A stretch of 44,042 nt of DNA. It comes from Bacteroidales bacterium. GTDB lineage: Bacteria; Bacteroidota; Bacteroidia; Bacteroidales; Muribaculaceae. Made by a program: the position numbers and the translations under genes. The notes under the pieces were generated by a model that was given only the letters and a program-made list of their open reading frames with translations, had not been told where the DNA came from and searched no databases. The DNA is taken from NCBI GenBank assembly GCA_014800385.1, contig JAAVGE010000058.1:1-44042 (forward strand), given 5' to 3'. Below are positions 1-44,042 of the stretch, piece after piece (position 1 is the stretch's first letter; every line of letters begins with the position of its first letter).

Positions 1-21
1 CAGTAGATTATCATGCATGGC

Positions 22-313
22 GGCTGCTCCGTGGAGCAGCCCTACAGGGGGGATGAAGTGGGTTTGCTGGTGAGATAATTTGGTTACAGTCAATGTATTA
101 CGTAATTCATGTCCTCGTTCTCCTGTTCTCCTGTCTGAAAAATATTGGCAATGCGGGCGGCTGCTCCGTGGAGCAGCCCTACAGGGCGGATGAAGTGGGT
201 TTGTGGGTGAGGTAATTTGCTTACTGCCAATATATTACGTAATTCTTATCCTCGTTCTCCTGTTCTCCTGTCTAAAAAATATTGGCAATGCGGGGGGCTG
301 CTCCGTGGAGTAG
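22..313. repeat. Tandem repeat, 137-bp period, about 2.1 copies visible
   Basis: GGCTGCTCCGTGGAGCAGCC begins at 22 and 159, and a third copy (truncated/degenerate) at 296; the exact spacing is 137 bp. The two full units are about 90% identical by eye across their length, including 'attacgtaattc' and 'cctcgttctcctgttctcctgtct'. Confidence 0.9.
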
Positions 314-366
314 TTATATAACCTTGATAATCAGGGTTTTGGCTATCCAGGACAATTTTCGTGCAT

Positions 367-405
367 GAAAAAAAGTGCGGCAACCCCGGTTAAGATTGCC
401 GCACT
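367..405 (-). terminator. Rho-independent terminator of the serpin gene
   Basis: Perfect 10-bp stem AGTGCGGCAA/TTGCCGCACT (374-383 / 396-405), followed on the minus strand by a T run, just downstream of the serpin stop codon. Confidence 0.8.
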
Positions 406-448
406 GATCATTCCTAATATTTTACTTATTGGGTGACCGTCATAAATA

Positions 449-1729
449 TCAGATGTTTGAGACTACACCTGCCATCAGGATGACATCGGTAAAAGCGTAA
501 CGGATTATGTAAATGAAAGGACGGTTAAATTCAATTTTTGTATATCCCTTTGGGTGATCACCCCCATCAGTAGCCCATCCATCTGTAAGAACAGCAGCCT
601 CCGCACCCCTTTCATCCCATTTGAGAGATGTTTTTTGATGGATATTAACAGGGAGTGTGGGCAGTCCCATTTTGGATAAATTTACTTCTGATAAGTTAAC
701 CCCCATACCATTAATAATGTCACCGAGAGCAATAGCGTTTTTACTTTGATAAGCGGGTAGAGATAAGTCAACCCGAAGTTCTATTGCATTATTTTCAAGA
801 GCGTGACGGCGTTCCGGAGTAAGCAATGCAACCATCTCTGATACAGAAATGTCTTCTGATGGCAGGAAAAATTCAAAATGGCATCCAGAACCACATTGAT
901 TGATTTTTTGCAAATATTTAAAATGTTCATCAGAAGAATACCATAGACATTCTTCCTGATGCATCATATTAACATAAGTGTCACCTTTTGTTCCGTGGAA
1001 TATCTTAGAACAAGTTTCTCCGGGAAGGAAAGGATCAGTCCACTCTCCTTTGAAATAAACAGCATTGGCAGCCGTCAGTTCGGTTTTAATATAATTAGTC
1101 CAATCAAAAGGTAAAATGGATGGAATTAAACCATTAGTACTTTCAAATGCCCAATTATTAATTGACTGGACGGTGGAGGGATTAGAGTAGTCAACGGATT
1201 CAACAGAGCCTTTGAACACGTTTTTAATAACAGATGAGAATTCATCGGTTACATTATAACGATCTGAAACCCAGAATTTGTTGGAAATTTTCAGTGCTGT
1301 TCCCCAGCCTTCGTAGGAAAGGTAGTTCATCAATCTGTTATTCAGAGCATTGAGGGCTTCAATATCATCAACATAGAGGGCTTTCATAATTTCATCACGC
1401 GATTCTCCATCAGCAGCATTAGCAAGCATACTGAGGAAGATTGATGCACTGACAGGAGAACAGCAGAAATCACTTTCTGTCATTTCATTCGCTTTAACCA
1501 TCATGTCGTAACTGAAATGACTGAAATCAGCCAGGATCGCTTTCTCAGTGTCATTCCATTGATAGAATGAAAACACATCCCATTCAGGTTCATCAGGTTC
1601 TATATCCGGAGTTTCGATAGGTTCTTCAGGAGCAGTAGGTTCATCAATAACCGGCTCATCAGATGAGCACGCGGTCATCATTGCAGCAACAGCAAGTGAA
1701 ATAAAAAAATAGTGCTTTTTCATACTCAT
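449..1729 (-). CDS. Serpin family protein, predicted surface lipoprotein
   Basis: Lipobox ...AAMMTAC|SSDEP followed by an acidic/proline linker; serpin core motifs 'TAANAVYFKGEW' and 'FNRPFIYIIR'; reactive-centre-loop hinge 'DERGAEAAVLT'. Confidence 0.92.
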   Translation of the reverse strand: MSMKKHYFFISLAVAAMMTACSSDEPVIDEPTAPEEPIETPDIEPDEPEWDVFSFYQWNDTEKAILADFSHFSYDMMVKANEMTESDFCCSPVSASIFLSMLANAADGESRDEIMKALYVDDIEALNALNNRLMNYLSYEGWGTALKISNKFWVSDRYNVTDEFSSVIKNVFKGSVESVDYSNPSTVQSINNWAFESTNGLIPSILPFDWTNYIKTELTAANAVYFKGEWTDPFLPGETCSKIFHGTKGDTYVNMMHQEECLWYSSDEHFKYLQKINQCGSGCHFEFFLPSEDISVSEMVALLTPERRHALENNAIELRVDLSLPAYQSKNAIALGDIINGMGVNLSEVNLSKMGLPTLPVNIHQKTSLKWDERGAEAAVLTDGWATDGGDHPKGYTKIEFNRPFIYIIRYAFTDVILMAGVVSNI

Positions 1730-1907
1730 TTAAAATTTAAAATTATTTGTAAACATATATTATATCAGTTGTGATAAATTGGATAACGTATCCTCCTTCT
1801 AATGAGAACAGAAAATCTACGAAGTCCTCTTCATTATTATATGAAGCGAAGCAGAGTTCTTTGTTTGCAGCAAAGTTAAAACATTCAAATGTAAGTTTTA
1901 TCATAAT

Positions 1908-1968
1908 TTAGTACTGAAATTAGTACTGATATGTTAAAATGTTACTTTCAGTACTAAATCAGTACTAA
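1908..1968. promoter_or_regulatory. Palindromic array of four TTAGTACTGA sites, putative operator
   Basis: TTAGTACTGA at 1908-1917 and 1920-1929; reverse complement TCAGTACTAA at 1948-1957 and 1959-1968; overall dyad centre near 1938, upstream of the minus-strand serpin. Confidence 0.55.
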
Positions 1969-2195
1969 AATAGTTATAAAAACAGACTAATTAATATTGA
2001 AACGTACTGTTATTGTTGATGTGTTAATACACCAATATGTTATTGGAGGAATTGAAATTTGGTTGGTGACTAAAGACTATATTAGGAGATATATAACATA
2101 GGTTATTTACTCATGCGGGAACGCATGAACAATGTTTTACGTGCTCCTTATTATTTTTGAGGAGATTCAAACGAATAAAGAAAATATTGTCAAAT

Positions 2196-3869
2196 TTATA
2201 AGACCTTGATAAGAGCATCAACATCCTTGACATTGAAGTTGTCATTAAAGATCTTTTTACCTAAATTGTGACGGCGTGAGTGAACGGCTTGTTTTGAGCG
2301 ACCAAGAATCTTAGTGATAGAAGAAAGTGAAAGCCCATATTTAATCAATATGGCTATTTCAAGTTCAGAGCGGGATAGTTGTCCATCGGTCAGAATCTCC
2401 ATGTTTGATTTAAATCCTGGAGAAATTTCTAATATTATATTGAGTAACTGATCCCAGATTTTGTCTGCTTGAGGAATTTGTTTATTCTGATTAAGGATCT
2501 CCAATAATTCTATGGGAGTTGCTGCTTGCAGATTCTTGATATAATCCTGATTCTCTTGTTGTGATAGGATTTCTGCTTGTTTTAATAAACTTGCTTTAAT
2601 TGATGTTTTTTGCTCAATGTCAGTAGTGTCAGGTGTTTCTAACTCTTTGTATTTGGATAGTTTAGAGGTAAGAGAATGGATGGCTTTTTCGGCTTTAAGC
2701 AAGTTGAGTTTCTGCTGTTTGTTTTTTAGACGTAAAACTAATATGACTACCGCTAATATAAGCAATGCTATTACACCAAAAGCATACCATTTTATTAGAT
2801 TCTGAAATTTTTGCTCTGCTAAATCTCTTTCTCTTTTTTGGATTTCATAGTTAAACCTGGATGATTCAATAAATATCTTTTCAGAACCATTTTGATTTAA
2901 TGTATTTCTTGCATTTCTTACAAGTGCTGAAGCGTAATTATATATTGAATCTTTCGGTGTAAATGCGGATAATGAAGGATGCAACAACACCATATAGCCT
3001 CGTGATTTTGCATTTGAGGTTGGTGATTTAATTAATCTTGTGGCATAGAGATAGGCGGAATCCGGTTTTCCGGCAATCATATAAGTTTCAGCAGCAGTTG
3101 CAATTGCATTGTTTTTTGCTCTGCTTTCCACGTTATTCATATAGTGTGCGATCAGGATCATTGCAGAATCAGGTTGACCTTGGTGCAATTTTATTCTTGC
3201 CATATCCACATATTGTTCGGCTTCAAGTTTGGGGAAACTGTTTTGGGATAATGCTATAATCTTGTTGTGCATTTGGTACGCTTTATCATACCGTTTCCTA
3301 TAATAGTATATTTTGGCAAGATCCGTCATGTCATATATCAGGTTAAGCGAGTCACCTAATATTGAATCTAATCTGATAGAACGGTTAATATAATTTTCTG
3401 CTTCATCATAAAGATAGCAGGAGTAATAAACTCCCGAAATATTGGATAAGATTTTTGCCTCTAATGAAAGGTTTTCTGTTTTGGCTAATTCATTAAGTGA
3501 TAAATGATAATACTTCAATGCTTCCGGGTAATCACCAAGATCTGAGTAGACTCGTCCGGCATAGTAGAGGACTTCGGGATAGTTCACGGAGCGGCGGTTG
3601 TTCTCGGCGTAGTCGAGTACAGGTTTGATCAGGGAGTCGTTGCGGTGGACTATGAACAGTTTGTCCTCGGTTTTGATTTTCAGGAAGTGGTGCAGAAAGA
3701 GGTCGTGACCTGAGAGCGATTCCACCGGTATGCTGTCAATGATGGAGAGAGCACGGCGCGGCAAAGAGTCGGCAAGCAGTTCGGCTTGTCGGATTGCGGG
3801 GTCAGAGGCTGTGTGTCGGCAGCCGGTGAACAGTAGCAAGATGGCTAATATGATCAGGTAAATCCTCAT
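2196..3869 (-). CDS. Membrane-anchored TPR protein with C-terminal helix-turn-helix (putative transmembrane regulator)
   Basis: N-terminal lipoprotein-like signal (LLLFTGC), TPR-like repeats, one TM segment (WYAFGVIALLILAVVILVLRL), coiled coil, C-terminal LuxR-like HTH 'SRSELEIAILIKYGLSLSSITKILGRSKQAVHSRRHNLGKKI'. Confidence 0.85.
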   Translation of the reverse strand: MRIYLIILAILLLFTGCRHTASDPAIRQAELLADSLPRRALSIIDSIPVESLSGHDLFLHHFLKIKTEDKLFIVHRNDSLIKPVLDYAENNRRSVNYPEVLYYAGRVYSDLGDYPEALKYYHLSLNELAKTENLSLEAKILSNISGVYYSCYLYDEAENYINRSIRLDSILGDSLNLIYDMTDLAKIYYYRKRYDKAYQMHNKIIALSQNSFPKLEAEQYVDMARIKLHQGQPDSAMILIAHYMNNVESRAKNNAIATAAETYMIAGKPDSAYLYATRLIKSPTSNAKSRGYMVLLHPSLSAFTPKDSIYNYASALVRNARNTLNQNGSEKIFIESSRFNYEIQKRERDLAEQKFQNLIKWYAFGVIALLILAVVILVLRLKNKQQKLNLLKAEKAIHSLTSKLSKYKELETPDTTDIEQKTSIKASLLKQAEILSQQENQDYIKNLQAATPIELLEILNQNKQIPQADKIWDQLLNIILEISPGFKSNMEILTDGQLSRSELEIAILIKYGLSLSSITKILGRSKQAVHSRRHNLGKKIFNDNFNVKDVDALIKVL

Positions 3870-4078
3870 TGTCAGTCCGTAGTTTCTGCAAATTTAGTTA
3901 TTATTTTGGATTATGCAAAATAAATTTAATTGCGGTTTTTGCAAATGATTTGATTTTGTTTGGAATGATGGTGGTTTTGTTTTGAATTGTAAATGGTGGT
4001 TTGGGTTTTTGGACAGGAGAACAGGAGATCACATGCAGGGTGTCAACGGCCTTATTTTCAGTTAAAATACAAACCTAT

Positions 4079-4099
4079 GGGCGTCCTTGCCGGACGCCC
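4079..4099. repeat. Short palindrome GGGCGTCC-TTGCC-GGACGCCC
   Basis: 8-bp arms read directly; related palindrome GGCGTCCGCCGGACGCC at 4680-4696. Confidence 0.7.
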
Positions 4100-4114
4100 A
4101 TGGGTTGTGGTAGC

Positions 4115-4142
4115 GGCTGCTCCGTGGAGCCGCCCTACGGGG
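4115..4142. repeat. GGCTGCTCC-type interspersed palindrome, variant copy
   Basis: GGCTGCTCCGTGGAGCCGCC followed by CTACGGGG; same architecture as the copies at 22, 159 and 4790. Confidence 0.75.
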
Positions 4143-4259
4143 TTGGTGTGACGGGTTGAGGGTTGATAATGGGTTGATTATCAAGATGGTGGCGGTTGCA
4201 CTGTGGAGCGGTCACCTGTTATGGGGAGATTATTCTGTTTGTGGATTTGATTGAGATTT

Positions 4260-4546
4260 TAAACACACGGATTTTTTAACTCGCTTCGCTTTGTTTCCAC
4301 TAATTTTTACGGATTTTCACGGATCTTTTTCGTAATCATACACACGGGTGACTTGCTGCGCTCGTATGCACGGATGGGAAAGATTTGCACGGATTTTGCC
4401 GTGAAAAATTCCGTGAAGATCCCTTTCAATTCGTGGTTGCGAGCGTAGCATCGCTATGAATCTGTGTGTATGCGGAATAAAAATCTGTGAAAATCCGTCA
4501 CAATCCGTGACTGTAAGCGACGCGATGCTAAAAATCTGTGTGTTTA
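4260..4546. repeat. 287-bp imperfect inverted repeat built from CACGGATTTT motifs
   Basis: Ends TAAACACACGGATTTTT (4260-4276) and AAAAATCTGTGTGTTTA (4530-4546) are inverted with one mismatch; similarity continues inward (ACGGATTTTCAC / GTGAAAATCCGT) towards a centre near 4403. Confidence 0.75.
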
Positions 4547-4679
4547 TATTCCTTCAAAATTAATTTTTCTATTTTCCACGGGGTGATTCACTCGGCGTAC
4601 CTTTCGGCACGCCATTTTTGTGGGCACGCTGTCCGGGCACGCCTCCGCTTCGCTCCGGCGTACCCGGCTACTCATAGTC

Positions 4680-4696
4680 GGCGTCCGCCGGACGCC
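4680..4696. repeat. Short palindrome GGCGTCCGCCGGACGCC
   Basis: Inverted arms read directly; same GGCGTCC/GGACGCC core as at 4079-4099. Confidence 0.65.
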
Positions 4697-4789
4697 CAGG
4701 GGTTTGTGAAACGGGTTGATAATCAGGCGGTTGATGGCTTGCTTTTGTTTCTCCTGTTCTCCTGTTAAAAATATTTTGACAACGCGGGC

Positions 4790-4817
4790 GGCTGCTCCGT
4801 GGAGCAGCCCTACAGGG
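4790..4817. repeat. GGCTGCTCCGTGGAGCAGCC-CTACAGGG interspersed palindrome
   Basis: Identical core to 22-41 and 159-178; also preceded by ctcctgttctcctgt, as in the left-edge tandem repeat. Confidence 0.85.
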
Positions 4818-4881
4818 CTAACGAACCACACTCTGACAATGTTCTCCTGTCAAAAACTCTCCTGTCCTGAGGGGTGGGTGG

Positions 4882-6228
4882 TTATTCTTTATCGCCTTGC
4901 TGGAGCATGGGTGGGAGGTTTTTGGAGGCCTTGGCACCCATTCCTTTCAGTTTTTCGGCACGTGTGACGAGGTTGCCTGTGCCGGTGGAGAGTTTGTTGA
5001 GAGCCTTGGCGTAGGCATCGTGGGCGGTGTTGAGGGCTTTGTCAATCTTCTGGAGATCCTCGACGAAGGCAACGAATTTGTCGTACATCTTGCCGCTTTC
5101 TGTGGCTATGTCGATGATGTTGCGCGTGATTTTATCCTGACGCCACATCTGGGCTACCAGACTGAGGGTGGTAAGCAGATGGGTGGGGGAGAGGATGATG
5201 ACACGTCGGTCGAAAGCATACTGCCACAGGTCGTTATCTGTTTGCATAGCAGCGATATATGCGGGTTCGTTGGGGATGAACATCATCACGAAATCCGCTT
5301 TGCCGGTGTCCCCAATATAGTCCTGATAACGTTTCTCGGCAAGTTCCTTGATATGCTTTCTTACTGAGCGCACATGCTCCATACGCTGCTCCGCTTCCTC
5401 CTCGGGAGTGACTGCGTTGACCAGTCGGACAAAGGCTGTGAGCGACACTTTGGAGTCGATGATGACTTTTTTCCCATCGGGGTAGTTTATCACAACGTCG
5501 GGACGAAGGTTGCTCCCCTCCTCATTGGTTATGGTCTGCCCTTCCTGGCGTGTCATCTGTACCTGATAGTGCACATCTCGCTCCAATCCGGAACGCTCCA
5601 GAATCGATTCCAGAATCATCTCGCCCCAGTCGCCCTGTATCTTGGAGTTGCCACGCAGGGCAGTGGTCAGTTCACGTGCTTCTTTCCCTATTGACTGCTG
5701 CAGTTGGCGCAGTTCATCGATGCGTACACCTAAGGCCACACGCTCGCGTGCTTCAAGTGAGAAGTTTTCCGACAATGTCTTGTGAAAGTTTGCCAGATTC
5801 TGCTGCAGCGGGGTGAGTATCTCCTGCAGGCGTGACTCCTGCTGTGATTTGAACAGAGTGGTCTGTTGCGTCAGAATTTCGTTTGAGAGGTTCTTGAAAC
5901 GTAGTTCATTCTCCTTCAATATACGCTGCTGCTCGATTTCCGACAGGCGTATTCGTTCCTGCAGAACTTTGTTTTCGGCATCGGAATCGGCCAACTGGTC
6001 GCGCAGCGAGTTGTTTTCATCAGTGAGCCGTTTTATTGTAGCCGCGTTGTCAGTGGCATTGCGTTGCTGTTCATCCTGAGCCATGCGCAGACGCTCCTGC
6101 AGCACTTTGTTTTCCGACTCAGTGTCGGCAAACTGACGGGCTGTAAGGGACGATTTCTTATATAGAGTATTGATAAACAGAAGAGTGGCAATCAGTACGA
6201 TGCCAAGAATGATAAGTGCGATAGTCAT
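4882..6228 (-). CDS. rmuC: DNA recombination protein RmuC homologue
   Basis: N-terminal TM helix, long coiled coil, then 'GDWGEMILESILERSGLERDVHYQVQ...RPDVVINYPDGKKVIIDSKVSL', typical of RmuC. Confidence 0.93.
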   Translation of the reverse strand: MTIALIILGIVLIATLLFINTLYKKSSLTARQFADTESENKVLQERLRMAQDEQQRNATDNAATIKRLTDENNSLRDQLADSDAENKVLQERIRLSEIEQQRILKENELRFKNLSNEILTQQTTLFKSQQESRLQEILTPLQQNLANFHKTLSENFSLEARERVALGVRIDELRQLQQSIGKEARELTTALRGNSKIQGDWGEMILESILERSGLERDVHYQVQMTRQEGQTITNEEGSNLRPDVVINYPDGKKVIIDSKVSLTAFVRLVNAVTPEEEAEQRMEHVRSVRKHIKELAEKRYQDYIGDTGKADFVMMFIPNEPAYIAAMQTDNDLWQYAFDRRVIILSPTHLLTTLSLVAQMWRQDKITRNIIDIATESGKMYDKFVAFVEDLQKIDKALNTAHDAYAKALNKLSTGTGNLVTRAEKLKGMGAKASKNLPPMLQQGDKE

Positions 6229-6248
6229 AAGGTTGAAGGTTTAGGAGA

Positions 6249-8066
6249 TCAATCGTCGGAATAATGACGGAGCACGCGGCGATAGGAGTTGAAGATTTTT
6301 GATTTTGACACGAATCCGACATATTTGCCGTTTTCCACCACAGGGAGGTTCCAGGCGCCGGTGTCGTCGAAGGTTTTCATGACGGCTTCCATCTGCTGAC
6401 CCACCTCGATTTTTGCAGGGGGCATACTCATGAACCGGCGTACGAACATCTTGCGGTAGAGGTCAGGGCGGAACATGATGTTGCGGATGTCATCAAGGAG
6501 AACTATGCCAAGGAGTGTGCCGTCGTTATCCACCACCGGAAACAGGTTGCGGTTGCTGCGGGAAATAACCTCGACCATCTGTTTCAGACTCATGTCGGGG
6601 TGAACGCTGATGAAATCCTGCTCGATGACGCTGTCCATCTTCAGGAGTGTCAGCACGGCTTTATCCTTGTGGTGGGTGAGCAGTTCACCTTTCTGCGCCA
6701 GACGCATGGTGTAGATGCTGTAAGGCTCGAAGAACTTGATTGTGCCGTAGGATATGGCCGACACAATAAGCAGCGGGAGGAACAGTTCGTAGCCTCCGGT
6801 CATTTCGGCCGTGAGGAAGATTGCCATCAGAGGGGCGTGCATGACCCCTGCCATGACCCCTGCCATACCCATCAGTGCGAAGTTTTTGGTTGACAACTGC
6901 ATGTCGAACCCCATGTAGTTATTGATGAGAAAGGCGAAGAAGAAGCCTGCCATGCACCCCACGTAGAGCGAGGGTGCGAACGTACCGCCCACACCTCCGG
7001 CACCGTTGGTGGCCGATGTGGCGAATCCTTTGAACAGGATAATGCATCCGATGAAGGTGAGTATGAAATGGTTGTTGGAAGCATCGGAGTAGAACAGCGA
7101 ACTGTCAACGATGGCTCCCGGATCGCTTCCCAAAAGATCGTTGATGGAGGCATATCCTTCACCGTAAAGGGGAGGGAAAAGGAAGATTAGAATGGCCAGT
7201 ATGACACCCCCTGACACGGTGCGTTGCCACTGCCGCTTGATAATCTTTCCGAAGAACCGTTCCATCATCATCATGACGCGCGTGAAATAGGCCGAGACAA
7301 GACCGCAGAACACGCCTAACAGTATCACGAACGGGATGCGCCCCATGGTGAATATGTCGCTCTGAACAAAGTGGAATTCAACGTCGTAGCCGGTGAAGAT
7401 GTAGGCTATGGTGGCGGCGGTGACAGAGGAGATGATAAGGGGCATCACCGACACTGTGGTCAGGTCAAGCATCAGCACCTCAAGCGTGAAAAGCATCCCC
7501 GCTATGGGGGCTTTGAAGATTCCGGCAATACCGGCGGCGGCTCCACATCCCACGAGTATCATCAGGATTCGGGGAGACATCTTGAAAAGTTGACCCAGAT
7601 TGGAGCCTATGGCTGCCCCAGTGGCCACGATAGGACCTTCGGCACCCACCGATCCGCCGAACCCTATGGTTACCGAACTTGCAACAACGGAGGTGTAGAT
7701 GTTATGAGGCTTGAGTCGCGATTTGTTCTGCGATATGGCATACAGAACGCGGGTCACACCGTGCGAGATGTTATCCTTGACCCAGAATTTCACGAAAATG
7801 GTGCAGAGCAGAATACCCACAACGGGATAAATCAGGTAGAGGTAGTTGGCTTCCGTGATGTTTATCCCCTTTGACAGGAGCGAGGATATGAAATGGATCA
7901 GGAATTTGAGAAGAAGAGCCATGAATCCTCCGAAAATACCTGTGAGCAGAGCCAGAACAATGACGAAGGTTTTCTCCTTGATGTGGCGTTCACGCCAAAG
8001 GAGAAATCTCAGCCAAAGGTCCTGCATACGGGTGGATTCTGTTGCGGAGGGAGCGGATTCAGGCAT
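6249..8066 (-). CDS. ClC-family chloride channel/antiporter with CBS domains
   Basis: ClC motifs 'GFGGSVGAEGPIVATGAAIGSNLGQ' and 'GAGGVGGTFAPSLYVG'; C-terminal CBS pair. Confidence 0.95.
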   Translation of the reverse strand: MPESAPSATESTRMQDLWLRFLLWRERHIKEKTFVIVLALLTGIFGGFMALLLKFLIHFISSLLSKGINITEANYLYLIYPVVGILLCTIFVKFWVKDNISHGVTRVLYAISQNKSRLKPHNIYTSVVASSVTIGFGGSVGAEGPIVATGAAIGSNLGQLFKMSPRILMILVGCGAAAGIAGIFKAPIAGMLFTLEVLMLDLTTVSVMPLIISSVTAATIAYIFTGYDVEFHFVQSDIFTMGRIPFVILLGVFCGLVSAYFTRVMMMMERFFGKIIKRQWQRTVSGGVILAILIFLFPPLYGEGYASINDLLGSDPGAIVDSSLFYSDASNNHFILTFIGCIILFKGFATSATNGAGGVGGTFAPSLYVGCMAGFFFAFLINNYMGFDMQLSTKNFALMGMAGVMAGVMHAPLMAIFLTAEMTGGYELFLPLLIVSAISYGTIKFFEPYSIYTMRLAQKGELLTHHKDKAVLTLLKMDSVIEQDFISVHPDMSLKQMVEVISRSNRNLFPVVDNDGTLLGIVLLDDIRNIMFRPDLYRKMFVRRFMSMPPAKIEVGQQMEAVMKTFDDTGAWNLPVVENGKYVGFVSKSKIFNSYRRVLRHYSDD

Positions 8067-8095
8067 ATTCTTGCGGTATTGGAGAGTTAATGATG

Positions 8096-8689
8096 TTATC
8101 GTATGATTTTGAACAGTCCGCCGTCGCTCACCTTGATGATGGATGATGGGCTGGCGGGGTTGGAGTCGTCGCGACGTGCAGCCATGACGTAGTCAACGGC
8201 TTCAATAACGGCGGGGTCTATTTCGGCGAAGAAGCGTGGAGTAGGTTTGCCGCTGATGTTGGCCGATGTTGAAATGAGAGGTTTCCGGAATGCGTTGCAC
8301 AGACGCTGCGACACAGTCTCGGAGGTGATGCGGAATCCCGCCGAACCGTCGGGGGCGGTTGCCTCGGGGGCTATTCCGGTTGGATGGTCATAGATAATGG
8401 TTAAAGGATTGACGGCTGCCTCAATCAGTTCCCAGGCTACTTCGGGGATGTCGTTGACATAGCGTTGCAGCGTGCCTTCGTTTCCAACCAGAAGTATGAG
8501 GGCCTTGCTGTCGGCACGTTTTTTTATTTCAAAGATACGTTTCACAGCCTCGGGGCGTGTGGCGTCACATCCTAATCCCCAGACGGTGTCGGTAGGGTAT
8601 AGAATCACACCGCCGTTGCGGAGAACCTCAACGGCGTTGCGAATATCATCCTGGAGGGAGAGTGCCATATCAGTCGGTATTGGGGTCAC
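8096..8689 (-). CDS. L-threonylcarbamoyladenylate synthase (Sua5/YrdC/YwlC family)
   Basis: 'GGVILYPTDTVWGLGCDA...KKRADSKALILLV...STSANISGKPTP'. The start may be the internal Met at 8668, which would remove the overlap with the upstream gene. Confidence 0.93.
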   Translation of the reverse strand: MTPIPTDMALSLQDDIRNAVEVLRNGGVILYPTDTVWGLGCDATRPEAVKRIFEIKKRADSKALILLVGNEGTLQRYVNDIPEVAWELIEAAVNPLTIIYDHPTGIAPEATAPDGSAGFRITSETVSQRLCNAFRKPLISTSANISGKPTPRFFAEIDPAVIEAVDYVMAARRDDSNPASPSSIIKVSDGGLFKIIR

Positions 8690-10130
8690 AGGTCAGTCCT
8701 ACACCTAATTTTTTGAATATCTTATGGTCTACCTCACCGAGCATAACCGTTGAGTGAACCTGACAGCCGAAAAGGTTGGGGAGTTGCTCCAGGGCAGCCT
8801 TGCACATAGGGTCATGGGGAGAAAGCACTGACAGGGCGAGGATGACCTCGTCGGTGTGCAGACGCGGGTTGCGGCTGCGCAGATACTCTATCTTGGTGTG
8901 CTGGATAGGTTCGATGATACCCTGAGGAATCAGTTTGACGTCATGGTCTATCCCTGCCAGATGTTTCAGGGCGTTGAGAATCAGTGCTGCTGATGAGCCT
9001 AACAGTTCACCTGCTTCGGCAGTGATGATGGTGCCGTCGGCGATTTCAATGGCAGCGGCAGCATTGCCTGACATCTCGGCCCGCTGACGTGCTACGGCCA
9101 CTGTGCGGCGATATGAAACATCTATCTTAGCCTGGTTGAACAGCAGCGCAATCTTGTTGACCTCCTTGTCGTTGCCGTCATTCTTCGCCAGATTGTTAAC
9201 GGCGGTAAAGTAACGGCGGATTATCTCATTATTGGACGCCTGGCAGCATACATCGTCATCGGAAATGCAGAAACCTACCATGTTCACACCCATGTCGGTG
9301 GGCGACTTGTAGGGGTTCTGTCCGTAAATACCCTCAAAGATAGCGTTCAGAACAGGGAAAATTTCAATGTCGCGGTTATAATTGATGGCGGTTTTGTTGT
9401 AAGCCTCCAGATGGAAGGGGTCAATCATGTTGATGTCGTTGAGGTCGGCGGTGGCGGCCTCGTAGGCAATGTTGACAGGATGCTTCAGGGGGAGATTCCA
9501 TACGGGGAAGGTCTCGAATTTGGCATATCCGGCTTCCACGCCCCGCTTATGCTCATTATAGAGTTGGCTGAGGCAAACCGCCATTTTGCCGCTGCCCGGA
9601 CCGGGAGCGGTGACAATAACCAGGGGACGTGATGTCTCGACATAGTCGTTGCGTCCGAAACCTTCGTCGGAAACAATCAGGTTAACGTTAGTGGGATAGC
9701 CGTCTATGAGATAGTGGTAGTAAGTTTTCACCCCCATGCGTTCCATGCGGGCACGGAAGGCGTCGGCACTTTTCTGACCGTTGTAGTGTGTGACAACAAC
9801 GCTGCTGACCATGAAGCCGCGGTTCTCAAACTCGTTGCGCAAACGGACCACATCGGCATCGTAGGTGATTCCCAGGTCATGGCGAATCTTGTTCTTTTCA
9901 ATGTCGAGGGCACTGATGACTATAATAATCTCCGCTGTGTCAGCCAGTTGCTTCAGCATTCGGAGTTTAGAGTCAGGTTGAAAACCGGGCAGCACTCTGC
10001 TGGCGTGATAATCGTCAAAGAGTTTACCACCTAATTCGAGATAAAGTTTGTTGCCAAACTTAGAGATTCGTTCGCGGATATGTTCCGACTGAATCTTCAG
10101 ATACTTGTTATTGTCAAATCCGTACTTCAT
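8670..10130 (-). CDS. DUF1846 domain-containing protein
   Basis: Full-length match by recognition ('MKYGFDNNKYLKIQSEHIRERISKFGNKLYLELGGKLFDDYHASRVLPGF'); glycine-rich 'TAPGPGSGKMAVCLSQ'. Confidence 0.9.
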   Translation of the reverse strand: MKYGFDNNKYLKIQSEHIRERISKFGNKLYLELGGKLFDDYHASRVLPGFQPDSKLRMLKQLADTAEIIIVISALDIEKNKIRHDLGITYDADVVRLRNEFENRGFMVSSVVVTHYNGQKSADAFRARMERMGVKTYYHYLIDGYPTNVNLIVSDEGFGRNDYVETSRPLVIVTAPGPGSGKMAVCLSQLYNEHKRGVEAGYAKFETFPVWNLPLKHPVNIAYEAATADLNDINMIDPFHLEAYNKTAINYNRDIEIFPVLNAIFEGIYGQNPYKSPTDMGVNMVGFCISDDDVCCQASNNEIIRRYFTAVNNLAKNDGNDKEVNKIALLFNQAKIDVSYRRTVAVARQRAEMSGNAAAAIEIADGTIITAEAGELLGSSAALILNALKHLAGIDHDVKLIPQGIIEPIQHTKIEYLRSRNPRLHTDEVILALSVLSPHDPMCKAALEQLPNLFGCQVHSTVMLGEVDHKIFKKLGVGLTCDPNTD

Positions 10131-10284
10131 ATACGGGATACAAAGTTAATGAAAGTTTTTGAACCCGAAAAAAGTTTGCATTAAAAAAATTGTGCGAAAC
10201 ATTTTGTTGAGGGAGATGTTATCTATTTAAAGGGTCGACACCGGAAAGCCGACACTTCACGACAACTACTTATAATTAAGAATT

Positions 10285-11688
10285 ATGGGAAAGACAATAG
10301 TTAAAGATGAGGAGAAGAAACCTCACAAGGTGTTTTATGCGGCCCGTCAGGCCCTGAAACATCATGCATCGGGCGGTAATGTGCTTATCCTTGCTACGGT
10401 GCTTGCTCTGGTTGTGGCCAATATCAGTGCCATCAATCAAAGTTATTTCAATTTCTGGAACCAGACCATACATCTGCAGTTGGGCTCATTCAATATTTTC
10501 TCGCATGGCGGTCACCCGATGACGTTGCTTGAGTTTATCAATGATGCGCTGATGGCGGTGTTCTTTTTTTCTATCGGTCTGGAGATTAAGCGCGAGGTGC
10601 TTGTCGGCGAATTGTCGTCAATACGTAAGGCTTTGCTCCCTATCATAGCCGCTATCGGCGGTATGGTTATCCCGGCGGTGCTTTACCTGATCCTGTCACA
10701 CGGCACGGATTACTCCAACGGTTTTGCTATACCGATGTCGACGGATATCGCTTTCTCGCTCGGCATCCTGGCTTTGCTTGGATCGCGTGTGCCGCTGTCG
10801 CTGAAAATATTCCTGACCACACTGGCTGTGGTGGATGATATCGGCGGTATCATCATGATTGCGGCATTTTACTCCACCCATATCGATTACATGTTCATTC
10901 TTTACGGACTGGCGCTGCTGGTGTTGCTCTATCTTGGCGGTCATTTCCAGATTCAGAGCAAGGCATTCTATTTCCTTATCGGTGGCGTGGTGTGGTTCCT
11001 GTTCCTTAATTCCGGAATACATCCCACTATAGCCGGTGTTCTTGTTGCCTTTGCCGTGCCGGCCACACCGGTTTATGCTCCCAAGAAGTATGTGCAGAAA
11101 ATACGTAGTGCCATATCCAATTTTAATGCCGAGGATGATGATCTGCTGTCTCAGCGAACCATTCTCAATAAGGATCAGATGGACTGGCTGAAGGAGGTGG
11201 AATCGGCTTCCGATAAGGTTATCTCACCGTTGCAGGATCTGGAGGATACGCTTCACCCCGTGGTGAATTATTTTATCATTCCGCTGTTCGCATTCGCTAA
11301 CGCCGGCATATTCCTTCTTGACATGGATCCGGCCACTATTGTCGAGGGTGTCAGTCTTGCCATTATCGCCGGTCTGTTCATCGGTAAGTTCGTCGGTATA
11401 TTCTGTTTCTCATGGTTGGCGGTGAAGTTCCATCTTGCGCCGATGCCTGAACACACCAACTGGAAGATGCTGGCCTCAATAGCCGTTTTAGGTGGTGTTG
11501 GTTTCACAGTGTCACTGTTTATCTCCAACCTTTCGTTCGGTACACCCGCGGCTGCGGAACTACTCAATCATGCCAAGTTGGGTATCGTTGTAGGTTCACT
11601 CCTCTCCGGTATTGTGGCTTCAGTAGCCTTGCATCGCACTCTGCCACCTGCAGGTGTTAACTATCATGATGGAAGTGATGAGGATTAA
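10285..11688 (+). CDS. nhaA: Na+/H+ antiporter NhaA
   Basis: 'FFFSIGLEIKREVLVGELSS...PMSTDIAFSLGILALLGSRVP...VDDIGGI...HPTIAGVLVAFAVP'. Confidence 0.96.
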   Translation: MGKTIVKDEEKKPHKVFYAARQALKHHASGGNVLILATVLALVVANISAINQSYFNFWNQTIHLQLGSFNIFSHGGHPMTLLEFINDALMAVFFFSIGLEIKREVLVGELSSIRKALLPIIAAIGGMVIPAVLYLILSHGTDYSNGFAIPMSTDIAFSLGILALLGSRVPLSLKIFLTTLAVVDDIGGIIMIAAFYSTHIDYMFILYGLALLVLLYLGGHFQIQSKAFYFLIGGVVWFLFLNSGIHPTIAGVLVAFAVPATPVYAPKKYVQKIRSAISNFNAEDDDLLSQRTILNKDQMDWLKEVESASDKVISPLQDLEDTLHPVVNYFIIPLFAFANAGIFLLDMDPATIVEGVSLAIIAGLFIGKFVGIFCFSWLAVKFHLAPMPEHTNWKMLASIAVLGGVGFTVSLFISNLSFGTPAAAELLNHAKLGIVVGSLLSGIVASVALHRTLPPAGVNYHDGSDED

Positions 11689-11719
11689 AGCAATTTAATC
11701 TGAAATATGATAATATTAG

Positions 11720-11754
11720 GGCTGTGTCAAAAATTTGATGCAGCCTATTTTTTT
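11720..11754 (+). terminator. nhaA terminator formed by the end of the MITE-like element
   Basis: GGCTGTGTCAAA-AAT-TTTGATGCAGCC (12-bp stem with two G-U pairs) followed by TATTTTTTT. Confidence 0.7.
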
Positions 11755-11911
11755 ATGTGTTGTACGTTTATGGACAGTGATGTATATTCGGCGGATGCTC
11801 CAGGGAGCATCCCTACACTCTTGATAATCAATGTATTAGCCCTGTAGGGCTGCTCCATGGAGCAGCCGCATAATCCTGTATATGGCTTGGCTGCGCCTAT
11901 TTTGACACAGC
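11721..11911. mobile_element. MITE-like element, copy 1
   Basis: Terminal inverted repeats GCTGTGTCAAAA/TTTTGACACAGC; no ORF of its own; high identity to the reverse complement of 30141-30323. Confidence 0.75.
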
Positions 11912-11921
11912 ATCTTTTTTC

Positions 11922-12734
11922 TTATTTGGATTTTTTGATCAGAGCATCCAGGCGGGCGTTCCACTCCTTGCGCTGTTTGTCAAAGAACCAACCCCATTTG
12001 TTGAAGTAGCGAATCATGTTGCGGGAGTGGACGAGCATCAGCCGGAAGTTTTTATATGATTCCTGACGGTGGTGATGCACCGCTGTTACGTAGGGGTAGT
12101 AAATGGTTTTATAACGTGCGTGGATTCGGCGGGTAAGGTCAATATCTTCGGTGTAAAGGAAGAATCGTTCGTCAAACAGCCCTATTTCTTTGAGTACGTC
12201 GGTGCGGATAAGCATGAATGAACCCTGGTGGAACGGAACATTCTGTATCACGGAATGGTCCAAGTCAGAGAGAATGTAACGGCGGGTGCGGTGTTCGACC
12301 AATGACGAGGGGATGAATCGGCGGGCGAAAACATCAAAGGGGGAGGGGAGCATGCGCACGGAGTACTGAAGTGATCCGTTAGGGTAATATAATTTTGGTT
12401 GCACCTGACCAACGTCGGGATTTTTGTCGAGATAGTCCGTGAGCGTGCCGAGAATATCGGGGTTGAAATATACGTCGGTGTTGAGTATCAGATGGTATTC
12501 GGCACCTGTTTCAAATGCTTTTCTGATGGCGATGTTGTGTGCCGAGCCGTAGCCGGTGTTGGTGTTGGGAATATACTCTATCTTTTCATAGTTCCGGCAT
12601 AACTGCTCGGTGTGGGATGATGACGAGTTATCGACCACAAAGATACGGACCACAAGAGGTGACCGGAGCGATTCCAGGCACTGCTTGAGTTCTTTATCGG
12701 GAGTGTTATATGTGACCAATGATACTGTAATCAT
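11922..12734 (-). CDS. Glycosyltransferase family 2 (rhamnosyltransferase-like)
   Basis: 'VSLVTYNTPDKELKQCLESL...IFVVDNSS...NTGYGSAHNIAI...LILNTDVYF...FMLIRTDVLKEIGLFDERFFLYTEDIDLTRRI'. Confidence 0.93.
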   Translation of the reverse strand: MITVSLVTYNTPDKELKQCLESLRSPLVVRIFVVDNSSSSHTEQLCRNYEKIEYIPNTNTGYGSAHNIAIRKAFETGAEYHLILNTDVYFNPDILGTLTDYLDKNPDVGQVQPKLYYPNGSLQYSVRMLPSPFDVFARRFIPSSLVEHRTRRYILSDLDHSVIQNVPFHQGSFMLIRTDVLKEIGLFDERFFLYTEDIDLTRRIHARYKTIYYPYVTAVHHHRQESYKNFRLMLVHSRNMIRYFNKWGWFFDKQRKEWNARLDALIKKSK

Positions 12735-13678
12735 GATAATCTGCTGAAAAAAGATAGGGCCGGGGCTCCAAGATAAGAAGCGGCGAGAGCCACTTTGTTT
12801 TTTAATCTTACGTTAGGGTTGAAAAGTAGTTTCCGACGGTGTGACACTATTGTCCGGTAGCAGTCAGCAGCGATGGATTTCAGGTCAGGACGTCGGGTGT
12901 TGACCCAACGGAAAATGTGGAGGGCTGCACTTACCTGACGGCTGATTGCCGCCGGGATGAGTGACGGCTCATTCATTGATGCCCACTTCACGGTGTCGGC
13001 TGTTACTGTCAGGCAGTCTGTGCGGGAGTCGGAGTCACTGTTCATGAATCCCCCGGGGGTGTCGCGGTAGAAGTAGAGCGGCATCTGAAAAATGGTCACT
13101 TTCGAGGCCCGGCAAAGCAGTGGGGTGGCTATCTCAAGATCCTCGAAGCGGATGCCGCGTCGGAAACGCAGGTCCGGATTGAAAAACAGTCCCCGGCTGT
13201 AGATTTTACCCCAAGGTGAATTAAGTATAACTTTCTGATAAAGAGATTCTTCAGCAGCCTTGATGCCTGAGAGAGTGATTTTTTTACAACTGTCAGCCGA
13301 CGGTGTCTGCATCGCCTCAGCCGGCACTTGTGATTGATAGGCCATGCTTATTTCATCGGTAGCGTTGCAATCGGTCAGTAATATTTCAAGAAAGCGGGGG
13401 TTGAGCATATCGTCGGCATCCACAAAGGTGATGAACTCACCTTTGCTGATGTCAATGCCGGCGTTACGTGCCGCTGATACTCCGGCGTGGGGAGTGGTTA
13501 GGATAACCACGCGGTTATCTTTTTTTGCGGCGGCATTGCATATTTTCAGTGAATCGTCAGTCGACCCGTCGTCAACAAGGATAAGTTCCAGGTCACACTC
13601 AGTTTGCCCGAGGATGCTGTTTATGGCATCCTCGAGATAGTTCTGAGCGTTATATACGGGTACGATGACAGAGACCAT
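12731..13678 (-). CDS. Glycosyltransferase family 2
   Basis: 'VSVIVPVYNAQNYLEDAINSILGQTECDLELILVDDGSTDDSLKIC...GVSAARNAGIDISKGEFITFVDADD'; 4-bp overlap with the next gene. Confidence 0.94.
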   Translation of the reverse strand: MVSVIVPVYNAQNYLEDAINSILGQTECDLELILVDDGSTDDSLKICNAAAKKDNRVVILTTPHAGVSAARNAGIDISKGEFITFVDADDMLNPRFLEILLTDCNATDEISMAYQSQVPAEAMQTPSADSCKKITLSGIKAAEESLYQKVILNSPWGKIYSRGLFFNPDLRFRRGIRFEDLEIATPLLCRASKVTIFQMPLYFYRDTPGGFMNSDSDSRTDCLTVTADTVKWASMNEPSLIPAAISRQVSAALHIFRWVNTRRPDLKSIAADCYRTIVSHRRKLLFNPNVRLKNKVALAASYLGAPALSFFSRLS

Positions 13679-15151
13679 TTATTTGTTTTTTACAGCCATT
13701 GAGGGCTCTGACTCGTTGTTTACACGGTTGAGTGCGGTCACGAAGTAGTAGCCTTTCTTGGAGGGGAGGGTGAACTCGCTGTCGTAAGTGATGGCAACGA
13801 TGTTGGCAGGGTCGGCAACAGCCTGAGCAGGGTTGTTTTCAGCCGAGCAGTAAACCACGTAGCGGTTTACGTCGTTGACTTTGCCCTCTGTGGCGGGAGC
13901 ATTCCATGAAAGCACGCCGTTTTTGATTTTCACACCTTTAACTTTGGCGGGAACCTCCTGTGAGATCCAGGGGTATGTGGGGGGAATTGCGATGGTGCTC
14001 TGCAGGTCTTTAGCCAGGGAGTCAGCCACACCGCCTATGTTGCGAGTGATGGAGTAGCCGGGCCACCAGCAGTTACCCTGAATGTTTTTGGCTTTACGGG
14101 TAAGTTCGATTTTGTGGCGGAGTTGAGTCTTTTCTTTTGAAGGTGCAAGGTCGGGTTTCTGCATTGTTTTGTTGACATCCTGACCGATGTACATGTGACG
14201 TCCGTTGGCGTTGTTGTTCCACCAGTCAACCAGTATCAGCGAAGAAGCCGCTTTGTGCTCAAGTTCCCAATATAACTGGGGAAGCATGTAGTCAACCCAG
14301 CCGTTTTTTGTCCAGAGGAGTACGTCGGCGTAGAGGGCATCGTAGTTCTGCAGGCCGTTGGTATCGGAGCCACGGGGGTCGGATTTCTTGTTGCGCCATA
14401 TACCGAAGGGGCTGACACCGAAACGTATCCAAGGTTTTTTCTCGGAGATAAGTTTATGGAGTCCTTCAATGAGTTGGTCCACGTTCTGACGGCGCCAGTC
14501 GCCACGATCCATTCCGTTGCCATATTTGGCATAGGATTTGTCATCGGGGAAATCTTTTCCGGCTACGGGGTAGGGGTAGAAGTAGTCATCCATGTGGATT
14601 CCGTCGACGTCGTAGCGGGTGATGATGTCGTCAACCACGTTTTCAATGAACTCGCGGTTTTCGGGAAGCGCGGGGTCGAAGTAAACCTTGTTGTCATACA
14701 TCACGAAACGTTCGGGGTGCTGATAGTAGATGTGATTTTTGGGAAGCACTTCCTTGGGTGATGTTGTCACGCGGTAGGGGTTGAGCCATGCGTGGAGTTC
14801 CATGCCGCGTTTGTGTGACTCTTCAATCATGAACTGGAGGGGATCCCAGTAGGGAGTGGGAGCCACGCCTGCTTTACCTGAAAGGAAACGGCTCCAGGGC
14901 TCTAACTTTGATTCATAGAGAGCATCGGCTGAAGGACGCACCTGCCAAAGAATGGCATTTACACCGGCAGCCTGAAGTGAGTCGAGTTGATTACGCAGAT
15001 AGGCTTTGTTCTGTTCGGTTGTCTGGCGGGAATACTGACCCTGGTGAACGGTGTGCATCCAGGCTCCGCGGAATTCGCGTTTGGGATTTTCCGCTGAGGC
15101 TCCGGTGATGGCAGCCAGAACAAGAGCGAGTGATAAAATCAGTTTTTTCAT
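13679..15151 (-). CDS. Glycoside hydrolase family 10-like (GHL10/DUF187, YngK-like) secreted protein
   Basis: Signal peptide; 'REFRGAWMHTVHQGQY...LDSLQAAGVNAILWQVRPSADALYESKLEPWS...ELHAWLNPYRVT...DVDGIHMDDYFYPYP'; C-terminal Fn3-like domain. Confidence 0.92.
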   Translation of the reverse strand: MKKLILSLALVLAAITGASAENPKREFRGAWMHTVHQGQYSRQTTEQNKAYLRNQLDSLQAAGVNAILWQVRPSADALYESKLEPWSRFLSGKAGVAPTPYWDPLQFMIEESHKRGMELHAWLNPYRVTTSPKEVLPKNHIYYQHPERFVMYDNKVYFDPALPENREFIENVVDDIITRYDVDGIHMDDYFYPYPVAGKDFPDDKSYAKYGNGMDRGDWRRQNVDQLIEGLHKLISEKKPWIRFGVSPFGIWRNKKSDPRGSDTNGLQNYDALYADVLLWTKNGWVDYMLPQLYWELEHKAASSLILVDWWNNNANGRHMYIGQDVNKTMQKPDLAPSKEKTQLRHKIELTRKAKNIQGNCWWPGYSITRNIGGVADSLAKDLQSTIAIPPTYPWISQEVPAKVKGVKIKNGVLSWNAPATEGKVNDVNRYVVYCSAENNPAQAVADPANIVAITYDSEFTLPSKKGYYFVTALNRVNNESEPSMAVKNK

Positions 15152-15164
15152 TAGAATTATAGTG

Positions 15165-15755
15165 TTAGTTTAGTGTTGATAGCATCATGAAGAGGTCATG
15201 CAGCGGCAGCCCCATAACGTTGTAGTAATCACCGTCGATGCGGGGGATGCCTATGTAGCCTATCCATTCCTGAATGCCGTAGGCACCGGCTTTGTCCGAG
15301 GGGTGATATTTTTCCACATAGTAGTCGATTTCCTCCTCGGAAAGAGGTTTGAACCACACGCGGGTAGTGGTTGAGAAACTTGTCATTCCATGTTCGGCGG
15401 TGGTCAGTGTGACACCCGTGATAACCTGGTGTTCCTTGCCTGAGAGGGAACGGAGCATGTCACGCGCCGCTTCCGGTCCGCCGTGTGGTTTGCCCAATAC
15501 CCGGCCGTCGCAGATTACCACCGTGTCGGCAGTGATGACAACTGAGCCGGGCTCTATGTCGTGGGTGTATGCTTCCGCTTTTTTGCGTGATATATACTCA
15601 GCCACATACTTGGCGGGGATGTCGTGGGGATATGACTCATCAACTTCACGTGGAGGTATGAGGTTCACGTCAACGTCAAGCGCGGCAAGCAACTGACGTC
15701 GGCGGGGCGATGCACTCGCCAGATATATTTTTCTGTTTGTCAGAGGTTTATACAT
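15165..15755 (-). CDS. maf: Maf-family nucleotide pyrophosphatase
   Basis: 'IYLASASPRRRQLL...YISRKKAEAY...VITADTVVICDGRVLGKP...DKAGAYGIQEWIGYI'. Confidence 0.95.
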   Translation of the reverse strand: MYKPLTNRKIYLASASPRRRQLLAALDVDVNLIPPREVDESYPHDIPAKYVAEYISRKKAEAYTHDIEPGSVVITADTVVICDGRVLGKPHGGPEAARDMLRSLSGKEHQVITGVTLTTAEHGMTSFSTTTRVWFKPLSEEEIDYYVEKYHPSDKAGAYGIQEWIGYIGIPRIDGDYYNVMGLPLHDLFMMLSTLN

Positions 15756-15767
15756 AGTTGTCGGGTT

Positions 15768-16292
15768 TTACCATCCGAATGCTTTTTCTGATTGCAACCA
15801 CTCCCCTTTGGCACGCATGATCTGTTCAAGCAAATCACGTGCCACTCCATATCCGCCGTCGCGGGGTGAGATGTAGCGTGCTATGCCGAGTATATCCTCC
15901 GCTGCATCGCGCGGAGCCACGGATAACCCTACGTGACGCATACATTCCATGTCGGGGATGTCATCACCCACGAATGCCACCTGGTGGGGTTCCAGCGAAT
16001 TTTCCTCCATCCACTGTTTCAGTATGGGTAGTTTATGCGATGCTTTAAGGATAATATCGGTGATGCCTAATCCGTTGAAACGTACCTTGATAGCCTCAGA
16101 GTCAGCCCCGGTGATAATGGCAATCCTGTAGCCATGTTTCACGGCAAGTTGAAGGGCATAGCCATCCTTGATGTTGACCATGCGTGACGGAGTCCCGTCA
16201 GGACCAAGGGGGATGGTAGAGGGGGAGAGAACGCCGTCAACATCGAATGCGATGGCGCGTATGTCGGTCAATGGATAATCAATTCTGCTCAT
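15768..16292 (-). CDS. KdsC-like HAD-family phosphatase
   Basis: 'IRAIAFDVDGVLSPSTI...IITGADSEAIKVRFNGLGITDI...VAFVGDDIPDMECM'. The likely start is MSRIDY at 16292 rather than the ORF-track Met at 16343. Confidence 0.88.
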   Translation of the reverse strand: MSRIDYPLTDIRAIAFDVDGVLSPSTIPLGPDGTPSRMVNIKDGYALQLAVKHGYRIAIITGADSEAIKVRFNGLGITDIILKASHKLPILKQWMEENSLEPHQVAFVGDDIPDMECMRHVGLSVAPRDAAEDILGIARYISPRDGGYGVARDLLEQIMRAKGEWLQSEKAFGW

Positions 16293-17076
16293 TTGGGTAG
16301 GCGTTGGAAATGTTTTCTGAAACGATACGGTAGATTTCTGCATAATCGTCCGGCAGGCGTGATATATGGTCGGCGATTATTTCCGTGTCATGGCGTCGTG
16401 CCGGGCCGGTCTGGACTGCGTCTGGACGTGATGACAGGGCATTGTTGAGTGTCATTCTCAACAGTGGTTCAAGCAGTGTCAGGTCAAATCCGCGTGAACG
16501 GAGGATATCGTCGGAGATGGCCCACATACGGTTGGCGAAGTTGCATGCGAAAACTGCTGCCAGGTGAAAAAGTTTGCGGTCGGTGGAGTCGGCATAGCGC
16601 ACGTTGGCGCTTACCTGCTCAGCCAGATTGAAAAGCCGTTTGACGGTTGCCGGAGTGTCACCTTCAATAAGCATGGGCACTTTGGCAAACTCCACTTCTG
16701 TCAGCCGGTTGAATGTCTGCAAAGGGTAAAATACACCGTAGTTGCGGCATTTACCCTTGAAAACGTCTGCCGGTACTGACCCTGAGGTGTGTGCCCACAC
16801 TGCATCCTCTCCGGTTGCCGGAATATTGTCGGCTATTTCAGAGATAGCGTCATCCTTGACGGCAACGATATAGAAGTCGGCATCCAACCTTATCTGCGAC
16901 AGTTCCGACACCGCCTCGCAATCGTTGAGGGTGGAGGCCAGTCGGCGGGCATGCTCGGGAGTGGGTGAAAAAATCTGGATGACATGGGCCGCACGGTTGA
17001 GTGCCGCGGCCATGTGTGTCGCCACGTTTCCGGAACCGAGAATTACTATCTTAATATTCTTTTCCGGTTTTACCAT
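16279..17076 (-). CDS. Rossmann-like and DUF2520 domain-containing protein
   Basis: 'IKIVILGSGNVATHMAAALNRAAHVIQIFS...VKDDAISEIADNIP...HTSGSVPADVF...GVFYPLQTF'. Confidence 0.9.
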   Translation of the reverse strand: MVKPEKNIKIVILGSGNVATHMAAALNRAAHVIQIFSPTPEHARRLASTLNDCEAVSELSQIRLDADFYIVAVKDDAISEIADNIPATGEDAVWAHTSGSVPADVFKGKCRNYGVFYPLQTFNRLTEVEFAKVPMLIEGDTPATVKRLFNLAEQVSANVRYADSTDRKLFHLAAVFACNFANRMWAISDDILRSRGFDLTLLEPLLRMTLNNALSSRPDAVQTGPARRHDTEIIADHISRLPDDYAEIYRIVSENISNAYPNEQN

Positions 17077-17597
17077 TTTCCTATATGAACGTTTTCCCAG
17101 AGCAGTTTGTCGGTGTCAATGGGTCGGCGTTCTTCATCCTTATGTCCGAAAGTGAGCACACAAACGATGGACACTGTTTCGGGAATACCTAAAAGTTCCT
17201 GAAGATAATCTTCGGAGGGGGTGTCATCAGCAGTGTAGCGTCCGCGAACCTGCACCCAGCATGAGCCTAAGCCTAAGTCGGCGGCCTGGAGTTGCATGAA
17301 TGTGGCTGCTACCGAGGCATCTTCAATCCATGGGTCGGTGCGGGTGGTGTCGACGCCGACAACGATAGCCAGCGGAGCAGTCTTTAGCGATGTCTGATAT
17401 TGGGGTTTCAGTTCGGCCACACGTGCCATCATGTCACGGTCCTCAATCACAATGAACTGCCAGGCACGGGCGCTTTTCGAAGTAGGAGCCATTAGTCCGG
17501 CTTCAATGATTGTTTTGACATCCTCGGGACTTATGGGCTGATCTGTGTATTTTCGGATGGAGCGACGATTGATGCAAAGGTTGTGAAAGTTATCCAT
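17070..17597 (-). CDS. Nitroreductase family protein
   Basis: 'NRRSIRKYTDQPISPEDVKTIIEAGLMAPTSKSARAWQFIVIED...LQAADLGLGSCWVQVRGR'. Confidence 0.93.
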   Translation of the reverse strand: MDNFHNLCINRRSIRKYTDQPISPEDVKTIIEAGLMAPTSKSARAWQFIVIEDRDMMARVAELKPQYQTSLKTAPLAIVVGVDTTRTDPWIEDASVAATFMQLQAADLGLGSCWVQVRGRYTADDTPSEDYLQELLGIPETVSIVCVLTFGHKDEERRPIDTDKLLWENVHIGKW

Positions 17598-17621
17598 GAC
17601 AGTTTCAGTTTTTAAGGGGTA

Positions 17622-18578
17622 TTATCTGTGGCAAGGCCAGGCATCGGGAAATTCTTCCGCCAGTTTCTCACTATGGAGGTCACGCAATGCCTGCGGCGAC
17701 TCACCTGTGGCGGCTATGACGCGTATGTTGCCATTGTTGTTTACGGTTTCAAGGTGTACGTCGGGATGCAGGCCCATGAATATTCGAGCACGGGTCGCGG
17801 ACTCGCTCGATGCCACAACCAGGTAATATGGGTCGGCATCGTCAAATCTGATGCCGGCGTTTCTGCGTGACAATTCTGTCGGTGAAATGACAGAGTGTGA
17901 CGACACGGAATCGGTCGGCATGGCTATATTGAGTGAAATCTCGATCGGTTTCACTTCGTTTGATTCTTGTGACGGCATCGTTATTCCGGGGAGAGCCAGC
18001 GAAGCCATGTGTAACTCGTTTTCATTGACAGTCACCGGGGTTGTGGTCAGGAAGCCTATTATAATGAGAAGTATAATGGAGGCTGCCACACGCATGAATC
18101 CGGGGAAGGTCAACGTTCGTGACTTGCGTACCGGTTGCAGTGCTGCCTCACGCTGTTCAACCGTCGATACCTCTATTTCCGGAAGTCCGAACAGCACCGG
18201 TGTGTCAAAGAATCGGCGTGAGGGCTCAAAGGTTATCGCACCGTGGGGGAGGCGCATGAAAATACCTAATGACCCTGCGCTGCAACGACCTTCAGGCTGC
18301 GAAAGTTCGGTTTTGATTTTGGATACTTCATCGGCAACCACGGCTGCGCCCTGCTCATAACTTATGCGGTTTCTGCGTGCTACCGATGCAGCCAAGAGAC
18401 CATCGGAATGAGTCAGTTCAGGGTTGAAAAGTATCTGACGCCGAGGGGGCAGGAAGGTTGATGATGCTGCATGATATTCAGCCGGAATATGACGCACCAC
18501 GAACGCACCGAGATGAGGCACGATGACGCAATCGTGGCTATAAAGCAGATATTCTATGTGGCTGAAAATATTATTCAT
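17622..18578 (-). CDS. HU-CCDC81 / SPOR-domain protein
   Basis: N-terminal 'IFSHIEYLLYSHDCVIVPHLGAFVVRHIPAEY...FNPELTHSDGLLAASVARRNRISYEQ', central TM, C-terminal SPOR-like region. The start is probably an internal Met (18578/18581). Confidence 0.8.
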   Translation of the reverse strand: MNNIFSHIEYLLYSHDCVIVPHLGAFVVRHIPAEYHAASSTFLPPRRQILFNPELTHSDGLLAASVARRNRISYEQGAAVVADEVSKIKTELSQPEGRCSAGSLGIFMRLPHGAITFEPSRRFFDTPVLFGLPEIEVSTVEQREAALQPVRKSRTLTFPGFMRVAASIILLIIIGFLTTTPVTVNENELHMASLALPGITMPSQESNEVKPIEISLNIAMPTDSVSSHSVISPTELSRRNAGIRFDDADPYYLVVASSESATRARIFMGLHPDVHLETVNNNGNIRVIAATGESPQALRDLHSEKLAEEFPDAWPCHR

Positions 18579-18626
18579 CATTGCAAAGTTACGGAATAAG
18601 GAGGAGAAATGCAAGCGCAGACACCG

Positions 18627-19595
18627 TTATTTGATGAACACGGTGACCAGATCACCATTGCCATCGACTGCCACTTTAGGCATGACAGCGGGGATGAGCA
18701 GCGTGTGGCCCTGAGGCAACGGGTGTGTTGAACCGTCAGGTGCGGTCAGTGTCAGGTTTCCCTTGGTGGCAATCACTATCGTGAAGGAGTCACGCCTTTC
18801 CATGTCGAGTACATGGTGTCCGTTCACCTTTATTATTGTTGATGTAAACTGCGGACAATCCTCCAGGATGATCTCTTTTCCTTCGATGGCGGGAATGTTG
18901 CGTGCATCGCGTTGCTTCAGATCATATTTGATCGCTTCGATGCTCTCTTCCACATGCAGAGACCGGAGATTACCTTCGGCGTCGCGGCGGTTATAGTCAA
19001 AAATGCGGTACGTGACATCGCTTGCCTGCTGCACTTCAAGCACGAAGTTGCCGGCTCCAAGGGCATGGATGCATCCGGGAGGGAGCAGGAACACGTCCCC
19101 TTCGCGAGGGGTGAAGCGTTTCAGCATATTGACAATTTCTCCGTTGTTTACGGCGTCAATAAATGATTCAGGTGTGACAGGCTTGGCGAAACCGGCATAG
19201 AGGTAGGCTGACGGGGAAGGTGATAAAGAGTACCACATCTCTATTTTTCCCGGACCGTCATGGCGACGTGCCGCCAGTTGGTCGTCAGGATGAACCTGTA
19301 TCGACAAATCCTGTGCTGAATCAATGAATTTTACCAGAAGCGGGAAATTGTTCCCGTATTGTTTATGTAGTCTTTCTCCCATTATTTCCTTGCCGTGACC
19401 GGCGAGGATGGCTGACAGGGGAGTGCCTTTATACTGACCGTCCGCAACAACTGACTCATACCCTTCGATGGGGCTTACTTCCCATGATTCACCTATGGTG
19501 GAACCCTGCGAAGCAACTCCTTTGAAGTCGGCGATACGGGTGCCTCCCCAAAGGACCGATTTGTAAATTGTATTGAATTTTAATATCGGAAACAT
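18627..19595 (-). CDS. manA: Mannose-6-phosphate isomerase, class I
   Basis: 'FPILKFNTIYKSVLWGGTRIADFKG...IGESWEVSPIEGYESVVADG...LSIQVHPDDQLA...LPPGCIHALGAGNFVLEVQQASDVTYRIFDYNR'. The internal Met at 19595 is the likely start. Confidence 0.93.
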   Translation of the reverse strand: MFPILKFNTIYKSVLWGGTRIADFKGVASQGSTIGESWEVSPIEGYESVVADGQYKGTPLSAILAGHGKEIMGERLHKQYGNNFPLLVKFIDSAQDLSIQVHPDDQLAARRHDGPGKIEMWYSLSPSPSAYLYAGFAKPVTPESFIDAVNNGEIVNMLKRFTPREGDVFLLPPGCIHALGAGNFVLEVQQASDVTYRIFDYNRRDAEGNLRSLHVEESIEAIKYDLKQRDARNIPAIEGKEIILEDCPQFTSTIIKVNGHHVLDMERRDSFTIVIATKGNLTLTAPDGSTHPLPQGHTLLIPAVMPKVAVDGNGDLVTVFIK

Positions 19596-19723
19596 GACTG
19601 GTTGTTGAAAAATTATGCAAATGTAACTAAAATTTGGAATATTCACATTGCCTGAAGTGTACAAATTACGACTTTTTTTGAAAAAATATCATTCCAATCT
19701 GTTTCGGGTTGGATTATTTTGAG

Positions 19724-19731
19724 TAATTTTG
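19724..19731 (+). promoter_or_regulatory. Bacteroidetes-type -7 box (TAATTTTG) upstream of lgt
   Basis: Matches TAnnTTTG 27 bp upstream of the lgt ATG; candidate -33 element 'TTTC' about 18 bp upstream. Confidence 0.45.
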
Positions 19732-19757
19732 TGCTTGAACATTTATATTAATGAGCA

Positions 19758-20603
19758 ATGTTACATAATGCAATAGTCTGGGATGTCAACCCTGAATTGA
19801 TAGATTCGTTCATATCGATCCGATGGTACGGGCTGATGTTCGCCATAGGTTTCCTCGTCGGCTACAAGATAGAGGAACGTATATTCAAACATGAGGGAGC
19901 GCCGGAGCGATGGCTCGGGTTGTTACTGCTGTGGGTTATGGCCGGCACTGTGATAGGCGCACGCCTGGGGCATGTGTTTTTCTACGCATGGGATTACTAC
20001 AGCATGCACCCTGAGGAGATTATCCGGGTGTGGGAAGGGGGGCTCGCCAGTCATGGTGGCACCATCGGTGTCATTGCCGGAGTGTTCTGTTTCTCATGGT
20101 TCACTACCAAACGCAGTCCCCTCTGGACTTTTGACCGTCTTGTGATTCCCATAGCATTGGTGGGGGCGTTGATACGCTTCGGCAATCTGATGAACTCCGA
20201 GATTTTCGGTCATGCCACCGACCTTCCCTGGGGCTTTATGTTCGTGCGCTCGCGTGAGTGGCATGCCTTCTATGAGGGTCAGGGGTGTCATCCTACCCAG
20301 ATTTATGAGTCGCTCTGCTATCTGGCACTGTTCGGACTGCTGATGTGGATGTACTGGAAGCGCAATGCCGAGCGCCGTCCCGGTCTGATTTTCGGAGTCT
20401 TTCTGACCGTGCTATTCTCATGCCGGTTCCTCATAGAGTTCATCAAGAACCCGCAGGAGGAGTTTGAGCGTGACATGATTCTCAATATGGGGCAACTGCT
20501 CAGTGTGCCGTTCATCATTCTCGGTGTGATAATGATTGTGCGGGCCATGCGCCGTCCTCCGGTAGAATTACAGTTCCCAAACAAGTTCCCTGACGAAAAG
20601 TGA
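19758..20603 (+). CDS. lgt: Prolipoprotein diacylglyceryl transferase
   Basis: 'SIRWYGLMFAIGFLVGY...GARLGHVFFYAWDYY...WEGGLASHGGTIGVI...LIRFGNLMNSEIFG...HPTQIYESL'. Confidence 0.97.
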   Translation: MLHNAIVWDVNPELIDSFISIRWYGLMFAIGFLVGYKIEERIFKHEGAPERWLGLLLLWVMAGTVIGARLGHVFFYAWDYYSMHPEEIIRVWEGGLASHGGTIGVIAGVFCFSWFTTKRSPLWTFDRLVIPIALVGALIRFGNLMNSEIFGHATDLPWGFMFVRSREWHAFYEGQGCHPTQIYESLCYLALFGLLMWMYWKRNAERRPGLIFGVFLTVLFSCRFLIEFIKNPQEEFERDMILNMGQLLSVPFIILGVIMIVRAMRRPPVELQFPNKFPDEK

Positions 20604-22630
20604 AAAGAAAACTCGGCATACTTCTGTTCTTGCTCGCATCCATCATAGGCTGCCGGGCTCAGATCAATACGGAGCAGGTGCTTCGTGTGGGGCAAAACGC
20701 GCTCTATTTCGAGGATTATATGCTCTCGATTCAGTATTTCAATCAGGTTATCAAGGCTAAACCCTATCTTGCCCAGCCATATTTTTTCCGTTCGATAGCC
20801 AAACTGAACTTAGAGGACTTTCAAGGTGCGGAGGCTGATGCCACAGCAGCCATCGAGCGCAATCCGTTCATCACCGATGCTTACGAGGTGAGGGGTGTGG
20901 CACGTCAGAACATGGGTCGCTACGCCGAATCGGTGGCCGACTATAACAAGGCTCTCGAACTGCTCCCCTACAACCGCGGACTGATGCTGAACAAGGCGAT
21001 AGCGGAGCAGGAAATGGAAGATTACGATGCCTCGCGCAACACCTTCACCGAACTGCTGAAAAAATATCCCAACTACGATAATGCCTACGTCGGTCGCGCC
21101 CGACTGAATATTCTCACCGGCGACACCGTGGCTGCCATAGCCGACCTGGACCGCGCGACATCGATCAACAAAAACCTTGTCAACGCCTACGTGCTCCGCG
21201 CCGACATATCAATCAAAAAGGAGCAGAACTATGCACAGGCCCTCGAGGATATGAACGAGGCTATCAAATTACAACCCAAATTCGCCGGCTTCTTTATCAA
21301 CAGGGCATTCCTGCGATATAACCTCGACGACTATTTCGGTGCCATGGCTGACTATGACTATGCGATAGGGCTGGATCCTACCAACAATATAGCCTACTTC
21401 AACCGTGGTCTGCTGCGCGCAGAGGTGCATGACAATGACAAGGCTATTGCCGACTTCAGCAGGGTGATCCAGTTGGATCCGAATGACTACCGTGCGCTCT
21501 TTAACCGATCCATGCTTTATAGCGAAACAGGCGATTACAAAAAGGCTCTTGCCGATATAGACCGTGTGGTCGAGGCGTTTCCGGACTATGACGGCGCACT
21601 GCTCACCCGTTTCCAGATCTACGACAAAATGGGGGACAAACGCCATGCCGAGGCTGACTATCGTGCGGCAATGGCTTTGTCAAAGAATATAGACAAAATA
21701 GCGGCTTCGCATCAACAGAACAACAGCGGTGAGGCTAACAATGAGAACCCCAAACCTTCCGACCCCGAAGAACTGACCCGTAGCCGTTTCTCGACACTGC
21801 TCACCATCGAGAACGAGCATAACGTGGATCAGGAATATAACAACAAATCAATTCGAGGACGTGTGCAGGACCATAGGGTACAGGCCAAAATCAGCCCTCC
21901 CTTCACCATCTCCTACTATGCATCGACTAATCAGTTGAAGGAGACTCCTTATTATATTAAAGAGGTGGATGATATCAATGCCACACGAATGTTGCGCCGC
22001 ATGCTGCTTGTCACCGATGCTGAAAACACCGTGGATGATGAATCGGATATCCGTGAACATTTCAATTCCATTGAATACTACAACTCCTACATCTCCACCC
22101 ACGCCCCCAGGTCAATCGACTATTTCGGACGTGCCATGGATTTTATTTCGATACATAATTATGGCAAGGCGATAGAGGATTTCAACCGAGCCATAGAACT
22201 GACACCCGACCTGGCTCCGGCTTATCTTATGCGTGCCGTGGCCCGCTACCGCCAGGCTATCGCCGACCGTGACACACACCCGGTCAATGCAGACAGCCGC
22301 GAATCGTTCGCTCTGGCTAACGCCCGCCTGCGTGCCGAAATGGATAAGGTGCTTCAGGATTATGACAAACTGATTGAACTGTCACCGCGTATGCCCTTCG
22401 CGTATTATAATAAAGGTGTGATGCTCGCCCAGACAGGCGACCTTACACAGGCATTGCAGAATTTTACACGCACCATCGAACTGAAACCAGACATGGGTGA
22501 GGCGTATTATAACCGTGGTTTCGTCTACCTTCAGTTGGGGCAGAGAGAGAAAGGTATAAACGACCTGTCCAAAGCCGGCGAATTAGGTGTGGTGGAATCT
22601 TACAATCTGCTCAAACAGATGGGACGCTGA
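20600..22630 (+). CDS. Tetratricopeptide-repeat protein
   Basis: Many TPR units ('AYFNRGLLRAEVHDNDKAIADFSRVIQLDP'); signal peptide; GTG start overlapping the lgt stop by 4 bp. Confidence 0.92.
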   Translation: MKRKLGILLFLLASIIGCRAQINTEQVLRVGQNALYFEDYMLSIQYFNQVIKAKPYLAQPYFFRSIAKLNLEDFQGAEADATAAIERNPFITDAYEVRGVARQNMGRYAESVADYNKALELLPYNRGLMLNKAIAEQEMEDYDASRNTFTELLKKYPNYDNAYVGRARLNILTGDTVAAIADLDRATSINKNLVNAYVLRADISIKKEQNYAQALEDMNEAIKLQPKFAGFFINRAFLRYNLDDYFGAMADYDYAIGLDPTNNIAYFNRGLLRAEVHDNDKAIADFSRVIQLDPNDYRALFNRSMLYSETGDYKKALADIDRVVEAFPDYDGALLTRFQIYDKMGDKRHAEADYRAAMALSKNIDKIAASHQQNNSGEANNENPKPSDPEELTRSRFSTLLTIENEHNVDQEYNNKSIRGRVQDHRVQAKISPPFTISYYASTNQLKETPYYIKEVDDINATRMLRRMLLVTDAENTVDDESDIREHFNSIEYYNSYISTHAPRSIDYFGRAMDFISIHNYGKAIEDFNRAIELTPDLAPAYLMRAVARYRQAIADRDTHPVNADSRESFALANARLRAEMDKVLQDYDKLIELSPRMPFAYYNKGVMLAQTGDLTQALQNFTRTIELKPDMGEAYYNRGFVYLQLGQREKGINDLSKAGELGVVESYNLLKQMGR

Positions 22631-22687
22631 CGGTGTTATAAAGTAACCTATGAAAAGAAAACACGAATCTAACATAAACATGAAAAA

Positions 22688-24214
22688 ATGATAACAGAAC
22701 ACGACAAACAGACACTCGCCGCAAAAGGTATAGCGGAAAAGGACGTGAAACAGCAACTCGGACGCTTCGAGTCCGGTTTCCCGTTCCTCGAACTGAAAGG
22801 GGCTGCCCGCCCCGGCGACGGTATTCAGGTGCTTGACACCGAAGCCATCGAACAGGCCAAAGCCAGATGGTACGCCTATCTGGCAAATGGGGGAGAGGTG
22901 ACCAAATTCGTGCCTGCTTCAGGTGCGGCCTCGCGTATGTTCAAATCTCTTTTTGCCTTCGTCGACGGTGACACGGACACTCCTGCACCCGGATCAGATG
23001 TTGATAAACTGGTTAAGGATATTGAAAAATTAGCCTTCTATGCTGAACTTGACGCTGTCGTTAAAAAACTCTACGGCAAGGATGTCAAGCAGATGCTTGC
23101 AGAAGGGGATACACGCAAGGTCATCGCCGCCATCATACTTCCTGAGGGTATGAATTACGGTAGCCTGCCGAAAGGTCTGCTGACATTCCATGCTTATTCC
23201 GATGGCTCTACCCGTACTCCGCTGGAGGAACAGATGGTGGAAGGTGTGCAGACAGCCAAATGTGCCGATGGAAAGGTTAACCTCCATTTCACCGTTTCAG
23301 GCAACCACCGTCAGATGTTCCTTGATAAGATAGCCTCCGTTGCACCATCACTCGAAAAAGAGCATGGAGTGAAGATAAACGTTTCGCTCAGCGAGCAGAA
23401 ACCCAGCACCGATACCATAGCGGTCAATGCTGACAACACACCCTTCCGCGAAAATGATGAACTGGTGTTCCGTCCCGGTGGTCACGGTGCGCTTATTCAG
23501 AATCTCAATGATATAGACTCTGAGGTTGTGTTCATAAAGAATATCGACAACGTGGTTCCCGACAATTTCCGCTCTGCCACAGTAGTATATAAAAAGGTGA
23601 TAGCCGGTGTGCTCATTCAGGTGCATGACCGAATCGCCCTCTACATGGATATGCTTGAAAAAGGGAACTACACATCCGCCGATCTGGATCGCATGGTGCA
23701 GTTCATGCAGAACACACTTTGCATAAGTGACGAACGTGTGTCAAAGATGGATCAGACCGAACTGGCATTGTATCTCAAACATAAATTCGACCGTCCGCTG
23801 CGAGTGTGCGGAATGGTACGCAACGAAGGAGAGCCCGGCGGCGGTCCTTATATAGCACGCAACAGCGATGGTTCCTACTCACCACAGATTCTGGAAAGTT
23901 CGCAGATCGACATGTCCAACAGCGACTATGTAGGCATGATGAAGAGAGCCACACATTTCAATCCGGTAGACCTTGTCTGCTATATCCGCGACTGCAAGGG
24001 TAATAAATACGATCTGACTAAATATGTTGATCCCGACACGGGCTTCATCTCCTCAAAATCGCTTCACGGACGCGAACTCAAAGCCCTTGAACTGCCCGGA
24101 CTGTGGAATGGTGCCATGAGCGACTGGAACACCGTGTTCGTTGAGGTGCCGATCGACACCTTCAATCCCGTAAAAACAGTAAATGATCTGTTAAGAAACA
24201 GTCATCAAGGATGA
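22688..24214 (+). CDS. DUF4301 family protein
   Basis: Recognised family; 'TKFVPASGAASRMFKSLFAFVDG', 'FRPGGHGALIQNLNDIDSEVVFIKNIDNVVPD'. Confidence 0.88.
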   Translation: MITEHDKQTLAAKGIAEKDVKQQLGRFESGFPFLELKGAARPGDGIQVLDTEAIEQAKARWYAYLANGGEVTKFVPASGAASRMFKSLFAFVDGDTDTPAPGSDVDKLVKDIEKLAFYAELDAVVKKLYGKDVKQMLAEGDTRKVIAAIILPEGMNYGSLPKGLLTFHAYSDGSTRTPLEEQMVEGVQTAKCADGKVNLHFTVSGNHRQMFLDKIASVAPSLEKEHGVKINVSLSEQKPSTDTIAVNADNTPFRENDELVFRPGGHGALIQNLNDIDSEVVFIKNIDNVVPDNFRSATVVYKKVIAGVLIQVHDRIALYMDMLEKGNYTSADLDRMVQFMQNTLCISDERVSKMDQTELALYLKHKFDRPLRVCGMVRNEGEPGGGPYIARNSDGSYSPQILESSQIDMSNSDYVGMMKRATHFNPVDLVCYIRDCKGNKYDLTKYVDPDTGFISSKSLHGRELKALELPGLWNGAMSDWNTVFVEVPIDTFNPVKTVNDLLRNSHQG

Positions 24215-24305
24215 AATTGTAAAAAAAAATTAAGAAAAAAACGTAAAAAAGCACCCCTGTTAAGTTTTTTTAGCAAAGATATTTCAGAATGTCAAAGAGA
24301 TTTCG

Positions 24306-24313
24306 TAAATTTG
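24306..24313 (+). promoter_or_regulatory. Bacteroidetes-type -7 box (TAAATTTG) upstream of acpP
   Basis: TAnnTTTG match in an AT-rich intergenic region about 95 bp upstream of the acpP ATG. Confidence 0.5.
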
Positions 24314-24407
24314 CACTCTGAAACGCGGACTGCGCATTTATTTAGTGCAAAACCGTATTTGAAATAGAGAAATCATTAGTAATTATTAATTTATAAAATT
24401 TAGAATT

Positions 24408-24653
24408 ATGTCAGAAGAAGTTGCATCAAAAGTAAAAGAAATCATCGTTGATCTTCTTGGTGCCGATGAATCAAAAGTAACTGAAACCGCTTCATTCACC
24501 ACAGATCTTGGTGCAGACAGCCTTGAAACTGTTGACCTGATCATGAAACTCGAACAGGAATTCGACATCGAAATCCCCGAGGACAAAGCCAACACCATCA
24601 CCACTGTAGGTCAGGCTATCGACTACGTTCAGAAAGCAGTAGCAGAAAAATAA
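24408..24653 (+). CDS. acpP: Acyl carrier protein
   Basis: '[66 protein letters not shown]' with the DSLE phosphopantetheine site. Confidence 0.99.
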
Positions 24654-24678
24654 TTGGAGAAAAAGATTCTCTGAATAT

Positions 24679-24723
24679 AAGTAACTGATTTCCACGTGAG
24701 TCAGTTACTTATTATTGTTTTTT
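24679..24723 (+). terminator. Rho-independent terminator/attenuator between acpP and fabF
   Basis: AAGTAACTGA...TCAGTTACTT perfect 10-bp stem (24679-24688 / 24701-24710), then attattgtttttt. Confidence 0.75.
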
Positions 24724-24817
24724 GACAATCTTTATTTTTGATGCTTTATATATCGCCATATCACTCTGATATATAGGCAAAACAATCTGAAAACATAACA
24801 AATCAAATTCTCTGATA

Positions 24818-26083
24818 ATGGAACTTAAAAGAGTAGTAGTAACGGGTCTCGGTGCCATTACCCCCATCGGTAATGACGCTGACACCACATGGAAAAATGC
24901 TTTGGCAGGTGTTAGCGGAGCCGGTCCTATTACCCATTTTGACGCTTCACAGTTTAAAACTCAGTTCGCCTGCGAGGTGAAAGGGTTTAACGGAGAAGAA
25001 TATTTCGACCGCAAGAAAAGTCGTGCCCTCGACCTCTATGCACAGTATGCTTTCGCCGCTTCTGTTCAGGCTATCAAGGACTCCGGTCTGCTTGAAGCAG
25101 ATAACCTCAACAAGGATAGAGTCGGTGTAATCATCGCTGCCGGTATCGGTGGTCTTCACACTTTCGAAGAAGAAGCAGGTAACTATGCCCTCAATCAGGC
25201 TAAAGGTCCCAAATACAGCCCCTTCTTCATCCCCAAAATGATTGCTGACATCGCTTCAGGTCATGTTTCAATGGAGTATGGCTTCCATGGTCCCAACTTC
25301 GGTACTGTTTCTGCTTGTGCTTCATCAAACAATGCCATCATCGATGCTTTCAACCTCATCCGTCTGGGTAAGGCTGACGCTATTGTTACCGGTGGTGCTG
25401 AGGCAGCAGTGTTCCCCGCAGGTGTGGGTGGCTTCAATGCAATGCACGCGCTGTCAACACGCAACGACAGCCCCGAAACAGCATCCCGTCCTTTCAGCAA
25501 GTCACGCGACGGTTTCGTAATCGGTGAAGGTGGCGTGGTTCTTATTCTTGAAGAACTGGAACACGCTCTTGCACGCGGTGCGAAAATCTATGCTGAGGTT
25601 GCCGGTGGCGGTCTCTCAGCCGATGCTTACCACATCACTGCAACTCACCCCGAAGGTCTCGGTGCCAAACTGGCTATGAAAAATGCCCTCGAGGATGCAG
25701 GCATGACACCCGCTGACATCGACTATATCAACGCTCACGGAACATCAACCCCCGTAGGTGACATCTCCGAAGTGAAGGCTATCGTTGACGTATTCGGCGA
25801 AAATGCTCATAAACTCAACATATCTTCTACCAAATCCATGACAGGTCACCTGCTGGGTGCAACCGGTGCGCTCGAAGCAATGTTCAGCGTGAAGGCTGTC
25901 CAGGAAGATATCGTTCCTCCCACAATCAACCACGATCCGGAGGATCTCGATGAAAACATCGACTATACTCTCAACTTCACATTTGACAAACCTCAGAAAA
26001 GAACCGTTCGCGCCGCTCTTTCAAACTCTTTCGGTTTCGGTGGTCACAACGCTACCGTTATCGTGAAGAAATTTGAAAAATAA
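24818..26083 (+). CDS. fabF: Beta-ketoacyl-ACP synthase II
   Basis: 'RVVVTGLGAITPIGND...GTVSACASSNNAIIDAF...INAHGTSTPVGD...KSMTGHLLGATGALEA...NSFGFGGHNA'. Confidence 0.98.
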   Translation: MELKRVVVTGLGAITPIGNDADTTWKNALAGVSGAGPITHFDASQFKTQFACEVKGFNGEEYFDRKKSRALDLYAQYAFAASVQAIKDSGLLEADNLNKDRVGVIIAAGIGGLHTFEEEAGNYALNQAKGPKYSPFFIPKMIADIASGHVSMEYGFHGPNFGTVSACASSNNAIIDAFNLIRLGKADAIVTGGAEAAVFPAGVGGFNAMHALSTRNDSPETASRPFSKSRDGFVIGEGGVVLILEELEHALARGAKIYAEVAGGGLSADAYHITATHPEGLGAKLAMKNALEDAGMTPADIDYINAHGTSTPVGDISEVKAIVDVFGENAHKLNISSTKSMTGHLLGATGALEAMFSVKAVQEDIVPPTINHDPEDLDENIDYTLNFTFDKPQKRTVRAALSNSFGFGGHNATVIVKKFEK

Positions 26084-26124
26084 TCAGGTGTTGAACTGAA
26101 CTTTTTCGAAGTCAAATACATTTT

Positions 26125-26163
26125 AACAACAGGCGATCTTACCGAGATTGCCTGTTGTTTTAA
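26125..26163 (+). terminator. fabF rho-independent terminator
   Basis: AACAACAGGC (26125-26134) / GCCTGTTGTT (26150-26159), followed by TTTAA. Confidence 0.75.
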
Positions 26164-26235
26164 TAAGTCTGCGGAAAGCCGTGAGGAATCCGCTCCCTTA
26201 TCACGTATCATACTGTAGAACCTAAATTTATTCTT

Positions 26236-27081
26236 ATGAAGACATTAAAAGATATTACAACCGGTGGCGAACGTCCATTTTTCGGTGAACATGACCTGCA
26301 ACTTGAAAACTGTACTATCACGGCAGGTGAATCGGCAATTAAAAACTGCCGAAATATCAACGCCATCAACTGTGTGTTTGAAGGTAAATATCCTTTCTGG
26401 CATGTTGACGGCTTCAACATCAAGGATTGTTTGTTCCGCGAAGGCGCACGTGCCGCACTCTGGTATTCCCGAAACCTCGTCATGACCGACACTCTGGTTG
26501 AAGCACCCAAAATGTTCCGTGAAATGGATGGTATCACCCTCCGCAATGTGCGTATCCCCGATGCGCAGGAAACACTCTGGCACTGCCGTAACGTAGATCT
26601 TGAAAATGTCGAGGTGGCACATGCCGACTATCTGTTCATGCACACCGACAATATCCGCATACGCAACTATCGTCAGGATGGAAACTATTCCTTCCAGTAT
26701 TGCCACAATGTGGAGATCCGCGATGCTGTCATCAACTCAAAGGATGCGTTCTGGAACACTGAAAATGTGACCGTTTATGATTCCGAACTCCACGGTGAGT
26801 ATCTTGGATGGCACTCTCGCAATCTCCGTCTGGTACGTTGCCGTATCAGCGGCACTCAGCCCCTCTGTTACTGCGAGAATCTGATTATGGAGGATTGTGT
26901 GATTGACCCGTCGGGTGACCTCGCGTTTGAGGACTCTTCGCTTCACGCAACAATTCTTTCGGATGTTACCAGTATCAAGAACCCGCGCAGCGGTGAAATC
27001 CGTGTGAAAGGGGTAGGGGAGATTATCCGCGATGAATTTATCAAAGGTCCGGCAGACTGCAAAATTGAAATTACCAAGTGA
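26236..27081 (+). CDS. DUF3737 family protein (right-handed beta-helix-like)
   Basis: 'LKDITTGGERPFFGEHDLQLENCTITAGESAIKNCRNINAINCVFEGKYPFWH...' with repeated 'xxRNLxLxxCxxxG' coils. Confidence 0.9.
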   Translation: MKTLKDITTGGERPFFGEHDLQLENCTITAGESAIKNCRNINAINCVFEGKYPFWHVDGFNIKDCLFREGARAALWYSRNLVMTDTLVEAPKMFREMDGITLRNVRIPDAQETLWHCRNVDLENVEVAHADYLFMHTDNIRIRNYRQDGNYSFQYCHNVEIRDAVINSKDAFWNTENVTVYDSELHGEYLGWHSRNLRLVRCRISGTQPLCYCENLIMEDCVIDPSGDLAFEDSSLHATILSDVTSIKNPRSGEIRVKGVGEIIRDEFIKGPADCKIEITK

Positions 27082-28256
27082 TGAGAGAATGGTTTGAAAA
27101 TCTTCCGCACCGACGTGGCTCAGGCTCATATAAATGGGATTCCACCGACCTGGAAGATGTTATCCCCCTGTGGGTGGCCGACATGGATTTCCGCACCGCA
27201 CCGGTTATTGTCGATGCCTTGCGACGCAGGGTTGACCATGGGGTGTTCGGCTATGTGAAAGTACCCGACCGATATTATGAGGTGCTGGAAGAATGGATGA
27301 GCCGTCGCCACGGGCTGCGCTTCACCCGCGAGGAGGTGCTTTACACCTCAGGTGTGGTTCCTGCTATTTCCGCTACAATCAAGGCTTTGAGCGATGCGGA
27401 GCATGATGGTGTGGTAGTCCAGACTCCGGTCTACAACTGCTTCTTCTCGTCCATCCGCAATAACCGTTGCCGTATAGTGGAATCGCCTCTTCTCCGCAAG
27501 GATGTAGGGGAGGGAAAATTCACCTATGAGATTGATTTTGAAGACCTTGAGCGCAAACTCTCCGACCCGCGCAATTCGCTCCTGCTGCTATGTAACCCCC
27601 ATAATCCCGCGGGATGTTGCTGGAGCAGGGAGGAACTTGCTCGCATGGGTGAGATATGCAAGAAGCATAATGTCACTGTCATCAGTGATGAAATCCACTG
27701 CGAACTGGTCATGCCCGGTTATACATTCACTCCGTTTGCCGTGGCAAGCGACGCTCCCTGTGTCACACTCAATTCACCCAGCAAGGCTTTCAACACCGCC
27801 GGTCTGCAGATAGCAAATATAATCACTCCCGATGCCGAACGACGTGCCCGTATTGACCGTGCCATCAACGACAATGAGGTGTGCGACGTAAATCCTTTCG
27901 GTGTGGCGGGGTTGATCGCAGCATATACCGGAGGTGAGCCATGGCTTGCAGAACTGATTGATTACCTGCATGATAATTATGAATATCTGTGCAGAACACT
28001 GCGTGAGCAACTCCCATGGTGTAAGGTGACCGAACTGGAGGCCACCTATCTGCCCTGGGTTGATGTGCGTTCGCTGGGGATGGAATCGGAGAAAATCGAA
28101 GAATATCTGGTTGAGAACCATCGTGTCTGGATCAATGCAGGTGAGATGTATGGCAAGGATGGCTATATACGAATCAATATTGCCACTTCACGCGCCATGC
28201 TCGCTGAAGGCTTGAAACGCATGATTGCAGGTTTGACTGAACTGAAAAATGGCTGA
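27078..28256 (+). CDS. MalY/PatB-family PLP-dependent C-S lyase
   Basis: 'DVIPLWVADMDFRTAPVIVDALRRRVDHGVFGYV...LLCNPHNPAGCCWSREEL...VISDEIHCELVMPG...LNSPSKAFNTAGLQIAN'. Confidence 0.94.
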   Translation: MMREWFENLPHRRGSGSYKWDSTDLEDVIPLWVADMDFRTAPVIVDALRRRVDHGVFGYVKVPDRYYEVLEEWMSRRHGLRFTREEVLYTSGVVPAISATIKALSDAEHDGVVVQTPVYNCFFSSIRNNRCRIVESPLLRKDVGEGKFTYEIDFEDLERKLSDPRNSLLLLCNPHNPAGCCWSREELARMGEICKKHNVTVISDEIHCELVMPGYTFTPFAVASDAPCVTLNSPSKAFNTAGLQIANIITPDAERRARIDRAINDNEVCDVNPFGVAGLIAAYTGGEPWLAELIDYLHDNYEYLCRTLREQLPWCKVTELEATYLPWVDVRSLGMESEKIEEYLVENHRVWINAGEMYGKDGYIRINIATSRAMLAEGLKRMIAGLTELKNG

Positions 28257-29703
28257 TATTAAGCAGATACAGAACGGTGAGCCGCTGAGTTTCGGACAGC
28301 AGTTGGCATTGACGGCAAAACTGTCAGTGCCCGCTATCGTCGCGCAGTTGTCGAGCATACTCATGCAGTATATCGATGCCTCGATGGTAGGACAACTCGG
28401 TGCCGACGATGCCGCTTCAATCGGACTTGTTTCAACCTCGCTGTGGCTTTTCTGGGGTATTTGTTCAGCAATGACAATGGGTTTCTCCGTGCAGGTAGCC
28501 CATAAGGTTGGTGCCAAAGATTATGCCGGGGCACGCAAAGTGCTTCGTCAGGCGGTCACCGCATCACTGATTTTCTCCGTCATCGTGTCGCTGATAGGGG
28601 TCGCGATAGCCTTCCCACTGCCTCATTGGCTCGGAGGTTCGGAGGCTATATGTTCCAAGTCGACAAGTTATTTCCTCATATTCATTGCAGCGTTACCGTT
28701 CCTGACCATGAACTTTCTCGGTGGAGGGATGCTCCGTTGTGTTGGAAATATGAAGACCCCCGGATTGCTCTATGCCCAGATGGCGCTGCTTGATGTGGTG
28801 TTTAACTTCCTGCTGATTTTCCCATCGCACCATTTCATGATAGGTGACTTTGCCATAACCATACCGGGTGCCGACCTCGGGGTGATTGGAGCCGCCTTGG
28901 GTACAGTGATTGCCGAGGTGATAACGGCATTGCTCATGAACTATTTCCTGATGATACGTGAGCCGGACCTCCGCCTTATCGGAGAAAAAGGGAGTTATCG
29001 TCCGGATAGTAACATACTGCGCAAGGCGTTGAAAATCAGCGCACCTATGACGGTAGAACATGCTGTTATATGTGGAGCGCAGATTGCTGTCACAATCATT
29101 GTCGCACCTCTTGGTGTGGTGGCTATTGCAGCCAACGCATTTGCTGTCACGGCAGAGAGTCTATGCTACATGCCCGGTTATGGTATAGCCGATGCCGCAA
29201 CAACACTGGTTGGGCAGAGCCACGGGGCCGGCAGGCGTGACCTTGTGCGGCGCTTCGGGTATATTACCGTTGGATTGGGTATGGTTGTAATGACCCTGAT
29301 GGGTGTCATAATGTGGCTGACGGCCCCGTATATGTTCGATTTGATGACCCCGGTTACGGCTATCCGTGATCTGGGTACGGAGATACTGCGTATCGAGGCA
29401 TGGGCGGAACCTATGTTTGCCGCCTCTATCGTTGCCTACGGCGTCTTTGTAGGGGTTGGCGACACAATGCTCCCGGCGTGCATGAACTTCGGCAGCATCT
29501 GGCTGGTGCGCCTGCCTTTGGCGGCATGGCTTGCACCGACTCTCGGGTTGCGTGGTGTGTGGATAGCCATGTGTGTCGAACTCTGCTTCCGCGGGTTGAT
29601 ATTCCTGATACGACTCGTAAGCGGAAAGTGGAACAAACTCAAGAAAATTGATAAAGTGAAAGATGAAGATATTATTGACAGTAGTTGGGAAAACCTCAAC
29701 TGA
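28249..29703 (+). CDS. MATE-family efflux transporter
   Basis: Twelve-TM pattern; 'ALTAKLSVPAIVAQLSSILMQYIDASMVGQLG...GGGMLRCVGNMKTPGLLYAQMALLDVVFNFLLIF'. Confidence 0.94.
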   Translation: MADIKQIQNGEPLSFGQQLALTAKLSVPAIVAQLSSILMQYIDASMVGQLGADDAASIGLVSTSLWLFWGICSAMTMGFSVQVAHKVGAKDYAGARKVLRQAVTASLIFSVIVSLIGVAIAFPLPHWLGGSEAICSKSTSYFLIFIAALPFLTMNFLGGGMLRCVGNMKTPGLLYAQMALLDVVFNFLLIFPSHHFMIGDFAITIPGADLGVIGAALGTVIAEVITALLMNYFLMIREPDLRLIGEKGSYRPDSNILRKALKISAPMTVEHAVICGAQIAVTIIVAPLGVVAIAANAFAVTAESLCYMPGYGIADAATTLVGQSHGAGRRDLVRRFGYITVGLGMVVMTLMGVIMWLTAPYMFDLMTPVTAIRDLGTEILRIEAWAEPMFAASIVAYGVFVGVGDTMLPACMNFGSIWLVRLPLAAWLAPTLGLRGVWIAMCVELCFRGLIFLIRLVSGKWNKLKKIDKVKDEDIIDSSWENLN

Positions 29704-30136
29704 TTACCTCATTGACGGCATCGACCGCTACATCAAACGAATAGGACATTACGTTCCGTTTGAAATGAAAGTGCTCCCCGATGTGAAAATGCCGAAAAAC
29801 GGCACCACTGACAAACAGAAGCAGTTGGAGGGTAACATGCTCCTTGCCGAACTCAAGCCAAACGATCATCTTATACTGCTTGATGAACGTGGCAAACAAT
29901 ACACCTCGCGTGAGTTTGCCGCATTTATCGACAACCGCATGGTCAACGTGGCAGGTCGTATCATTTTCGCCGTCGGAGGACCCTACGGATTTTCTCCCGA
30001 GGTATATGCCCGTGCCAACGGCATGATTTCACTATCCAAAATGACCTTCTCCCACGAAATGGTACGCCTGTTTTTCGTCGAGCAGATCTATCGTGCCATG
30101 ACTATCCTTCGCGGAGAACCCTATCACCACGATTAA
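29663..30136 (+). CDS. rlmH: 23S rRNA (pseudouridine1915-N3)-methyltransferase
   Basis: 'MKILLTVVGKTSTDYL...LILLDERGKQYTSREFA...IIFAVGGPYGFSPEVYARANGMISLSKMTFSHEMVRLFFVEQIYRAMTILRGEPYHHD'. Confidence 0.97.
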   Translation: MKILLTVVGKTSTDYLIDGIDRYIKRIGHYVPFEMKVLPDVKMPKNGTTDKQKQLEGNMLLAELKPNDHLILLDERGKQYTSREFAAFIDNRMVNVAGRIIFAVGGPYGFSPEVYARANGMISLSKMTFSHEMVRLFFVEQIYRAMTILRGEPYHHD

Positions 30137-30140
30137 AAGT

Positions 30141-30323
30141 GTGTGTCAAAATAGGCGAAGCCTCGCCGTATACAAGATTATGCGGCTGCTCCATGGAGCA
30201 GCCCTACAGGGTTAATGTGTTGATTGTCAAGAGGGTAGGGATGCTCCCTGGAGCATCCGCCGAATATACATCACTGTCCATGAACGTACAACACATAAAA
30301 ATACATGCGTATTTTGACACAGC
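30141..30323. mobile_element. MITE-like element, copy 2 (inverted relative to copy 1)
   Basis: Reverse complement aligns along almost the whole length to 11721-11911; ends GTGTGTCAAAATA/TATTTTGACACAGC; begins 4 bp after the rlmH stop codon. Confidence 0.75.
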
Positions 30324-30424
30324 ACCATAAAAAAATTAAGCCCGGTCATGAACCATTTCTAACCCGCGGATGTTATAATATCAGAAAGCAAGAAATGTGA
30401 TAATGATTGGTTTATAACGAATTT

Positions 30425-30450
30425 AAGGCTGTCGTGATGACAGCCTTTTT
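30425..30450 (+). terminator. Terminator-like hairpin in the left arm of the foldback
   Basis: AAGGCTGTC-GTGAT-GACAGCCTT then TTT. Confidence 0.65.
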
Positions 30451-30534
30451 CGTTATATTAAGAGGTTGAAAATAAGTAGAAACGAAATATGCTTGATAAC
30501 ATAAACTAATTCTCAACCTCTACTCTTTCAGGCA

Positions 30535-30563
30535 CGAAAAAAGGTTGTCATCACGACAACCTT
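30535..30563 (-). terminator. Terminator-like hairpin in the right arm of the foldback, opposite orientation
   Basis: Minus strand AAGGTTGTC-GTGAT-GACAACCTTTTTTCG; stem changes relative to the left arm are compensatory. Confidence 0.65.
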
Positions 30564-30686
30564 AAATTCGTTATAAACCAATCATTATCACATTTCTTGC
30601 TTGTTCGATATTATAACAACGTATGAAGTCTGATTGTTCACAACATTCTGCAGAAAATTTAAAAAGTTTCAAAATTCTCAAAATAT

Positions 30687-30694
30687 TAAATTTG
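30687..30694 (+). promoter_or_regulatory. Bacteroidetes-type -7 box (TAAATTTG) upstream of the TonB-dependent receptor
   Basis: TAnnTTTG match 71 bp upstream of the ATG, outside the foldback. Confidence 0.4.
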
Positions 30695-30764
30695 GATTAA
30701 ATTCAAACACTCTCCTAAAATAAATAGGGGTGTTTTACGTTAGATAAGATATATACTTGGCAAA

Positions 30765-33182
30765 ATGAAAAAATCGATCATATTTATCATACTTTCTTTC
30801 TTTACCAGCCTGGGTGTTATGGCTCGCGATGTCAATATCCACGGTAAGATTATCGACCCTGAGAACAAGCCTATGGAGTTTGTTACGGTACGCATCGGCG
30901 GAACTGCCATCGGCGGCATGTCGGGGCTTGACGGAGGTTACTCCCTTACCACCCACTACTCCGATACTATCAAGGTGATTTTCACTTGCATCGGCTATAA
31001 GGAGGTTGAGCGTAAGATTATTGATCCTCAGCAGGATGTAACGCTTAACATCACGCTGCATCCTACCAGCAAGGAGTTAACCGAGGTGGAGGTTACCGAT
31101 TTCAAGAAACAGACTTCACAGATGCAGACCATCGACGGTAAGGCAGGACGACTTATGCCTAACGCATCGGGTGGTGGCGTGGAAGCGATGATCACCACTT
31201 TGGCAGGTGTTAACTCCTCGGATGAGATGTCGTCGCAATACTCCGTCCGTGGTGGTACGTTTGATGAAAACTCGGTGTATATCAACGGTATAGAGGTTTA
31301 TCGTCCGCAGTTGGTAAGTTCCGGTCAGCAGGAGGGTCTGAGTATCATCAACCCCGACATGGTTGACAAAATCGGTTTCTCGACCGGAGGTTTCTCGGCT
31401 GAGTATGCCGACAAGATGTCGTCGGTTCTTGATATAACCTACCGCGAGCCCGAGGCTCTTGAGGGGTCACTCTCATTGTCACTGATGGGGGGATCACTCG
31501 CCTTCGGTCAACATTCCGGCAAATTCTCACAACTCCACGGCGTGCGCTACAAGCGTAACTCCTCGCTGCTGAGTTCAATGGACACCAAGGGTGAATATGA
31601 TCCCAACTTCTTTGATTATCAGACAAATTTAGTGTTCCGTCCCTCAAAACAGTGGCGTATTTCGGTGTTAGGCAATATTGCCATCAACAACTATAAATTT
31701 GTTCCGGCATCACGCACAACCAACTTCGGAACATCGACCGATGCCAAACAGTTCAAGGTGTATTTCGATGGTGAAGAGAAGGACAAATTCGAGACATGGC
31801 TCGGCGCGGTGTCGATAGATTATCTCCGTTCACGAAGCACATATTTCACCCTTCAGGCATCAGGCTATCTGACCAACGAACTTGTGGCATACGACATTTT
31901 GGGAGAATACTGGCTTGACCAGGCCGGGACCACCGGCAACGGCTCATCCGGTAGTTCCGTAGGGGGTGAATTAGGGGTAGGACGCTATCATGAGCATGCA
32001 CGCAACCGATTGAAAATGAGTGTGATGTCAATGGCTCTCAAAGGACACACCGGCATAGCCTCACACAATCTTGCCTACGGTTTCACCATGCAGCACGAAT
32101 CGATCAACGAGCGTGCCAGAGAATATGAGTTGCGCGACTCCGCCGGATATACTCTTCCCACCAATCCTGATCAGATAAAAATGATCTACAACCTCAGTTC
32201 AGTTCAGGAACTGTCAACCAACCGACTGGCACTTTATGTTGAGGACACCTATCGCCTGAACAGTTCAGTGGGCTACTTCAATATCAATGCCGGCCTACGA
32301 CTGAGTTACTGGGATTTTAACAAACAGATGCTGCTGTCACCCCGTGCCAATGTGGCGTTTGTGCCCGAACGCAACAGCGCCTGGACCTTCCGTTTCGCCA
32401 CCGGAGTATACTATCAGTCACCCTTCTACAAGGAGTATCGCCAGCCCGTGGCAGATTCCGAAGGGAACACAGAGATTGTGCTCAACAAAGATATCAAGGC
32501 ACAACAGAGCCTCCAGTTCATTCTCGGATCGGATTACACCTTCCGTGCCTTCGACCGACCGTTCAAACTCTCCGGCGAACTCTACTATAAGAAACTTAAC
32601 AACCTGGTACCCTACGAGATAGACAACCTCAAGTTTGTATATACCGGACTGAACGAATCAAGTGGCTACACTGCCGGACTCGACCTTAAACTGTTCGGTC
32701 AGTTTGTGCCCGGAAACGATTCATGGGTCAGTTTCTCGCTGATGAAAACCGATGAGTTGGTCAACGGAGTTCATGTGCCCCGTCCCACCGACCGCCGCTA
32801 TTCATTTGCCCTGTACTTCACCGATTATTTTCCCAAGATTCCACGCCTGAAATTCTCTCTGCGCGGCATCCTTTCCGACGGTCTCCCCACCACGGCCCCA
32901 CACACCACACGCGACAAAGGTTACTTCCGTGCTCCGGCTTACAAACGAGTGGACATCGGACTGAGTTACGCATTGCTGCGTGAACTGCGCGAGAGCGAAT
33001 CACCTTCAGGGCTGCATAAATTCTTGAAATCAGCATGGTTAGGTGTTGACGTGTTCAACCTGCTTGACATCAGCAACGTGTCGGGCTACTACTGGGTAAC
33101 CGACGTGAACAACATTCAGTATGCCGTGCCCAACTACCTGACACGCCGACAGATAAACGTTCGTCTGACAGTAGATTTTTAA
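30765..33182 (+). CDS. TonB-dependent receptor with N-terminal carboxypeptidase-like regulatory domain
   Basis: Signal peptide; 'HGKIIDPENKPMEFVTVRIGGTAIGGMSGLDGGYSL'; plug 'SSQYSVRGGTFDENSVYINGIEVYRPQL'; C-terminal beta-strand ending RQINVRLTVDF. Confidence 0.93.
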   Translation: MKKSIIFIILSFFTSLGVMARDVNIHGKIIDPENKPMEFVTVRIGGTAIGGMSGLDGGYSLTTHYSDTIKVIFTCIGYKEVERKIIDPQQDVTLNITLHPTSKELTEVEVTDFKKQTSQMQTIDGKAGRLMPNASGGGVEAMITTLAGVNSSDEMSSQYSVRGGTFDENSVYINGIEVYRPQLVSSGQQEGLSIINPDMVDKIGFSTGGFSAEYADKMSSVLDITYREPEALEGSLSLSLMGGSLAFGQHSGKFSQLHGVRYKRNSSLLSSMDTKGEYDPNFFDYQTNLVFRPSKQWRISVLGNIAINNYKFVPASRTTNFGTSTDAKQFKVYFDGEEKDKFETWLGAVSIDYLRSRSTYFTLQASGYLTNELVAYDILGEYWLDQAGTTGNGSSGSSVGGELGVGRYHEHARNRLKMSVMSMALKGHTGIASHNLAYGFTMQHESINERAREYELRDSAGYTLPTNPDQIKMIYNLSSVQELSTNRLALYVEDTYRLNSSVGYFNINAGLRLSYWDFNKQMLLSPRANVAFVPERNSAWTFRFATGVYYQSPFYKEYRQPVADSEGNTEIVLNKDIKAQQSLQFILGSDYTFRAFDRPFKLSGELYYKKLNNLVPYEIDNLKFVYTGLNESSGYTAGLDLKLFGQFVPGNDSWVSFSLMKTDELVNGVHVPRPTDRRYSFALYFTDYFPKIPRLKFSLRGILSDGLPTTAPHTTRDKGYFRAPAYKRVDIGLSYALLRELRESESPSGLHKFLKSAWLGVDVFNLLDISNVSGYYWVTDVNNIQYAVPNYLTRRQINVRLTVDF

Positions 33183-33219
33183 AGATTACTTTTTTTGCTG
33201 TCAAATTGGGCAATAAGAA

Positions 33220-33227
33220 TAATTTTG
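33220..33227 (+). promoter_or_regulatory. Bacteroidetes-type promoter (-7 TAATTTTG, -33 TTTG)
   Basis: TAATTTTG at 33220-33227 with an upstream TTTG about 22 bp away; about 23 bp before the ATG at 33250. Confidence 0.5.
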
Positions 33228-33249
33228 CTTAAATTTGCATAGCAAAACC

Positions 33250-33756
33250 ATGGTCATTATCACAGAGAAATTCAAACCCTCACCGAGTCTCTATACCGGT
33301 ATACTTATGCGCCGCTGGCTGGTCAACAACCTGTGGTGGCTGATTATGCCGGTTACATTGTTTCTTGGACTGGGGATATTTCTCAACGCCTCGTATTTTT
33401 ATGTTGCATTGATCTACCTCTTTTGTGTGGCTCCACTGTCACAAGCATTGGTATATTTCAATTATGTGCTGCATCCCGACACTATTGTCAACATCTTTGA
33501 GCAACAGTGGAGATTCTCGGAGCAGAGTGCAGCGGTCACCTATTATCCCACTGTGACAGTTCACGATGAAACCGTGAATCCGTTGACTGATTCATCCGTT
33601 GTGGATGCAACGAAGATAACACGGGTGAATATATCAGGCGGAAACCTGGTAATGACCCTGAACAATGATTACAAAATTTATGTCATCCCCCTCTCCTCGC
33701 TGACCGCACCGGATGACCTTAGTAAAATCTTCAAGTTCTATGAAACTGTTTATTAG
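33250..33756 (+). CDS. Hypothetical membrane protein with two TM segments (YcxB-like by weak resemblance)
   Basis: Two hydrophobic helices 'LWWLIMPVTLFLGLGIFL' and 'FYVALIYLFCVAPLSQALVYF', then a soluble C-terminal domain. Confidence 0.6.
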   Translation: MVIITEKFKPSPSLYTGILMRRWLVNNLWWLIMPVTLFLGLGIFLNASYFYVALIYLFCVAPLSQALVYFNYVLHPDTIVNIFEQQWRFSEQSAAVTYYPTVTVHDETVNPLTDSSVVDATKITRVNISGGNLVMTLNNDYKIYVIPLSSLTAPDDLSKIFKFYETVY

Positions 33757-35947
33757 TGCTTTTATATTATTGCTATCCCTACCTCTTCACGGCGCAGTAA
33801 AAGTGATGGGTAGTGTCACAGCCGAAGATGGAGAGCCCCTCATCGGTGCCACCGTTATATGGCTGGGAAGCAGCAATGGTACGGTTACAGATGAGGACGG
33901 GTTGTTCGAAATCAAACGCCCCAAAGGAGCCATGCGCCTGATAGCATCGTATGTAGGATGCGTCGCCGACACCGTTACTGTGGCGCCGGAGGAGAAAGAG
34001 GTGAACTTCGAACTGAAATATAACACCCTGAGCGAGGTGACAGTAAGTGCACGTGGCAGAGGACTGCGCCGACTGCAGGGTGTCGAGAACTCAAACCTTA
34101 TCGGTCGCACCGAACTTTTCAAGGCCGCCTGTTGCAACTTAGGGGAGAGTTTCATCACCAATCCCTCGGTTGATGTCACCTACAGCGATGCCGCCACAGG
34201 AGCGAAGCAGATACGCCTGTTGGGACTGTCGGGAAGTTATGTGCAGATGCTTACTGAAAACATACCCAACTTCCGCGGTGTCTCCGCACCCTATTCGTTA
34301 GGCTATGTTCCCGGTCCGTGGATGCAGTCGATACAGGTGTCAAAGGGGTGCAGTTCAGTGAAGAACGGCTACGAGTCAATCACCGGACAGATTGACATAG
34401 AATATCTCAAACCACAATCCGAGGAACAGATAAACGCCAACATCTACGGCGATTCTAAGGCAAAGATTGAGGCTAACGCCGACGGTAACATACACATCAC
34501 CGACAAACTCTCAACCGCCCTGTTGCTTCACTACGAGGATGCCCTCGCCGACCACGACTCAAACAAAGACGGCTTCTCAGACTCGCCACGTGTGCGTCAG
34601 GTCAACGCACTCAACAGATGGGCTTATTTCTCACCCCGCTACATAATGCAGACATCGTTCAACGTCATTGATGAAAGGCGTAAGTCAGGTGTCAGCGGAC
34701 ATCATGACCATTCCCTCAGCGAAGATCAACTCCAGCAGATGGCAACCTACGGCAATATGCTCATCAACAGCCGCAGATATGACCTGTGGACCAAGAACGC
34801 CTTTGTCATAAATCCCGACGACGGACGAAACGTAGCCCTTATGCTGAACTACTCCAACCAGACCAACGACGGGATATACGGGAAGCGTGACCTCGACCTT
34901 TACCAATCCACTTTCTACGGTTCGCTGATGTTTGAGACCAATGCCAATGCACCTCATTCATTGTCAACCGGGGTCAGTCTGAATCATGACCACATACGAA
35001 GCAACTCCACATCGGCCGATAACAGATTCCGTACAACCGAGACCGTTCCCGGAGTATATGCCCAGTACACCTATAACCACGATGACAAGTTCGTAGCAAT
35101 GTTGGGGCTCAGATATGACCACAGCAATCTTTACGGCAGTTTCATCACCCCGCGTGCCCACCTGAAATGGAGCATCCTGCCCAACCTGTCACTTCGCGGT
35201 TCAGCCGGAAAAGGATACCGCACGGTCAGCACCCTGGGTGAATATTCCTATCTGCTCACCTCAAGTATGCCGGTGAATTTCAGTTCACCGTTCGGTCGTG
35301 ACGAGGCCTGGAACTTCGGTGCATCAGCCTCCTGGTCCTTCTCACTGTGGAACAGAAACTTCAGTGTGTCAGGCGAATATTACTACACCACATTTGACAA
35401 GCAACTGATAGCCGACCGTGAAAGCAACCCCGGGGAGATATTCATCATTCAGTCAGATGACCGCTCCTACTCCCACACAATCCAGATTGAAGCCACTGCC
35501 GAACCGTTCAAAGGGTTCACCGTAACGGGAGCATACCGCTACAATGACGTACGCGAAACATATTCCGGAGAACTGACCCGCAAGGCACTTGTGCCACGCT
35601 ACAAAGGTCTGCTCACCGCCTCCTATACCACACCCCTGGAACTGTGGCAGTTCGATGCCACGGTGCAGTTCAACGGGGGAGGACGTATGCCGGTGGCTCC
35701 GGTGTTCAACAATACTCCGGCCTGGGGCACAACCTTCCGGGCATACACCCGTCTCAACCTCCAGATCACCCGCCACTGGCGCAACATCTCCGTGTATGTC
35801 GGAGGTGAGAACCTGACAGGCTTCAAACAGAAAAATCCTGTGGTATATCTTCCCGGCGATAATTTCTATGACCCCACAATGGTGTGGGGCCCGGTCCACG
35901 GAGCCATGTTCTACGCCGGGTTTCGGCTTAACCTGAAAAAACAATAA
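33740..35947 (+). CDS. TonB-dependent receptor, putative metal-related
   Basis: Signal peptide MKLFISAFILLLSLPLHG; CarboxypepD_reg-like 'VKVMGSVTAEDGEPLIGATVIWLGSSNGTVTDEDGLFEI'; beta-barrel C-terminus. The internal Met at 33740 is the likely start. Confidence 0.9.
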   Translation: MKLFISAFILLLSLPLHGAVKVMGSVTAEDGEPLIGATVIWLGSSNGTVTDEDGLFEIKRPKGAMRLIASYVGCVADTVTVAPEEKEVNFELKYNTLSEVTVSARGRGLRRLQGVENSNLIGRTELFKAACCNLGESFITNPSVDVTYSDAATGAKQIRLLGLSGSYVQMLTENIPNFRGVSAPYSLGYVPGPWMQSIQVSKGCSSVKNGYESITGQIDIEYLKPQSEEQINANIYGDSKAKIEANADGNIHITDKLSTALLLHYEDALADHDSNKDGFSDSPRVRQVNALNRWAYFSPRYIMQTSFNVIDERRKSGVSGHHDHSLSEDQLQQMATYGNMLINSRRYDLWTKNAFVINPDDGRNVALMLNYSNQTNDGIYGKRDLDLYQSTFYGSLMFETNANAPHSLSTGVSLNHDHIRSNSTSADNRFRTTETVPGVYAQYTYNHDDKFVAMLGLRYDHSNLYGSFITPRAHLKWSILPNLSLRGSAGKGYRTVSTLGEYSYLLTSSMPVNFSSPFGRDEAWNFGASASWSFSLWNRNFSVSGEYYYTTFDKQLIADRESNPGEIFIIQSDDRSYSHTIQIEATAEPFKGFTVTGAYRYNDVRETYSGELTRKALVPRYKGLLTASYTTPLELWQFDATVQFNGGGRMPVAPVFNNTPAWGTTFRAYTRLNLQITRHWRNISVYVGGENLTGFKQKNPVVYLPGDNFYDPTMVWGPVHGAMFYAGFRLNLKKQ

Positions 35948-35957
35948 AACTATAATT

Positions 35958-36239
35958 ATGAAAAAAATCATTCTCTTCACCGTGGCAACGGTTATGGCGT
36001 TGACAGCATACGCAAAGGATATCAAAACAGTGACATTCACCGTTGACCCACCCATGCACTGCGAAAAATGCGAAGCCCGCATCAAAAACCAATTGAAGTT
36101 TGAGAAAGGAATCAAGAAAATCGATGCTTCGGCTGAAAAACAGACTGTCACCGTGGTATATGACGCCGACAAAACATCCACGGCAAAACTGTCCGTATCA
36201 CTGAAAAAAATCGGCTATGCCGCTAAAATAAAGAAATGA
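35958..36239 (+). CDS. Periplasmic heavy-metal-associated (HMA) domain protein
   Basis: Signal peptide followed by 'VTFTVDPPMHCEKCEARIKNQLKFEKGIKKIDASAEKQTVTVVYDADKTS'; MxCxxC motif. Confidence 0.88.
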   Translation: MKKIILFTVATVMALTAYAKDIKTVTFTVDPPMHCEKCEARIKNQLKFEKGIKKIDASAEKQTVTVVYDADKTSTAKLSVSLKKIGYAAKIKK

Positions 36240-37192
36240 CCATACCTGAACTCATTCAATCGAAGGCTCCGCGCACATTCTCTTTTGAGGTACTTCCACC
36301 TCTGAAAGGGAAGGGTATATCCCGCCTGTTTGAGAACATCGACCTTCTCATTCCCTATAATCCTGCGTATATCAACATCACCACCCACCGAAGCGAAATG
36401 GTGTTCAAATCCACGCAGGACGGACTGTATCGTCGTGTGTCGGAGCGTTCGCGTCCCGGCACGGTGGCCGTCGCCACAGCCATTCAGCACCGCTACAACA
36501 TTCCGGCTGTGCCACACCTCATCTGCTCCGGTTATTCACGCCTGGAAACAGAATATGCGCTCATTGATCTGAACTTTCTGGGCATCACCAACCTGCTGCT
36601 GCTCCGTGGCGACAAAGCCAAGCATGACCCGCGGTTCATTCCCAACCCCGACGGCTACTCCCACGCTCTGGAACTGCAGAACCAGGTGAACGCATTCAAC
36701 CGCGGACAGTTCATCGACGGCACTCCCATGGATATCCTGCCCGAAGCACCATTCTCTTACGGCGTTGCGGGTTACCCCGAGAAACATGAGGAATCACCCA
36801 ACATGGCCATCGACCTGCAGTGGCTCAAAGCCAAGGTTGACGCCGGAGCCGACTATGTTGTCACACAGATGTTCTTCGACAACAGCAAATATTTCAAGTT
36901 TGTGGAGATGGCAAAGGAAGCGGGTATCAACGTACCTATCATACCCGGTATCAAGCCGATAGTCAACCTCAATCAACTCACCCTGCTCCCTAAGGTGTTC
37001 CGCACCGACCTGCCCGACATGTTGGCCAAACGCCTGATGGAGTGTAAGGATGACAAAGAGGCGAAAATTGTCGGCATAGACTGGTGTCTGCGTCAATCCT
37101 CCGAACTGTATGAGGCCGGTGTGCCATCAATCCACTTCTATTCCCATAACGCAATCACCTCCGTAAAAGAGGTGGTGTCACAACTTTTCTGA
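36236..37192 (+). CDS. metF: Methylenetetrahydrofolate reductase
   Basis: 'RTFSFEVLPPLKGKGI...YINITTHRSE...GITNLLLLRGD...KVDAGADYVVTQMFFDNSKYFKFV...PGIKPIVNLNQL'. Confidence 0.95.
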   Translation: MTIPELIQSKAPRTFSFEVLPPLKGKGISRLFENIDLLIPYNPAYINITTHRSEMVFKSTQDGLYRRVSERSRPGTVAVATAIQHRYNIPAVPHLICSGYSRLETEYALIDLNFLGITNLLLLRGDKAKHDPRFIPNPDGYSHALELQNQVNAFNRGQFIDGTPMDILPEAPFSYGVAGYPEKHEESPNMAIDLQWLKAKVDAGADYVVTQMFFDNSKYFKFVEMAKEAGINVPIIPGIKPIVNLNQLTLLPKVFRTDLPDMLAKRLMECKDDKEAKIVGIDWCLRQSSELYEAGVPSIHFYSHNAITSVKEVVSQLF

Positions 37193-37196
37193 ACAG

Positions 37197-38324
37197 ATGA
37201 GATTCTCTGACATCCACGGACATGAAACGATAAAACAGCAACTTGCATCGCTTGTTGATTCAGGACGTATTCCCCATGCGCTGCTGCTTCAGGGCAAGCA
37301 GGGTGTGGGAAAGTTCGCTCTTGCACGAGCCATGGCACAATACATCCATTGCGAGAACCGTAGCGGAGGTGACAGTTGCGGTGTGTGTCCTTCATGTATC
37401 CAACACAGGTCGTTCAATCATATCGACACCTTCTTTTCCTACCCCGTGGTGAAGAGAAAATCGAGCAGCAGTGCCCCCGTCTCGGATGATTACAGCGAGG
37501 AGTGGCAGGAATTTTTGCGTCAGGATATGTACATGGATCCCGCCAACTGGCTCCGACAATTGGGCAACCCCACCACGATACCTGTCATATACGTGACCGA
37601 AAGCGATGACCTGCTTCACAAACTTTCGTTCACCTCGCATCACTCCCGCTACAAGATAGTACTGATGTGGCTCCCTGAAAAGATGAACGAGCAGTGTGCC
37701 AATAAAATGCTTAAACTCATCGAGGAACCCGCCGACGACACGCTGTTCATACTCACCTCAAATACCCCCGGCGAAATATTGCCTACAATCTATTCACGTT
37801 GTCAGCGTGTGGAAGTAAGCCGTCTGACCGATGAGGAAGTGGCGGATTATATGACTGAAAAGATGGGTATTGAGCGTAGCGAGGCTCTGTCAATATCGCA
37901 TAATGCCGAAGGGTCGGTCACCGAGGCCGTGCGTCAGTTGTCAATAGCCGACGAGAGCAAACTGTTTCTCGCGAAATTCATTGAACTGATGCGTCTGGCC
38001 TATCAGCGTAAGATTGTTGATTTGCGCAAATGGTCGATGGAAGTTTCTGAAATGAGCCGTGAGCAGCAGTTGGCGTTTCTGCGCTATTGCACACGCCTGA
38101 TGAGGGAAAATTTCATCTACAACCTGCATGATTCAAGGCTAAACTACATGAACAATGCCGAAAGCGCTTTCTCCGCAAAATTCTCGCCGTTTATCAACGA
38201 ACGGAATGTGGTGCGGTTGGTTAACAGTTTTGACAATGCCTTGACCGATATTGCGGGTAACACCAACCCCAAGATGGTGTTCTTCGATATTGCAATCCGA
38301 GTAATCCTTCTTTTGAAATCCTGA
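37197..38324 (+). CDS. holB: DNA polymerase III subunit delta'
   Basis: 'IHGHETIKQQLASLVDSGRIPHALLLQGKQGVGKFALARAMAQYIHC...CGVCPSC...EKMNEQCANKMLKLIEEPADDTLFILTSNTPGEILPTIYSRCQ'. Confidence 0.92.
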   Translation: MRFSDIHGHETIKQQLASLVDSGRIPHALLLQGKQGVGKFALARAMAQYIHCENRSGGDSCGVCPSCIQHRSFNHIDTFFSYPVVKRKSSSSAPVSDDYSEEWQEFLRQDMYMDPANWLRQLGNPTTIPVIYVTESDDLLHKLSFTSHHSRYKIVLMWLPEKMNEQCANKMLKLIEEPADDTLFILTSNTPGEILPTIYSRCQRVEVSRLTDEEVADYMTEKMGIERSEALSISHNAEGSVTEAVRQLSIADESKLFLAKFIELMRLAYQRKIVDLRKWSMEVSEMSREQQLAFLRYCTRLMRENFIYNLHDSRLNYMNNAESAFSAKFSPFINERNVVRLVNSFDNALTDIAGNTNPKMVFFDIAIRVILLLKS

Positions 38325-41323
38325 TGAAACCTTTCCTCCGACAAGTTGCTGAAGCATACGTGCAGAACCGGTGTGAAGAACTTCTCGACACCTGCTTCGT
38401 GTTCCCCAACAAGAGGTGTGCAGCCTTCTTTTCCGACTATCTGAGCGAACTGCTCCCCCAAACCATGTTCCTCCCGGCAATGACCACCATTGACGAACTG
38501 GTATGCGACATCACTGAAGTGGTGGTGTCATCACGCCTGGAACTGCTGTTTGACCTGTATGAGTGTTACCGCACCATCATATCGCGCAGAACCACGGCCG
38601 TCATTGATGACTCCTTTGACACCTTCCTACCCTGGGGTGAGATGGTACTGCACGATTTTGACGATATTGACCGTTACTGTGTTCATGCCCCTGACCTGCT
38701 CAGAAACATCAGCAATTTCAAGGAGATTTCTGCCAACTATCTGACCGAGGAACAGATAGAGGTTATCAACCGCTATTGGAACGACCCCATCAGTTATGCC
38801 GATCAGGTGCACCTGTGGCGTCACCTCAATCCCGATGACACCGCGGCTGCCGGAGTCAAAAACTTCTTCAATCTGTGGATAATTCTGGATGAATTGTACA
38901 CCATGTTCCGCAAGAAATTGGTGGCAAAAGGTGTGGCCTATACCGGTATGGCTTATCGTGCGGCGGCCGACAAACTGGAGAATCTCTCCCCATCGGAGGC
39001 TACCTTCTCGCGCTATGTTTTCGTGGGGTTCAATGCCCTTTCAGCCTCCGAGGAGAGCATACTCAAATGGTTCAGGAACAACGGTCTGGGCGACTTTTAT
39101 TGGGACTGGGATTTGTACACCCCCGAGGAGATGACCGGCATCAATCCGGCCGGAAACTTCGTGGAACGCTATCGCAAGATGTTCCCATCCGACCCGGATG
39201 TTGACTACGATTTTGAACAGTGGAAACCGAAATCGCTCCCCGAGATTACAGTTGTCGGAGTACCTTCGCGCATCGGTCAGGTAAAGGAAACGGCACGTAT
39301 ACTGACCGATATGATAGCCGAAAATCCGACGCAGTTCAAGGGTGAGAAAGCGAAAGAAACAGCCATTGTCCTGCCTGAAGAAAACCTCTGTATGCCGCTG
39401 ATAAGTTCATTCACCGAGGGTACATGCAAGTTCAATGTCACCATGGGATACCCCATGCGCTATACCCCCGTATCCACACTTATCCGCAACATCGAGCGTA
39501 TGGTTGGAAACAGCAAGATTCTGCGCGGTGAGCCCACTTACTACTATCAGGATCTTATCACCGTGATGTCTCATCCGCTGATACAGAACAGTTTCCCGCA
39601 ACAGGGCGAGGAGATTATCTCTGAAATAAACCGTAACCATATTTTCAATTACCGCCGACGCATTCTGCTGGAGAAATATCCTGACATCGCTCCTCTGTTT
39701 CCGCTCCGCAGCAGCGGCGACGCCGAGGCACTTGACGGGGTTCTCTCTTTGCTGAGCCTTCTTAAATCAATCACCGAACAGCAGACGCTTGACCACACCT
39801 TTGTGCTTCAATACATAAAATCTCTTGAAACGGTGCAGATGGCATGCCGAGGACGCGACATAGGGCTGAGCCGCTCTACGATAATACACCTGCTTTCGCA
39901 ACTGACCGATGGAGAGACAGTTAACTTCGAAGGTAACCCGCTCGACGGTATACAGATGATGGGGGTATTGGAGACACGTGTGCTGGATTTCGATAACCTT
40001 TTCATACTGTCGATGAACGACGGTATATTCCCGCGCAATACCCGCCAGAACTCATTCATACCCAACGAGATGCGCGGAGCCTACGGTATGTCAACGACCG
40101 AACGGCATGAGGCGGTGTATGCCTACTATTTCTATCGCCTGATTTCCCGTGCCGGAAAAGTGTGGCTCATTTATGACTCGCGTTCGGCCAACGGGGGTGG
40201 GGAAGTGTCGCGCTACATCAGTCAACTAAAGTATCTGTTGAATCCCCCGGGTATGCGGTTCGTGAGCAAAACCTACCAGATTAAACCGGTGGAGCAGCGA
40301 ACCATTGAAATACCCAAAGTCGCTGATCCCGAGGGAATTGTGAAAAACGATGAGATAATGGAAAAAATCAACAGATTTCGCGACAAGGAGAATCCACGTT
40401 ACCTTTCTCCTACCTCCATCAGCCGATTTCTGGAGTGTCCGCTCGGTTTTTTCCTGGAATATATTGCCGACTACCGTGAGCCCGATGAGATTAAAGATTT
40501 TATCGATGCGAGCAAATGGGGTACGATAGTGCATCTGACAATGGAGAAACTCTACACCATACTTTCGCGTCAGAATCAGGTCATAACACCTGCCGTACTC
40601 CGACAGTTACTCCACAGTCAGAGGTCGCTTATAGAGCATGAGGCAATAAAGGCCTACATGAATGTGTTCCTCAAACAGGAATTGGCCGAGGGTACACCCG
40701 CACGGCTTTCATCGCTCTCGGGTGCTAACGCCCTTCTCGCTGAAATGATTATCATGATGGTATGTAAAATCATTGAACGTGAAGCGGAAAGCGAGTATTT
40801 CGGCAACTTCCGGTTTGTGGAAGGGGAAATGAAATTTGAGGAATCCATCACGCTATCGCCTGACCTGAGTGTGAACATCAAGGGTTCGATTGACCGTGTG
40901 GACCGCACTTTCACCCCCGACGGGCAGGAGGTTATAAAACTGATTGACTATAAGACCGGGGCTGCGGTAAACTCTATAAAGTCAGTTGAGGATATATTTG
41001 ACAACCACGATAACAAGGCGGTGATTCAGTTGCTGCTCTATTGCAACGGCTATGCGGCAAAACATAAATTCAGCGGCATCATCAAGCCTATCGTTTACAA
41101 AATCAAAACGCTTCCCACCGAACCGTTGGAGCATGTAGTGAGCGGTCAGGATGGGCAGATTGATGACTACCGCACTGTCAACGACACCTTCCTGAATGCT
41201 TTCCGCGAGGCCATCTCACCTCTGTTTGACCCGAATATCCCCTTTACACAGGCTGAGGATGATAAAGCATGCCGATACTGTAAATTCACCGGTATATGTG
41301 ACCGTAACCCGCAGAAATTCTGA
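38324..41323 (+). CDS. PD-(D/E)XK nuclease family protein, AddB-like
   Basis: C-terminal nuclease 'GSIDRVDR...EVIKLIDYKTG'; Cys cluster 'SRFLECPLGFFL' plus 'CRYCKFTGICDR'; helicase-like N-terminus. Confidence 0.88.
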   Translation: MKPFLRQVAEAYVQNRCEELLDTCFVFPNKRCAAFFSDYLSELLPQTMFLPAMTTIDELVCDITEVVVSSRLELLFDLYECYRTIISRRTTAVIDDSFDTFLPWGEMVLHDFDDIDRYCVHAPDLLRNISNFKEISANYLTEEQIEVINRYWNDPISYADQVHLWRHLNPDDTAAAGVKNFFNLWIILDELYTMFRKKLVAKGVAYTGMAYRAAADKLENLSPSEATFSRYVFVGFNALSASEESILKWFRNNGLGDFYWDWDLYTPEEMTGINPAGNFVERYRKMFPSDPDVDYDFEQWKPKSLPEITVVGVPSRIGQVKETARILTDMIAENPTQFKGEKAKETAIVLPEENLCMPLISSFTEGTCKFNVTMGYPMRYTPVSTLIRNIERMVGNSKILRGEPTYYYQDLITVMSHPLIQNSFPQQGEEIISEINRNHIFNYRRRILLEKYPDIAPLFPLRSSGDAEALDGVLSLLSLLKSITEQQTLDHTFVLQYIKSLETVQMACRGRDIGLSRSTIIHLLSQLTDGETVNFEGNPLDGIQMMGVLETRVLDFDNLFILSMNDGIFPRNTRQNSFIPNEMRGAYGMSTTERHEAVYAYYFYRLISRAGKVWLIYDSRSANGGGEVSRYISQLKYLLNPPGMRFVSKTYQIKPVEQRTIEIPKVADPEGIVKNDEIMEKINRFRDKENPRYLSPTSISRFLECPLGFFLEYIADYREPDEIKDFIDASKWGTIVHLTMEKLYTILSRQNQVITPAVLRQLLHSQRSLIEHEAIKAYMNVFLKQELAEGTPARLSSLSGANALLAEMIIMMVCKIIEREAESEYFGNFRFVEGEMKFEESITLSPDLSVNIKGSIDRVDRTFTPDGQEVIKLIDYKTGAAVNSIKSVEDIFDNHDNKAVIQLLLYCNGYAAKHKFSGIIKPIVYKIKTLPTEPLEHVVSGQDGQIDDYRTVNDTFLNAFREAISPLFDPNIPFTQAEDDKACRYCKFTGICDRNPQKF

Positions 41324-41325
41324 TT

Positions 41326-42438
41326 ATGCTCTATCTTCATCTCCCTTTCTGCCATTCGAAGTGCATTTACTGCGACTTCTTTTCCACCCCTCTGGCTCGT
41401 GACATGTACGGAAATTATATCGATGCACTGGGGTTGGAGATTGCCATGCGGTCAGATGAACTGAATGACTCCCCGACGTCGGTCTATATCGGGGGTGGTA
41501 CTCCCTCAATTCTCCCTATGGACTTAGCCGAACGGTTGCTTAAAATTGTTTCGGAGAAGGTGGACGTGAACAAGGTGAAGGAATGGACAGTGGAGATGAA
41601 CCCGGAAGATGTAACCCCCGAACTGCTTGATTTATACGCCTCTTACGGTGTAAATCGAATCAGTATGGGTGTACAGACTTTTCATGATGTTACCCTTAAA
41701 AAGATTGGTCGACGTCACTCAGTGGAACAGGCTGAACAAGCCATTGAATTGATTCGGGAACGGGGATTCAATCACAGCCTTGACCTCATCTACGGACTAC
41801 CGGGCGAAGGGATGGAGCAATGGATCGTGTCGCTTGAAAAACTGCTTGAATACCATCCCCGCCACTTCTCGGCCTATCTGCTTTCCTACGAGCCCGGAAC
41901 GGCTCTTTACAGAATGATGGAGCAGGGTAGGGTGACCGAGGCCTCGGAGGAAACATCCATCGAGATGTATAATATATTGTGTGAAAAAGCGATACAACAT
42001 GGTTATGAGCATTATGAAATATCAAATTTCGCGCTTCCCGGGTTCAGATCATATCACAACTCCCGATACTGGATCGGTACCCCTTATCTTGGCATAGGGT
42101 GCTCGGCACACAGTTTCACAAATGGCACACGGAAGTCTAACCCCGCGGATATAAAGGGATATATTTCAAGCATCCGCAATGGGAACATCTTCTACGAGGA
42201 GGAGTATGAGACACCTGAGGAAAAACTGAACGATGTTATCATAACCTCGCTGAGGACTGCCGAAGGTATGAATACTGATCTTTTGGCGACCTTTCCGGAA
42301 TCTGTCGCTATGGAATTTACTGATAATATGAACCGGCTGATAAGATCCGGTAATATCAACCTCTCCGGCAACCGGCTTATAATACCTGAGAGACGGTGGC
42401 TCGAGGCTGATGCAATAATGCGTGAACTTATAGTTTAA
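41326..42438 (+). CDS. hemW: Radical SAM HemW (coproporphyrinogen oxidase-like, heme chaperone)
   Basis: 'LYLHLPFCHSKCIYCDFFS' (CxxxCxxC), 'SVYIGGGTPSIL', 'VNRISMGVQTF', 'DLIYGLPGEGMEQW'. Confidence 0.94.
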   Translation: MLYLHLPFCHSKCIYCDFFSTPLARDMYGNYIDALGLEIAMRSDELNDSPTSVYIGGGTPSILPMDLAERLLKIVSEKVDVNKVKEWTVEMNPEDVTPELLDLYASYGVNRISMGVQTFHDVTLKKIGRRHSVEQAEQAIELIRERGFNHSLDLIYGLPGEGMEQWIVSLEKLLEYHPRHFSAYLLSYEPGTALYRMMEQGRVTEASEETSIEMYNILCEKAIQHGYEHYEISNFALPGFRSYHNSRYWIGTPYLGIGCSAHSFTNGTRKSNPADIKGYISSIRNGNIFYEEEYETPEEKLNDVIITSLRTAEGMNTDLLATFPESVAMEFTDNMNRLIRSGNINLSGNRLIIPERRWLEADAIMRELIV

Positions 42439-42445
42439 ATACTTT

Positions 42446-43921
42446 ATGATAAAAAGAGCAGTCAACATTTCACCCTACCTGCTGATCCTGATTATTATTG
42501 TCGGGAGTGCTTTGCTTGACTCATTCACCCCTTTGATGGGTGATGACTTGGCAAAATGGATTGAGATGGGTGGACCCTCCGGCAGTTTCCCTGACCGGCG
42601 TGTAATTTCTTTTCTTGCAGGACACTACGTGGGCTGCAACGGCAGGATATTCGACGGACTCGGTCCCGTGATGCTCAATCTTATGCCCGGCATTATTTCC
42701 ACTGTTCTCATCGGGTTGATGAACGGGCTGTTCTTTTATGCCTTGTCACTTTCGGCAGGCGTTATGAAACGTGGTGCCTTTGCATCACTGCTGATTACGG
42801 TGGCACTGTTTACTTTACCCTGGTGGGACTCCATGTTCCTGCGTGTGTGTCAGATTAATTATGTCTGGGGCACAACCTTTGCGTTACTCTTTGTCAAGAT
42901 ATGGTTCAGCAACCTACGCGGGGGTAAACTCGTTGATGCGGCACTTTTCACCTTGGGAATATTCGCCGGATGTTTCCATGAGCAGATAGGTGTGGCCATG
43001 ACTGCCTATTTCGCCATACGCATATTGCTGACCCGATGTCGTGACAGACGCATGTGGCTGTTCGCCGGATTATGTTTCGGCACATTGCTGACCCTGGCTT
43101 CACCGGCACTATGGCACCGTAACTCCGATTTTATGCTTGATGCCTCCCGACCGGAACTGTTGCTCACAACTTTGCCTTGGGTGGTAATCATCACCGTTAT
43201 CACCATTACGCTGACACTGATTCCGGTAACTCGACGATTGGTTGCGCCACTATTGCAAACCGAATTCGGAGCATACTTTTTCATTGCCCTGCTCTGCTCT
43301 GCAATAACCATTTACAGCACAACGCCGGGACGCACCGGATGGCTACCGGAGAGTTTCTCACTTGTAGCGCTCGTTCTCCTTCTCACCACTTTCGGATGGC
43401 ATATGTCGCGACTGCAACATGCAACGGTGTCACTCCTCTGCCTGATAGCCGTGAATGCCCACTTCGTCGAGTCAGTCAGATGTCAGTATAGGATGTGGCA
43501 GGAATATAACGATGCCGTGGATATATACCGGAATACAGACGATGGGATAGTCCGGATGATGAGTTATACCTCACGCACCGATGTCCCTCTGCTGACACTC
43601 TACCGAGTCAAAGGGTTGCCTGACAGCGACGACACCTACCTGAAGCGGACGTTCAGCCATTTCTATGGTAATGGAAAAGTCAAGCCGCTCACCCTGATTG
43701 AAACCCATTCAGAAATCTCCGATACCATCCCCGAATCATTCTACCTGATACATAACACCGTTCCTGACACCATCATGATTATGGATACCCCCTCAGGCAG
43801 GAAGGTGATAACCCCGTTTAGCGAAAACGGAAATCAAAAATACTTAATCGAGCCGATGGTCGTTGACCCGGGCGACAACTGGCATAATGTAACCACCCTA
43901 AGAAACTGTTTAAATTTATGA
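42446..43921 (+). CDS. Polytopic membrane protein, DUF6056-like
   Basis: Multiple TM helices; 'MGDDLAKW' and 'VGCNGRIFDGLGPVML' near the N-terminus resemble DUF6056/GT-C-like proteins. Confidence 0.5.
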   Translation: MIKRAVNISPYLLILIIIVGSALLDSFTPLMGDDLAKWIEMGGPSGSFPDRRVISFLAGHYVGCNGRIFDGLGPVMLNLMPGIISTVLIGLMNGLFFYALSLSAGVMKRGAFASLLITVALFTLPWWDSMFLRVCQINYVWGTTFALLFVKIWFSNLRGGKLVDAALFTLGIFAGCFHEQIGVAMTAYFAIRILLTRCRDRRMWLFAGLCFGTLLTLASPALWHRNSDFMLDASRPELLLTTLPWVVIITVITITLTLIPVTRRLVAPLLQTEFGAYFFIALLCSAITIYSTTPGRTGWLPESFSLVALVLLLTTFGWHMSRLQHATVSLLCLIAVNAHFVESVRCQYRMWQEYNDAVDIYRNTDDGIVRMMSYTSRTDVPLLTLYRVKGLPDSDDTYLKRTFSHFYGNGKVKPLTLIETHSEISDTIPESFYLIHNTVPDTIMIMDTPSGRKVITPFSENGNQKYLIEPMVVDPGDNWHNVTTLRNCLNL

Positions 43922-44042
43922 ATAAAATTTTTATATACTCTGCTTTTAAGGATCTTTTTGGCGATTTTTGCCAAGTTTCGTCGGTCACGATGCCCGCATC
44001 GCTCCCTCCTCAACTTGCAAAACTCATCCAAAAATATCCTCA

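Follow-up and report, generated by a model that had tools for sequence, protein, structure and literature searches.

Introduction

The sigma-E envelope-stress small RNAs (sRNAs) MicA and RybB are stress-driven and bind the start regions of mRNAs for envelope proteins. LhrC of Listeria is a multicopy sRNA (PMC4132741). In the Bacteroidaceae, FopS (family of paralogous sRNAs) comprises 12–15 short copies per genome, each with a single-stranded 5ʹ seed followed by an intrinsic terminator (PMC11697453). FopS sRNAs pair near start codons and block translation of SusC-like mRNAs; they have a sigma-ABfr promoter (TTTG / TAnnTTTG) and bind the RRM protein RbpB (PMC11697453). A different promoter, PM2, has been described in Bacteroides thetaiotaomicron. 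This non-canonical, near-palindromic promoter has been linked to oxidative-stress genes, and the sRNA GibS is transcribed from it (PMC7366714). Its elements lie at -10 and -30 (PMC7366714, PMC11697453), with TGTT at -10 (PMC12596196).

In the literature that we searched, we found no regulatory RNA described for the Muribaculaceae. Members of this family dominate the mouse gut. Here, we analyze an inverted repeat at positions 30371–30618 of a 44,042-nucleotide Muribaculaceae contig (hereafter the window). A sequence-only reading of this locus had offered three hypotheses: a foldback MITE, an invertible segment, or two facing small-RNA genes ending in terminators. Our analysis supports the last of these and argues against an invertible segment and, for the arms, against a foldback MITE. 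It is quite probable that the arms are two convergent genes for one small RNA, and that this RNA belongs to a multicopy, trans-acting family with a seed for translation-start regions.

Results

Structure of the inverted repeat

The element has a fold energy of -130.8 kcal/mol, compared with a mean of -45.9 kcal/mol for shuffled sequences (z -18.2). Since this fold is 18 standard deviations below the shuffles, the inverted repeat is not due to chance. The sequence-only reading described nearly perfect arms of ~84 bp; the repeat is real, but it consists of blocks of 12 bp and 65 bp with a short mismatched stretch between them (Table 1). Other elements of that description hold as they were given. 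Each arm has its own hairpin, with a U-tract on its own strand pointing towards the spacer (left, AAGGCTGTC/GACAGCCTT, 30425–30447; right, AAGGTTGTC/GACAACCTT, 30541–30563), the two stems differ by a paired substitution (a C-G to T-A change), and the spacer contains an inverted repeat of its own (AGAGGTTGA/TCAACCTCT, at 30461–30469 and 30513–30521). The promoter-like element in both arms has the spacing TGAAC-N17-TGTTATAATA.

Table 1. Positions of the arms, the parts of the two facing units and the adjacent repeats in the window.
Feature	Position	Strand	Basis or remark
Outer arms	30371-30382 and 30607-30618		100% complementary, 12 bp
Inner arms	30386-30450 and 30538-30602		97% complementary over 65 nt
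Left promoter-like element, TGAAC (-35 type)-spacer-TGTTATAATA (-10 type)	30349..30380	+	matches TGAACN{16,17}YGTTWTAWTA
Left predicted small-RNA gene, transcript ~69 nt	30384..30452	+	family alignment and terminator; 5ʹ end inferred from promoter, 3ʹ end from terminator
Left conserved core AAGAAATGTGATAATGATTGGTTTA, proposed seed	30390..30414	+	identical in all seven own-genome copies
Left intrinsic terminator AAGGCTGTC-GTGAT-GACAGCCTT-TTT	30425..30450	+	stem covariation, 28 units
Spacer, a short copy of a dispersed repeat with terminal repeats about TAAGTAGAWGTTGA	30460..30530	.	own-genome matches
Right predicted small-RNA gene, ~72 nt, facing left gene	30534..30605	-	same architecture as left gene
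Right intrinsic terminator AAGGTTGTC-GTGAT-GACAACCTT-TTT	30538..30563	-	paired substitution relative to left copy
Right conserved core	30574..30598	-	exact match
Right promoter-like element, TGAAC-spacer-TGTTATAATA	30609..30640	-	motif search
Adjacent MITE-like element, 12-bp terminal repeats TGTGTCAAAATA/TATTTTGACACA	30140..30321	.	own-genome copies

Copies in the genome of the window

We searched the genome to which the window belongs (1.94 Mb in 72 contigs, 76% complete) with the whole element. This search split the element into two unrelated families, one represented by the arms and the other by the spacer. Further copies, which the sequence-only reading had proposed to look for, were found for the arms at five other places: three on contig C25, one on C15 and one on C5. 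Together with the two in the window, this makes seven sRNA genes. The copies outside the locus are single or loosely grouped, are half as long and form no foldback. Those on C15 and C5 and one of those on C25 stand alone. The remaining two on C25 (47132/47727) form a facing pair at a distance of ~500 bp; the protein-coding stretch that they enclose is a small gene whose product we read as a TM2-domain-like protein. At other loci, tandem sRNA copies 180–290 bp apart are frequent (L124, L030, L031, L040, L142 and others).

For the spacer, 15 other places in the genome match positions 30470–30524 wholly or partly, at 77–96%, one of them being a 24-bp piece. Members of this repeat range from about 55 to 185 bp, the fuller copies being ~185 bp long. 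Several lie at contig ends, where the repeat probably breaks the assembly. The MITE-like element next to the sRNA genes belongs to a third repeat family; it lies directly after rlmH and shares about 90–93% identity with its copies on C25 and C11.

The proposed sRNA unit

Alignment of copies from the genus and the family gave the same order of parts throughout: TGAAC, 16–17 bp, YGTTWTA; a leader; the core AAGAAATGTGATAATGATTGGTTTA; a hairpin; and a T run. A unit thus appears to have its own promoter motif and its own intrinsic terminator, as would be expected of a gene for a trans-acting sRNA. The leader is short, at times with a small variable hairpin, and often reads TACATAGCAAAATTACTTTTTCCATTGC. 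Both window copies have a shortened leader; other genera have a longer one, which in some cases forms a hairpin. The core is 25 nt long; it reads ATG TGA TAA TGA, so that translation would stop at once, and contains no protein-coding frame.

Conservation is concentrated in the core. Among 153 units, defined by no more than two mismatches in a 21-nt stretch of the core, about 122 different terminator stems (by an approximate stem finder) accompany a nearly invariant core. Calculated by column, the information content is 2 bits across most of the core and ~1 bit over the 12 bases that precede it; downstream of the core it drops to near 0 within a few bases, and it is ~0 through much of the stem. 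The invariance of the core is partly built in because the core served to find the units. Mostly exact cores were nonetheless recovered by a looser search with a tolerance of six mismatches in 25. Beyond the terminator, the family is recognized by its primary sequence. The core is predicted to be only partly unpaired (mean about 0.3–0.8), which speaks against its reading as a seed.

The stems vary in sequence while retaining their pairing. In 28 alignable units, 98% of stem cells are paired, and five of the nine pairs include double changes, with 38 double-change cells compared to 10.2 in shuffles. The covariation score of the stem is 0.447 compared to 0.187 in shuffles, a value reached by 0 of 500, and sliding the partners against each other destroys the signal. 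Selection on the small hairpins, suggested earlier from the two copies in the window, is thus borne out by the family.

A candidate ECF-type promoter

In nearly all units that have the pair of promoter-like motifs, NGAAC starts 22–23 nt before GTTWTA starts (91/144, compared to 0.34 in shuffles). GAAC followed after 16–17 bp by CGTT or TGTT is characteristic of promoters for ECF sigma factors, and the motif described here has the corresponding GAAC-type -35, 16–17 bp spacer and CGTT/TGTT-type -10. Hence, the units are probably transcribed from an alternative (ECF-type) sigma promoter. Across eight genomes of the genus, the strict form of the motif has 27 occurrences, the majority of them at sRNA genes. 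The other sites, in three species, precede genes that we take from their sequences to encode rubrerythrin, a YtxH-like protein, a cupin and a conserved membrane protein. Loci at which the ECF-like motif stands before genes for rubrerythrin, the YtxH-like protein and the conserved membrane protein are L241, L250, L245, L255 and L263. The motif could be used to map a stress regulon.

Distribution in the Muribaculaceae

With no more than two mismatches allowed, the 21-nt core was found in 96 of 147 genomes of the family, which record titles place as Muribaculaceae or under compatible broader labels, and in 17 of 26 genera, whereas a backwards-pattern control gave 0 matches. Carrier genomes, which include Duncaniella muris DSM 103720 and Paramuribaculum intestinale DSM 100749, mostly have 1–7 copies, and up to 8 by blastn. 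Among 295 genomes drawn across the order, no match outside the family was closer than three mismatches; the three-mismatch matches are at chance level and are without the promoter/terminator architecture. The core was also present on two contigs (L108, L128) of one Clostridiales-labelled record, probably a mislabelled Muribaculaceae genome.

The commonest neighbor of the units is recA. In many genera, a unit lies divergent from recA, 160–440 bp away (31 of the 153 units; e.g. L199), and this is perhaps the ancestral place of the gene. Given the recA-divergent copies, one may ask whether the sRNA is connected with DNA damage. No recA-linked copy was found beside the own-genome copies tested, and neighbors other than recA vary between copies. 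No family except tRNAs passed its Rfam threshold, either for the window or for two successive sets of relative loci (20 and eight), and a text search of the accessible literature did not find the letters of the core in print.

Complementarity of the core to translation-start regions

Complementarity to translation-start regions, a property looked for in trans-acting sRNAs, was found in carrier genomes. With gene starts taken from a simple frame finder, we counted genes with an exact 9-mer complement to the core between -50 and +20, and compared these counts with those for 300 dinucleotide-shuffled cores. One carrier (G014) has such a site at 40 of 976 genes (shuffled mean 8.8, maximum 22) and another (G001) at 41 of 661 (shuffled mean 9.2, maximum 30); in each case, none of the 300 shuffled cores reached the observed count. 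Pooled fragments of many carriers gave 20 sites compared to 5.9 for shuffled cores (maximum 18). In the single non-carrier included in this gene-by-gene test (G029), the count was 2 of 317, compared to 4.0 expected.

Mid-gene windows had 0 (G014) and 3 (G001) matches, with no excess over shuffles, and windows from -120 to -50 were at background for exact 9-mers in these two carriers. Windows after stop codons show enrichment too, for which overlap with the start region of the next gene or with an sRNA is the probable reason. Predicted duplexes below -16 kcal/mol are found in 91 start windows compared to 12 mid-gene windows (1,637 genes, two carriers); for 15 dinucleotide-shuffled cores, start and mid-gene numbers are alike, with a ratio of about 0.7–2.1. 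Upstream matches are concentrated at 5–40 nt from the start codon; ACCAATCATT is the stretch most commonly matched.

The complementary sites are also more frequent in genomes that carry the RNA. Across all 147 genomes, we counted ACCAATCA followed within 30 nt by ATGAAR, and divided this by the count for a dinucleotide-matched permutation, ATCAACCA. The ratio is 1.64 (759/463) for the 96 carriers and 0.78 (191/244) for the 51 non-carriers, and exceeds 1 in all 17 carrier genera. The difference between carriers and non-carriers has p = 3e-7 over genomes, which share common ancestry and are not independent, and p = 0.01 over the 26 genera. About 4% of the listed carrier matches are antisense to the sRNAs themselves, too few to matter. 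Antisense pairing at the start region is the simplest account of the excess of complementary sites.

Individual target assignments are weak because orthologous genes of two genera share sites only slightly more often than independence would predict (five pairs compared to 2.8 expected). The targets are thus a statistical excess of predicted sites, rather than individual proven genes. Examples are a SusC-like receptor gene (G001:C3:10256), with TAAACCAATCATT at -27, and a gene in G014 with ACCAATCATTATC at -25. Long matches in 5ʹ UTRs belong to genes that presumably encode a SusC-like TonB receptor, TolB-like and FtsL-like proteins, and several secreted proteins, these names having been read from sequence. 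A signal-peptide-like start is present in 28 of 72 predicted targets compared to 310 of 1565 (nominal p = 2.7e-4), although among the matches of shuffled cores the share of such genes also reaches 30% (compared to 39%). Hence, the suggested tilt of the predicted targets towards envelope proteins is treated as modest.

Discussion

The mirror symmetry of the locus is that of two paralogous genes standing face to face. That two copies came to face each other here is accidental; what makes the locus interesting is the family to which they belong and the regulon that it seems to have. The family is new, and is of a known type, with multiple copies that each combine a seed with a terminator.

What would be the function of such an RNA? 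We propose that transcription starts at the ECF-type sigma promoter and yields an RNA of ~70 nt that consists of a 5ʹ leader, the 25-nt core and an intrinsic terminator. The core would serve as an antisense seed for many mRNAs, with which it would pair in the 5ʹ UTR or around the start codon. By analogy with FopS, such pairing would most likely block initiation of translation (PMC11697453), and several near-identical copies may provide additive dosage. We lean slightly towards a broader proposal, that the RNA is an undescribed, lineage-restricted global regulator of the Muribaculaceae, with 1–8 ECF-controlled copies and a seed that pairs with ~3–5% of gene starts, the sites being commoner in carrier genera. 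If this is true, about two thirds of Muribaculaceae genomes have an sRNA family whose predicted seed and targets can be tested in cultured strains. Genera without the RNA would provide a natural contrast, and the greater frequency of sites where the RNA occurs would offer a rare comparative view of the gain or loss of an sRNA network.

Other explanations account for parts of these data. An alternative reading of the core, which we consider unlikely, is that it is a binding site for a protein in RNA or DNA, for example a chaperone or sponge site, with start-region complementarity as a by-product. The 25-nt stretch is invariant enough for this, and the FopS sRNAs of Bacteroides bind RbpB (PMC11697453). 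Nonetheless, a protein site leaves unexplained why the start-region excess is seen in carriers and is absent in non-carriers, and a search for an RbpB-type partner gave no RRM_1 match in the window's own genome, which is 76% complete. The arms might instead be attenuators or leaders of downstream genes, rather than trans-acting RNAs, as they are intergenic and end in terminators. This is highly improbable given that neighbors differ from copy to copy in all four orientations, that recA, being divergent, is not downstream, and that there is no conserved downstream gene on the same strand.

The remaining two alternatives concern the inverted repeat itself. In a foldback MITE, the arms would be terminal inverted repeats and the spacer the interior, which fits the near-perfect complementarity of the arms, the dispersed nature of the spacer and the presence of MITE-like elements next door. 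We rejected this explanation for the arms, and regard it as very unlikely overall: five of the seven own-genome copies are outside a foldback and only half its length, none of them carries both arms, and all have the same core. Moreover, terminators have diverged while the core and the promoter spacing are kept, whereas mobile copies would decay evenly. An invertible segment controlling the TonB-dependent receptor gene at 30765 is scarcely credible, even though inverted repeats do bound a short stretch upstream of this outer-membrane receptor gene. The repeats are accounted for by the two sRNA genes and the spacer belongs to a dispersed repeat; Pfam searches of eight window proteins, including both direct neighbors, found no recombinase, and the paired arrangement was not found beside the same genes in the other loci examined.

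We favor two facing sRNA genes as the explanation of the locus, and this invites comparison with described sRNAs. BTnc231 (RF04180) was considered as a homolog on the basis of a below-threshold Rfam match (19–36 bits compared to a cut-off of 80.4), and was rejected. The match is strongest in the terminator hairpin and aligns few bases of the core; it looks like a generic resemblance between terminators. With MicA, RybB and LhrC, the Muribaculaceae sRNA shares the proposed pairing at start regions, and with LhrC also the multicopy state. In contrast to these sRNAs, the envelope bias of its predicted targets is modest, and we know of no sequence relation between it and any of the three. As with GibS, the promoter is probably not a housekeeping one. 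By description, the TGTT at -10 of PM2 resembles TGTTATAA here, and a relation between PM2 and the TGAAC-N16/17-YGTTWTA element is likely by this analogy; Rfam scans of the window and the relative loci gave no match to GibS itself.

The closest comparison is with FopS. The Muribaculaceae family is not FopS, because it has no Rfam match to FopS, an apparently different type of promoter and a different bacterial family as host. The Rfam scans with cmscan covered the window (E up to 1) and 20 relative loci (E up to 5), the presence of FopS in Rfam being taken from the deposition statement of the paper that described it (PMC11697453). Where FopS has its sigma-ABfr promoter, most units described here have an ECF-type TGAAC/YGTTWTA pair at the corresponding place. 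In its general plan, the Muribaculaceae sRNA is nonetheless like FopS: it is multicopy, it combines a seed with a terminator, and it is predicted to pair with the start regions of mRNAs.
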